Origin: Malonomonas rubra
GTDB lineage: Bacteria > Desulfobacterota > Desulfuromonadia > Desulfuromonadales > Geopsychrobacteraceae
Reading direction: 5' to 3'
Assembly: GCF_003247215.1 (NCBI RefSeq)
Contig: NZ_QKAP01000094.1
Coordinates: 1-45,648 of the forward strand
DNA: 45,648 bases
How positions within the stretch are numbered: the stretch's first letter is position 1; each line of letters begins with the position of its first letter. This document shows, in pieces, positions 1 through 45,648 of this stretch. Below the pieces are notes generated by a model. That model was not told the origin of the DNA and made no database searches. It worked only from the letters and a program-made list of their open reading frames with translations. Both the position numbers and the translations under genes were made by a program.

Positions 1-159
1 GTTTGAGGAGCTGGGACTGTTTGATCTGAGCAGAATGGAAACGGGTTATCTGCCTCAGAACTATTGAGAGAAGAATGAACAGGAGCCGTGTACGAGGCCC
101 GTACGCACGGTTCTGTGAGAGGGATGAGGTGAGTTCATTCTCACATCACCCTACTCGAT
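1..159 (+). mobile_element. 3' end of a group II intron (domains V and VI)
   Basis: The window opens inside a group II intron. Bases 83-114 fold as domain V: the eight-base arm GAGCCGTG (83-90) pairs with CACGGTTC (106-113), then a four-pair distal stem (91-94 with 100-103), a five-base loop and the usual two-base bulge (104-105). The AGC catalytic triad is at 84-86. Bases 117-150 form a domain VI hairpin (GTGAG with CTCAC), and the element closes with CTACTCGAT at 151-159, the normal kind of intron 3' end. The stop codon of the intron-encoded protein lies 15 bases before domain V, as is common. The 5' part is outside the window. The exact 3' splice point could be off by a base or two. Confidence 0.85.
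2..67 (+). CDS. C-terminal tail of group II intron-encoded protein (partial)
   Basis: An open frame enters from the left edge and ends at TGA 65-67. Only 21 residues are visible, starting FEELGLFDLS and ending LPQNY. Its position just upstream of domain V is where reverse transcriptase/maturase genes of bacterial group II introns end, and a short 'GL-F-L' tail is compatible with such proteins. The identification rests on context; the visible residues carry no diagnostic catalytic motif. Confidence 0.5.
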   Translation, partial: FEELGLFDLSRMETGYLPQNY

Positions 160-209
160 TTTAACCCTCCCCGCGTATACACAGGACTTTGGCCAGCGGT
201 GTGTCGATA

Positions 210-680
210 TCAATTTTGAATTATCCAACTGCCATCCGGTTGACGACAGGCTGTGCCATAGGCTTCCTGTTTTTTACCTGAGATTGAGACCACTTGCTGA
301 TACTCGCGACAATATTGACCATCCCCTTTTTGAAAAGTACCCGTCGGTGTCATCGAGCCGCTGTTGCCAGAATCAGGATTGTTCCAGTAAGTTGTTTCAT
401 GGCTGGGGGTATATTCCAGAGAATATTGGGCGTTTTGCCCCATTGCGATGCGGTCTGCCCGGTCCAGAGAACGGCCAATTTCCTGTCCGAACAGTGCCCC
501 GGCCAAAGCACCTATCGCAATTGCCGCAATGTTCCCCTGCCCTTTTCCGATATTAGAGCCAAGAATTGCTCCTGCAGTCGCTCCGAGCAGAGCTCCGGTT
601 CCTTCTTTGGGGCCGTAGTACTGGGTGCAACCACCAATCAACAGAATTATGATGAGCCATAGCGTCAAATTTTTTCTCAT
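210..680 (-). CDS. Glycine-zipper 2TM lipoprotein, 17 kDa surface-antigen type
   Basis: A 156-residue envelope lipoprotein. The start at 680 is preferred over an in-frame start further upstream because GGAG lies six bases before it and the protein then opens with a typical signal: MRKN, a hydrophobic run, and lipobox IGGC. A glycine zipper follows (repeated G-x3-G patterns in TGALLGATAGAILGSNIGKG, then a second GALAGALFGQEIG), the hallmark of the 17 kDa surface-antigen/glycine-zipper family, which spans or associates with the outer membrane. The C-terminal part with two cysteines (YCREY..., YGTACRQPDG) matches the surface-antigen C-terminal domain. The exact function of the family is unknown. 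It lies 56 bases downstream of the COG4315 gene and could be cotranscribed with it. Confidence 0.8.
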   Translation of the reverse strand: MRKNLTLWLIIILLIGGCTQYYGPKEGTGALLGATAGAILGSNIGKGQGNIAAIAIGALAGALFGQEIGRSLDRADRIAMGQNAQYSLEYTPSHETTYWNNPDSGNSGSMTPTGTFQKGDGQYCREYQQVVSISGKKQEAYGTACRQPDGSWIIQN

Positions 681-736
681 GGTTGACTCCTTTTCGTTGG
701 ATCTAAGCGTCGCAAAATTAGCCCGGTTACACGTCG

Positions 737-1156
737 TCATTTGAGCGGGAAGTTGTCAGGATCGATGATGTACCAAGCTTCTCTTGCGGCTTGCCCCTTA
801 AGGTCCCCAGCCTCCTCATCTTTGAAAAAGTAGTAGAGTGGATAGCCTCTGAAACTGGTCTGTTTGAGTCCGTCCTCCCTGACAATGGTGGTGAAATCTT
901 CTGTCGGAACTCCCTCTGGGGGTACAATTTTATCGCGGTAGTAAATCGGCCATTTTTCCAAGCAACTCCCACCACAAGCACTGACTCCTGGGGAATCCTT
1001 GGTAAACCAGTAAAGTGGCATGCCATCGTTATCTGAAAGATATTTTCCAAGCGTAGGGTCATTGCGGATTTTAACCGTATTATGAGTGGCGGAAGCGACT
1101 GTTGCGATACCAAGCGCCAGGGTTAATGTTAAAATGATGAAGGCTAGGCGTTTCAT
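737..1156 (-). CDS. Secreted repeat protein, COG4315 (YxFWYxxD motif)
   Basis: A 139-residue secreted protein with a signal peptide (MKRLAFIIL to about residue 23, cleavage near ASA-TH). It carries two copies of the secreted-repeat motif of COG4315: YLSDNDGMPLYWFTKD near residues 39-54 and YPLYYFFKDEEAGD in the second half. A pair of cysteines (SACGGSC) may form a disulfide. The ribosome site AAAAGGAG sits seven bases before ATG. The gene is divergent from an ECF sigma factor/anti-sigma pair, an arrangement often seen for this family, which suggests (inference) that the sigma factor controls it. Biochemical function is unknown. Confidence 0.85.
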   Translation of the reverse strand: MKRLAFIILTLTLALGIATVASATHNTVKIRNDPTLGKYLSDNDGMPLYWFTKDSPGVSACGGSCLEKWPIYYRDKIVPPEGVPTEDFTTIVREDGLKQTSFRGYPLYYFFKDEEAGDLKGQAAREAWYIIDPDNFPLK

Positions 1157-1250
1157 GGCGATCTCCTTTTGGCTATGGAGTACGGGGCTCTGCGATTTTG
1201 CAAGAATGCAGTTGTGCTTATCAAAGTATACGTAGAATTTTTTGGATCGG

Positions 1251-1877
1251 ATGTCGATGGTGAGATTTTTTTCTTTGTTGTATTTGCAGCAGAGCCATTT
1301 TTTGTCCGCAGCAGATGATGGGCAAGAGTCGGATGCGACCCTTCTCGAGCAAATTTCTTTGCGGAACGAAGATGCTTTCGAGGTTCTCTATGATCGCTAC
1401 AACGGGCTGATATATAGCTTGTCATTGCAGATTCTTGATGATCCTGGTTTGGCCGAGGAAAACACCCTAGATGCGTTCAATCAACTCTGGCAGCGGGCAC
1501 GTGATTATCATCCTGCCAAAGCTGCGGTGAAGACTTGGTTGGTCTGCATTACCAGAAACCGGGCGATCGATGTTTTGCGAAGGAGAAGTAGTCGCCTAGA
1601 TTGTAACCCTGCTCTTTGGGTCGATGGCGTGTTGGATAAACTTCCAGACCACAGAAATCCGGAAAGTGAAACGGTTCAGCTGGATATCTCTCTGAAGGTA
1701 CGAGCGGTCCTAAGGCTCTTGCCGGAAGAACAACAAATCGTGCTATTTCTAGCTTATTTTAAGGGGTTCTCCCATCGCCAGATTGCCGAGCAGCTTCGAC
1801 TGCCTCTGGGAACCGTTAAGGGACGGATACGCATGGCGATGTTGACCTTACGGGAAAAATTTGCGGAGAGTTTCTGA
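1251..1877 (+). CDS. ECF RNA polymerase sigma factor (SigK-like)
   Basis: An extracytoplasmic-function sigma factor of about 208 residues. Region 2 is visible as DAFEVLYDRYNGLIYSLSLQ followed by AVKTWLVCITRNRAIDVLRR. Region 4 is a helix-turn-helix: LRLLPEEQQIVLFLAYFKGF, SHRQIAEQLRLPLGTVKGRI. The start is uncertain: TTG 1242, ATG 1251 and ATG 1257 are all in frame and none has a strong ribosome site. The first 25 or so residues are hydrophobic/polar and unlike the usual N-terminus, so translation may begin later at a non-ATG codon. The anti-sigma gene follows 48 bases downstream. Together they form a typical autoregulated sigma/anti-sigma unit facing the secreted-repeat gene. Confidence 0.88.
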   Translation: MSMVRFFSLLYLQQSHFLSAADDGQESDATLLEQISLRNEDAFEVLYDRYNGLIYSLSLQILDDPGLAEENTLDAFNQLWQRARDYHPAKAAVKTWLVCITRNRAIDVLRRRSSRLDCNPALWVDGVLDKLPDHRNPESETVQLDISLKVRAVLRLLPEEQQIVLFLAYFKGFSHRQIAEQLRLPLGTVKGRIRMAMLTLREKFAESF

Positions 1878-1925
1878 CATCCATTTGCCAGGCAATTACG
1901 TACATAGGAATAATAGGTGGAAAAC

Positions 1926-2633
1926 ATGCTAGAGAACCATCCGACAGAATCGTTGCCGGCATATTCCTTGGGCTGTCTAGAACGGGATGACGCTGAACAG
2001 GTGAAAACACATCTGCTGCATTGTGTGACGTGTCAGTCTGAGCTTAAAGTGTTTGAAGAAGTCAGTGCCCTGCTGGGGTATACTGCTTCCCAAATTGTTC
2101 CTCGCAAAACCCTCAAAAAGAAGCTGTTGGCCATCGTTGGGTCTCGTAAGAGCTATCTATGGTTTGAAACACTTTTTGATCGCTGGCCTCGCTTGGTTCC
2201 AGCCATTTCTCTCGCCGCTATTGTGCTTGTGGTCGTTCTAGGCAGCACTAGCGCGATGTTTTGGTTGCAGAAAAGTGATACAAAGCAACTGGAAAAACTG
2301 GCAGGTAAGCCGCTGGTTTTTATGCAGGGCACCGAAAGTATGCCGACCGCAGCAGGTAGACTGATTGCCGAAAGAATGGCCTCAACGGGGCTTCTGCTGG
2401 TTACAGCGCTACGCCCATTGGGAGAGTCCCTGCAATACCAGCTTTGGTTGATTCGTGATGGGCAGCGGACCAGTGGGGCGGTTTTTTCAGTGGATGAGCA
2501 TGGGATGGCAGCAATCCTGGTATCATCGACACAACCGCTGGGCAGTTATGATGGTTTTGGAATCACCATCGAGCCCTATGGCGGCAGTCCGGGGCCGACC
2601 GGGAAAAAAGTTCTTGGGGTTAAGAACATCTAG
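1926..2633 (+). CDS. Anti-sigma factor, RskA-like with N-terminal zinc-finger
   Basis: A 235-residue membrane anti-sigma factor. The start at ATG 1926 has AGGTGG six bases upstream, better than GTG 1917. The N-terminus holds the anti-sigma zinc-binding signature (H-x3-C-x2-C in HLLHCVTC, near residue 30), which binds and masks the sigma factor. One membrane helix follows (ISLAAIVLVVVLGSTSAMFW). The outer part ends with the anti-sigma-K domain: LQYQLWLIRDGQRTSGAVF, then SYDGFGITIEPYGGSPGPTG, the conserved end of RskA-type proteins. Its partner is the upstream ECF sigma factor. Release of the sigma factor would need regulated proteolysis, which the sequence does not show. Confidence 0.85.
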   Translation: MLENHPTESLPAYSLGCLERDDAEQVKTHLLHCVTCQSELKVFEEVSALLGYTASQIVPRKTLKKKLLAIVGSRKSYLWFETLFDRWPRLVPAISLAAIVLVVVLGSTSAMFWLQKSDTKQLEKLAGKPLVFMQGTESMPTAAGRLIAERMASTGLLLVTALRPLGESLQYQLWLIRDGQRTSGAVFSVDEHGMAAILVSSTQPLGSYDGFGITIEPYGGSPGPTGKKVLGVKNI

Positions 2634-2778
2634 GAGAATTTTAAATCGTAATAGTGGTGGTCACGACCAAGAGAGATATTCAGGCTGCCAGGAGTAGACT
2701 CTTTATGTCATGTAAAATATTTTTGTGCGACTCCTTTTGGGGGGCTAGCCAGAGAAGAACGCAGAAAGATAATAATGA

Positions 2779-3297
2779 GTGAATCGCTACGAACGTAATG
2801 CCCAGCTGCGCTACGAAAAAGAACGCCGGAAAAACATCCTTGCTAAACCGGGAATTAATGACTTTGTTTTGGTGCTTGACCATTTAAAGCCTGGTTTTAA
2901 CGTGCCAAAAATCTTCCGCAGTGCCGAAGCCTTTGGTGCCACAGCGGTTCATTTAATTGGGATTGGACCTTTTGATCCAGCTCCAGCGAAAGGATCTTTT
3001 AGGAAAGTCCCTGCAGTTTTCCACGACATGTTTGATAGTTGCTATCGGCAATTGGTAGATAGTGGCTATGTCCTCTACAGGCTAGATCCAAAAACTAAGA
3101 ACAGCTTGTGCAAATTTGAACTCCCTAAAAAAAGTGCTTTTATCTTTGGTCATGAAGAGTTTGGATTTAGTTTTACTCAATCAGAATATCCTTCTATTGT
3201 CCCTTTGAGCATCCCCCAATTTGGAAGCGTACAAAGCCTTAACGTGAGTATCGCATCATCGGTGGTAATGTTTGAGTACGTTCGTCAGCACATGTAA
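2779..3297 (+). CDS. SpoU/TrmH-family RNA 2'-O-methyltransferase
   Basis: A 172-residue SPOUT-fold methyltransferase that would transfer a methyl group from S-adenosylmethionine to a ribose 2'-OH of tRNA or rRNA. All three SpoU motifs are visible: motif 1 NVPKIFRSAEAFGA, motif 2 FIFGHEEFGF, motif 3 IPQFGSVQSLNVSIASSVVM. It starts at GTG 2779; the ATG four bases earlier runs into a stop after seven codons. The protein has only the catalytic domain and no N-terminal substrate-binding domain, so the target nucleotide cannot be assigned. It stands alone with intergenic DNA on both sides. Confidence 0.85.
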   Translation: MNRYERNAQLRYEKERRKNILAKPGINDFVLVLDHLKPGFNVPKIFRSAEAFGATAVHLIGIGPFDPAPAKGSFRKVPAVFHDMFDSCYRQLVDSGYVLYRLDPKTKNSLCKFELPKKSAFIFGHEEFGFSFTQSEYPSIVPLSIPQFGSVQSLNVSIASSVVMFEYVRQHM

Positions 3298-3651
3298 TTT
3301 CAACAACGGTAACAACAAAAAACTCTTGATTGCATATTTTGAGGATACTGAAAATGCCTGTTGTCCACTGTTATACTTATAGATTGTCAAAGAGCAAAAA
3401 AAATCTTCTCGGGAGGATATGGGCTGCTCCTGGCTAGTTTTTCAACGGCCTGTTAAAGCTAGTAACGCTATTTATACAGCCCTTCGAAGCTGGTAAACAA
3501 GGAGAGCATAGTGAGCTAAACGGTCTTTGATTTGGTACAGGTCTGCTTTTTCCGAAAAGTCAGGTGCGCAATTAAGGCAAGGAGTTTTTTGATAAATCCC
3601 AAAATTAAGCTATAAAGTTATAGAAACAAGAATCCTAGGAGGAGATCTATT
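3298..3651. other. Intergenic, no gene seen
   Basis: About 350 bases between the methyltransferase and the P460 gene. No convincing reading frame, terminator or riboswitch core was found. The promoter of the P460 gene should lie here but no clear -35/-10 pair stands out. Confidence 0.5.
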
Positions 3652-4152
3652 ATGAAAAAATGGTTAGCTTTCTTTTTCCTGATTGCCTTTCAATTGGGTA
3701 CAGTTAATGCGAGCGAAACAGTTCCTTCCTCTCCCAACGGAATAGACTTTCCTTCAGATTACAAAAATTGGGAACTTGTCAGTTCTTCACATCGAATTGA
3801 CAACAATACATTACGGGTCATAACAGGCAATGACATAGCAATCAAATCGGCGAGATCTAAGCAAACAAATCCATGGCCTGACGGAACTATACTTGCCAAA
3901 ATAGTTTGGAAACAGGTCACCCTTCCTAGCTGGGAAAAAGCCATTGTTCCAGGCGAATTTGTTCAGGTCGAATTTATGGTCAAAGACTCTAAGAAGTACA
4001 CCCAAACTGGCGGATGGGGATTTGCTCGCTGGAAAGGAGAAGGTCTTCAGCCTTATGGAGAAGATGCCTCTTTTGTCTTTGAATGTTTCGGTTGCCACAC
4101 CCCGGTAAAAGACAACGACTACATATTTACGCACCCATCCATTCTTCCATAG
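3652..4152 (+). CDS. Cytochrome P460-family periplasmic c-type haem protein
   Basis: A 166-residue exported protein with signal peptide (cleavage near NA-SE, residue 20) and one haem-binding motif CFGCH at residues 145-149. The body fits the P460 family: DYKNWELVSSSHR, TLRVITGNDIA, PDGTILAKIVWK and TGGWGFARW, with the haem motif near the C-terminus. Characterised P460 enzymes oxidise hydroxylamine or bind NO. In anaerobic deltaproteobacteria the role is unknown; NO detoxification or electron transfer are possibilities, not conclusions. The ribosome site AGGAGGAG lies eight bases before ATG. A monohaem cytochrome gene follows after about 520 bases. Confidence 0.85.
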   Translation: MKKWLAFFFLIAFQLGTVNASETVPSSPNGIDFPSDYKNWELVSSSHRIDNNTLRVITGNDIAIKSARSKQTNPWPDGTILAKIVWKQVTLPSWEKAIVPGEFVQVEFMVKDSKKYTQTGGWGFARWKGEGLQPYGEDASFVFECFGCHTPVKDNDYIFTHPSILP

Positions 4153-4674
4153 CTAGATTTGTTTCTATGTAATTAATGGCTTCGTGACATCTTGGAAGGT
4201 GGGCGAGTGGGCTACGGTTGCCGGTAAGGACGCAGAAAACCATATTGTTCCTTAAACGCTACGTCTACACGAACTGAACTAGCTAAACGGACATTATTGA
4301 GGCTCAAATATTGTAACAAAAATAGTTTCCGCAAGCAGATGGCAAATATTGGTGAAAACAAGCTATAATTAATTTTTAGAGATTAAGTCTGAGAAATTTC
4401 TGGTAAGAATTTGGGAGGGGAGGGCAATGAGATGGGGTAGAAAATAGGATCTTCGAAAAGATTGATCAAGATGATTTTATCGCCAAAACCAAGCGATGCT
4501 ATGATCGCTACGGCATGCCTCCGATTAAATACAGGGACAACAAGTCCGGAATCACTCTAGACTCAGGTGAGATACTTGAACTGGCGCTAAGGCTGGGGTT
4601 GATCCAGAAACATTGAGAGGCGTGTCTTTTTTCTTGATTGAACTCCAACAGTCCTAAGGGGAAGGAAGTTAATT
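4153..4674. other. Intergenic with gene remnant
   Basis: About 520 bases between the two cytochrome genes. The right half holds the remnant described at 4426-4616. Around 4197-4245 there is a G-rich stretch with GGACGCAG that faintly recalls the GEMM riboswitch core, but the other conserved parts were not found. No terminator was identified after the P460 gene. Confidence 0.5.
4426..4616 (+). pseudogene. Short gene remnant with probable N-terminal frameshift
   Basis: An open frame 4431-4616 codes for about 61 residues with gene-like composition (for example DDFIAKTKRCYDRYGMPPIK, then SGEILELALRLGLIQKH) but has no upstream start codon; a TGA precedes it directly. ATG 4426, with a strong purine-rich ribosome site (GGGAGGGGAGGG), is in another frame and stops after six codons (MRWGRK). 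A single-base frameshift near 4438-4444 would join them. I do not recognise the family. It may be the surviving end of an inactivated small gene, or a sequencing error in an intact one. Confidence 0.4.
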
Positions 4675-4941
4675 ATGGGAAAATATTTAATACTCAGTGT
4701 AGCTTTAGGATTCGCACTTTCTACTATCTTGGTAACTGATGTGTTTGCGACAGAAGATGGTGCAACAATTCTAGAAGCCCGCTGTTCGGTTTGCCACTCC
4801 TCAGAAAGAGCAAAATCTAAACAGAAGACACCGGAACAATGGGAAGCGACTGTATCCCGTATGATGGCGAAAGGCGCACAACTTACGCAGGAAGAAAAGC
4901 AAATTCTTTTAGACTATCTAAGCAAGACTTACAAGCCATAG
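4675..4941 (+). CDS. Small monohaem c-type cytochrome
   Basis: An 88-residue exported cytochrome. The signal peptide ends near FA-TE (residue 25). The haem motif CSVCH is at 37-41 and MM at 63-64 offers the likely axial methionine, giving a compact His/Met haem protein of the class I type. It would carry electrons in the periplasm. The ribosome site is strong (GGGGAAGGAAG). The remnant described at 4426-4616 precedes it and a strong terminator (4977-5014) follows, so it is probably transcribed alone. Confidence 0.88.
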   Translation: MGKYLILSVALGFALSTILVTDVFATEDGATILEARCSVCHSSERAKSKQKTPEQWEATVSRMMAKGAQLTQEEKQILLDYLSKTYKP

Positions 4942-4976
4942 GTTCCGATAAGGAAAGTTTTCCGCCTGTAGAGAAT

Positions 4977-5014
4977 CGAAAGCGGCGTCAGGAATGACCC
5001 GCTTTCGGTTTTTT
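4977..5014 (+). terminator. Rho-independent terminator after the cytochrome gene
   Basis: CGAAAGCGG (4977-4985) pairs with CCGCTTTCG (4999-5007) across a 13-base loop, followed by GTTTTTT. Confidence 0.85.
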
Positions 5015-5208
5015 GGGGGACTGTAAAGGATTTTGATGTAATGGCCACAGTCGGTTACAACCCGTAACCATACATGGACGCTTCACTTGTTACCAGATAT
5101 TCAATGCATTTGATGATTTTGAGCAAGTTATGATTGCCGCCATACCTCCTGATTTTATGTGATTTCGCCCCCTTTCCTTGACTGGATTTTGAGGCAGTTA
5201 GAGAGGAT

Positions 5209-5709
5209 TTATTGGCTTTCGATTTCGTTCAGCTTGATACGAGCCTGTTCATTATCCGGGTTCTCTTTGATTTCCAAAATTAGTTCATCAATGGCCTTAT
5301 TTTTCATTCCCTTGCGGTAATATTCCATGGCCTGATGATAATGAGCGGAGGTCGTTTCTTTCTCTTTGTTTCTGGCTGTAATGTATTTCTTATGGGCTTC
5401 AGTATTGGCTGGATCGATTTTAATGGCCATCTGATAAAAGAAAATGGCATCGTCCATTTCCCCTTTGTTGAAGTAAGTATCGCCGACTTTCAAGGCATCC
5501 GTTGAATCTTCGATTTTCCATTCTTTCATCCGGTCCCGTTCACGTTGCTGAAGTTCGAAATCAAAATCCTTCATTTTATTTACTTCATCGGCAACGCCGG
5601 TTCGATCATGCTTGAAAATGATATTGGTGTCCTCACCGGCAACCGGACCGGCAACCAGACCAATCATCAATATACCGATAATCAGCGGGAACGTGTTTTT
5701 AGGTTTCAT
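5209..5709 (-). CDS. Exported TPR-repeat protein
   Basis: A 166-residue exported protein. Start 5709 is chosen because GGAGG lies five bases before this ATG. A signal sequence is followed by tetratricopeptide repeats: KVGDTYFNKGEMDDAIFFYQ with AIKIDPANTEAHKKY, then AMEYYRKGMKNKAIDELILE with IKENPDNEQARIKL. TPR domains mediate protein-protein contacts; the partner is unknown. The segment between signal and repeats is charged and probably helical. It converges on the cytochrome gene and has no close operon partner. Confidence 0.8.
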   Translation of the reverse strand: MKPKNTFPLIIGILMIGLVAGPVAGEDTNIIFKHDRTGVADEVNKMKDFDFELQQRERDRMKEWKIEDSTDALKVGDTYFNKGEMDDAIFFYQMAIKIDPANTEAHKKYITARNKEKETTSAHYHQAMEYYRKGMKNKAIDELILEIKENPDNEQARIKLNEIESQ

Positions 5710-6337
5710 TAGTGCCTCCAATATCTTGAGCCAATTTCAAACTCAATCGAGTAATCAGCAGGGCTCCATTTGCTAGATTGGAAGAGACCATTTCACCGCT
5801 TAACAAAAACAATTTGAACTTATGAGACAAAATTTGACGTCGGCTGTTCACTTTATTCCACAACATTCCACCACCGTCTCAGTAAGAACAAAAGTTTCCT
5901 CGAATAAAAGATCAGCAGCTAATAGTCCCTAAAGCTCGTTTGTATCGATTGGTACCACACTCAGTCGATAAAATATGTCATTGTGCTGTCCGAGTTCTCG
6001 AAACTTGTGACATTTAGTAAATAACCGCCCCCATTTAGTCCCTTAATAATCCACTATAACAATGATTTTAGCAAATACCCTCTATTGTGGATAGAGAGGG
6101 CACCCTGAATGGACGTTTTTCGTTAAAAACCGCACTCTATCAATCTGCTATCTCTTTTTTATATAGGGTTTTTCGTAATTAATCTTTCGTCCGGAAAGAA
6201 AGAAGCGAACTTCTAGCGGGCGTGTTTTTCGACAATCACACCCTTTTAATCTCGTATCTTACTGTTATTTGCGCCTTTTTCGTGATTGGCCCTCAAGGGG
6301 AAAGGGGGGCGGCCTTGTCTCCGGACGTGTGACATAA

Positions 6338-6361
6338 AAGCCCCAATTTTAATTGAGGCTT
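6338..6361 (-). terminator. Possible terminator for the minus-strand operon
   Basis: AAGCCCCAA pairs with TTGAGGCTT (one mismatch) around a six-base loop, and on the minus strand a short T run follows. It lies about 200 bases beyond the stop of the Cys-cluster gene, so the link is tentative. Confidence 0.4.
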
Positions 6362-6439
6362 CGCCGTTGTACTATATTTTTTTGGTCCTATCTCTCCTGA
6401 TTACCGAGATGTGGATATTTCGGTACATAGTGGCAAACC

Positions 6440-6460
6440 CGTTCGGTAAGCTACCGAACG
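6440..6460. repeat. Perfect inverted repeat, 9-bp arms
   Basis: CGTTCGGTA (6440-6448) and TACCGAACG (6452-6460) are separated by three bases. There is no T run on either side, so it is not a standard terminator. It could be a protein-binding palindrome or a stem-loop in a transcript. Confidence 0.6.
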
Positions 6461-6559
6461 CAAAGCATTATTCATTTAATTGAACGGTATACCTTTTAGA
6501 GTTTATCCCTCTATGTAGCGTCTTCGGATGTCATGTATGAGCATTTGCGGCAGAGAGTG

Positions 6560-7267
6560 TTAACTTTCGCGCAGCTGTAGCAAAAAGGGCAGATCCAACC
6601 CCTGCTCTTTCAAAAAACGTCGCGTTTGCCCATACCCCCCTTTGATCACCTCAGATAGTCGATGTTCAGTTTCAAGCCAAACCTGATAGAGCAGATTTCC
6701 GCTTATAGAGAATCCGTAGCTATCGCGCATACGACTTAAACTCAGCGATTCATACTCCAGTCCGAGTTCTTGAGAAGCCGCCAGGTAGTGGGTGGGAAAG
6801 GCGACGATCTGCCGATCAAGGCTGCTGAGAAAGGCTTCTTTTTCCTGCGGATGCAGCTCGGCAAAGTCGACCGCGCACCAGTTGCTGTTTCGGGTGGAGA
6901 GGAGCGAACGGCAGGAGAAGGGGCGCTGTGGATAAATGCTGCAACGGCCCTCTTTGTCGAGAAACGAACAACCTCCGAGCCGGTTGCGAAACAGGCGCAG
7001 GAACAATTTCAGGTTTTCCGCCTGCCGACAGATTTGGTGCAATGTCGGTAACTTGTCTGCAAGGTATTGGCGTTGTTCGGACGTAAGAGATTGCGCAATG
7101 GCTGCCGCCTCAGGAAAGCTGCAGTTAACCGATAAAGAGCAGCAGTTGCTGCATCCTTTGGCGCAATAAATAGTTGTTCGGCTATCTATTGTACAGATCG
7201 TGACGAGCTGTTGATCCATGTTTTGCCGAGAGGTTTCCAGCTCGGCAAGCATTTTCTCCCAGGCCAT
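6560..7267 (-). CDS. YkgJ-family cysteine-cluster protein
   Basis: A 235-residue protein of the putative zinc/iron-chelating family. The cysteine pattern is visible: CAKGCSNCCSLSVNC near residues 36-50, later GGCSFLDKEGRCSIYPQRPF followed by SCRS. The start at 7267 is preferred because this ATG overlaps the stop of the upstream dehydrogenase (TGATG), implying translational coupling; the longer frame overlaps that gene. The family is thought to bind a metal or Fe-S cluster; its reaction is unknown. It is the last gene of a three-gene run with the dehydrogenase and the GGDEF protein. Confidence 0.85.
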   Translation of the reverse strand: MAWEKMLAELETSRQNMDQQLVTICTIDSRTTIYCAKGCSNCCSLSVNCSFPEAAAIAQSLTSEQRQYLADKLPTLHQICRQAENLKLFLRLFRNRLGGCSFLDKEGRCSIYPQRPFSCRSLLSTRNSNWCAVDFAELHPQEKEAFLSSLDRQIVAFPTHYLAASQELGLEYESLSLSRMRDSYGFSISGNLLYQVWLETEHRLSEVIKGGYGQTRRFLKEQGLDLPFLLQLRES

Positions 7268-8223
7268 CAGCTGACCCGGTTCTGCGGCTCTCCATCCTGA
7301 AACGCCTTGATGTTGGCGATGGCGATATTGAGCAGGCGTTGGCGGGCTTCGGCAGTCGCCCATGCGATGTGCGGGGTAATAAAGGTGTTTGGCGCGCTTA
7401 GCAGCGGATTGTCCTCCTCTGGGGGTTCGCTGGAAAGGACGTCGGCCGCGAAACCGCCAAGATATCCTTCGTTCAACGCTTCTACAACCGCTTCTTCATC
7501 GACCAGATCACCCCGGCCGGTATTAATCAGCAACGTTCCCTGTTTGACGCGCATTAGCCGAGCGGTATTGACCAGGTTTCTGGTTTCGTTGGTTAACGGG
7601 CAATTGAGGCTGATGATGTCGCATTCGTTAAATAGGGTGTCGATGTCGACGAATTCCAACTCTTTATCGGTTTTGTACTTATCGGGGTTGGCGGTATTTA
7701 CCATCACCTTCATGCCGAAGGCATTAGCGATCCTAGCAACCTGGCGACCGATCTGACCGTAACCGACGATGCCGAAAACACGACCGGCCAGTTCGAACAG
7801 GGGACGATCAAAAAAACTGAAGTCCTCACAGGCCGACCAGCGCCCCTGTTTGACCAGCTGGGCGTGGTGTCCGACCTGTTGCGACATTTCCAGCAGCAGC
7901 GCGAAAACCATCTGACCGACTGAAGCGGTGCTATAGCCGGGAATGTTTGTGACGACAATATCTCTTTGTTTCGCTGCGTCGAGGTCGATGACATTATAGC
8001 CGGTGGCAAGTACGCCGATGTATTTAAGCTTCGGCAGGCTGGCGATGGTCTGTGCGTCGAGAACGACTTTATTGGTCAGGATGATTTCGGCGCTCGCCGC
8101 CCGTTCAATGACTTCTTCGGGAGTTGTGCGCGGATAGACCGCATAGGTACCGAGTTCTTTGAGCGAAGACCAATCCAGATCTCCGGGGTTCAGGGTATGA
8201 CCATCGAGTACTACAATATCCAT
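7267..8223 (-). CDS. D-isomer-specific 2-hydroxyacid dehydrogenase (hydroxypyruvate/glycerate type)
   Basis: A 318-residue NAD(P)-dependent dehydrogenase interconverting 2-keto acids and D-2-hydroxy acids. The nucleotide fold shows GIVGYGQIGRQVARIA. Catalytic residues are in place: Arg in LLINTGRGDLVDEEAV, Glu in SSEPPEEDNPLL and His in ITPHIAWAT. The pattern LATGYNVIDLDAAKQRDI is typical of the glycerate/hydroxypyruvate reductase subgroup, but the substrate is not proven by sequence. The ribosome site AAGGAG precedes ATG by eight bases. It overlaps the next gene by one base. Confidence 0.88.
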   Translation of the reverse strand: MDIVVLDGHTLNPGDLDWSSLKELGTYAVYPRTTPEEVIERAASAEIILTNKVVLDAQTIASLPKLKYIGVLATGYNVIDLDAAKQRDIVVTNIPGYSTASVGQMVFALLLEMSQQVGHHAQLVKQGRWSACEDFSFFDRPLFELAGRVFGIVGYGQIGRQVARIANAFGMKVMVNTANPDKYKTDKELEFVDIDTLFNECDIISLNCPLTNETRNLVNTARLMRVKQGTLLINTGRGDLVDEEAVVEALNEGYLGGFAADVLSSEPPEEDNPLLSAPNTFITPHIAWATAEARQRLLNIAIANIKAFQDGEPQNRVS

Positions 8224-8284
8224 AACGGACTCCTTGACGTTACGCAGCAGCAGCCGGCCCTACTCGGCTGTTTCGCCCTGGTCT

Positions 8285-8986
8285 TTACGGGCGCCTCTGC
8301 CGAACAGGTTGAGAAGCGCATTTTTTTTCGCCCCGGCTGACGATTTCGACTGGCGGCAGTTTCGTATGACGGACTTGGTTCCGTCCTTTCTGCTTGGCTT
8401 GGTAAAGATAATGATCAGCGCGTTGAACCAGTTCTTCTGGTGATGTCTGTTCGCCAAAACGGTAGCTGTCGATGCCGAGGCTGACGGTGAGAGGTAATAG
8501 CTGTTCGCCCATCAGCAGAGGGGTTTCTGCGATGATCTGGCGGAGCCGTTCGGCGACCAGTACACTGGCTGATAATTCGGTGTTCGGCAGAATGATGGCA
8601 AACTCTTCGCCGCCGTAGCGACAGGGGATGTCGAGCCGCCGCACCGTCCGTTGTAACAGCTTGGCGATATGCACCAGTGCCTGATTGCCGATCTCATGCC
8701 CCCAGCTGTCATTGACGTTTTTGAAATGATCGATGTCGAGCATGATCAGGGTGGTTGGTTGACCACTTCGCTGGGTCCGTTCCATTTCATGCACCAGGGC
8801 TTTGCGGAAGGTCCTATAATTAGCCAACCCGGTCAGCTGATCAGTGGGTACCAACTGCGACAGTTCCGTCAGCGATTGGCTAATTTCGACCAGCTGCTCA
8901 ATGATGGCACAATCGCTTTTGCCGTTGGGACAAACGGGTAGAGAAGTCGGTTGTTCGTCCGGTGAGGACGTGGAATCAGCTGTCAT
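8285..8986 (-). CDS. GGDEF-domain cyclic dinucleotide synthase
   Basis: A 233-residue soluble protein. A short N-terminal part with a helical linker (IIEQLVEISQSLTELSQ) leads into one GGDEF domain. The active-site motif is GGEEF (125-129) and a product-inhibition I-site RRLD (116-119) sits five residues before it. The metal/substrate segment reads LDIDHFKNVNDSWGHEIGNQ. The residue after GHxxG, Asp in most diguanylate cyclases and contacting the guanine base, is Asn101 here. The protein should make c-di-GMP or a related dinucleotide from GTP. There is no sensory domain. It lies 61 bases upstream of the dehydrogenase on the same strand. Confidence 0.9.
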   Translation of the reverse strand: MTADSTSSPDEQPTSLPVCPNGKSDCAIIEQLVEISQSLTELSQLVPTDQLTGLANYRTFRKALVHEMERTQRSGQPTTLIMLDIDHFKNVNDSWGHEIGNQALVHIAKLLQRTVRRLDIPCRYGGEEFAIILPNTELSASVLVAERLRQIIAETPLLMGEQLLPLTVSLGIDSYRFGEQTSPEELVQRADHYLYQAKQKGRNQVRHTKLPPVEIVSRGEKKCASQPVRQRRP

Positions 8987-9082
8987 CCTGAATTCTTAAA
9001 GTCCTATTGTGGTTAACGGAAATATCGACCAATTATACACAGATACCGCGAGCAAGTCTCTGTTTTCCAGTTCTATCTTTTA

Positions 9083-9556
9083 TCAGTAACGCATCTGGAT
9101 CGAAATCGTTGTTTCAGGGCTGCTTAGAGAGAAGCGGGCGTCTATAAAGTCGGGATGGCCGAAACCGAACTGATTGTTCGAGACGCCGACTCCTTCCTTC
9201 GGTCGCGGGTAGGGCAGCCAGCGCATGTCGAATTTGCCGTTGCCGTTTTCATCGTGATGAACTTCAATGGCGTAATCATCAGCGTAGGGAAGCTTTTCGA
9301 AGCGCAATTCGAGCTGCTCGGCAGTAGCGGGCAGCTGTTTCAGCTCAAAGGCGTTTTTCAGCTTCGGCCAACCGGATTCGCCTCGAAACAGGGCAACCCT
9401 TAAGATGCCACCAGCCTGTGTATTGATGCTGCTGATTGCAACTCTTAGAATCCCTTCCTGTTGCGGTTCCGCATTAACTGGGGAACAAGCAGCAAAAAGG
9501 AAGCAGATCACCAAAAGGCCCGGAAGAATTATGGCTAAAAAAGAAACGGTCTTCAT
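9083..9556 (-). CDS. Exported DUF2141-type protein
   Basis: A 157-residue exported protein. Start 9556 (MKTVSF) is chosen because it lies one base beyond the stop of the upstream gene. The signal region ends with FAACSPVNA-EP; it could be lipidated at Cys or cut at NA-EP. The mature part matches the DUF2141 pattern: GGILRVALFRGESGWP, LPYADDYAIEVHHDENGNGK, PKEGVGVSNNQFG and PDFIDARFSL. The DENGNGKFD segment may bind calcium. Function unknown. Coupled to the DUF4019 gene. Confidence 0.82.
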   Translation of the reverse strand: MKTVSFLAIILPGLLVICFLFAACSPVNAEPQQEGILRVAISSINTQAGGILRVALFRGESGWPKLKNAFELKQLPATAEQLELRFEKLPYADDYAIEVHHDENGNGKFDMRWLPYPRPKEGVGVSNNQFGFGHPDFIDARFSLSSPETTISIQMRY

Positions 9557-9557
9557 C

Positions 9558-9995
9558 TCACTGAATAAAATAGCCGACGACACGCCAGCGATTGTCTTTA
9601 CCCTGAATAACCGTGACCACCTCTTCCACCTCCTTGAGTTTGAATTGACTGCTGTATTTAAGCAGGATCAATTCGCTGTCCGGAAATTCTTCAGTGGCGG
9701 CTGTCTTGCTGGCATCTTCAAGGGAGCGGCTGTCGAGTTCGCCAATGGTTTTGCGATCTTTGGCCAGTTTACTTTTCCAGTCGGGCAAAGGAATCTTTTT
9801 CTGTAGGTATGGTGCGACTATTTGCCAGCTGTCATCGTATCTGCCTGCATCGACCATCTGGAGAAATTCCAACGCCGCATTGTTTGTAGCGTCAACTGTA
9901 TTTTTGTCCGGCTTATTCATGTACCAGGGAACAAAGAGAATTGCCAACACCGACAGAACGCAAATCGCGTGAATACGATATCGCCAAGCAAACAT
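9558..9995 (-). CDS. DUF4019-type membrane-anchored protein
   Basis: A 145-residue protein with one N-terminal membrane segment or uncleaved signal (AICVLSVLAILFVPWY). The rest follows the DUF4019 pattern: ALEFLQMVDAGRYDDSWQIV, WKSKLAKDRKTIGEL, then LILLKYSSQF and VTVIQGKDNRWRVVGYFIQ. The fold resembles small beta-rich domains with a solvent-facing pocket; function is unknown. GGAGG precedes ATG by five bases. A second member of the family is at 41316-41773. Confidence 0.78.
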   Translation of the reverse strand: MFAWRYRIHAICVLSVLAILFVPWYMNKPDKNTVDATNNAALEFLQMVDAGRYDDSWQIVAPYLQKKIPLPDWKSKLAKDRKTIGELDSRSLEDASKTAATEEFPDSELILLKYSSQFKLKEVEEVVTVIQGKDNRWRVVGYFIQ

Positions 9996-10079
9996 ATTAA
10001 CCTCCGAGTTTAAATCATTCGATAAATATCAGCTATTTACTATAGGCAGGAATGAGACACAGGGCAATCCGAAGAAGCT

Positions 10080-10679
10080 TCATGGTTTCTCTGCGACGAT
10101 CTGGACGATCGCGCCAATGCCGGTGTGCAGCTGGCCTTCCAATACTTCACGCTCCAACTCCTCCGCATACAGCATCTTCAGCCCTTGCAGTTCGTGCTGC
10201 AGTTGTTTAAGGCTCATCAGTTTTTCCAAGGTCGGCGGGCCGCCGGTGCCGTAGGAGAGTTGTTCCGGGCGGTATGCTTCCAAAATCAGCTTGCCGCCGG
10301 GACGCAGGCCGGCGACGACCTTGCGGTGCAGCTCGGGCCGGATAGCTCCGTCGACATGACAATAGATGGAGATGATGCTGTCCCAGCTTTCGGCATCGAT
10401 GGCATACTCGCCTAGGTCGGCAACCTGCGTCGTAATCGTGATGCCGCGCTGCCGGGCAAGCTGCTCGGCTTTTCTCAATCCGACCCCCGAGGCATCGACG
10501 GCGGTCACTTGGTGGCCTAGCTGGGCTAGGTAGACCGCGTTGCGCCCTTCCCCTTCCGCAAGGCAGAGGCATTTCCCCAGCGTCAGCTGCTCGGCGCGGC
10601 TGCGCAGAAAGTCGTTTGCTTCGGTCCCATACTGATACTCTTGCGTCGCGTAACGCTCATCCCATTGCGTCGGTTTCAT
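10080..10679 (-). CDS. Class I SAM-dependent methyltransferase (TehB/thiopurine-like)
   Basis: A 199-residue methyltransferase. It opens with WDERYATQEYQYGTEANDFL, typical of the TehB-like group. Motif I is CLAEGEGRNAVYLAQLGHQV, the acidic SAM-binding residue follows in TAVDAS, and the post-motif LRPGGKLILEAYRPEQ is present. The substrate is unknown; relatives methylate small thiols, metalloids or other small molecules. It is the last gene of the DsbC-like / U32 / methyltransferase operon, three bases after the U32 stop. Confidence 0.85.
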   Translation of the reverse strand: MKPTQWDERYATQEYQYGTEANDFLRSRAEQLTLGKCLCLAEGEGRNAVYLAQLGHQVTAVDASGVGLRKAEQLARQRGITITTQVADLGEYAIDAESWDSIISIYCHVDGAIRPELHRKVVAGLRPGGKLILEAYRPEQLSYGTGGPPTLEKLMSLKQLQHELQGLKMLYAEELEREVLEGQLHTGIGAIVQIVAEKP

Positions 10680-10682
10680 CTG

Positions 10683-13052
10683 CTATTCCATCCCCATCAG
10701 ATAATTGAATTTGCTGGTTTCGGGCGGGTCGACACCACGGCGAACTGCGTCGAGCACCTTCTTTCCGGCCCAGCTGAATGGACCTAGGTGCGACAGGTCG
10801 ATAATGAAATTGTGACAACCGAAGCTTTGCAGCTCCGGTAGGTTGGCGATAAAGGAAAAATCGGTTTCACTGCTGAGCCAGGTAAGCCCCTGGCGATGCT
10901 GGACCCGGTAGGCATCGTCCCGATCGGAGTGCACAGGATGGTCGGAACGCACATTCCTGATGGCTATCCGCGAAGTGAGTAGCGGTACGCTGGCATATGC
11001 GGTCAGCGCGGTCGGCACCGGCAACTGCCGGCTGAGCAGCTCGGCCAAATTTTCGCGGTCATCTTCGATATAGAGTTCCGCCTCACTGATCCCCAGTTCG
11101 GCCCAGGCGCTGATCGCCTGGCTGTTCAGTGAAAAGAGCCGGAAGCTGCTGAACAGCTGCAGAGCCTTCTGACCATCGAACAACGGAAAATGGCCCAAGT
11201 TGTTCAGACGGAACTTGCTGAAGCCGGCCTGGATCAGCTGCTTGATGGCGTTGCGGGTGTCGCTCCAGTCTTGATCGAAGAGGATAAAGGGGATATCCCA
11301 GATTACCTGATCACTACGACGCACAAGTTTAACGGCAGCCTGCAGGTTCTGTCCGGTTAAGGGGATCAGGATCTGGTCGATCAGCTGATCCTGAAGAATT
11401 CGCTGGTCGCGAGCGTCGCGCAGTTGCAGCCGGAGTTTTCGTTGTCCGCTCTGTGGCGCTCCTTTCGACAACAGCGCGTCACGGGCCGCTTGCAGGTGTT
11501 GCTGTCTGAGCTGTTGTTTCTGTGGCTGTCGCAGCTGGCGTAAGCCGGAGTAGAGGTCGCGACGCACCTGCTTGAGCTGTTTCGGCGGAATGACAATTTC
11601 CGGTAGTTTGCCACAACGGAGCGACCCGAGGCGGAACGGTTCGTCGGCGGTAATGGAAAACACCTGTTGCAGAGTCGCCTGGTCAAGGGCGCGAGATTCG
11701 GCTGGATAGCTGTCAACGTTGTATTGGAAACGCTCGGTCTGTCCGGCTACGGCCGCTTCAATCTGCAGTTGACTGGTTGTGGCCTCAATCAGCAGGTCGA
11801 CCTTTTCAGCGACCGGCTTTACGTTGCTCAACTTGCGCCGACAGGCGGCATCACTCATGTTAAAAGCGGAGCTAGAAGAGACCATGAAGACAGCATCGCC
11901 AACTTTGAACTGGTTATGGAAGGGCGATGGAACGTTGACGAAGCTGCCGGTCGGGACCTGCTTGACACTCCGCTTGCCGAGCGTCAACTGGCGAACGGTA
12001 AAGGCGGTACCCGCTTTGTCGCTGGCGGGTTGAATGCGCAGCCGGTCGCCGATATGTAGCCCGGCCTTGGTCTTGAAACTTATCTCCCCACCACGCACCT
12101 TGGCCACCTCGCCGAGGTAGCGTCCGGTCGCCCCTTTGACCGAGGGAATGGCAATGTCGTTTGGCTGGCCTCCCGTCAAAAAACCTTTGGTGGGCTGTCT
12201 TCCGAAGCTTTCTTTCAGCAACTGCTTGGCTTCTTTAAGTACTTTCTGCCGTTGTTCCGGGGGTGTGTCAAGTGCCTGACGATAAGCGCCGACCACCTTG
12301 TGCACGTATTCGGCGCTCTTCATCCGTCCTTCGATCTTCAGGCTGCAGATGCCAGCTTTTTCGAGTTCCGGAAGCATGTCGATGGCGGAAAGATCATTGG
12401 TGGAAAAATAGTAGCCCTGCTGCTGCCGGTAGCGATGGCGGCGCCGACAGGGCTGGGCGCAGCGGCCTCGGTTGCCGCTTTTGCCACCGAGGAAGGAGGA
12501 GAAATAACACTGTCCGGAAAAAGAGAAGCAGAGGGCTCCGTGAATGAAGTGTTCCAGCTCCAGGGTAGTGTTACGTCTGATTTCGGCGATCTCCGCCAGA
12601 CTCAGTTCACGGGCCAGCACTCCGCGGGTAAAACCCATCCTCTCGAGCATCTTCACTCCGGCGCTGTTATGCACAGTCATCTGGGTCGAGGCATGCAATT
12701 CCAGGCCGGGGAAGTGATCGCGAGCCAGCTTCCAGACAGCCAGATCCTGCAGGATCACCGCGTCGACGCCTATCTGCTCCAAGGCGCCGAGGGTATCGAT
12801 CAGTTGTGGCAGCTCGGTCTCCTTGACCAGGGTATTGAGAGTGACATAGAGCCGTTTGTTTTGCTGCTGCAGGTAGTTGGTCAGCTTTTGGACCTCGGCG
12901 AGGGTAAAGTTTTTCGCCTTGGCGCGGGCGGAAAACTCCTTCAGGCCAGTATAGACCGCGTCGGCACCGGCTTCAACAGCGGCAAAAAAAGCCTCGAAGC
13001 TGCCCGCCGGAGCGAGCAGTTCGGGGCGTTGAAATGATTTTTTTGAACTCAT
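10683..13052 (-). CDS. U32-family protein with DUF3656 (RlhA-like)
   Basis: A 789-residue protein of the U32 family, once called collagenase-like peptidase. Several family members act in tRNA or rRNA hydroxylation (E. coli RlhA, TrhP). The N-terminal TIM-barrel-like domain opens with PELLAPAGSFEAFFAAVEAG. The cysteine signature, probably binding an Fe-S cluster, is visible near 174-204 (CFSFSGQCYFSSFLGG, then GRCAQPCRRRHRY), followed by NDLSAIDMLPELEKAGICSL and KIEGRMKSAEYV. The length and C-terminal half fit the RlhA-like form with DUF3656. A role in 23S rRNA hydroxylation is an inference. It is in an operon with a DsbC-like protein and a methyltransferase. Confidence 0.85.
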   Translation of the reverse strand: MSSKKSFQRPELLAPAGSFEAFFAAVEAGADAVYTGLKEFSARAKAKNFTLAEVQKLTNYLQQQNKRLYVTLNTLVKETELPQLIDTLGALEQIGVDAVILQDLAVWKLARDHFPGLELHASTQMTVHNSAGVKMLERMGFTRGVLARELSLAEIAEIRRNTTLELEHFIHGALCFSFSGQCYFSSFLGGKSGNRGRCAQPCRRRHRYRQQQGYYFSTNDLSAIDMLPELEKAGICSLKIEGRMKSAEYVHKVVGAYRQALDTPPEQRQKVLKEAKQLLKESFGRQPTKGFLTGGQPNDIAIPSVKGATGRYLGEVAKVRGGEISFKTKAGLHIGDRLRIQPASDKAGTAFTVRQLTLGKRSVKQVPTGSFVNVPSPFHNQFKVGDAVFMVSSSSAFNMSDAACRRKLSNVKPVAEKVDLLIEATTSQLQIEAAVAGQTERFQYNVDSYPAESRALDQATLQQVFSITADEPFRLGSLRCGKLPEIVIPPKQLKQVRRDLYSGLRQLRQPQKQQLRQQHLQAARDALLSKGAPQSGQRKLRLQLRDARDQRILQDQLIDQILIPLTGQNLQAAVKLVRRSDQVIWDIPFILFDQDWSDTRNAIKQLIQAGFSKFRLNNLGHFPLFDGQKALQLFSSFRLFSLNSQAISAWAELGISEAELYIEDDRENLAELLSRQLPVPTALTAYASVPLLTSRIAIRNVRSDHPVHSDRDDAYRVQHRQGLTWLSSETDFSFIANLPELQSFGCHNFIIDLSHLGPFSWAGKKVLDAVRRGVDPPETSKFNYLMGME

Positions 13053-13063
13053 TCAGATCTTTC

Positions 13064-13801
13064 TTATTGTTTTTCTGCCGGACCCTGATCAAGCATCTCT
13101 TCTAATTTTTCCAGATTGGTCCCGGAAATATACTTACCATTGATCCAGTACTGGGGAGTGCTGTGGATACCTATGCTGCGGGCAATCTCCCGGTGGGTGT
13201 CGAGCATACCGTTGTCTTTAAACTCGGGGAGTGGTTGCTTATCGTATGCGCCACTGAAAACATCTTCGTAGGCTCCCTCCTGGTCTTCTGACGAGAGGAT
13301 AAACCTTGCTTTGGCCTCTGCCTGCGGATGAATCCGCTCGAGCGGATAAAGGAAGATGTAGCGGGTGACATCCTCCCGGCCCGAGAAAAAGGCAGAGCCG
13401 TCGCGGCAGAACGGGCAGTCAGGATCAGATACCTCGACCACCTGGTTGGGGCCGTCACCAATCTTGATCGCTTTGTCGAGTGGTAACAGCGCCAGTTTCT
13501 CGGTCATCATTCGCGCTTGGCTTTCGCGTGTCAGATTCTTCCCTTGGCTGTTCCACAACTCACCGGCAAAAATGTGACCGCTGCGTGGTGCAAAGTAGAG
13601 AATTTCATTTTTCTGTGTGACTATTTCGTAAACCCCTTCTACTGGGGTTTCATGAACCTGCTGCAGCGGTATGTTGGGAAAGGTCATCCGCAAAGCACTG
13701 GCAACAGATTTTAGCTGATCATTTGTGTCAACCGGTGCTGCGCAGGCGGCTAGAGGTGAATAGAGGAACAAAATTAGCAGCGAAAAAACAAGTCGAGACA
13801 T
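13064..13801 (-). CDS. DsbC-like thiol:disulfide interchange protein
   Basis: A 245-residue periplasmic thioredoxin-fold protein. The active site is CPFC at 129-132 within SDPDCPFCRDG, and the cis-proline loop is HSTPQYWINGKYISG. The N-terminal part (SALRMTFPNIPLQQV, VEGVYEIVTQKNEILYFAP) matches the DsbC dimerisation domain. The signal ends in SPLAACAAPV, so the protein might be lipidated at Cys20 or cleaved after Ala. DsbC proteins isomerise wrong disulfides. It is the first gene of a three-gene operon, with AGGAG ten bases before ATG. Confidence 0.88.
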   Translation of the reverse strand: MSRLVFSLLILFLYSPLAACAAPVDTNDQLKSVASALRMTFPNIPLQQVHETPVEGVYEIVTQKNEILYFAPRSGHIFAGELWNSQGKNLTRESQARMMTEKLALLPLDKAIKIGDGPNQVVEVSDPDCPFCRDGSAFFSGREDVTRYIFLYPLERIHPQAEAKARFILSSEDQEGAYEDVFSGAYDKQPLPEFKDNGMLDTHREIARSIGIHSTPQYWINGKYISGTNLEKLEEMLDQGPAEKQ

Positions 13802-14001
13802 TCTTCAATACTCCTGTAGGTAAGTTCTGAGTGAACTTCCCAAGCATACCTCAGCTGCGTCTCAGGTAAAAGAGGAGAAAGCGAGGCAGATGCTTGCTGG
13901 CGAAGTAGATTTGTGATATTTAATGGTTTTGCTTTTCAATTACGTCATTTGCTAAAAAAATCAACGCTCTGCATTCGTAAATTAACGCAACGGGAGTTGT
14001 T

Positions 14002-15702
14002 ATGCTTCAGGGACAGAGAAACGGTCTCAGCTATTTGAGAAAAGTTTTCTATTTTACCCATGTTATGGGCTTCTCCGCAGCCGTTCTGTTCCCTTTTGCC
14101 GTTTGGCCACTGATTGGCGACAAAGCCTTTACGGTTGGGTTTATCTTGATGACGGTGATGTTCGGTTACCTCGTTGCCGTTTCCTCCTACTTTTTTGTTC
14201 GCGCTACCATGAAAAAGCAGCTGCGCACCCAACTCGACATGCTAGAACCGCTGACCGGCAAAGTCGAGACCGGCAATGAAAGCTTGGAAACCATGGCAAC
14301 CTTGCTCAGCGATGGCATCGATCAGGTTCAGGAGCTGTTTGAAGGGGTGATGAAGACCTCCGATAACTTGATTCCCTATTATCGTTCTCTCGGCCAGGCG
14401 GTGTTGTTTCTGGCCGATCGGGCCAATGAGGGACTCGCCGCAGCCAAGGTGACCAGTCAAGATGTTGAAATCATGGAAACCAAACAGAAGGATGTGGTGG
14501 CCCTGATTCGTGAATTGTCGAGCCAGTCGCAGGATGAAGCCGCCCTTTCACGCGAGCTGTCCCAATCGCTGGAAGAGATGGCAAGGGCAATGGATCACTC
14601 GACGGCGAAGTTTATCGAAACCACCACTGCGGTGGAAGAGATGACAGCCAGCGTTCGGGAAGTGGCTAATCAAGCGGAAGATATTGCTCGCTCGGTTGAA
14701 GAGACCGCTCAGCAGCTGGATACAATCGGCGAATCGTTCGAGCGCATCCGTAGCGGGTCCGCAGCTGGCAACGAAGCGGTACAGAAGGTCAAGCAGGATG
14801 CCGAGGAAGGGTTGCAGATGATGACCCAGACCCTTGGCGAGATAGACTTGATGGCGACCGAAAGTCAGCAGGCAATGGCGGCGATGGAGCGTTTGGCGCA
14901 CCAGGCTCAGGAGGTCGGAAAGATTATCGGGGTCATCAAGGAGTTGGTCGGTGATACCGAATTGCTGGCGTTCAACGCGGCGATCATTGCCGCCAAAGCT
15001 GGTGACGAAGGGAAAGGGTTCGCCGTGGTCGCAGACGAGATCAAGGAACTCGCCGACCGGACGACCGATAGTGCTCAGGATATTCAGCGGATCATTCAGG
15101 CGATCAGCAAGGATACCGAAGAGGCGCTGACTGCGGTGGAAGCTACTGTTAAGCGGGTCAGCCAGGGGAAAGAGAATTCGCTGCGGACAGGTGATGCTCT
15201 TAACCAGATCGTACATTCAGTAGATCTGGCTTCGGCGGCGACCGATGAAATCAGTCATCTGACCAGCGCTCAGGGCGAGCGGGCTCGACTGATGCTCAAC
15301 GAGGCCGGGCAGAGCTTGCGTTCGGTGCGCGCTGTCGCCAGGGCGATGAAGGAGCAGAGATCTGGCATCGGACGGATTCAGGATGGGGTGACGGAAATGA
15401 AGTCGGCTGCCGACCAGGTGGCCCGCGGAATGGATGAGCAATTGAGGGCGACCCGCGAGCTGGATCGCGGGTTGACGGAACGTGAAGTTCAGATCAAGTC
15501 GATCATGGACGCGAACAGTTTTCAGCAGCAGGCATCAAACCGGATTACCGCACACTTTACCAAGGTGGAAGATCGTCTGCACAAGAACGTGGCTAAAACC
15601 TCGACGATTTTTTCCGAGATTGATGAACTGGAGAAACTTACTGAGCGCTTGCGGCAGTTGGGGCAAAACTACATGGCCCAGATTTCAATCGGCAAGCACT
15701 AA
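14002..15702 (+). CDS. Methyl-accepting chemotaxis-like protein without ligand domain
   Basis: A 566-residue receptor-like protein. Two membrane helices (about 16-36 and 43-66) are joined by only a few residues, so there is no periplasmic sensor domain. The rest is long coiled coil ending in an MCP signalling domain. The hairpin tip is atypical: VGDTELLAFNAAIIAAKAGD, where most receptors have QTNLLALNAAIEAARAGE. Glu is replaced by Ile329 and Leu by Phe324. GKGFAVVADEIKELADRT is conserved. No HAMP domain is clear. It may sense a membrane property or an internal signal. The ribosome site GGGAG lies before ATG 14002. Confidence 0.88.
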   Translation: MLQGQRNGLSYLRKVFYFTHVMGFSAAVLFPFAVWPLIGDKAFTVGFILMTVMFGYLVAVSSYFFVRATMKKQLRTQLDMLEPLTGKVETGNESLETMATLLSDGIDQVQELFEGVMKTSDNLIPYYRSLGQAVLFLADRANEGLAAAKVTSQDVEIMETKQKDVVALIRELSSQSQDEAALSRELSQSLEEMARAMDHSTAKFIETTTAVEEMTASVREVANQAEDIARSVEETAQQLDTIGESFERIRSGSAAGNEAVQKVKQDAEEGLQMMTQTLGEIDLMATESQQAMAAMERLAHQAQEVGKIIGVIKELVGDTELLAFNAAIIAAKAGDEGKGFAVVADEIKELADRTTDSAQDIQRIIQAISKDTEEALTAVEATVKRVSQGKENSLRTGDALNQIVHSVDLASAATDEISHLTSAQGERARLMLNEAGQSLRSVRAVARAMKEQRSGIGRIQDGVTEMKSAADQVARGMDEQLRATRELDRGLTEREVQIKSIMDANSFQQQASNRITAHFTKVEDRLHKNVAKTSTIFSEIDELEKLTERLRQLGQNYMAQISIGKH

Positions 15703-15726
15703 CTCTTTCGCCTGAAACTGTGCTGC

Positions 15727-15767
15727 TAAAAAAGCGAAAACTCCCTTTGGGAACTTCCGCTTTTTTT
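15727..15767. terminator. Bidirectional terminator between convergent genes
   Basis: An imperfect stem (AGCG, AA and TCCC on the left with GGGA, TT and CGCT on the right) has an A run on the left and seven T on the right, so it could serve both the chemoreceptor and the DUF2892 gene. Confidence 0.75.
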
Positions 15768-15783
15768 GTTTGCTGCCTTCTTT

Positions 15784-15975
15784 TCAGCCCTCTTTTATGC
15801 CCATTTTCCGCAAAATTGTCATCAGCGGGCACCAGTCGGTGAATGCACTCTGAAACAGGTTGAGACCGACAAAGGCTGTGAAGTAGAGCCAATAGGGCGA
15901 GTGTAGTTGGGACAAAGCAACGCTGAGTAGCACGAAAAATCCGGCAGCCAGACGTAAATAACGATTAACGGTCAT
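15784..15975 (-). CDS. DUF2892 (YgaP-type) small membrane protein
   Basis: A 63-residue membrane protein with two hydrophobic segments (LAAGFFVLLSVALS and YWLYFTAFVGLNLFQS) and the family ending AFTDWCPLMTILRKMG. DUF2892 proteins occur alone or fused to rhodanese domains; the conserved Cys may handle sulfur or metal, but this is unproven. AAGGAG precedes ATG. It lies 27 bases beyond the beta-barrel gene, so it is probably the last gene of that operon. Confidence 0.85.
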   Translation of the reverse strand: MTVNRYLRLAAGFFVLLSVALSQLHSPYWLYFTAFVGLNLFQSAFTDWCPLMTILRKMGIKEG

Positions 15976-16002
15976 GATTCTCTCCTTCTATTTATTGTCT
16001 TT

Positions 16003-17265
16003 TTAGAAACTGTATCTGAGCCCAGCATAGAGGTTTGAGTTGTCTTCAAGCTGGGCGAAAAAGGTCTGGGAACTAGCTCCGCCGAACAGGTTGCCGCCAG
16101 CGGTCAGCAGCCAATTGTCGGTCAGCTTATACTTCAGCATCGGGCGCAGGTAATAATCCTCATCGCTCGGTGACCAGTAGCTGAACAGGCTCAAGGTCAA
16201 GTTCTGCTGCAGGAGCAGTTTGGTCAGCCGCAAGGTGAGCACCTGCCGGTACTCATCGCGTGCCGACTGGTCAACCGGCAGGGCGGCCCAGTATTTGTCG
16301 TAATCGAGCAGCTGCTCCAAATAGAACTGCACGCTGCCGGTCAGCTCTTTGGAAATCTCATGTTCGTAGCCGGCCAGATAGCGCATTTCGCTGTTTGGCT
16401 GTCGCGGATTGTTCCCCTGTCGGTCTTGCCTGGAATCGTAAAGCCCAAGCTCCAGATTAAAGATTCCCCCCAGCCAAGCGCCTCGAGCGCTCACGCCGTA
16501 GACGTTCAGGCGGGTCGATGCAGCTTGTCCGCTGCTCGGGTTAAAGCCGACAGGGCTTTTCCAGTAGCCGCGGTAGCCGTACAGTGCCAATTCGTAACCT
16601 TCGATGTTCTTCGAAACGCGGGTCGCCAGCTCAAAGTCCTCAAACCACTCATCCGGCTGGTCGGCGTCAATCACCGCGTCCCGGCCGGCAATCCGGCCCA
16701 GGTTCGGGTTCCAGTAGGAGAGCCGTTCTCCGCTCAGGTAACGGTCGCTGTCGAAGCGGGGGGTAACGGCGATATCGATGGTCGCCCAAGCCGGGAACAG
16801 GCTGATCAGTGCTGCATCGGAGGGCGCTTTCAGATATTCCTCGTCGCGACCGATAAAGAAAGACTGCCAGTCTTTCGGAAACAGGTCGTTGATGAACAGC
16901 AGGTCGCCGGTGCCCCAAGTGAGGATCTGTCGGCCGATTTTTACATCCATGCTTAAGGTCGGTGAAAACAGCAGGTTCGCTTCGCGCAGATCGAAAATGC
17001 CATCACCGGTTTCCAGATCGACGCTTTCACCGGCAGTCACTTCGTCGGCGACGAAGTCACCGCGCAGTTGAACCAAGCCGATATCGTACTGGTAGTTGTA
17101 GTCGAGCTGTAGGCGGCCTTCCAGCAGGCTGGTATCGCGTTGGTAATCGTCATCCTGTAGGCGGCTGCCGGCCCGCAGGTCGGCGAAACCGTGCAGATCG
17201 ACAAGCTCAAAAGCGAGCGCTGGACCCGGCAAAAGCAACAAACAGATCAGAAAAAAGCGCACCAT
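16003..17265 (-). CDS. Outer-membrane beta-barrel protein (DUF1302-like)
   Basis: A 420-residue exported protein with signal peptide (cleavage near ALA-FE). The body is rich in alternating aromatic/polar strands (QLDYNYQYDIGLVQLRGDF, LREANLLFSPTLSMDVKIG, EHEISKELTGSVQFYLEQ) and ends LYAGLRYSF, with the terminal Phe that marks BAM-assembled barrels. GRQILTWGTGDLLFINDLFP resembles a segment found in DUF1302-type proteins. It follows the RND transporter and LolA-like genes, suggesting an outer-membrane partner for their cargo; this is inference from order. Confidence 0.8.
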   Translation of the reverse strand: MVRFFLICLLLLPGPALAFELVDLHGFADLRAGSRLQDDDYQRDTSLLEGRLQLDYNYQYDIGLVQLRGDFVADEVTAGESVDLETGDGIFDLREANLLFSPTLSMDVKIGRQILTWGTGDLLFINDLFPKDWQSFFIGRDEEYLKAPSDAALISLFPAWATIDIAVTPRFDSDRYLSGERLSYWNPNLGRIAGRDAVIDADQPDEWFEDFELATRVSKNIEGYELALYGYRGYWKSPVGFNPSSGQAASTRLNVYGVSARGAWLGGIFNLELGLYDSRQDRQGNNPRQPNSEMRYLAGYEHEISKELTGSVQFYLEQLLDYDKYWAALPVDQSARDEYRQVLTLRLTKLLLQQNLTLSLFSYWSPSDEDYYLRPMLKYKLTDNWLLTAGGNLFGGASSQTFFAQLEDNSNLYAGLRYSF

Positions 17266-17274
17266 GATTCCCTC

Positions 17275-18066
17275 TTAATTGCCGACTTCACGCGGCGGGC
17301 GACGCAGAAAGCGTTCGGTGAAGATACGTGGATTCAGGCCGATGTCGTAGCTGACGTTGCTGAAGCTGTTGACCGTGCTGGTTCCGGCCCGCAGGTCGGC
17401 GGCTTTGGCTTCGGTAACGGTCGGGTGACCGTCAATGGTCTGCACCTTCAGCGCTTCAACCTGGCGATAGGCCTGTCCCTGCCGGTCGTAATAGATCGCT
17501 TTAAGTGGCAGGAAATTCTGTTTGTCGATCCAGACCTGATACCAGGCAAACTCGACACTGTTCGCATCCTTCGGCTCATTGCGCAGCACATAGGCCTGGT
17601 CGGTCTCTTCGACTAGCTGATGGGTATCCTCATGGGTGCCGCGACCGGAGACATCCTCATAAAAGAAATCGGAGCCGACGAAGCTGGTCCGCTTGTCTCC
17701 CGGGGCGATCCGTTTTTTCAGGTTCAGCGCCGGCAGCCACAACCAGCGATCATCGTCGCGGCCGGCATTCTTCCAGACTAGGTAGGCCATTTTGCGCACA
17801 TCTGCCGGTTCCTTGAAATAGACATAAAACTTCTGATCCTCCCCTTGGTCGTTCAGCCGCAGCATGGTGAACTCGCGGCTGCGGGTGCTGCCGTCGGGTG
17901 CGGTGATCGTCATGGTGATGTCGGCTTTGCCGTCCTTGCCGGCGTAGTAGGAAGCCCGGTTTGCCTTTTCGACGATTTCCTGCGCAGTCAATTCGGCTGC
18001 CAACAGGGGGGCGGCAAACAACAGCAGGGTAAAAAGGGCTAAAAGCATTGTGCGGAACGCTCTCAT
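17275..18066 (-). CDS. Outer-membrane lipoprotein-sorting (LolA-like) protein
   Basis: A 263-residue exported protein with signal peptide (cleavage near LLAA-EL). Family features are ELTAQEIVEKANRASYYAGK, DITMTITAPDGSTRSREFTM, KMAYLVWKNAGRDDDRWLWL and SFVGSDFFYEDVSGRG. These match the LolA-like proteins encoded beside MMPL/RND transporters. The half-barrel fold binds lipid or lipoprotein acyl chains; here it probably receives hydrophobic cargo from the transporter. One base separates it from the transporter stop, and its ribosome site (GGAG) lies inside that gene. Confidence 0.85.
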   Translation of the reverse strand: MRAFRTMLLALFTLLLFAAPLLAAELTAQEIVEKANRASYYAGKDGKADITMTITAPDGSTRSREFTMLRLNDQGEDQKFYVYFKEPADVRKMAYLVWKNAGRDDDRWLWLPALNLKKRIAPGDKRTSFVGSDFFYEDVSGRGTHEDTHQLVEETDQAYVLRNEPKDANSVEFAWYQVWIDKQNFLPLKAIYYDRQGQAYRQVEALKVQTIDGHPTVTEAKAADLRAGTSTVNSFSNVSYDIGLNPRIFTERFLRRPPREVGN

Positions 18067-18067
18067 A

Positions 18068-21000
18068 TCAGCTCTCCTTCGTGGTTGGGTCGGGGTCTTC
18101 TTTTTTGCGGAAGGCGTACTTCTGCAACGGGGTCAACAGCGCCGGCAGGATAAACAGGGTTGCCAGCCAGGAGACCGCCATGATGGTCGCTAGGAAGAAG
18201 CCGACGGTCTGGTAGGGGACCAGCGGCGCCAGCAGCAGCGGGGTGAAGCCGATGGCGATGATGATTGCGTTGCGGCTAATAGCCATCGCCGGCTCCATGA
18301 ACATCTTCTTCGATGCGATTTCCCAGCTGCCGGTCTGCAGTTGCAGCTCGCGCGCGCGTTGCAGGAAATGGATGGCAAAGTCGACGCTGAGGCCGAGGGT
18401 CAGCGCGGAAAGCACCGCAACTGGCATGTCGTAGTCCTTGCCGACCAGGCCGATAATGCCGTAACAGATCATGATGGTGATGGACAGCGGGATCATTGCC
18501 AGCAAGCCGAACAGCGGTGAGCGGAACAGCATGATCATCATCACCAGCACGACGACGAAGGAACTGGCCAGCGAGGTCATCATGCCTTTGACCATCTTGT
18601 CCTGCCAGACCACGTTCAGGTAGGTCAGCCCGGCCCATTCGTGTTTCAACGGGGTCGGCGGCGGATTCTTGGCGATGTACTCCTCCAGATCGGCGACCAC
18701 TGCAGCCATATCCTGATTATCTCCACTGGTCAGCTGCACCCAGACATTCGCTTCCTGATAATTGCGGGTCACCAGGTGAAACAGGCTGTCCTTCTTCTTC
18801 ATCCCTTCCAGCTGGACAAACACCTGTCCGACCGCCGCGGCAGTGTCGGGGATACTGTTGAACGCCTGGTTTCGTTCACGATAGGCCTTTAGCTCTTCTT
18901 CGGAGAGGCCGCTGGGCGGTTCCAAATAGTTCAATTCGTAAGAAGCCTTCCTCAGCGCATCGACCGCCGAGGAAGTTTTTCCGACCACCGGGTTGGCAAC
19001 CAGGTATTGCTGAAGCCGTTCGAGGTAATGGAGCATTTTCGGTTTTTTGAACAAGGGAGCGGTCAATTCCGCCTGCATTTCATAGACAAAGTCGACGAAG
19101 GATGCCTGCGTGTAGTGATCTGTCACCTGCAGCGCCGCAACGATCAAGTCCTCTCCCTGGAGATCGCTTTGCGGGGCGAGCTCTGCGTTGAGTTGCTGTT
19201 TGTACCTCTCCGGAATCCCATCGAGATCGGCGATCCGCTTGTGCAGGGTCTGTATGGTCAGACCCGCAGGGTCCAAATAGTTGATCTCGTCCGCCAAATC
19301 TGCCCAGACCGCGGTCGAACTGCTGTCGAGCTGTTCTGCCAGATGAACCAGCTCGACAAACGCCCGATTGGCAGCCTGACTGGGGAGCTTGCCATGTTGC
19401 CTGCTCAGTTCCGCCAGTTTTTTCTGAAAGAGTGCCGTTTCCTCCGGGTAGCGGTCGGCAAAACGTTTTTTGACCTCCGCTGCCATGATTTCCGCGCTTT
19501 GTTCGCAATCGCAGAGCCCCGGCTGGGTTTCTGAGAGGGTCAAGTAGGCGGTGTAGGTGCCACCGAAGTGGTTGTTGAGCACCCGATCCGCGATACGGAT
19601 CTCATGTTTCGGGCTGAACCATTTAACCGGGTTGTCATTGACCTGAATGCGGCTGATGCCGATAACGGCAACCGCCACCAGGGCCGAGGTCACCAGCAGG
19701 ATCGGTCGCCAACGCAGGGTGCTGAAGGCGCCCAGCCCTTCCAAAAAGCGGGTCAGCGTGCCGTTTTTCGGCGCATCCTCGCCATGTGAAATCTCCAGTT
19801 TTTTCAGTTGCTTTTCCGGAACCAGGGTCAGGATATAGGCTGGCACCAAGGTTATGCTCAGTACCCAGGCGACCGCCACCCCGAATGCGACATGCAGACC
19901 GAAAACCTGTACCGGCGGGATCGGGGTAGTCGCGAGGGAGGCGAAGCCGGCGATGGTGGTCAGCGAGGTGTAGAGCATCGGCCGGAACAGGTGGCCGATG
20001 ACGTAGCGGATCGTTTCCGCCTTATCCTTGAAGCGCGGGTAGGTATCGTAGAACTCGCTGAGGATGTGGACCGAGTCGGCCACCGCGATCGGCATCAGGA
20101 AGATGGCGATCATCGAGCTCATGATGTGGACATCAAAGCCGAGGCCGATCAGCAGCCCCATGGTCGTGATGACGCTGATGATGGCGACGATCATCGGTGC
20201 AATGATCAGGTTCAGGTTGCGGAAAAAGAACAGCAGCAGCAGAAAGATGGCCAGTCCGGCCAGTGGTGCCGACGTTGCCATCTGCACCAGCATTTCAATG
20301 CCGAAGGTGTCTTCAGCGACCGGCAGGCCGGTGATGTAGAGTTGATCGGTTGCCGGCCAGTCAGCGGTCAGGTGCTCCACCAGCGTAGCGACGTTATAGC
20401 TGTAGATCTTCTTCTGGATCGGGATATAGAGGCAAATCGCCTTCTCGTCCTCAGAAACCAGTGTGCCAGCATAAAGTGGATTGTTCATCGCATCGTAACG
20501 GATGATCTCCGCTTCCGCCCTGTTTTTCGGCACCTGTTCCATCAGGTATTCGAGCTTCAGCGATCCTAGATCGGCCTGTTTGATGTTGTCCACCACGCTC
20601 GGTGCAATCAGTTCCCGCCCAATAATAATGCTCTTTCCTTCGGCGTCGAACAGGCGATTCGGCTGGTGATTGAAGGCGATATTCAGCGCTCGTTGCCAAC
20701 TGCTCTGCGGGTTCAGGTTAATGGACCGCAGGCCGGTGTGATTGTTGTTCTCATCGAAAGTGGCGACCTCGGGAAGCCCGTTGCTCCCTTGCTGCAGGCT
20801 GAGCAGTTGTTTCGTCAAACGGTCTATGCGACCTAAGGTTGCTGGATTGAAAATTCCCGCCTCGTCGCTTTCGTTGACGATTCCGACTATCACGAAATCG
20901 TAAAGCGCGAACTTTTCTTTGACTTCGTGGTGGAACATCCGGACCGGTTCGTCGGCGGGCAGCATGTTCTCCGGATCATTGTCGAAGGTCACCTTCGGAA

Positions 21001-21091
21001 ACTGGCTGGCGAAAAGCGCAGTAATGATCAGAGCTAGCAACAGAATTAGGCGCGGAAAGCGGATGCTGAAATTGGTCAGCCATAGTTTCAT
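18068..21091 (-). CDS. RND/MMPL-family transporter
   Basis: A 1007-residue inner-membrane transporter. Start 21091 (MKLWLTNFSIRFPRL) has GAGG upstream, and the longer frame adds an unlikely tail. The topology is the duplicated RND type: one helix, a large periplasmic loop, a helix cluster with FDVHIMSSMIAIFLMPIAVA, then a second helix (PILLVTSALVAVAVIGISRI), a second loop and a second cluster with ALTLGLSVDFAIHFLQRARE. Such proteins use the proton gradient to move hydrophobic molecules. With the LolA-like protein and the barrel it forms a likely lipid or hydrophobe export system. The second periplasmic loop is long. Substrate unknown. Confidence 0.88.
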   Translation of the reverse strand: MKLWLTNFSIRFPRLILLLALIITALFASQFPKVTFDNDPENMLPADEPVRMFHHEVKEKFALYDFVIVGIVNESDEAGIFNPATLGRIDRLTKQLLSLQQGSNGLPEVATFDENNNHTGLRSINLNPQSSWQRALNIAFNHQPNRLFDAEGKSIIIGRELIAPSVVDNIKQADLGSLKLEYLMEQVPKNRAEAEIIRYDAMNNPLYAGTLVSEDEKAICLYIPIQKKIYSYNVATLVEHLTADWPATDQLYITGLPVAEDTFGIEMLVQMATSAPLAGLAIFLLLLFFFRNLNLIIAPMIVAIISVITTMGLLIGLGFDVHIMSSMIAIFLMPIAVADSVHILSEFYDTYPRFKDKAETIRYVIGHLFRPMLYTSLTTIAGFASLATTPIPPVQVFGLHVAFGVAVAWVLSITLVPAYILTLVPEKQLKKLEISHGEDAPKNGTLTRFLEGLGAFSTLRWRPILLVTSALVAVAVIGISRIQVNDNPVKWFSPKHEIRIADRVLNNHFGGTYTAYLTLSETQPGLCDCEQSAEIMAAEVKKRFADRYPEETALFQKKLAELSRQHGKLPSQAANRAFVELVHLAEQLDSSSTAVWADLADEINYLDPAGLTIQTLHKRIADLDGIPERYKQQLNAELAPQSDLQGEDLIVAALQVTDHYTQASFVDFVYEMQAELTAPLFKKPKMLHYLERLQQYLVANPVVGKTSSAVDALRKASYELNYLEPPSGLSEEELKAYRERNQAFNSIPDTAAAVGQVFVQLEGMKKKDSLFHLVTRNYQEANVWVQLTSGDNQDMAAVVADLEEYIAKNPPPTPLKHEWAGLTYLNVVWQDKMVKGMMTSLASSFVVVLVMMIMLFRSPLFGLLAMIPLSITIMICYGIIGLVGKDYDMPVAVLSALTLGLSVDFAIHFLQRARELQLQTGSWEIASKKMFMEPAMAISRNAIIIAIGFTPLLLAPLVPYQTVGFFLATIMAVSWLATLFILPALLTPLQKYAFRKKEDPDPTTKES

Positions 21092-21272
21092 GGAATGTGT
21101 CCTCTTCGAGAAATATATCAAAAACAATATATATAAAAAATGGCAAATGTCAAGGAGAAGAAAACCACCCACAATTTAATAATCATAACCCGTTCCATAG
21201 TCCAGAGTTTTGTGCGAGAATGCCGCCGGAGCTTTAGTGAGATAACAATTATTTTTATCGAGGAGAAACACA

Positions 21273-22301
21273 ATGAAGTGTCGTGATTTGCTTTGCCTGC
21301 TATTTTCCCTACTGTGGCTGCCGCTGACTGTATCCGCCGCCGATCCGTTGGCAACCTGGCAGCCGAAATTCGATCCCAGCGGCGCTGAATATACTTACCT
21401 GCTGTCGACTGTCGCCCACCCGGCCATCGAAGGGGGCACCGTCGGCTACCGCATCCGCGATCGGGTCTGGAAGGAGTCGAACGGGCGGCTCTACGTTGAC
21501 TATAGACCGATTTCGCAACTGGGCGGGGAAAAGGACGTGCTGCGCAAGCTGCAGATGGGGGCTGTCCAAGGAATGCTCTGCTCCTCGGTGCTTGCTCCCA
21601 ACGTTTCACCGCGGCTCGGCATTGTCAATCTTCCTTTCTTGATCGATAGCTTTGCCAAGCTGGATCAGTTTCGTGACAATGCGGAGTTGTTCCGTGAGTT
21701 CGGTGCCGACGCCGACAAAAAAGGGATCATGGTCGTCGATTTTACCGGTTATGGAAGTTATGGCTGGGCGACCAAGACCCCTGTCACCACCCTCAAGGAA
21801 GCTAAACAGCAGATTTTTCGCATCGCCCAGGCTCCGGTGAACGTCGACCTCTATAAGGCCTGGGGTGTTCAGTTCACGGTTATGCCGTGGCCGGATGTGC
21901 CGCAGGCTCTGCAGACCGGTGTCATCAGCGGTCTCGATCATACTCCTATCGTCTGTAACATCACCAAGAAGTTCACTGTGGCCAAAGCGTACACCAACAT
22001 CGACTATGCTCAGGGATTATATGTGCACCTGATGAACAAGCGCTGGTTCAATGTGCTACCGCAGGATCTGCAGCAGATTTTGCTAACCGCCATCTCTGAA
22101 GAGAGCGCGGCTGTGCGTGCCTTGACCGAACAACAGCAGCTTGCTCAGATCGCCGCCGCTAAAGCGAACGGCATTGTATTTAATAATTTATCTGCAGCGG
22201 AAAAGGGGCGATTGGTCGAATTGGCAGAGCCGGTCGTACAGAAGTGGGGCGAGAAAATCGGCCTCGATTATCTGCACAAGGTGCGGAGTGTGCTTAACTG
22301 A
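21273..22301 (+). CDS. TRAP transporter solute receptor, DctP type (first copy)
   Basis: A 342-residue periplasmic binding protein with signal peptide (cleavage near VSA-AD). Family features: YRIRDRVWKESNGRLYVDYR, GGEKDVLRKLQMGAVQGM, APVNVDLYKAWGVQFTVMPW and VPQALQTGVISGLDHTPIV. It captures a solute, usually an organic acid, for the DctQM membrane subunits. The substrate cannot be told from sequence. AGGAG precedes ATG. A terminator-like hairpin follows, then a close paralogue. Confidence 0.88.
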   Translation: MKCRDLLCLLFSLLWLPLTVSAADPLATWQPKFDPSGAEYTYLLSTVAHPAIEGGTVGYRIRDRVWKESNGRLYVDYRPISQLGGEKDVLRKLQMGAVQGMLCSSVLAPNVSPRLGIVNLPFLIDSFAKLDQFRDNAELFREFGADADKKGIMVVDFTGYGSYGWATKTPVTTLKEAKQQIFRIAQAPVNVDLYKAWGVQFTVMPWPDVPQALQTGVISGLDHTPIVCNITKKFTVAKAYTNIDYAQGLYVHLMNKRWFNVLPQDLQQILLTAISEESAAVRALTEQQQLAQIAAAKANGIVFNNLSAAEKGRLVELAEPVVQKWGEKIGLDYLHKVRSVLN

Positions 22302-22336
22302 CTAATTTTAAAAAATTTGCCCCTTGCATTAAGCGC

Positions 22337-22374
22337 CCCGTGAAAGGTTCACTTTGCGGGCCGTTCTATTTTTT
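22337..22374 (+). terminator. Probable terminator after first dctP
   Basis: CCCG and AAAG pair with CTTT and CGGG (a small internal mismatch), followed a few bases later by ATTTTTT. It suggests that the two receptor genes are transcribed partly independently. Confidence 0.6.
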
Positions 22375-22391
22375 CGAACACTCCTTTCTGC

Positions 22392-22420
22392 TTGACCGAA
22401 TCTTCTGCGAGAGCTTATCT
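22392..22420 (+). promoter_or_regulatory. Candidate sigma-70 promoter for second dctP
   Basis: TTGACC (22392-22397) and TTATCT (22415-22420) are spaced by 17 bases, upstream of the second receptor gene and downstream of the hairpin that follows the first. Confidence 0.55.
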
Positions 22421-22443
22421 TTTAGGCCTAAGTTGTTGAATTT

Positions 22444-22468
22444 GTGTAAATCTAACTTTTTTTTACAC
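22444..22468. promoter_or_regulatory. Inverted repeat, possible operator
   Basis: GTGTAAA (22444-22450) and TTTACAC (22462-22468) are perfect inverted arms separated by 11 bases, placed just after the expected start of transcription from the 22392 promoter. The bound regulator is unknown; no regulator gene is adjacent. Confidence 0.45.
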
Positions 22469-22510
22469 TAACCAAACACCATTTTGTTTATTACTGAAGG
22501 AGGTTTCTCG

Positions 22511-23551
22511 ATGAAGAGATTGCTGGTTGTGTTGCTGGTTCTTGTGCTTTGTCTGCCGGCCGCTGTTTTGGCAGAGGAAAAAAAAGATCCCTTGGCCGCA
22601 TGGCAGCCGAAGTTTGATCCGAGTGGTGCCAAATATGTTTACCTGCTTTCCAACCTCTCCCACCCGGTAATTGAAGGGGTGGCCGCAGGGTATCGCATCC
22701 GCGATAAAGTCTGGGAAGCCACCAATGGTCAGATTTACGTTGATTACCGTCCCCTGCTGCAACTTGGCGGGGAGAAGGATGTCTATAACAAGGTCAAGAT
22801 GGGTGCAATTCAAGGCATGCTCAGCTCGTCGGTTTTTGCAGGCGGCAATGTGGCGGACAAGATGGGGATCATCAACCTCCCCTATATTGTGGACACTTTC
22901 GACAAGCTCGATACCTTCCGCAACACTCCGGAAACCTGGGAGCCGTTTGCCAATTCTTCCGCCAACAAGGGTGTTCTAGCGATCGACATTACCAACTATG
23001 GTCTTTATGGCTGGGCGACCACCGAACCTGTTAAAACCATTGCTGATGCCAAAAAGGTCTTGTTCCGGATTGCCGAGGCTCCCGTTAACGCCGATACCTA
23101 CAATGCCTGGGGTTTGCAATTCACCGTTATGCCATGGGGCGACGTTCCGCAAGCGTTGCAAACAGGGGTTATTACTGGCCTGGACCATACTGCCATCGTT
23201 TGCAACATCACCAAAAAGTTCACTATTGCCAAAAACTTCACCGAGCTGAATTACGCACAGGGGTTGTTTGTTCACCTGATCAACAAGCGCTGGCTGGAAA
23301 AACTTCCGGAGGATTTGCGGAAAACTTTCCTGGAGGTTGTTCGCGAAGAAAGCGCCCATACGCGTGAGTTGACCCGACAGCAGCATGAAAAGCAGGTGGC
23401 CGCGGCGAAAGAGGCCGGTGTTGAATTCCACAAGCTGTCCGATGCTGAGATCGCCGAACTGAAGAAACTGGCCGAGCCGGTTATTGAGAAGTGGGGCAAG
23501 AAGATCGGTCCCGACTATCTGGCGACGGTTCGCGCAAAGCTTGGCAGTTAA
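22511..23551 (+). CDS. TRAP transporter solute receptor, DctP type (second copy)
   Basis: A 346-residue paralogue of the preceding receptor. Start 22511 has AAGGAGG seven bases upstream. A signal peptide (cleavage near LA-EE) is followed by the same blocks as in the first copy: LAAWQPKFDPSGAKYVYLLS, GYRIRDKVWEATNGQIYVDY, LQFTVMPWGDVPQALQTGV and TGLDHTAIVCNITKKFTIA. The duplication is clear by eye. A strong terminator separates it from dctQ, which would keep receptor output above that of the membrane subunits. Confidence 0.88.
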   Translation: MKRLLVVLLVLVLCLPAAVLAEEKKDPLAAWQPKFDPSGAKYVYLLSNLSHPVIEGVAAGYRIRDKVWEATNGQIYVDYRPLLQLGGEKDVYNKVKMGAIQGMLSSSVFAGGNVADKMGIINLPYIVDTFDKLDTFRNTPETWEPFANSSANKGVLAIDITNYGLYGWATTEPVKTIADAKKVLFRIAEAPVNADTYNAWGLQFTVMPWGDVPQALQTGVITGLDHTAIVCNITKKFTIAKNFTELNYAQGLFVHLINKRWLEKLPEDLRKTFLEVVREESAHTRELTRQQHEKQVAAAKEAGVEFHKLSDAEIAELKKLAEPVIEKWGKKIGPDYLATVRAKLGS

Positions 23552-23582
23552 TACCAATATCTGTATAATCGATCCGTTTTAT

Positions 23583-23617
23583 GGGGTCGGGGAAAACTCC
23601 CCGGCCCCTTTTCTTTT
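23583..23617 (+). terminator. Strong intra-operon terminator between receptor and membrane subunits
   Basis: GGGGTCGGGGA (23583-23593) pairs over 11 positions (one G-T wobble) with 23598-23608 around a four-base loop, followed by TTTTCTTTT. dctQ starts 17 bases later, so partial readthrough would set the receptor-to-membrane-subunit ratio. Confidence 0.85.
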
Positions 23618-23633
23618 GCGGAAAGATTTTGAA

Positions 23634-24143
23634 ATGCTCAAAAAAACCTTTAAAGCGATCGATCGGAGCTTCCTCTTCGTCGAAGAATGGTCACTGTTCG
23701 TGGCGGTTGTCATCGCCCTGGTGACGGCGATGGCCAACGTGGTGCTGCGCAAGCTGACCAGCGATGTCAGCCTCTACTGGTCGGACGAGGTGGTGCGGAA
23801 GGTCATCTTTTTTTCCACCTACATCGGCTGCGTGGCGGCAGTCCGTAGTCGCTCGCTGATCCGCATCGACGCCCTGCCGCAGTTGATGCCGGTATTGAAG
23901 AAGCCGCTCACCCTCTTTTCGCACTTGGTGGTGCTGCTCTTCTCCGGGGTGATGGTGAACCTCGGCTGGCAGATGACGATGATGATGTATCAGGACGAAT
24001 ATGCCCGCACCACCACTCTGCAGATTCCGGAGTGGTACTTCTATATTGTCCTGCCGATCATGGGGGGGATGATGTTTGTCCGCACTTTGATCGTGATGGT
24101 CGAGGATTGGCGCGGTAAAACAGAGATTACGGGGGAGAATTAA
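23634..24143 (+). CDS. TRAP transporter small membrane subunit DctQ
   Basis: A 169-residue membrane protein with four predicted helices (for example EEWSLFVAVVIALVTAMANV, VIFFSTYIGCVAAV, LVVLLFSGVMVNLG and FYIVLPIMGGMMFV). YWSDEVVRKVIFF and the following charged SRSLIRID match the DctQ family. ATG 23634 is preferred; the frame extends upstream through the terminator and into dctP, which is not credible as coding. It pairs with DctM to form the sodium-coupled transporter. Confidence 0.87.
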   Translation: MLKKTFKAIDRSFLFVEEWSLFVAVVIALVTAMANVVLRKLTSDVSLYWSDEVVRKVIFFSTYIGCVAAVRSRSLIRIDALPQLMPVLKKPLTLFSHLVVLLFSGVMVNLGWQMTMMMYQDEYARTTTLQIPEWYFYIVLPIMGGMMFVRTLIVMVEDWRGKTEITGEN

Positions 24144-24146
24144 GCG

Positions 24147-25433
24147 ATGGAAACCAGCTACCTGTTGATTCTCGCCATCCTGCTCGGCTGCCTCGCGACC
24201 ACCGTACCGGTCTTTATGGCGCTGTTCTTTACCGGCACTGTCGGACTGGTCTACCTGATCGGCATCGATCCGCAGATCGTTATCGAAGTGCTCTATCGCA
24301 GCATGGACAAATTCGCCCTGATCGTGGTGATGTTCTTTGTGCTCTGTGGCAACATCATGACCACTGGCTCGATCGTCGAGAAGTTGATCAAGACTGCTAA
24401 TGTATTGGTTGGTTTTTTGCCCGGCGGTCTGGCGATGGCAGGTGTTTTGGCTTGCGGCTTTTTCGGTGCAATCTCCGGTTCGACGGTTGCTACCGTGGTT
24501 GCCATTGGCGGTTTCATGATTCCGGCGCTGATTCAGAACGATTACGATGAGCGTTTCTCGGTCGGCATCATGACCACCGCGCCGATCCTCGGCGTTATCA
24601 TCCCGCCATCGATCGCAATGATCCTCTATGCCATGGTTAGTAATGACGCCCTCGAAGCCCTGTTCCTGACCGGATTTATCCCCGGCATCCTGATCATGAT
24701 CGCGATGAGTGTTTATGCCTACCTCGTCTGTAAGAAGCGGGGGATGAAAACTACCGAACGGCCAAGCATGAAAGAAGCGTTGGCTGTGATGAAGGAAAGT
24801 GTTTGGGCGCTGTTCCTGCCAGTCCTGATTTTCGGCGGTATCTACTCCGGTATGTTCACTGCCAACGAGGCGGCAGTGGTCGCCTGCTTCTATGCCTTCC
24901 TTGTTGAAATCTTTATACATAAGTCGATGAAACTGCAGCAGGTGAAAAAGGTTATTGTTTCCTCGGCGGTTACCTCGGCGACCCTGCTGATTATCGTCGC
25001 CGGGGCCTCGGTGTTTGGTGAGTATCTAACCTTCGAGCAGATCCCGAACAAGATCGCCAATGCGGTCGTTAACAGTATTTCCTCCCCTTGGGTGTTCCTG
25101 CTTTCGGTCAACCTGCTGCTGCTGCTGATCGGCATGTTCATGGATATTATCTCGGCGACCCTGATCCTGACGCCGATCTTTCTGCCGCTGCTCTCCAAGT
25201 TTGGCATCGATACAATGCACTTCGGCCTGCTGATGACCATCAATCTGGGGATCGGCTACTGTACACCGCCGCTCGGGGTCAGCCTATATATCTCCGGGGC
25301 GACGGTCGATCGCGATCTTTTGTATGTTTCTCGCGCGGTGATGCCCTTTTTGTTGATTCAGATTGCTATACTATTGGTATTGACCTTCTGGCCCGATCTG
25401 GTGTTGCTGTTGCCAAGATGGGTCTACGGCTGA
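24147..25433 (+). CDS. TRAP transporter large membrane subunit DctM
   Basis: A 428-residue multi-helix membrane protein, the usual size for DctM. Family features include VLACGFFGAISGSTVATVVA, APILGVIIPPSIAMILYAMV, FTANEAAVVACFYAFLVE and INLGIGYCTPPLGVSLYISG. It forms the ion-coupled transport path. It starts three bases after the dctQ stop with GGGGGAG upstream. A universal stress protein gene follows 12 bases later. Confidence 0.9.
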   Translation: METSYLLILAILLGCLATTVPVFMALFFTGTVGLVYLIGIDPQIVIEVLYRSMDKFALIVVMFFVLCGNIMTTGSIVEKLIKTANVLVGFLPGGLAMAGVLACGFFGAISGSTVATVVAIGGFMIPALIQNDYDERFSVGIMTTAPILGVIIPPSIAMILYAMVSNDALEALFLTGFIPGILIMIAMSVYAYLVCKKRGMKTTERPSMKEALAVMKESVWALFLPVLIFGGIYSGMFTANEAAVVACFYAFLVEIFIHKSMKLQQVKKVIVSSAVTSATLLIIVAGASVFGEYLTFEQIPNKIANAVVNSISSPWVFLLSVNLLLLLIGMFMDIISATLILTPIFLPLLSKFGIDTMHFGLLMTINLGIGYCTPPLGVSLYISGATVDRDLLYVSRAVMPFLLIQIAILLVLTFWPDLVLLLPRWVYG

Positions 25434-25445
25434 TAGGAGTGCGCT

Positions 25446-25871
25446 ATGAATCCGAAAATCCTGATCCCGGTTGATGATTCCCCCACCTCGCTGAAAACAG
25501 TCGAAGCGGTGATTGCGCATAAAGAGAGGTTCCCGAAAAAGGTGACCCTACTGCATGTGGTCAACGATCAGCTCGCTTACCGGATGATTCCCGATTTTCA
25601 GATTGAGATGGTGCGCGAGAATGCTGGCAAGGCGGGGCAGGTTAAACTTGAGCAGATCGGGGCGCTGTTGCATGAGGCCGGCTTCGAACCGGAGCTGCGC
25701 CTCGAATACGGTCCGCCACGGCGGTTGATCCCGCAGATCGCCAACGACGAGGAGTTTCAGTTGTTGGTGATTGGTCGGCATGCCGGAACCGGAGAGATTC
25801 GCGATGTGCTGTTCGGTTCGGTGGCCAACTACGTTCTTCACAACGTCAAGTGTCCGGTGCTGCTATTCTAG
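25446..25871 (+). CDS. Universal stress protein (UspA family)
   Basis: A 141-residue Usp-domain protein: KILIPVDDSPTSLKTVEAVI at the start, the family VTLLHVVND strand, and LLVIGRHAGTGEIRDVLFGS then VANYVLHNVKCPVLLF at the end. The G-x2-G-x9-G(S) ATP loop is slightly altered, so nucleotide binding is probable but not certain. Usp genes sit next to TRAP transporters in several bacteria, where they may modulate uptake (TeaD in Halomonas). GGAG precedes ATG, and a terminator closes the operon. Confidence 0.87.
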   Translation: MNPKILIPVDDSPTSLKTVEAVIAHKERFPKKVTLLHVVNDQLAYRMIPDFQIEMVRENAGKAGQVKLEQIGALLHEAGFEPELRLEYGPPRRLIPQIANDEEFQLLVIGRHAGTGEIRDVLFGSVANYVLHNVKCPVLLF

Positions 25872-25904
25872 TTTTTGGCTAACGTCGACACTTTTAATAG
25901 GAAT

Positions 25905-25935
25905 GCGGGCTTTTTGGCGAAGCCCGCTTTTTTTG
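25905..25935 (+). terminator. Terminator of the TRAP operon
   Basis: GCGGGCTT (25905-25912) pairs with AAGCCCGC (25920-25927), followed by a run of T. Confidence 0.9.
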
Positions 25936-26030
25936 TTTTCCCGTTGATTGCAACCCGGCAGCATGATGCTAGAATTTAATTCTAGTTCTGGTAAAAAATT
26001 CCGTAAATGGTTGGCAAAAAGGGGTTGTCA

Positions 26031-26192
26031 ATGGATCGCAAAAAGCAGAATGATCCGTCCCTGAAGGATTATCGTGAGGAACTCCGAGTTTTGCGGGATA
26101 GTGACTACTGGAACTATCTGCCGAGGAAAACCCAGGCAAACATCCTCAACCTGATCGGCGACCAACATTCCCCGTATCCCAAAGACCAATAG
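26031..26192 (+). CDS. Small uncharacterised protein (53 residues)
   Basis: A short, charged, soluble protein beginning MDRKKQNDPSLKDYREELR and containing DSDYWNYLPRKTQANILNL. Start 26031 is preferred over 26007 because AAGGGG lies before it. I do not recognise the family. Gene-like composition and its own ribosome site support it. It lies alone between the TRAP operon terminator and nifU. Confidence 0.6.
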   Translation: MDRKKQNDPSLKDYREELRVLRDSDYWNYLPRKTQANILNLIGDQHSPYPKDQ

Positions 26193-26356
26193 CGCATTTC
26201 CCGTCTGAAATTTCCTTGCCTTTAGGCAAGTGACCGACGCTCTGGTAGGCTGTTTTCACCCGCAGGTTTTGCGCTAAACTGTAACTAGAGTTCCATTCAA
26301 ACGGTATAAAGGGCACAGCAGCGTTCCGTCTTCTCCAGCCGGGAAAGGAGGAAGGG

Positions 26357-27289
26357 ATGCCTTGGGAATATAGTGAAAAGGTGCTGCAGCTGTTCAGAGA
26401 GGCGGTCCAGGGGAGCGGTGGAACCCATATGGGAGAGCTCGAGGCTCCCGACGGCTTCGGCGAACACGGCTCGATTGTCTGCGGCGACGCCCTGCGCTTC
26501 GCCTTCCGCGTTAAACGTCACCCCACCGATCCGACCCGCGACATTATCACCGAGGCGCACTATTTGACCTTCGGCTGCACTTCGGCGATTGCTGCCTCCG
26601 AAGCGCTCTGCTGCGTTCTGGAAAAACAGGCCAAAACCCCGCTGGAAGCGTTGCGGATCACCAATCAGGATCTGATCGATTATCTCGGGGGCTTGCCCGA
26701 TCAGAAGATCCACTGTTCGGTAATGGGTGCCGAGGCTCTGAAGGCGGCGGTCATCGACTGGGCGAAAAAGCGCGGGGTCGACCTGAGCGGGTATCTTCCC
26801 ACGCAACTGGAGCGGCAGGAGGAAGGGCGGCTGGTTTGCAAGTGCTTCTCGGTTTCTGAACCGTACCTGCGGCGCAAGATCCGCGAGCTGCAGCTGCATT
26901 CGGTGGAAGCGATCACCAACGCCCTGAAAGCAGGTGGCGGCTGTGGTGCCTGCCGCTATGCTCCCGGCGGGCTGAAGGATCTGCTCGACGAATGCTGGGG
27001 AACGATCAGCGAATCGGAAGCCGTTGCCGAAACGCCGGTTGCCCCGGAACCGCTCTCCCCCTATCAATTGGGGAAAAAGGTTGAACAGATCATCGAGACC
27101 GTGATCCGGCCGCTATTGCAACGGGATGGCGGCGATATCGAACTGATCGATATCAAGGGGCAGCAGGTCTATTGCCGTCTGATCGGTGCCTGTGCGACCT
27201 GTCCCGGATCGGCACAGACCTTCAAGCTGCTGGTGGAACAGAAGCTCAAAGAGGAGTTCTCTGAACAGCTGCAGCTGATCGCTGTGTGA
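26357..27289 (+). CDS. nifU: NifU-type Fe-S cluster assembly scaffold
   Basis: A 310-residue full-length NifU with three modules. The N-terminal IscU-like scaffold has Cys42 (with Asp44), Cys74 and Cys120. The central BFD-like [2Fe-2S] domain has Cys161, Cys163, Cys196 and Cys199 (CKCFSVSEPY, GGGCGACRYAPGG). The C-terminal Nfu domain has IGACATCPGS (Cys279, Cys282). It receives sulfur from NifS, builds clusters and hands them to apo-proteins. AAGGAGG lies before ATG. No nitrogenase genes are nearby; many anaerobes use NifU-NifS as the general system. Confidence 0.93.
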   Translation: MPWEYSEKVLQLFREAVQGSGGTHMGELEAPDGFGEHGSIVCGDALRFAFRVKRHPTDPTRDIITEAHYLTFGCTSAIAASEALCCVLEKQAKTPLEALRITNQDLIDYLGGLPDQKIHCSVMGAEALKAAVIDWAKKRGVDLSGYLPTQLERQEEGRLVCKCFSVSEPYLRRKIRELQLHSVEAITNALKAGGGCGACRYAPGGLKDLLDECWGTISESEAVAETPVAPEPLSPYQLGKKVEQIIETVIRPLLQRDGGDIELIDIKGQQVYCRLIGACATCPGSAQTFKLLVEQKLKEEFSEQLQLIAV

Positions 27290-27299
27290 AGGGGGAAGC

Positions 27300-28493
27300 A
27301 TGAGGACGATCTATGTCGATAACAACGCCACTACCGCCATCGCCCCGGAGGTGTTGGAGGTGATGCAGCCCTACTTTACCAGCGAATACTTTAACCCGAG
27401 CTCGATGTACACCGCAGCGCAATCCACAGCCGCGGCGATCCGTCAGGCCAGGGAGACTATTGCCAATTGCTTGAACGCCGGTGCCCCCGAGCAGTTGCTG
27501 TTTACCGGCTCCGCGACCGAAAGCAACAACAGCGCCCTGTTCGGTACGGTGCAGGCCAATTCGCAGCGCCACCATGTTATTACCACGGCGGTTGAGCACC
27601 CGTCGGTGCTGGAGGTTTGCAAGGAGCTGCAGCGACGCGGGCTGGAAGTCGATTTCCTGCCAGTCAACCGGCAGGGCGAGCTGGAGATGCGTGATTATGT
27701 CAAGGCGCTGCGCAGGGATACCCTGCTGGTGACTATCATGCTGGCCAACAATGAAACCGGGGTCTGCTACCCGGTCGCCGAGCTGGTCCGGATCGCCAAG
27801 GAAACCGATCCGCAGATCATCTTTCATACCGACGCCACCCAGGCGATCGGCAAACTGCCGGTCGACCTGCAGGGTGATTTGCGGCATGTCGATCTGCTCT
27901 CCTTTTCCGGGCACAAGCTGCACGCCCCCAAAGGGGTCGGGGCGTTGTTTGTGCGGCGTGGCACCCGCTGGCAGCCGTTTATCCTAGGTGGTCACCAGGA
28001 ACGGGGGTTGCGGGCAGGAACCGAAAACGTTCCCTATATCGTCGGGCTGGCCAAGGCGTGTGAATTGGCAGTGGCCGGGGTCGATGAGGAGCAGACACGG
28101 GTTCGGCAACTGCGCGACCGGTTGCAATCTGCATTGTATGAGTGCATCCCGGCTCTGGAGGTGAACGGCAGCGAAGCACAGCGGCTGCCAAACACCCTGA
28201 ATCTGGCGATCCACGGCATCGAGGGGGAAGCGATCCTGTTCGAGTTGAGTCGCTACGGTATCTGTGCCTCGAGCGGTTCCGCCTGTACTTCCGGATCTCT
28301 CGATCCTTCGCACGTGCTCAAGGCGATGGCTGTTCCATTTACCGCCATTCATGGCTCATTGCGGATCAGCCTCAGTCGCTATAACGATGAACAGGATGTT
28401 AAGCGGATCATCGAGGTTTTGCCGGAGATTGTCGCCAATCTGCGGAAACTTTCCCCCTACTGGGATGACCAGCGCAACTGCCTGAAGGTTTAG
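27300..28493 (+). CDS. nifS: Cysteine desulfurase NifS
   Basis: A 397-residue PLP enzyme that releases sulfur from cysteine for Fe-S assembly. The PLP lysine is in SFSGHKLHAPKGVGALFV, the PLP-contact region HTDATQAIGKLPVDL is present, and the active-site cysteine lies in CASSGSACTSGSLDPSHVL. It opens with the family sequence IYVDNNATTAIAPEV. It is 10 bases downstream of nifU with GGGGGAAG as ribosome site, so the two are cotranscribed. A bidirectional terminator follows. Confidence 0.93.
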   Translation: MRTIYVDNNATTAIAPEVLEVMQPYFTSEYFNPSSMYTAAQSTAAAIRQARETIANCLNAGAPEQLLFTGSATESNNSALFGTVQANSQRHHVITTAVEHPSVLEVCKELQRRGLEVDFLPVNRQGELEMRDYVKALRRDTLLVTIMLANNETGVCYPVAELVRIAKETDPQIIFHTDATQAIGKLPVDLQGDLRHVDLLSFSGHKLHAPKGVGALFVRRGTRWQPFILGGHQERGLRAGTENVPYIVGLAKACELAVAGVDEEQTRVRQLRDRLQSALYECIPALEVNGSEAQRLPNTLNLAIHGIEGEAILFELSRYGICASSGSACTSGSLDPSHVLKAMAVPFTAIHGSLRISLSRYNDEQDVKRIIEVLPEIVANLRKLSPYWDDQRNCLKV

Positions 28494-28505
28494 GTGCGCG
28501 CAATT

Positions 28506-28539
28506 AAAAAGCGGACCCTCGTAGTGAGGGTCCGTTTTT
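28506..28539. terminator. Bidirectional terminator between nifS and the Spy-like gene
   Basis: CGGACCCTC (28512-28520) pairs perfectly with GAGGGTCCG (28526-28534), with five A on the left and five T on the right. Confidence 0.9.
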
Positions 28540-28569
28540 GTTAAACGGTGGCGGTTCGGTTCTGGAGGT

Positions 28570-29085
28570 TTAGAACCTAAAGCCTCGACCACCGTGACGA
28601 CCGTTTTCGTGCCCACCCATCAGGCCACCCAGGGTTTTTGCTTTGGCCTGCTGTTCCGGGGTCAGAATCGCATACAGTTGCTGCTGCAGCTTGGCCCGAT
28701 CGACCATCATTTCGGTTTTCAGTTCTGCCTGTTTTGCGGACTTGGCCCGGAAATCAGCCTCGTCAAAGGTGTCGGCAAAACGAGCTTCGCGCATGGCATC
28801 GCGAGCGGCCTGCATTTGCTCGCGCTGTTGCTGATGGTTCTGCCACTGTTGATTGAACAAAGCTTCAACCTTGGCCTGCTGATCATCGGTCAGATCGAGT
28901 ACCGTCGTCATCATCTCCAGACGATGGTCCATCCGGTCCTCGTGCTGTTCATAATTCATTGGCCCCGTTCCCCGGCCGCTGCCATCGCCGCCGCAACCGC
29001 CAAAACCGTAGGGACCTGCAAATGCCAGGCTGCCGGTTAACAGAGTGCCGAGAACCAAAGTTGGAATCAAAACGCGTTTTTTCAT
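28570..29085 (-). CDS. Spy/CpxP-family periplasmic protein (LTxxQ)
   Basis: A 171-residue exported protein. Start 29085 has GGAG seven bases upstream. A signal peptide (cleavage near AFA-GP) is followed by a Gly-rich stretch and long helices: LDLTDDQQAKVEALFNQQWQ and LYAILTPEQQAKAKTLGG, the paired LTxxQ motifs. A His/Gly-rich tail (GHENGRHGGRGFRF) might bind metal. Family members are small helical chaperones or Cpx-system inhibitors. A GTAAA-N5-GTAAA box upstream and the CpxAR-like pair 1.5 kb away support membership in the envelope-stress response. Confidence 0.87.
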   Translation of the reverse strand: MKKRVLIPTLVLGTLLTGSLAFAGPYGFGGCGGDGSGRGTGPMNYEQHEDRMDHRLEMMTTVLDLTDDQQAKVEALFNQQWQNHQQQREQMQAARDAMREARFADTFDEADFRAKSAKQAELKTEMMVDRAKLQQQLYAILTPEQQAKAKTLGGLMGGHENGRHGGRGFRF

Positions 29086-29113
29086 GATCAATCTCCTTTA
29101 TGTGGGTTTGTGT

Positions 29114-29130
29114 GTCATCGTTTCGATGAC
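29114..29130. repeat. Short perfect palindrome in the Spy-like leader
   Basis: GTCATCG (29114-29120) and CGATGAC (29124-29130) flank a three-base loop, within the probable 5' untranslated region of the Spy-like gene. It could be an mRNA stem-loop or an operator. Confidence 0.5.
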
Positions 29131-29182
29131 TCTACTATAAGGAAAAGAATCTAAAGAGCGGGTTAAGAGCTGTGCGGCTTGT

Positions 29183-29197
29183 GTAAAGTTTTGTAAA
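29183..29197. promoter_or_regulatory. CpxR-type box, GTAAA-N5-GTAAA
   Basis: Two direct GTAAA repeats (29183-29187, 29193-29197) separated by exactly five bases lie in the divergent region between the Spy-like gene and the DUF1992 gene, about 100 bases upstream of the former. This is the known CpxR recognition pattern, and the same arrangement occurs before the response regulator gene at 30447. Confidence 0.65.
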
Positions 29198-29228
29198 CTG
29201 TACAGAAGGATCGTTTTGCAGAGGTGTC

Positions 29229-29597
29229 ATGGATATTCTGGCTAAAGTTGCGGAGCAAAAAATCGCAGCGGCAATTGCGCGTGGTGAGCTGGATAACCTC
29301 AGCCTGCAGGGACAGCCGATTCATCAAGAGGATGATCGCTTGGTTCCGGATGAACTGCGCATGGGCTACAAGATTTTGAAAAATGCCGGGATCTTGCCGG
29401 AAGAGCTGCAGCTGAAGCAGGAGTTGATAAAATTACAGGATCTGCTGGATGGCTGCCGTGACGAGGATCTGCGGTTGCAGTTGCAGAAAAAACGGACAGC
29501 CAAGCAGCTGGCTTATGATCTGCTGATGGAAAAGCGGCGCCCCTCTGCGGCTCATCGACAATATCAGCAGCAAATTCAACGTAAACTGGGATTTTAG
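29229..29597 (+). CDS. DUF1992 (DnaJ-C28-like) protein
   Basis: A 122-residue soluble protein with the DUF1992 pattern: MDILAKVAEQKIAAAIARGE, LDNLSLQGQPI, DELRMGYKILKNAGILPEEL, then a basic helical end. Related to E. coli YhdN and to the conserved domain of human DNAJC28. Function unknown. GAGG precedes ATG. It starts 31 bases after the CpxR-type box, and the next gene begins eight bases after its stop. Confidence 0.82.
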   Translation: MDILAKVAEQKIAAAIARGELDNLSLQGQPIHQEDDRLVPDELRMGYKILKNAGILPEELQLKQELIKLQDLLDGCRDEDLRLQLQKKRTAKQLAYDLLMEKRRPSAAHRQYQQQIQRKLGF

Positions 29598-29605
29598 AGG
29601 GTCGC

Positions 29606-29968
29606 ATGTTACCGGAAAATCCATTCGAGCGTTGGCGGTTATTACCACTCAATCAGGTCGCGGCGTTAAAATTGAAAGAAGCGGGCGAGTCGTCAGACAG
29701 TGAACGATTGCCGGTTTTTCAGTTGATGACCTGGGGCTTGGTCAACGGGGTCCGGCCGACCCATCGGCGCACGGCTCAGGAATTGCTCCGACTGCAGTAC
29801 CAGAACCCGGCCGAAGCCTTTACCTATTTGACTAGTAATATTCCAGGGGGGCTGTCGGGATTGCAGCGTAAATTACTGAAAATGACACCAAAGGAAGCGG
29901 CTGCCGAACTGCTGGATACCCTCGATATGCGCTTGAAGGCCGATCCGCGAAATCCTTATGGTCGCTAA
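29606..29968 (+). CDS. Uncharacterised 120-residue protein
   Basis: A soluble, helix-rich protein without a family that I recognise. It contains NPFERWRLLPLNQVAALKLK, QLMTWGLVNGVRPTHRRTAQ and MTPKEAAAELLDTLDMRLKA. No membrane segment, signal or cysteine pair is visible. GAGGG lies before ATG and it follows the DUF1992 gene by eight bases, so they are probably cotranscribed. Confidence 0.65.
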   Translation: MLPENPFERWRLLPLNQVAALKLKEAGESSDSERLPVFQLMTWGLVNGVRPTHRRTAQELLRLQYQNPAEAFTYLTSNIPGGLSGLQRKLLKMTPKEAAAELLDTLDMRLKADPRNPYGR

Positions 29969-29986
29969 AAATTGAATGAAAATCAG

Positions 29987-30012
29987 CAACGCCCTACGAA
30001 TGCAGGGTGTTG
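29987..30012. terminator. Hairpin after the DUF1992 operon
   Basis: CAACGCCCT (29987-29995) pairs with AGGGTGTTG (30004-30012) with one G-T pair. The following T run is poor, so termination may be weak or factor-dependent. Confidence 0.45.
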
Positions 30013-30542
30013 CGTGTTTAAAAGCCTTTGTCGATATTGATTTTCAGTTTGTCGCCTACCAGTCTTCCCAAAATCCCTCTGCAGAAAGCTTTTCATTCGT
30101 TGGTGACCAGCCGATGTACAATTTTTCAAGGGGGAGCCGCTGATCACCAGGCGATTTTCATCAACTTTTTCATCTTTTTTCGTTTCGCAGATTTTCAGCA
30201 TTTTTTAGATCTTCTAAATCTCTTTTTTCTAAAAAACATTGTGGTGTTAACCTTCAGGATAAAATTGGCTTCCCCCTACTCTTCCCTAAAAAGCAATGCG
30301 GAGATATCGATTGACAATTTTTTTACAAAACGAATTTTATTCCTTGCGCCAGTCGCGGGATTTAAGTCAACACTTGGCCCATGTTTGTTTCAAACACTGC
30401 TATTTTACTATTTAGTCGGTTTTCGTCTTAACGATGGTTGTGTTTTGTAAAGTTAGGTAAATCATTACCCCCACAATCTTTAAAATTCTTTACAACCTCT
30501 GTGCAGGCTTTTCGCTATGATGAAATGGACAGGAGAACAGCA
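30013..30542. other. AT-rich intergenic region upstream of cpxR-like gene
   Basis: About 530 bases. A Phe-rich open frame crosses it but has no ribosome site and looks like chance reading of AT-rich DNA. The right end holds the CpxR-type box (30447-30461) and a -10 like TATGAT at 30516-30521, with no good -35, as expected for an activator-dependent promoter. Confidence 0.55.
30447..30461. promoter_or_regulatory. CpxR-type box upstream of the response regulator gene
   Basis: GTAAA (30447-30451) and GTAAA (30457-30461) are direct repeats with a five-base gap, about 60 bases upstream of a TATGAT -10 element. It suggests autoregulation by the CpxR-like protein. Confidence 0.65.
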
Positions 30543-31253
30543 ATGAATCGAATTTTAGTGATTGATGACGATACCGAGCTTTGTGAACTGCTGAGCGACT
30601 ACCTGGGCAACGAGGGGTTTGAGGTGCGGAGTGTCAACCACGGGGAGGAAGGTGCGCAGCAGGTATTGGCGGAGGATTACTCGTTGGTGGTTCTTGACGT
30701 GATGCTGCCTGGAATGAACGGTTTTGATGTACTGCGCAAGATCCGTGAATCCAGTAAAGTGCCGGTGATCATGTTGACTGCACGCGGTGATGATATAGAT
30801 CGGATCGTTGGTTTGGAGCTGGGTGCTGACGATTACCTGCCAAAACCATTTAATCCCCGTGAACTGATCGCGCGGATCCGTGCCGTACAGCGGCGGATGG
30901 AGAGCAGCGAAACGGGTAGCGGCAAACTTTCCAACAATGCTGAATTGCAGGTTGGCGATCTGGTCCTTTGTCCGGCAAATCGCAGTCTTAAACGGAACGG
31001 TGAAAATATCGAGCTGACTTCTGTCGAATTCACGCTGCTCGAAGTGCTGTTGCGCCAGGCCGGTATCGTGATCAGTCGCGAAGAGCTGGTGGAAAAAGCC
31101 CTTGGGCGGCGTCTTTCTGCCTATGATCGCAGTATTGATGTCCATGTCAGTGCGCTACGCAGGAAACTGGGTAAACAGTGCGGCAGCGAAGAACGGATTA
31201 AGACCATCCGCGGTATCGGTTACCTCTACACCCGTTCGGAAAATGATTTCTGA
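30543..31253 (+). CDS. cpxR: CpxR-like OmpR-family response regulator
   Basis: A 236-residue response regulator. Start 30543 has AGGAG eight bases upstream. The receiver domain has the acidic cluster DDD at 8-10, phospho-acceptor Asp52 (LVVLDVMLPGMNG) and the conserved Lys in DDYLPKPFNPREL. The C-terminal winged helix (VEFTLLEVLLRQAGIVISRE, then SIDVHVSALRRKLGK) is of the OmpR/PhoB type. It is CpxR-like in overall pattern; the symbol is by similarity and context (Spy-like gene, GTAAA boxes). The kinase gene overlaps its stop. Confidence 0.85.
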   Translation: MNRILVIDDDTELCELLSDYLGNEGFEVRSVNHGEEGAQQVLAEDYSLVVLDVMLPGMNGFDVLRKIRESSKVPVIMLTARGDDIDRIVGLELGADDYLPKPFNPRELIARIRAVQRRMESSETGSGKLSNNAELQVGDLVLCPANRSLKRNGENIELTSVEFTLLEVLLRQAGIVISREELVEKALGRRLSAYDRSIDVHVSALRRKLGKQCGSEERIKTIRGIGYLYTRSENDF

Positions 31254-32635
31254 TGCGCAGCCTGTTCGTCAAATTTTTCTTCAGCTTCCTGCTGATAAAC
31301 ATCCTCTTTGTGGCTATAGCTCTTACTCTGACGTTTTTGCGAGACCAGGAATTTCCGCCGGAGGCTCACCAGCAGTTTGCCCGCCAGATGATCAAAGATT
31401 ACGGGTTTGAAGCGATCAGTAAATATGAAGCGGGAGGCTCTCAAGAGCTTTATGGCTATACGCAGCAGCTCTACAAAAACAGGCGGGTCCGCCTCTCGCT
31501 GTACGATGCAGAAGGGCGTTTGTTGACGGAACAGCTTAACCATATGCCCCGACGTATGCAGATGATGGCGCGGCGGGCGCTGCAGGAAAGGCAGATCGTA
31601 TTTCCGATGAGGGGTGAACGGAACTGGGTCGCCGGATCTCTGACCACTTCAAAGGGCAGGACCTACGCTGTCGCGATCGGCTTGCCGGAAAAACCACGCC
31701 CAGAGCAGCTGCTTAAAGGGTTGACGCGCGGTTTTTTAGGGTGGCGGTTGTTGATGCTGCTGGCGATTTCGGCGCTGGTCTGCCTTTGGTTAGCCCGCTC
31801 TTTCTCCGCGCCGATTAGCCGTCTGCGCAAGGCGACCCGTCAGTTTGCTGCCGGTGAACTTTCGATTCGGGTTGGAGAACAGGTAAGAGGAAAGCATGAG
31901 ATAGGTGGTCTGGCACGTGATTTTGACGACATGGCCGAACGGATCGAAGGCCTGATTGCTGGCCAGCAGCAACTGTTTCGCGATATCTCCCACGAATTAC
32001 GCTCTCCTCTGGCCCGGCTTGGGGTCGCTCTGGAACTGGCGCGCCAGGAGGGTGCCCCTGAGGCTAAGCAGAGAGCATTGCAACGGATCGAGCTGGAAGC
32101 GGAGCGGATGAACGAGATGATCGGGCAGCTGCTCAGCCTTACCCGTCTGGAGAGTGGTGCTCGCAAACTCGATCGGCATGCATTTGATCTGACGGAGATG
32201 CTCGCCGATCTGGTCCATGATGCTGACTTTGAAGCCAGGAACAGGGGCTGTCGAGTGACGTTCAGTGGGGATGGACCACTCCTCTATTTCGGCTCACAAG
32301 AGTTGCTGGCGCGGGCGGTTGAAAATGTAATCCGCAATGCTGTGAAGTACACCGCAGAGGACTCCGTCGTGGCAGTGGAATTGCTGCCCTCGGCGCAATC
32401 GATCCGGCTGCGGATCGTTGACCAAGGGCCTGGCGTGCCGGAAGAATCGCTGGCAAAATTGTTTGAGCCTTTTTACCGGGTGGCATATGCACGGGAGCGA
32501 CAAAGTGGCGGAACCGGCATCGGATTGGCTATTGCTGACCGTTCTGTCAGGTTGCATGGTGGTTCGATCAAGGCGGAAAATCATCCGCACGGTGGGCTGA
32601 TTGTCGAGATAGTCTTGCCTAGAATGGAAAATTGA
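31253..32635 (+). CDS. cpxA: CpxA-like membrane sensor histidine kinase
   Basis: A 460-residue sensor kinase whose ATG overlaps the regulator stop (TGATG). A first membrane helix (about 8-28), a periplasmic domain of about 130 residues and a second helix (about 163-182) are followed by HAMP (APISRLRKATRQFAAGELSI), the phospho-acceptor His247 in DISHELRSPLARLGVALELA and a catalytic domain with N, G1 (IVDQGPGVP) and G2 (GTGIGLAIAD) boxes. The periplasmic part would sense envelope stress, with the Spy/CpxP-like protein as possible modulator. A small selenoprotein candidate follows 39 bases later. Confidence 0.87.
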   Translation: MRSLFVKFFFSFLLINILFVAIALTLTFLRDQEFPPEAHQQFARQMIKDYGFEAISKYEAGGSQELYGYTQQLYKNRRVRLSLYDAEGRLLTEQLNHMPRRMQMMARRALQERQIVFPMRGERNWVAGSLTTSKGRTYAVAIGLPEKPRPEQLLKGLTRGFLGWRLLMLLAISALVCLWLARSFSAPISRLRKATRQFAAGELSIRVGEQVRGKHEIGGLARDFDDMAERIEGLIAGQQQLFRDISHELRSPLARLGVALELARQEGAPEAKQRALQRIELEAERMNEMIGQLLSLTRLESGARKLDRHAFDLTEMLADLVHDADFEARNRGCRVTFSGDGPLLYFGSQELLARAVENVIRNAVKYTAEDSVVAVELLPSAQSIRLRIVDQGPGVPEESLAKLFEPFYRVAYARERQSGGTGIGLAIADRSVRLHGGSIKAENHPHGGLIVEIVLPRMEN

Positions 32636-32674
32636 TATATTTTGTTTATAGAATTTAATATTGCAGGAGCCGTT

Positions 32675-32842
32675 ATGGATTTTCTTCCGCTGATTGGCAT
32701 CGTGGCGGTTTGGTATATCGTCAACAAATGGATTTTGCCCCGGATGGGAATCGATACGTGACTTTCCGGCAGGTGTGAACTTCCGCGTGACGGAAGTAAA
32801 AAGGATCAAGCGGCCGATAACGCTGAAAATAATCCGAAATAG
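32675..32842 (+). CDS. Candidate selenoprotein: small single-span membrane protein with in-frame UGA (U-x4-C)
   Basis: ATG 32675 has AGGAG before it. Twenty-eight codons give one membrane helix (MDFLPLIGIVAVWYIVNKW, then ILPRMGIDT), after which comes TGA 32759-32761. Read as selenocysteine (U29), the frame continues LSGRCELPRDGSKKDQ and AADNAENNPK to TAG 32840-32842, 55 residues in total. The motif U-L-S-G-R-C looks redox-like and follows the helix directly. A perfect seven-pair hairpin 17 bases after the UGA fits the bacterial SECIS rules. If the UGA is a plain stop, the product is a 28-residue membrane peptide (32675-32761). The topology puts the U/C motif on one membrane face; which face is unclear. 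Probably cotranscribed with the kinase. No sel genes are in the window. Confidence 0.68.
32779..32797 (+). promoter_or_regulatory. Candidate bacterial SECIS hairpin
   Basis: ACTTCCG (32779-32785) pairs perfectly with CGGAAGT (32791-32797) around the loop CGTGA. The loop begins 24 bases after the in-frame TGA and has G in its first two positions, within the published bSECIS limits (16-37 bases, short loop, early G). It lies inside the coding frame after the TGA. Confidence 0.6.
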
Positions 32843-33019
32843 CATGCTACGCGTCTTCCGCTGAGGGAGCTCCTTTTTTATGGTGCTTTTCTATTCCGTT
32901 CTGCATACATCCTTAGGAATAGCAAATATTTAATCCAAAAGTTGACAGCAGATCGAAAAGAAGCAGCTGGTCGACAAGTTGAGAGAGTTGGGATTGATCA
33001 ACTAGGGGCAAGGGGATTT

Positions 33020-34092
33020 TATGGGGAAAATATCTGGGTTTTGATTGTCGATGACTCGGCAATTGTACTCCGAACATTTCAGGAGATTCTTGATTCCGAT
33101 CCGGGAATCGAAGTTATGGGCGTTGCCAGCGAGCCATTTGCCGTCACCAAGATGAATGCTGAGATTCCCGATGTGATCACGTCGGACTTGGGAATGCCGC
33201 GGATGGAGGGCTTCACGTTTCTGCAGAAGATCATGAGTCATCCCAATCTCTGCGTTGATGTACTCCAGCTTGACCGGAAAAGGTATCGAAACTGAGCTCA
33301 AAGTCATGGTGGGGACGTCGATATCATCACCAAGTTGATTTCGGCAGTAGACAATTTCTGGAAGAATCGAAAATCCGCATTTGTGATGTCGTCAAGGCCG
33401 CTGAACAAGCACGCCTGCGCCCCACCGTTCCTACTCCCTAGCTGACCGCCGATGCGGTCCTCTCGAAAGGGTCGAGCAAAAGTCAGGCGATGATCCAGAC
33501 GACGGAACTGATTGTCGTTGTTGGCGCATCTATCGATGGAACCGAAGCCTTGAGTATTTTTCTGGAAGCGTTTCCAGCCGATTCCTCCGGCATCGTCATC
33601 GTTCAGCATATACCGGAACATTTTACCGCCACCTTCGCTCAAAGGTTGAACGAGCTCTGTAAGATTAGTGTCATGGAAGCGACCAACAACGATACTGTTA
33701 TCCGCAGATGGGCACTAATTGCACATGGCATCAAGAAGATCCTGCTCAAACATAATGGTGCCCGTTACTACATGGAGGTCAAGGACGCTCCGCTGGTCTC
33801 TCACCGCCGCCCATAGGTCGATGTACTCTTCCGTAGCGGCCCAGTATGCTGGAAAGAACTGCGTTGGTGTGATCATGACCGAGATGGGGGATGATGGCGC
33901 CAAAGGAATGCTCGAGAGGAAGGACGTCGGTGCTTACAAATATTGCCCAGGATGGTGGTTTATGGAATGCCGAAGGAGGCAAACTAGCTTGGAGGAGTCG
34001 ATAAGGTCCTGCCGTTGAACAAAATCATTCCTGAGGTGCTCCGTTGCAGCGGAACAGTAGCGTTTGAGAAGGATTCCGGCGGAACCACCTAG
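33020..34092 (+). pseudogene. cheB: Decayed cheB (chemotaxis methylesterase)
   Basis: Fragments in several frames together spell CheB. ATG 33020 gives MGKI, then a frameshift leads to [20 protein letters not shown] and [20 protein letters not shown] (receiver). A second shift near 33260 is followed by CheB-like linker sequence. The methylesterase part (from about 33490) keeps the nucleophile region [20 protein letters not shown] (canonical GG is now DG), the His in [18 protein letters not shown] and the Asp in [15 protein letters not shown] after a further frameshift near 33810. The end reads [14 protein letters not shown] to TAG 34090. At least four frame changes make it a pseudogene unless the sequence is faulty. 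No other chemotaxis genes adjoin. Confidence 0.85.
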
Positions 34093-34113
34093 CCGGGTTC
34101 TTTATCGCTTTTG

Positions 34114-35532
34114 CTACAGATAGGGAGTAAAAAGTTTGCAGAAAGAATCGCGCAGCCGTAATGGAAGCGAGCGTTGATCGATTTCTGCAAGGCTGACTTG
34201 CCTAGATCTCGCGCGACTTTGATCAAAATGATCGCCCAACTCGGTGATCGTTTCAGTATCGAAAATTTCGACATTGAACTCAAAATTCAATCGTAGGCTG
34301 CGCGGATCGAGGTTGGCGGAACCGACCAAGGCATATTCGTCGTCGATCAGCAACAGTTTACTGTGTACAAACGGCGGTGGTTGGTAGTAGATGTTGACAT
34401 TGTGCTCCAGCAGTTCGAACAGGAAGGCGTTGGTTGCCCAGGACATGTAAGGCAGATTGTTTTGTTCCGGCAGCAGGATGTCGACTTTGACTCCGCGTAA
34501 AGCTGCTGCGCTGATTGCTGCAAGCTGTGCCCGGGTCGGAATAAAATAGGGAGTCATGATGCGGATGTACGAGGTGGCGCAGGTCAGCGCTCCGATCAGG
34601 ATCCAGTTCAGTTTTTCATGCTGCTCGTTCGGGCCGGCACTGATGCCGCGGCAGCAGGCGTTACCGGAAACTTGGGGGATTGGCCAATTGCGCGGCTTGC
34701 GTTTTTCGTCGGTGGCGAAATGCCAGTCTTCAAGAAAAGCATCGCGCAGCTGGTTGCTGATCGGCCCTTCAAGGCGGAAGTGTAGATCAATGGCTCGGCG
34801 CGGATTATTCTTGATCTCTGCCAGATGTTTGTCGCAGATATTCATTCCGCCAGTGAAGCTGATGTCATTATCGACAACCAGCAACTTGCGGTGATTGCGC
34901 ATATTGAGATAAAGGCTGCGTGCCAGACTCGGCGGCATGAAGATGGCGAACGGGATTTTTTCCCGTTTCAGCAGATGACGCACCTTGGCCAAGGCGTAAT
35001 ATTGGCCGAAGGCATCGATCAGTACCCGCACGTCAACTCCGCGTTTGGTCGCGGCCGCAAGTTCCTTTACGAATAATTCGCCGGTACAATCCGCCTTGAA
35101 AATATAGCTGCAGAGTAAAACCATTTCCTTTGCGTTACGGATCGCTTCAAGCATGGCCGGGTAGGCTTGCTCACCATTGTAGAGAACCTTGACGCTATTT
35201 CCGCAAATCAGCGGTCGGCGGGTGACAGCATCGGAGAGTTGGATCAGCGCGTGGCTTGTCGGGGTGTCGGGAAACCTCCGCAGGTCTCTGCTGCTTGGAG
35301 ACGCATCGACGTTGAGCCAGTGCATCCCCTGCCCTTGCTCCTGCAATTCACGGGCTCGGGTACGGATGCGATTGACCCCGAACATCCAGTAAAAGAGGGC
35401 GCCGAATCCGGGTAAGGCGATACAGGCCACAATCCAGCCGAGTGCGGCCCGCGGGTCGCGTTTGGTTAACAATGCATGGCCGGCCGAGAAGAACGCTAGG
35501 AGCCAGATGAATACCAGTAGCAGGGTGAGCAT
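34114..35532 (-). CDS. cls: Cardiolipin synthase (phospholipase D family)
   Basis: A 472-residue membrane-bound enzyme that makes cardiolipin from phosphatidylglycerol. Two N-terminal helices (about 2-20 and 30-50) precede two HKD motifs: H214-K216-D221 in NHRKLLVVDNDISFTGGMN and H390-K392-D397 in VHSKLLLIDDEYALVGSAN. Length and layout match bacterial ClsA-type synthases. The ribosome site is GGGGG five bases before ATG. It stands alone, converging on the decayed cheB. Confidence 0.9.
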   Translation of the reverse strand: MLTLLLVFIWLLAFFSAGHALLTKRDPRAALGWIVACIALPGFGALFYWMFGVNRIRTRARELQEQGQGMHWLNVDASPSSRDLRRFPDTPTSHALIQLSDAVTRRPLICGNSVKVLYNGEQAYPAMLEAIRNAKEMVLLCSYIFKADCTGELFVKELAAATKRGVDVRVLIDAFGQYYALAKVRHLLKREKIPFAIFMPPSLARSLYLNMRNHRKLLVVDNDISFTGGMNICDKHLAEIKNNPRRAIDLHFRLEGPISNQLRDAFLEDWHFATDEKRKPRNWPIPQVSGNACCRGISAGPNEQHEKLNWILIGALTCATSYIRIMTPYFIPTRAQLAAISAAALRGVKVDILLPEQNNLPYMSWATNAFLFELLEHNVNIYYQPPPFVHSKLLLIDDEYALVGSANLDPRSLRLNFEFNVEIFDTETITELGDHFDQSRARSRQVSLAEIDQRSLPLRLRDSFCKLFTPYL

Positions 35533-35588
35533 GAAGCCCCCGAACGAAAAATGAAGATCTTAACGTTTTCAAGAGGTTAGCAAAGCAT

Positions 35589-35613
35589 CGGTCACTTGTC
35601 CAGCAAGTGACCG
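35589..35613. repeat. Perfect 10-bp stem-loop between cls and the zinc-ribbon gene
   Basis: CGGTCACTTG (35589-35598) pairs with CAAGTGACCG (35604-35613) around TCCAG. It lies upstream of cls and downstream of the zinc-ribbon gene, both on the minus strand. A T run on the plus strand is 11 bases away. It may terminate the zinc-ribbon transcript weakly. Confidence 0.55.
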
Positions 35614-35649
35614 ATGGCGAGGAGATTTTTTATTCGGCGGTGTTAAAGA

Positions 35650-35982
35650 TCAGCGTAGCGAGGTGCCACAGCGGGCACAGGTGAGAACCGTGTTGGTGGA
35701 AATTTTATCGCCGCAGGTCGGGCAGTTGAACCAGTGCCGACAGAAGCGGCACTGTTGCTCCGAAAGCCCTTGTTTCTTCTTGCATTTCGGACAGCGGCGG
35801 TACATCTTGCGGTTTTTCAGATAGTCTTCGAAAAATAGTCCGCAACGCGGACATTCGTTGGTGCCTGGTTTATGAATGGTGGCTTCGCAGCCCGGAATCG
35901 GGCATTTAAAAACGGTTTTACACTTGCTGCACCAGTATTCGCCTTTGAGTGGTTCGCCACAGTTGGAACATTTTTTTGCCAT
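35650..35982 (-). CDS. Multi zinc-ribbon protein
   Basis: A 110-residue protein with seven CxxC-like pairs: KCSNCG, WCSKCKTVFKCPIPGC, ECPRCG, RCPKCK, QCRFCRHWFNCPTCG and TCARCG. These would bind three to four zinc ions in successive ribbons. No catalytic domain, membrane segment or signal is present. It may be an adaptor for protein or nucleic acid; I cannot assign a function. It lies alone between cls and a divergent uncharacterised gene. Confidence 0.8.
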   Translation of the reverse strand: MAKKCSNCGEPLKGEYWCSKCKTVFKCPIPGCEATIHKPGTNECPRCGLFFEDYLKNRKMYRRCPKCKKKQGLSEQQCRFCRHWFNCPTCGDKISTNTVLTCARCGTSLR

Positions 35983-36149
35983 TGTTCAACCCCGTCCTCT
36001 TTCTGATGATCGACACGTTGCAGTCGGAGTTTTCTATTGTAATCGACCGGACCCGGATTGCCAAGCAGAGTCTGGTCTTGAGTCGGAGGACGTTTGTTGT
36101 TATGATCCTTTAGTTGTTTTTAATATTCTCGATTTGCAGGAGCCAGTGA

Positions 36150-36602
36150 ATGACGAGCGATTTTCGGGTTGAAAAAAAACAGCAGCCAGTAGTTTTATTC
36201 ATGGCGGATGGTTCGATTTTTGAGGCCACGGTTTTTCTCGCCACCTATGCCATGCATCATAGTGGTGAACAGACGGTTTTCGATCTGTTGCAGGAAGAGG
36301 ACCTCTTCCTGCCGGCAAAAACCGCTGATGGCCAATTCCACCTGATTTGCAAAGGGATGATCTGCCATGCCCGTTGCCAGGTCGAGCCTGACCCTGGATT
36401 GGAATACACTGACTGCCAGGTGAAGATTTTTTTCCTAGGGGGAGAAGTTCTGCAGGGCACCATCAAGATGGATATGCTCGCTAACTCGGCGCGCTTAAGC
36501 GACTATATTAACGATGGGACAGAGTTTTTCCCGCTTTTTGCCGGGGAACATGCCCATTTGGTGAATCGCAGCCTGGTGCGTAACGTGGTGCTGATCGATT
36601 GA
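36150..36602 (+). CDS. Uncharacterised protein with apparent internal duplication
   Basis: A 150-residue soluble protein. Two halves look alike: VVLFMADGSIFEATVFLATY with FDLLQEEDLFLPA, and VKIFFLGGEVLQGTIKMDML with LSDYINDGTEFFPLFAGE. Each reads strand, G-x2, strand, then a Leu-rich helix and an F-x-P/L element, as in proteins with a repeated beta domain. I do not recognise a named function. AGGAG lies eight bases before ATG. A terminator follows at 36629. Confidence 0.65.
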   Translation: MTSDFRVEKKQQPVVLFMADGSIFEATVFLATYAMHHSGEQTVFDLLQEEDLFLPAKTADGQFHLICKGMICHARCQVEPDPGLEYTDCQVKIFFLGGEVLQGTIKMDMLANSARLSDYINDGTEFFPLFAGEHAHLVNRSLVRNVVLID

Positions 36603-36628
36603 CTTCCTCGTCAGGAGGCAGGAATAGT

Positions 36629-36663
36629 GAAGACCAGTCCCGAGGGGGCTGGCCTTCTTTTTT
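36629..36663 (+). terminator. Rho-independent terminator
   Basis: GAAG-CCAG-CCC on the left pairs with GGG-CTGG-CTTC on the right with single mismatches, followed by six T (36658-36663). Confidence 0.85.
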
Positions 36664-36697
36664 GTCGGCAAATCATGGCAGTTACAGCGAAGAATTG

Positions 36698-37090
36698 TTA
36701 GTCTTCGATTTCAAGCTTCGCTGTCATCTGCGGGTTGTCGCGCTTCATGACGAACAGATAACTTTCCTTCAACTTTTTGGTAAAGAGAGTGCCAATCCAC
36801 AACGGACTCCAGACCACCCCCGCCATAAGCCAGCGCTTCATGGCGCCGGAATCAGTTTTGTCAGCCTTAATGGTCAGGTCGACAGGTTCATACCCCTGTT
36901 GGGTGATCGACACCTGATGCTGACTGCCAGTACTCAGAGCATAATCGTAACGGACCGGAGTTGGTCCGATCTTTTTTCCATCAATAGTTACGATCGCTCC
37001 AGGCGGTTCGGATTGAATCATTGCCTGATGGGGGGCACAGGCACAAAGAAACGCGCAAAAAACGATTAGGGTTATCAGTTTACATATCAT
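36698..37090 (-). CDS. PEGA-domain lipoprotein
   Basis: A 130-residue lipoprotein: signal with lipobox (FLCAC) near residue 18, then the PEGA domain SEPPGAIVTIDGKKIGPTPV with VSITQQGYEPVDLTIKA. A hydrophobic patch (WLMAGVVWSPLWIG) follows. PEGA domains are beta-rich and occur on surface proteins; role unknown. GGAG lies before ATG. It lies about 270 bases downstream of uvrA on the same strand, probably a separate unit. Confidence 0.82.
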   Translation of the reverse strand: MICKLITLIVFCAFLCACAPHQAMIQSEPPGAIVTIDGKKIGPTPVRYDYALSTGSQHQVSITQQGYEPVDLTIKADKTDSGAMKRWLMAGVVWSPLWIGTLFTKKLKESYLFVMKRDNPQMTAKLEIED

Positions 37091-37322
37091 TTAGGGGCTC
37101 CTTCGCGGAAACAGATTTGCCGGCAGTGTCTAGGAACCTGCAAAGCGTGTGCCGTTTCATCGAGTTTGTTAATTGATTTGGCCCTGGTGCCCGAAGGGGT
37201 GAAGCAAGTTTGGTTATATCAGGAAGATAAGAAGATTGCATTAACTTCTGTCTTGCTTTTCGGCAGGTGCGGTGAAAATCTTTAGGAGCCTTGTTAGCGA
37301 CAGATTTTGGCAACCTGTGCAG

Positions 37323-37340
37323 ATTTTGCGTCAGCAAAAT
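37323..37340. repeat. Short inverted repeat downstream of uvrA
   Basis: ATTTTGC (37323-37329) and GCAAAAT (37334-37340) flank four bases. On the minus strand it follows the uvrA stop by about 20 bases, but lacks a T run, so a role in termination is doubtful. Confidence 0.35.
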
Positions 37341-37361
37341 GCCACACCTGACGGAGGCTCG

Positions 37362-40190
37362 TCACCCCACCTTGTAATCTTTCACCAGATAATCACGTAG
37401 GAACTGGCCGGTATAGGAACGGGGTTCTTGTGCCACCTCTTCCGGTGTCCCGGCGGCAATCACCTGGCCGCCGCGACTGCCACCTTCCGGACCTAGATCG
37501 ATAAGATAATCGGCGGTTTTGATCACGTCTAGATTGTGCTCAATGACTACGACGGTGTTGCCGGTTTCGACCAGTCGGTTGAGCACCTCAAGCAGCTTGT
37601 GGATGTCTGCGAAGTGCAAGCCGGTGGTCGGCTCGTCAAGGATGTAGATGGTTTTTCCGGTTGCCCGCTTGCCCAGCTCGCGTGCTAACTTGACCCGCTG
37701 AGCTTCACCGCCGGAGAGGGTGGTGGCGCTCTGCCCTAGCTTGATATAGCCGAGGCCGACGTCACGGATCGTCTGCAACTTGCTGCTGATCTTCGGGATG
37801 TTCTCGAGGAACTTGCTTGCCTGGTTGACAGTCATGTTAAGCACTTCGGCGATGCTTTTGCCCTTGTACTTCACCTCGAGGGTTTCGCGGTTGTATCGTG
37901 CCCCATTGCAGACCTCGCACTGCACGTAGACATCGGGTAGAAAGTGCATTTCAATCTTAATGATACCGTCGCCACTGCAGGCTTCGCAGCGACCCCCTTT
38001 GACGTTGAAGGAGAAGCGCCCCGGCTTGTAACCGCGGATCTTCGCCTCCGGCAGTTGGGCAAACAGTTCGCGGATGTCGGTGAACACCCCGGTGTAGGTG
38101 GCCGGGTTGGAACGCGGAGTGCGGCCGATCGGCGACTGGTCGATGTCGATGACTTTGTCCAGCTGCTCCAGACCAACAATTTTCTTTACCGGACCGGCCT
38201 TTTCGCGGTTGCGGTGCAGCTTCTGGGCGAGCGCCTTGTAGAGGGTTTCGATTACCAATGACGACTTACCGGAGCCGGAGACTCCGGTGAAGCAAGTCAA
38301 CACGCCGAGGGGGATTCTGACGTCAACGCACTGCAGATTATTGGCGCGAGCGCCAAACAGTTCGAGCCAGCGCCCGCTGGTGCGTCTTTCGCTCGGCACC
38401 AAGATTTGTCGTTTGCCGGAGAGGTACTGGCCTGTCAGCGAGTCTTCGACCGCCATCACTTGCTCCGGTGTGCCTTGCGCGACGACCTCGCCGCCATGCA
38501 CGCCAGCGGCAGGGCCCATGTCGATGACATGGTCGGCGGCAGCGATGGTTTCCTCGTCGTGCTCTACCACGAGCACTGTATTGCCGAGGTCGCGCAGCCT
38601 CTTCAACGTGGTCAGCAGTCTTTGATTGTCCCGTTGGTGCAGACCGATCGAGGGTTCGTCGAGGATGTAGAGCACGCCCATCAGTGAGGAGCCGATCTGG
38701 GTGGCAAGCCGGATCCGCTGTCCTTCTCCGCCGCTGAGAGTGCCGGCGCTGCGGTCGAGGGTCAGATAATCGAGGCCGACGTGCGACAAGAACGAAAGCC
38801 GCTCACGGATCTCCTTGAGAATCCGTCGGGCGATTTCGGCCTGCTTGCCAGGGAGTTCCAGTTCGGCGAAGAACTTTTCCGCCTCGGCGATCGACATGGC
38901 ACAGGTTTGCTGGATGTTTTTTTCTGCCACCGTTACATGCAGTGACTCCGGCCTCAACCGCGCGCCTTCACAGGTGGGGCAGGGGATCACGCTCATAAAG
39001 CGTTCCAAGTTTTCGCGTACCCCGTCCGAATCGGTTTCCCGGTAGCGCCGCTCCAGGTTGGTGATTACTCCTTCGAAGGGTTTTTCGTAGAAATGGCGCC
39101 TCTCTCCCTGATCGTAGAAAAAGCGCACATCTTCATCGCCGGAGCCATAAAGAATGATCTGCTGTAATCGTTTCGACAGCTTGTTGAACGGGGTGCGGAT
39201 GTCGAACTGATAATGTATCGCCAGGGCTTCGAGTAATGCCTGGTAATAGTAACCGGTACGCGTATCCCAGGGGACGATGGCCCCGTCGCGTAAGGAAAAG
39301 TCGGGGTTCGGTACCACCTGTTCCGGGTCAAAATAGTTGCGGGTGCCTAGGCCACTGCAGTCCTGGCATGCGCCGTGCGGATTGTTGAAGGAGAACATGC
39401 GCGGCTCGATGTCGGGATAGGAGAGCCCGCATTCGATGCAGGCGTGTTTGGCCGAGAAAATCTGACTCTTTCCGTCCGGTACTTCTACCCGCACTAGCCC
39501 GTCGGCCAAACGCAGTGCGGTTTCGATCGAGTCGGCTAGGCGTGATTCGATCCCTTCCTTGATTACTAGTCGATCGACAACCACTTCGAGGGTATGTTTC
39601 TTCTGCTTGTCGAGCTCGATCTTTTCTCCTAGTTCACGCATTTCGCCGTCGATGCGGATGCGTACAAAACCGTCCGCCTGCAGCTCGGTCATCTCCTTGC
39701 GGTACTCGCCCTTGCGCTCACGGACGATCGGCGCCATCACCAGCAACTTACTCCGTTCAGGCAGCTGCATAACCCGGTCGACCATCTGTTCGACGGTCTG
39801 TGAGCTGATTTTTTCGCCGCAACGGTGACAGAGGATCTCGCCGACTCGGGCGTAGAGCAGACGCAGGTAATCGTAGATTTCGGTGACTGTGCCGACGGTG
39901 GAGCGGGGGTTCTTCGAGGTGGTCTTCTGCTCGATGGAGATCGCCGGAGACAGGCCATCGATCTGGTCGACATCCGGCTTCTCCATCTGTTCGAGAAACT
40001 GGCGGGCGTAAGCCGACAGACTCTCGACATAGCGGCGCTGTCCCTCGGCGTAAATGGTGTCAAACGCGAGGGTCGATTTACCCGAGCCAGAAACACCGGT
40101 GATGACCACCAACTGGTCACGCGGGATGTCGATATCGATATTCTTCAGGTTGTGCTCACGTGCACCACGGATTTTTATTTTGTCGATCAT
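37362..40190 (-). CDS. uvrA: Excinuclease ABC subunit A
   Basis: A 942-residue UvrA, the damage-recognition ATPase of nucleotide excision repair, working with UvrB. Two ABC modules are visible. Walker [20 protein letters not shown] near residue 35 and [20 protein letters not shown] in the second half. Signatures: [17 protein letters not shown] and [18 protein letters not shown]. Zinc modules: CIECG...CQDC and CEACSGDG...CEVCNG. The length is normal. It starts 22 bases after the pdxA stop, so it is probably cotranscribed with pdxA. Confidence 0.97.
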
Positions 40191-40212
40191 CGGTCTTTTC
40201 TGTTCTTGAGAA

Positions 40213-41205
40213 TTATCTGTCCATCATCTGTTCTGCCATGTCGATCGCGGCAACCAGACTTGCAATGCTCGCTTTACCAGTTCCAGCCAAGTTGTAGGCG
40301 GTACCGTGATCGACGCTGGTACGCACGATCGGCAGGCCTAGGGTTACATTGACACCATCTTCGAAATGCAACAGCTTCAGGGGAATCAGCCCCTGGTCGT
40401 GATACATGCAGATCACCACGTCATGGCTGCCTTTGGCCGCGAAGTGAAACAGGGTGTCGGCGCTGTGCGGCCCGTCGGCAGCTATCCCTTCTGCTTGTGC
40501 TTGTTTGATCGCCGGGATGATCAGTCGCGCTTCCTCGTCGCCGAACAGGCCGTTCTCTCCCGCATGCGGATTGAGGGAGAGGACCGCCAATTTTGGTTGA
40601 TCGATCCCGAACTTCTGGCGGAAGCTCCGCTCGGTGATGCGGATCGTCTCCAGAATTTCGGTGGTGGAGAGGGTTTGTGGCACATCCCGATAGGCAAGAT
40701 GAGTTGTGACCAGACAGACCTTCAGTTTCTGTCCTGCGAGCATCATCACCACTTTCTCCACTCCGCAACGTTTCGCGAGCATCTCGGTGTGGCCTGGAAA
40801 ACGAACTCCGGCGGCGTTGATCGCAGTCTTATTGATCGGGCAGGTCACCATCCCGGCGGCCGAACCATCAAGGCAACGGCTTATGCAATATTCGATGTAA
40901 TCGGCCATCGCCCTCCCGCAGGCATGGTCCGGGTTACCGTATTTCAGCTGGCCGGCATCCAGCTGCGTGAGGTTGACCAGATCGATAGTCTGTCCCCCAC
41001 AGGTTAATTCGTAGCTATCCCTCTGTTGCATGGTCGCTTCCAGATTGCAGGAAAAAATTGCGGCAGCTCGTTGCAACACCCCTAGGTCGCCGACCAGCTG
41101 CAGTGGATGCCGACGGTTGGCGAAGGCTCGTTCCAGCAGGGCCTTGATAAGCAATTCTGGACCGATCCCAGTTGGATCGCCCATGGTGATTAATAGTGGT
41201 TTCAC
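40213..41205 (-). CDS. pdxA: 4-hydroxythreonine-4-phosphate dehydrogenase
   Basis: A 330-residue PdxA of the DXP-dependent vitamin B6 pathway. It opens with [16 protein letters not shown] and keeps the substrate and metal residues in [39 protein letters not shown] and [19 protein letters not shown]. The start codon is GTG 41205 with GGGT before it; the overlapping ATG runs into a stop at once. It lies between a DUF4019 gene and uvrA on the same strand. Confidence 0.95.
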
Positions 41206-41315
41206 ATCTACCCTTTTCTGATTTGTAAAGGAGTAAGTTTAACCGAATTGGTTGCCTTAAAACAATAGTCGCTGTACAGATGCTGAGGTGGTGCGGGAAA
41301 ATGCACCAAGGGAGG

Positions 41316-41773
41316 TTAATTCAGTTCGAGGAGATAGCCGATCACCCGCCAGCGGCCATCAAAGTCTTTGTACATCGTCACCTGCTCGCTGACCTCGGCA
41401 CGGGTTTCGAAATCGGTTTTGAAGCGGACTTGCAGGTAGAGGCCATCGAGGGCTTTTTCAAAAGAGCTGGTGAAGCGATAGCCGGCCAGCTGACGATCAA
41501 TGGTGCCGCCGAAGCGTTGGCGCTGATCGCGATAGATGAGTTGCCAAGGTTTCGGCGGCAATTGCCTTTGGAAATAGCGAGTTGTCGCGGCCCAGGCTTT
41601 GAGGGGTTGTTGCTGGTCGAGAAGGGTAACAAACTGCATCGCCTTTTCGATGATCGGCTTCTGCGTCGAATCGGGAATAATCACCGCTCCCAGTGTTGGG
41701 GTGACCAACCAATGCTGGCTGTCAGCAACAAACTGAGCAGTCAGGCAAAAGAGATTACTTTCTTCAGTGCCAC
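41316..41773 (-). pseudogene. DUF4019-type exported protein with disrupted N-terminus
   Basis: The mature part is intact (41316 to about 41690): EKAMQFVTLLDQQQPLKAW, RQRFGGTIDRQLAGYRF and VTMYKDFDGRWRVIGYLLE. It lacks a good start in its frame; TTG 41708 is the best. In another frame GTG 41773, two bases after the ilvA stop, gives VALKKVISFA, then TGA 41741, then LLSLLLTASIGWS, clearly a signal peptide. One frameshift plus a stop thus separate signal and body. It is either a pseudogene or a sequence error. A second DUF4019 gene is at 9558. Confidence 0.6.
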
Positions 41774-41775
41774 GT

Positions 41776-42987
41776 TCAACGCATCACTTCCGGGCGGTAG
41801 CCTTCTTCCTCCAGCATCAGCAGGATTTCCTGAATGTGTCCGGGACCGCGGGTTTCCAGTTCGAGAATCACTTCCGCTTCTCCGAGTGGCAGCGACGATT
41901 TATGCCGGTCGTGGCTGACCTGGAAGATGTTGGCGCCGAGCTGGCTGAGAATCTTGGTCAGCTGCGCCAGGGCACCCGGCATGTCGATCATCTCCAAGCG
42001 CAGCTTCAGGTAGCGTCCCTCCGCCAGCATTCCACGTTCGACCACGCGCGACATAGTCTGGACATCCAAGTTGCCGCCCGACAGCAGGCAGACAGTTGTG
42101 CCTTTGTGGATGGCTTTGTGACCGAACAGCATTGCTGCGAGGCCGACCGCGCCGGCACCTTCTACCACCAGCTTGCCTCGCTCCATCAGGCTGACGATCG
42201 CCATGGCGATCGCCTCTTCTTCCACTGCTATGATTTCATCAATATATCGTTCCATGATTGGGAAGGTCAGTTCGCCAACCTGTTTTACGGCGATCCCGTC
42301 CGCCAGCGAATGACAACGGGTCGGAACCTTTATCGGGTGGCCTTTGCGGCGGGCCAGCTGTGCACTGGCCACGCTGGCCGCTTCGACACCGATGACTCGA
42401 ACGCTCGGCTTTGTCTCGCAAACAGCCGTGGCAACGCCGGCGATCAGACCACCACCGCCGATCGGAACGATCAGGGTTTCGAGCTCCGGCAGGTCTTCCA
42501 GCAGCTCCAGCCCGAGGCTGCCCTGTCCGGCGATGATCAATTCATGGTCGAAGGCTGGTACGTAGAGCAGTTTAGTTTCTTCGGCTATCTGCTTGGCATA
42601 GTCGACCGCTTCATCAAAATTTGCCCCTTTGATTTCGACATCCGCTCCGTAATCGAGGGTTGCCAGTTCTTTGGCCAACGGAGTCCCTTCCGGCATAACC
42701 ACCTTGCAGGGGCAGTCGTGCAGCCGGGCAGCATAGGCGAGACCTTGGGCATGGTTCCCCGCTGACGCGGTGATCACTCCGGTGGCCAGCTGCTGAGTTG
42801 GCTGCTGAGACAGGAAGTGATAGGCGCCGCGGATTTTAAATGATCCAGTGTGCTGAAGATTTTCGCATTTGAAATAAAGGGGGACGCCGAGGCTGTTCGA
42901 ATAATAGAGAGAGTGGATCAATTCGGTTCTGCGAATCCGGTCCTGTAGATTTGTCGCGGCAAATTTGATTTGTTCCAGTGTTGGCAT
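41776..42987 (-). CDS. ilvA: Threonine ammonia-lyase (dehydratase) with C-terminal ACT domain
   Basis: A 403-residue PLP enzyme converting threonine to 2-oxobutyrate and ammonia, the first step towards isoleucine. The PLP lysine lies in GSFKIRGAYHFLSQ. The Gly-rich phosphate loop is IVPIGGGGLIAGVATAV and TASAGNHAQGLAYAAR is conserved. The C-terminal about 75 residues (LRLEMIDMPGALAQLTKILS) form a single ACT domain, as in the short form also called TdcB-like. Pure sequence cannot separate the biosynthetic from the catabolic role. GGAGG precedes ATG. Confidence 0.92.
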   Translation of the reverse strand: MPTLEQIKFAATNLQDRIRRTELIHSLYYSNSLGVPLYFKCENLQHTGSFKIRGAYHFLSQQPTQQLATGVITASAGNHAQGLAYAARLHDCPCKVVMPEGTPLAKELATLDYGADVEIKGANFDEAVDYAKQIAEETKLLYVPAFDHELIIAGQGSLGLELLEDLPELETLIVPIGGGGLIAGVATAVCETKPSVRVIGVEAASVASAQLARRKGHPIKVPTRCHSLADGIAVKQVGELTFPIMERYIDEIIAVEEEAIAMAIVSLMERGKLVVEGAGAVGLAAMLFGHKAIHKGTTVCLLSGGNLDVQTMSRVVERGMLAEGRYLKLRLEMIDMPGALAQLTKILSQLGANIFQVSHDRHKSSLPLGEAEVILELETRGPGHIQEILLMLEEEGYRPEVMR

Positions 42988-43157
42988 AACTTACCTCCGA
43001 CATTCAAACTCAACAGTGAATAAAAGAGTAACATATAGTTTATTTTCCGCTTTCATCGAAGGTCAAAACAATAGCAATCGCTTCCTTGTCAGCCGTTTTA
43101 TTCGTGATAAAGTTTTTCTGTAAGGGGCAACGGCAACAGGAAAGGAGGGATACCTAT

Positions 43158-43412
43158 ATGAAAGGTATCGCATGGGGTTTAACTCTAGCACTCGCCGTTT
43201 TATTGACCGCTTGCGCCACCTCCCCCGATAGGAGAATGCAGGCTCTGCATGATAAATTTGATGCCCACTGTCGCCAGCATGCTCTTGAGTTTGAAGCTGA
43301 GGTGGACGAAGGGGAACGCTATCAAGAATGCATGTCTTATTTTTATAATTCTGAACTGCATTGTCCCGATTGCGTTATTACTGATAAGCACCTTTCTGGC
43401 GATAAAAAATAG
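43158..43412 (+). CDS. Small uncharacterised lipoprotein
   Basis: An 84-residue lipoprotein: MKGIAWGLTLALAVLLTACA with a clear lipobox (LTAC). The mature part is short and charged with four Cys (DAHCRQHALEFEAEV, YQECMSYFYN, LHCPDCVI), including a CPDC pair that could bind metal or form disulfides. Start 43158 has AAAGGAGGG upstream, ahead of the longer frame. Family unknown. Confidence 0.72.
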   Translation: MKGIAWGLTLALAVLLTACATSPDRRMQALHDKFDAHCRQHALEFEAEVDEGERYQECMSYFYNSELHCPDCVITDKHLSGDKK

Positions 43413-43445
43413 TAACTCATCTACGCCTTGCCCCTTTTGTTTTAT

Positions 43446-43480
43446 GGCCAGGATCTCCGGTGATCGGAGAATGTCCAGGC
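43446..43480 (+). terminator. Hairpin after the small lipoprotein gene
   Basis: TCTCCG (43454-43459) pairs with CGGAGA (43465-43470), extended by GGA/TCC and GGCC arms with internal mismatches. Only a short T run follows, so termination is plausible but not certain. Confidence 0.5.
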
Positions 43481-43570
43481 CGCTTTTGGTTGGAAGTTTT
43501 TTTGTGTTAGAGTGTGCAACTTTTGGCCAAGGTTCCCATTTTGGGAAAGCCGCTTTAAGGACAAATTCTC

Positions 43571-44083
43571 ATGCCGACACCTTCAACTGAAGAACCGCTG
43601 ATTCCCCGCTTACTGGCCAGTAATGCGCTTCGCGCCAACCTGACCAAGCACATGACCCTAAATAAAATGGCTGATTCAAAGGCTTCGATGATCCTGACCG
43701 CCGCCTCTCTGGTGATCACGATCACCTTGACCCAGTACGGCAAATTGCCCATATTAACATCACTATTGCTGGTTGGAGCCAGCTTGCTGGCGGTGATTTT
43801 TTCCATTGTCGCGATCATCCCACCACTGCATGTCAGCGATCATACCAATTTGTTTTATTTCCGTTCGTTTGCCGAACTTTCAGAAGAGGAGTATAAGCAG
43901 CGCTTCAAAGAAACCATCATTGATCGGGAAAAGCTCTACGATGCCTATCTGCATGAAATCTATTATCTGGGGACTCATCGGTTGACGCGCAAATACGAGC
44001 TGATCAGAAACGGACTCTGGGCATTGCTGGGAGGTCTTCTGGCGGCAACCTTGTCGGTAATTTACTATCGTCTACCACTGTAG
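43571..44083 (+). CDS. DUF5706 membrane protein (Pycsar-effector-like, PycTM)
   Basis: A 170-residue protein. The family signature is NLTKHMTLNKMADSKASMIL, leading into helix TAASLVITITLTQYG, then helix LTSLLLVGASLLAVIFSIVA with IPPLHV, a soluble helical part rich in Glu/Lys (ELSEEEYKQRFKETI) and a last helix (LWALLGGLLAATLSVIYY). This matches DUF5706, the membrane effector type of Pycsar anti-phage systems, which disrupt the membrane when a cyclic nucleotide binds. No nucleotide cyclase gene lies beside it here, so a defence role is uncertain; single DUF5706 genes occur widely. Confidence 0.75.
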   Translation: MPTPSTEEPLIPRLLASNALRANLTKHMTLNKMADSKASMILTAASLVITITLTQYGKLPILTSLLLVGASLLAVIFSIVAIIPPLHVSDHTNLFYFRSFAELSEEEYKQRFKETIIDREKLYDAYLHEIYYLGTHRLTRKYELIRNGLWALLGGLLAATLSVIYYRLPL

Positions 44084-44121
44084 GCTGAGATTAAAACTGA
44101 TCTATTGGAGACTAAGCGCCG

Positions 44122-44149
44122 GCCGAGGGATCTCCCGAACGGCTTTTTT
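44122..44149 (+). terminator. Terminator after the DUF5706 gene
   Basis: GCCG-GGG pairs with CCC-CGGC around a short loop, followed by six T (44144-44149). Confidence 0.72.
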
Positions 44150-44162
44150 GGGGGGTGTTTGT

Positions 44163-44926
44163 TTAGAAAGAGCAGTCCCAGCTTTTGATTGCCGCCAGAT
44201 AGTTGTCCATGCCGTGGTCTTCGACCCCATCCAACCCTTTTTTCCCTATATCACTGACAATCCCATAGACAAAATCGAGGAATCGCAACCAGTAGCCGGA
44301 GTCGTTATAAATTTGTTTCTCTTCGGAGATGTAGAGGTAGGTACCGACATAGCTGTAGCCCATCAACCTCGAAGGGACAGGGGTAACAATGTCATTGTTG
44401 TTCTAAAAACGGAAAAATTTGTTCTTGGCCTCAACATTGAAAATTCGTGCTGTGGTCAATGACATGGTACGCGGCTGGCCGAAGTAAAAGGAAGGTCGTC
44501 ATGGATCAGTTTGGCAGTCGCGACAGTTGCCATGACTCCGCCCCGACTGTGTACGGTTAAAAACAACGGCCGACGTCTAATGCTGCGTAGCTGCAAATAT
44601 TTTTCAAACAGTGGCTGCCAGACATCGTTCGGGGTATTCAATAACCGCGATGAAATTCGCCGAGCAGAACTTTCTCAGAAAAGACATTGATGTTAGCGAG
44701 CCAGTCAGAAATAGATTTTATGTTCAATCAGCGCCGCCTGAGCACTGTTGCGGATCGTGCCGAATACAGAAGCAAATTCTGCATCCTCTGTTTGCAGGTC
44801 GGTCAAGATGGCTGTTTCGTCGGGGGTGTTATCCGATTTTTTCAGGTAGACCGCTTTTGCGATTCGCGCCATCCAGTAGGCCGTGGCACTGTTGATACTG
44901 GTTTGATAGGAATTGATCGTTGACAT
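44163..44926 (-). pseudogene. Decayed class 3 lipase-like gene
   Basis: Pieces of a lipase are spread over three frames. Start 44926 (GGAGG upstream) gives MSTINSYQTSINSATAYWMA to IEHKIYF; another frame gives DWLANINVFSEKVLLGEFHR (lipase F-H-R-G-Y element); another gives the nucleophile elbow LTVHSRGGVMATVATAKL (canonical GHSLGG altered); then FGQPRTMS and KFFRF-stop-NNNDIVTPVP; and finally MGYSYVGTYLYISEEKQIYN with GMDNYLAAIK at the end. At least three frameshifts and one stop destroy it. The protein appears to have been an intracellular or secreted acyl hydrolase; no signal peptide is seen. Draft sequence errors are an alternative. Confidence 0.8.
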
Positions 44927-45065
44927 TGGCACCTCCATTTCCCGGGCGAAATATTTATGGAGGGACAATACGGATGGGCAATGTTTTCTTAATGAAAAAG
45001 CCTACTGTAGATTAGTTCCAAGTCAATAGAGTGAGCAAATGAAAGTGGGGCTGTGTAAAAAAAAA

Positions 45066-45098
45066 GCCTGCCGGTTACCTCCGGCAGGCTTTTTTTTT
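45066..45098. terminator. Perfect bidirectional terminator
   Basis: GCCTGCCGG (45066-45074) pairs with CCGGCAGGC (45081-45089), with an A run on the left and nine T on the right. It serves the zinc-ribbon gene on the minus strand and could stop plus-strand transcription too. Confidence 0.92.
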
Positions 45099-45115
45099 AA
45101 CTATTGGGGCTGAAT

Positions 45116-45328
45116 CTACATTGACCAGCAGTAATCATCTCCTTCTACTGCTTCAGTGGTGGCTGAAAGGAAGGAGCTGGCATTCGGGTCTTCAATTACT
45201 TCTGAGAGCCCGTGGTTGACAGACCAGCTGGTACCACAGACGCTACATTCGTAGACGCCTTCTGAAAACTGGTCGGAATGCAGATTGATCAGGTGAGGTT
45301 CGTGGTTGATACATACAGGACACTTCAT
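45116..45328 (-). CDS. Small zinc-ribbon protein (70 residues)
   Basis: A small soluble protein. Start 45328 has AGGAG seven bases upstream. Four Cys in two pairs (CPVC at 3-6 and CSVC further on, as in EGVYECSVCGTSWSVNHG) form a zinc ribbon. The tail is acidic and ends EGDDYCWSM. Function unknown; such small ribbons may bind RNA, DNA or proteins. It lies alone with a strong terminator at its end. Confidence 0.75.
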   Translation of the reverse strand: MKCPVCINHEPHLINLHSDQFSEGVYECSVCGTSWSVNHGLSEVIEDPNASSFLSATTEAVEGDDYCWSM

Positions 45329-45648
45329 GATGCTTCTCCTATGATAGATGTGTTTTAAATCCACAACTATTGGTTATTGATGCTTTGAAGTATACTCCTG
45401 TTAAAAAGGGTTACAAGCGTTTTTTTGTAAAAAAGCGTGATAAAACAGCATGTTAGCGAACGTTTCTGTTTTGCTGAGCAAATCAATGGTTTATATTTGA
45501 TTCTCAGTTTATTAAGCAAAAATAAGGAAGGAGTGTAACTTTCTGGAATTAATGATTTAATCGGTTCTATTCAGTAGATTGTCAGTTTGTAAACGCTATG
45601 ACTGAAAAAGTTGAAAAAGGGGAAAAGTTGAAGTTTTTTTTTAAATAT
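45329..45648. other. AT-rich end of window, no gene seen
   Basis: About 320 bases upstream of the small zinc-ribbon gene. It should contain the promoter of that gene, but no clear -35/-10 pair was identified. No coding frame or repeat was seen. Confidence 0.5.

Follow-up and report, generated by a model that had tools for sequence, protein, structure and literature searches.

The locus and the predicted protein

The window, by which we mean the whole analysed stretch of 45,648 nucleotides, carries on its forward strand a 55-residue frame (32675–32842) which, based on its relatives and on pN/pS, was assigned as a selenoprotein gene in which TGA is very probably read as selenocysteine (Sec) and TAG is the stop. 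The frame runs for 28 codons from the ATG at 32675 to the TGA at 32759–32761, which is the predicted Sec codon 29, continues for 26 codons and ends with the TAG at 32840–32842. Its translation is MDFLPLIGIVAVWYIVNKWILPRMGIDT-U-LSGRCELPRDGSKKDQAADNAENNPK, in which the fifth residue after U is Cys; the codon of this residue, Cys34, lies at 32774–32776 and encodes the second residue of a U-x4-C pair. The in-frame TGA, the 26 further codons, the Cys and the TAG were all described correctly in an earlier sequence-only reading, as was a good ribosome binding site, AGGAG (32665–32669, forward strand), which is placed 5 nt 5′ of the ATG. GGAG-type sites are also present in most of the close relatives of the window gene. 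Further along the same strand, there are a SECIS-like hairpin (32779–32797) and a terminator-like stem that is followed by a T run (32855–32869; a consensus match only). No Rfam family matched at the selenoprotein gene at gathering scores. Since relatives conserve it, the window gene is more than a chance frame.

The neighbouring genes upstream on the forward strand encode a CpxR/OmpR-type response regulator (30543–31253; Pfam Response_reg and Trans_reg_C, with NCBIfam matches below cut-off) and a CpxA-like histidine kinase (31253–32635; Pfam HATPase_c, HisKA and HAMP). Among NCBIfam models, the kinase matched those for CpxA best, though never at the equivalog cut-off, and its gene ends 39 nt before the selenoprotein gene. 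A gene of the LTXXQ/heavy-metal-resistance type was found nearby at 28570–29091 using Pfam. The region 3′ of the gene, at 32942–34018, contains short broken frames whose translations, read by eye, appear to be decayed response-regulator and CheB-type coding. At 81–159, there is a match to group II introns in Rfam, with a score of 45.3 bits.

The 28 codons before the TGA had been proposed to form a membrane helix over their whole length. The count of codons holds, while the predicted helix is shorter and covers codons 4–23 (32684–32743, forward strand): the AlphaFold model (mean pLDDT 68.9), which was used for the helix only, has one helix at residues 4–23, and the hydropathy maximum is at residues 3–21. 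In 159 sequences, the flank on the N-terminal side has 45 positive and 131 negative charges and the flank on the C-terminal side has 294 positive and 16 negative charges, which, by the positive-inside rule, places the C-terminus inside. A single-pass topology with the C-terminus inside is therefore supported as a prediction.

Conservation across the UGA, the hairpin and the selenocysteine machinery

Relatives occur in four bacterial phyla and are nearly always UGA forms. In the genome searches, stops were read through and those inside each match were reported; the TGA site was read directly only where the sequence of the locus was taken, and for the other matches the record is a stop inside the match. 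Within the genus, eight of the ten genomes matched, each of the eight with one TGA, and the locus of Malonomonas rubra DSM 5091 (L037) is identical in contig position and protein to that of the same-genus genome G001. Desulfuromusa kysingii DSM 7343 (L050) and Pelovirga terrestris M08fum (L053) are carriers of the gene as well. Within the family, 35 of the 44 genomes matched, with a TGA in 34 and the remaining match ending at a contig edge, and within the order 108 of 136 matched, with a TGA in all except this contig-edge match and one weak match (106 of 108; the weak match is in G463). In the phylum of the window, 170 of 395 genomes matched and a TGA was present in every match listed, down to E = 5.6e-7. 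The Spirochaetota gave matches in 26 of 247 genomes, with a TGA in 26 of 26, and KSB1 in 52 of 82, where the site is TGA in 50, TGC in one and TAA in one. In the Planctomycetota, which were sampled as the phylum of a Kuenenia record, 25 of 294 genomes matched; the site, read directly, was TGA in 22 and Cys in three, and the search itself shows one of these TGA forms without a stop, its match ending early.

The KSB1 relative in which TAA stands in place of the Sec codon (L268 in genome G1131) may represent a decayed gene, an error or a loss of the tail. Six Spirochaetota genomes (G525, G946, G972, G995, G1024 and G1045) have two matches each, all with TGA, which are possible paralogues. A locus titled Chloroflexi (L034) was dropped as evidence for a further phylum; it is nearly identical to the Desulfuromonadaceae loci L035 and L036 and is probably a wrongly binned contig. 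Neither the window protein nor one of the Cys forms, when used as a query, matched anything in a plasmid collection, and of 26 pattern matches in viral contigs none was confirmed.

The sequence-only reading had recorded a vague impression that relatives with Cys in place of U exist. Eleven such relatives, seven, three and one from three sets of loci, have Cys exactly at the UGA column; the scan of named genomes gave 142 relatives, of which 80 were kept (73 TGA and seven Cys). The 159 distinct sequences, among which the Spirochaetota and KSB1 are represented only by L093 and L107, comprise 149 with U and ten with Cys at the site. The second Cys follows at +5 residues in 147 of them, at +6 in eight and at neither place in four, and the exceptions are U sequences (eight of 149 with the second Cys one residue later and four without it at either place). 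In an alignment of 34 diverse members (A2), W13, N17, W19, L21, P22, G25, T28, U/C29 and C34 are invariant; in more distant members several of these residues are relaxed, and T or S before U/C is retained.

The frame behind the TGA, whose loss in relatives would have spoken against a selenoprotein, is kept. Across 28 sequences, the 28 codons that precede the UGA have a pN/pS of 0.32 and the 12 codons that follow it have one of 0.34 (0.22 for codons 1–5 and 0.48 for codons 6–12), and the same stretch in the two other frames gives 1.57 and 1.15. The comparison of synonymous and nonsynonymous change that had been suggested as a check thus points to purifying selection in frame, about as strong after the UGA as before it, and the frame behind the UGA is, by this measure, coding. 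pS falls from 0.72 in codons 1–5 to 0.37 in codons 6–12, which is the hairpin region, and this drop is expected if the RNA of the hairpin is constrained too. It is very improbable that the TGA is an ordinary stop that closes a 28-residue membrane peptide and leaves a meaningless frame behind it. The 28-codon frame does have its own ribosome site, one KSB1 relative does have TAA at the site, and the case for Sec comes from sequence comparison; however, the in-frame selection after the TGA, the conservation of Cys34 and its neighbouring residues, the eleven relatives that read through with Cys and the covariation of the hairpin, described below, all argue against this explanation.

A bacterial SECIS element is a hairpin directly behind the UGA, with its loop about 16–37 nt away and a G in the first two bases of the loop. 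In the window, the stem 32779–32785 pairs with 32791–32797 around the loop CGTGA at 32786–32790 (ACTTCCG-CGTGA-CGGAAGT), with seven of seven pairs and -8.2 kcal/mol. The stem begins 17 nt and the loop 24 nt after the TGA, and the G is in the second loop position, so the hairpin behind the UGA, the loop distance and the loop G are all present. This is the seven-pair hairpin that had been reported from the sequence, with the same loop and spacing, and it has a p value of 0.013 when the peptide is recoded 1000 times with synonymous codons. The place of the hairpin is constant across lineages and its letters differ: CTTCCG/CGGAAG with CGTGA here, and CTCCC/GGGAG with CGTGC, GAGGTC/GACCTC with GGT or GTGCGGT/ACCGCAC with GTC elsewhere. 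When each locus was compared with 1000 synonymous recodings under the loop rule, with bulges unscored, p ≤ 0.05 was reached in 35 of 73 U loci of one set and 51 of 77 of the other, two sets that share genomes, and p ≤ 0.01 in 24 of 77; 38 of 73 and 26 of 77 did not reach p ≤ 0.05. These p values are per locus, and the loci are related by descent. Five of the 73 U loci and three of the 77 have no hairpin under the rule, some of them because bulged stems were unscored.

In an alignment of 15 rows, 12 of them distinct (A3), both sides change in three of the seven pairs and 95.2% of the cells pair; ten of the 24 loci with the loop CGTGA in that place, which have an extra base in the 3′ arm, were left out. 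In a second alignment (A4), which includes every one of the 25 loci selected by their loop letters, eight rows have a change on both sides of the same pair, the only one of the five to show this, and 96.8% of the cells pair. The paired cells and the covariation score of A4 exceed those of shuffles, while the pair count and the pair types do not. Shifting the partner by 1–3 columns lowers the pairing to at most 57% in A3 and at most 74% in A4. Judged from these comparisons, the hairpin is an RNA element that covaries and is often above the synonymous expectation.

Only one of the 11 Cys loci reaches p ≤ 0.05 under the loop rule. This locus, the planctomycete-titled L102, has a perfect GTGCGGT-GTC-ACCGCAC hairpin behind TGC, identical to that of the U form L095, and its genome lacks a SelB match above cut-off. 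Such a hairpin is what a recent Sec-to-Cys change would leave behind, and L102 looks like one. Another Cys form, L263, has a 7-bp stem whose loop, ACACC, breaks the loop rule; when the rule is dropped, p is 0.023.

A genome without sel genes would likewise have spoken against Sec. In the genome of the window, SelA is present, with SelB 88 nt from it, together with a tRNA-Sec that is matched over its full length at 71.1 bits; the cut-off of the tRNA-Sec model was also passed in five of 14 control genomes, so it is the height of the score that counts. In the phylum of the window, SelB was above cut-off in 162 of 170 genomes with the family, a count obtained by joining two genome listings by hand via the genome label, compared with 191 of 225 others (p = 8e-4). 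Among genomes that were searched individually, SelB was present in 28 of 30 with U and two of ten with Cys (p = 2e-5, or 2e-4 when a third Cys genome with SelB in two pieces is counted). SelB went unmatched in ten U genomes (eight from the phylum of the window, G532 and G545), all of which have tRNA-Sec at 68.8–79.2 bits, which makes gaps in assembly or scoring the likely cause. Among 20 planctomycete genomes that lack the family, 14 have SelB, and hence the presence of the family does not follow from SelB alone.

Together, the Cys relatives, the kept frame, the hairpin and the presence of SelA, SelB and tRNA-Sec support the original reading of the UGA, and the comparison strongly indicates that residue 29 is Sec. 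The best explanation, which we consider very probable, is that the gene is genuine and encodes a very small selenoprotein with Sec and a single-pass layout. SelB with Sec-tRNA would bind the hairpin 18–36 nt behind the UGA, and Sec would be inserted at residue 29. The product would be a single-pass membrane protein with its C-terminus inside, in which Sec29 and Cys34 would lie at the cytoplasmic face just past the helix, ahead of a charged, variable tail.

Gene neighbourhoods and possible roles

Neighbours vary by lineage. The neighbour counts that follow are raw, without a background rate, flank lengths vary and some loci are the same genome taken twice; long flanks were taken for 20 of the 25 planctomycete genomes with the family and for 40 genomes of the phylum of the window. 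The position behind cpxA, which had been part of the first description, is true at the window and, in the wider sense of a gene of the histidine-kinase cluster as the immediate upstream neighbour (ending 51–91 nt before), at 20 of the 27 closest loci. In distant loci it is rare: outside the close set, a CpxA-like match lies within 4.5 kb at five of 95 non-planctomycete loci. A CpxA-bound role for the whole family was rejected since the kinase linkage is local. This bears on a reading in which Sec29 and Cys34 of the selenoprotein would bind a metal and serve in metal handling or pass a metal-stress signal to a CpxRA-type kinase. The cpxRA-type pair in the window, the kinase-cluster neighbour in the close loci, the LTXXQ/heavy-metal-resistance-type gene and RND pump genes near four of the 95 non-planctomycete loci would fit such a role, which we nevertheless regard as unlikely given that the kinase linkage is lineage-specific and that there are only two conserved chalcogen ligands.

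Within 4.5 kb of the same 95 loci, there are also genes for NrfD (six), DsbD/CcdA (six), thioredoxin (three) and ArsR (two), and a NuoG/formate-dehydrogenase-like gene, of which one member was identified using Pfam/NCBIfam, is near 19 of 126 loci. Two Cys forms stand before cytochrome bd-like genes. The NrfD-type, DsbD/CcdA, NuoG/formate-dehydrogenase-like and cytochrome bd-like genes would be in keeping with a protein that serves quinone-linked membrane enzymes as a small accessory subunit and whose Sec would act in assembly or reductive protection and carry no sulfur. This seems somewhat less unlikely than a metal role, but no single complex is common to the lineages and the counts are raw. 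A gene for an FmdB-type zinc ribbon protein directly adjoins 14 of the 95 loci (L089, L091, L105, L107, L111, L126, L130, L212, L216, L220, L221, L223, L227 and L235), and this protein is a possible partner of the selenoprotein.

A sulfur context was found mainly in the planctomycete Cys forms. An MBL-rhodanese gene is near five of the ten Cys forms and two of the 19 distinct U forms, and at four of these five Cys forms an SQR-like gene is also present. The flavoprotein beside the Cys form L195 has NF049943 as its best NCBIfam match (259 bits compared with a cut-off of 525), blast-similar genes lie beside L092, L112 and L197, and TauE/SafE genes are near both U and Cys planctomycete forms. The MBL-rhodanese proteins passed no NCBIfam equivalog cut-off, and to call them persulfide-oxidising is therefore a guess from their architecture.

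We infer the chemistry and the partners partly from these planctomycete neighbourhoods (the SQR-like flavoprotein, MBL-rhodanese and TauE). The selenol of Sec29 would attack a disulfide or take up sulfur and Cys34 would resolve the product, so that the pair, tethered to the membrane near quinone-linked enzymes, may serve as a relay for thiol or sulfane-sulfur chemistry. The redox or metal site that the sequence-only reading had proposed for the protein is likewise a putative one. Set against metal binding and a subunit role, we give thiol or sulfane-sulfur transfer about an even chance. Our more specific proposal is tentative: the family may be old and almost Sec-only, a group of selenol carriers that are tethered to the membrane and occur in four or more phyla. 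At the cytoplasmic face, with quinone-linked enzymes (sulfide:quinone reductase, for example) beside them, they would take up sulfane sulfur or reduce a thiol partner and pass their load to rhodanese or persulfide-oxidising enzymes. Such a family would have been overlooked because its gene resembles a 28-codon fragment.

Comparison with known families

Profile searches with 34 members linked the protein to no known family. The best Pfam match, PF04602 at E = 0.0041, is not convincing, and NCBIfam release 20.0 gave only two models of ATP synthase subunit B, at E 0.027 (NF009988) and 0.21; PF04602 and NF009988 were discarded, as either identity would be senseless for a 55-residue protein. Up to E = 1, Pfam gave no thioredoxin-type family for any of these 34 members, and only a single helix is predicted. 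A sequence search of the PDB with the family profile gave no match.

In the literature that was searched, mainly the openly available main text of published articles, the family is undescribed, and an earlier mention elsewhere is possible. Table 1 of PMC13188914 (2026), which covers 119 prokaryotic selenoprotein families and subfamilies, has, in its accessible part, no entry with the U-x4-C motif of this protein. The deep-Sep study (PMC12013277), whose test genomes included Geobacter sulfurreducens PL and Desulfuromonas soudanensis, described nine new families, none of which is named for such a protein in the accessible text, and it states that deep-Sep may miss selenoproteins without Cys homologues. 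The older surveys, including PMC4807772, PMC1242214, PMC1914089 and PMC1794560, do not name the family in their accessible parts. A likely selenoprotein of 170 of 395 genomes in one phylum and 52 of 82 in another is missing from the accessible Table 1 of PMC13188914. A gene caller that stops at the TGA sees 28 codons and methods that depend on Cys find few members, so that further small families may likewise have escaped detection.

The family shares with the bacterial SelB/SECIS selenoproteins, as listed in Table 1 of PMC13188914, the UGA and the distance of the hairpin, Sec/Cys pairs, the sel machinery and U and C in a short motif. In contrast to them, it is single-pass and about 55 residues long, and in our samples Sec far outnumbers Cys. 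TsoA, with its LULAXC motif (NF045695; named in Table 1 of PMC13188914), likewise has a Cys shortly after Sec, four residues after it by the name of the motif and five here; its model had no match among 34 members. The selenoprotein subtype of type III sulfide quinone reductase (NF049943) is related to the family as the product of a neighbouring gene and not as a homologue. What the family would add to bacterial selenoproteins is a single-pass membrane layout. This layout is known from the eukaryotic SELENOK and SELENOS, which have a short N-terminus, one helix and a cytoplasmic Sec in a hydrophilic tail. The likeness is in layout only, and the decoding machinery differs; the Pfam search with 34 members gave no SelK/SelS family, and the PDB profile search was also blank. 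If the proposal of a selenol carrier is true, the family would be a bacterial counterpart of SELENOK and SELENOS in layout.
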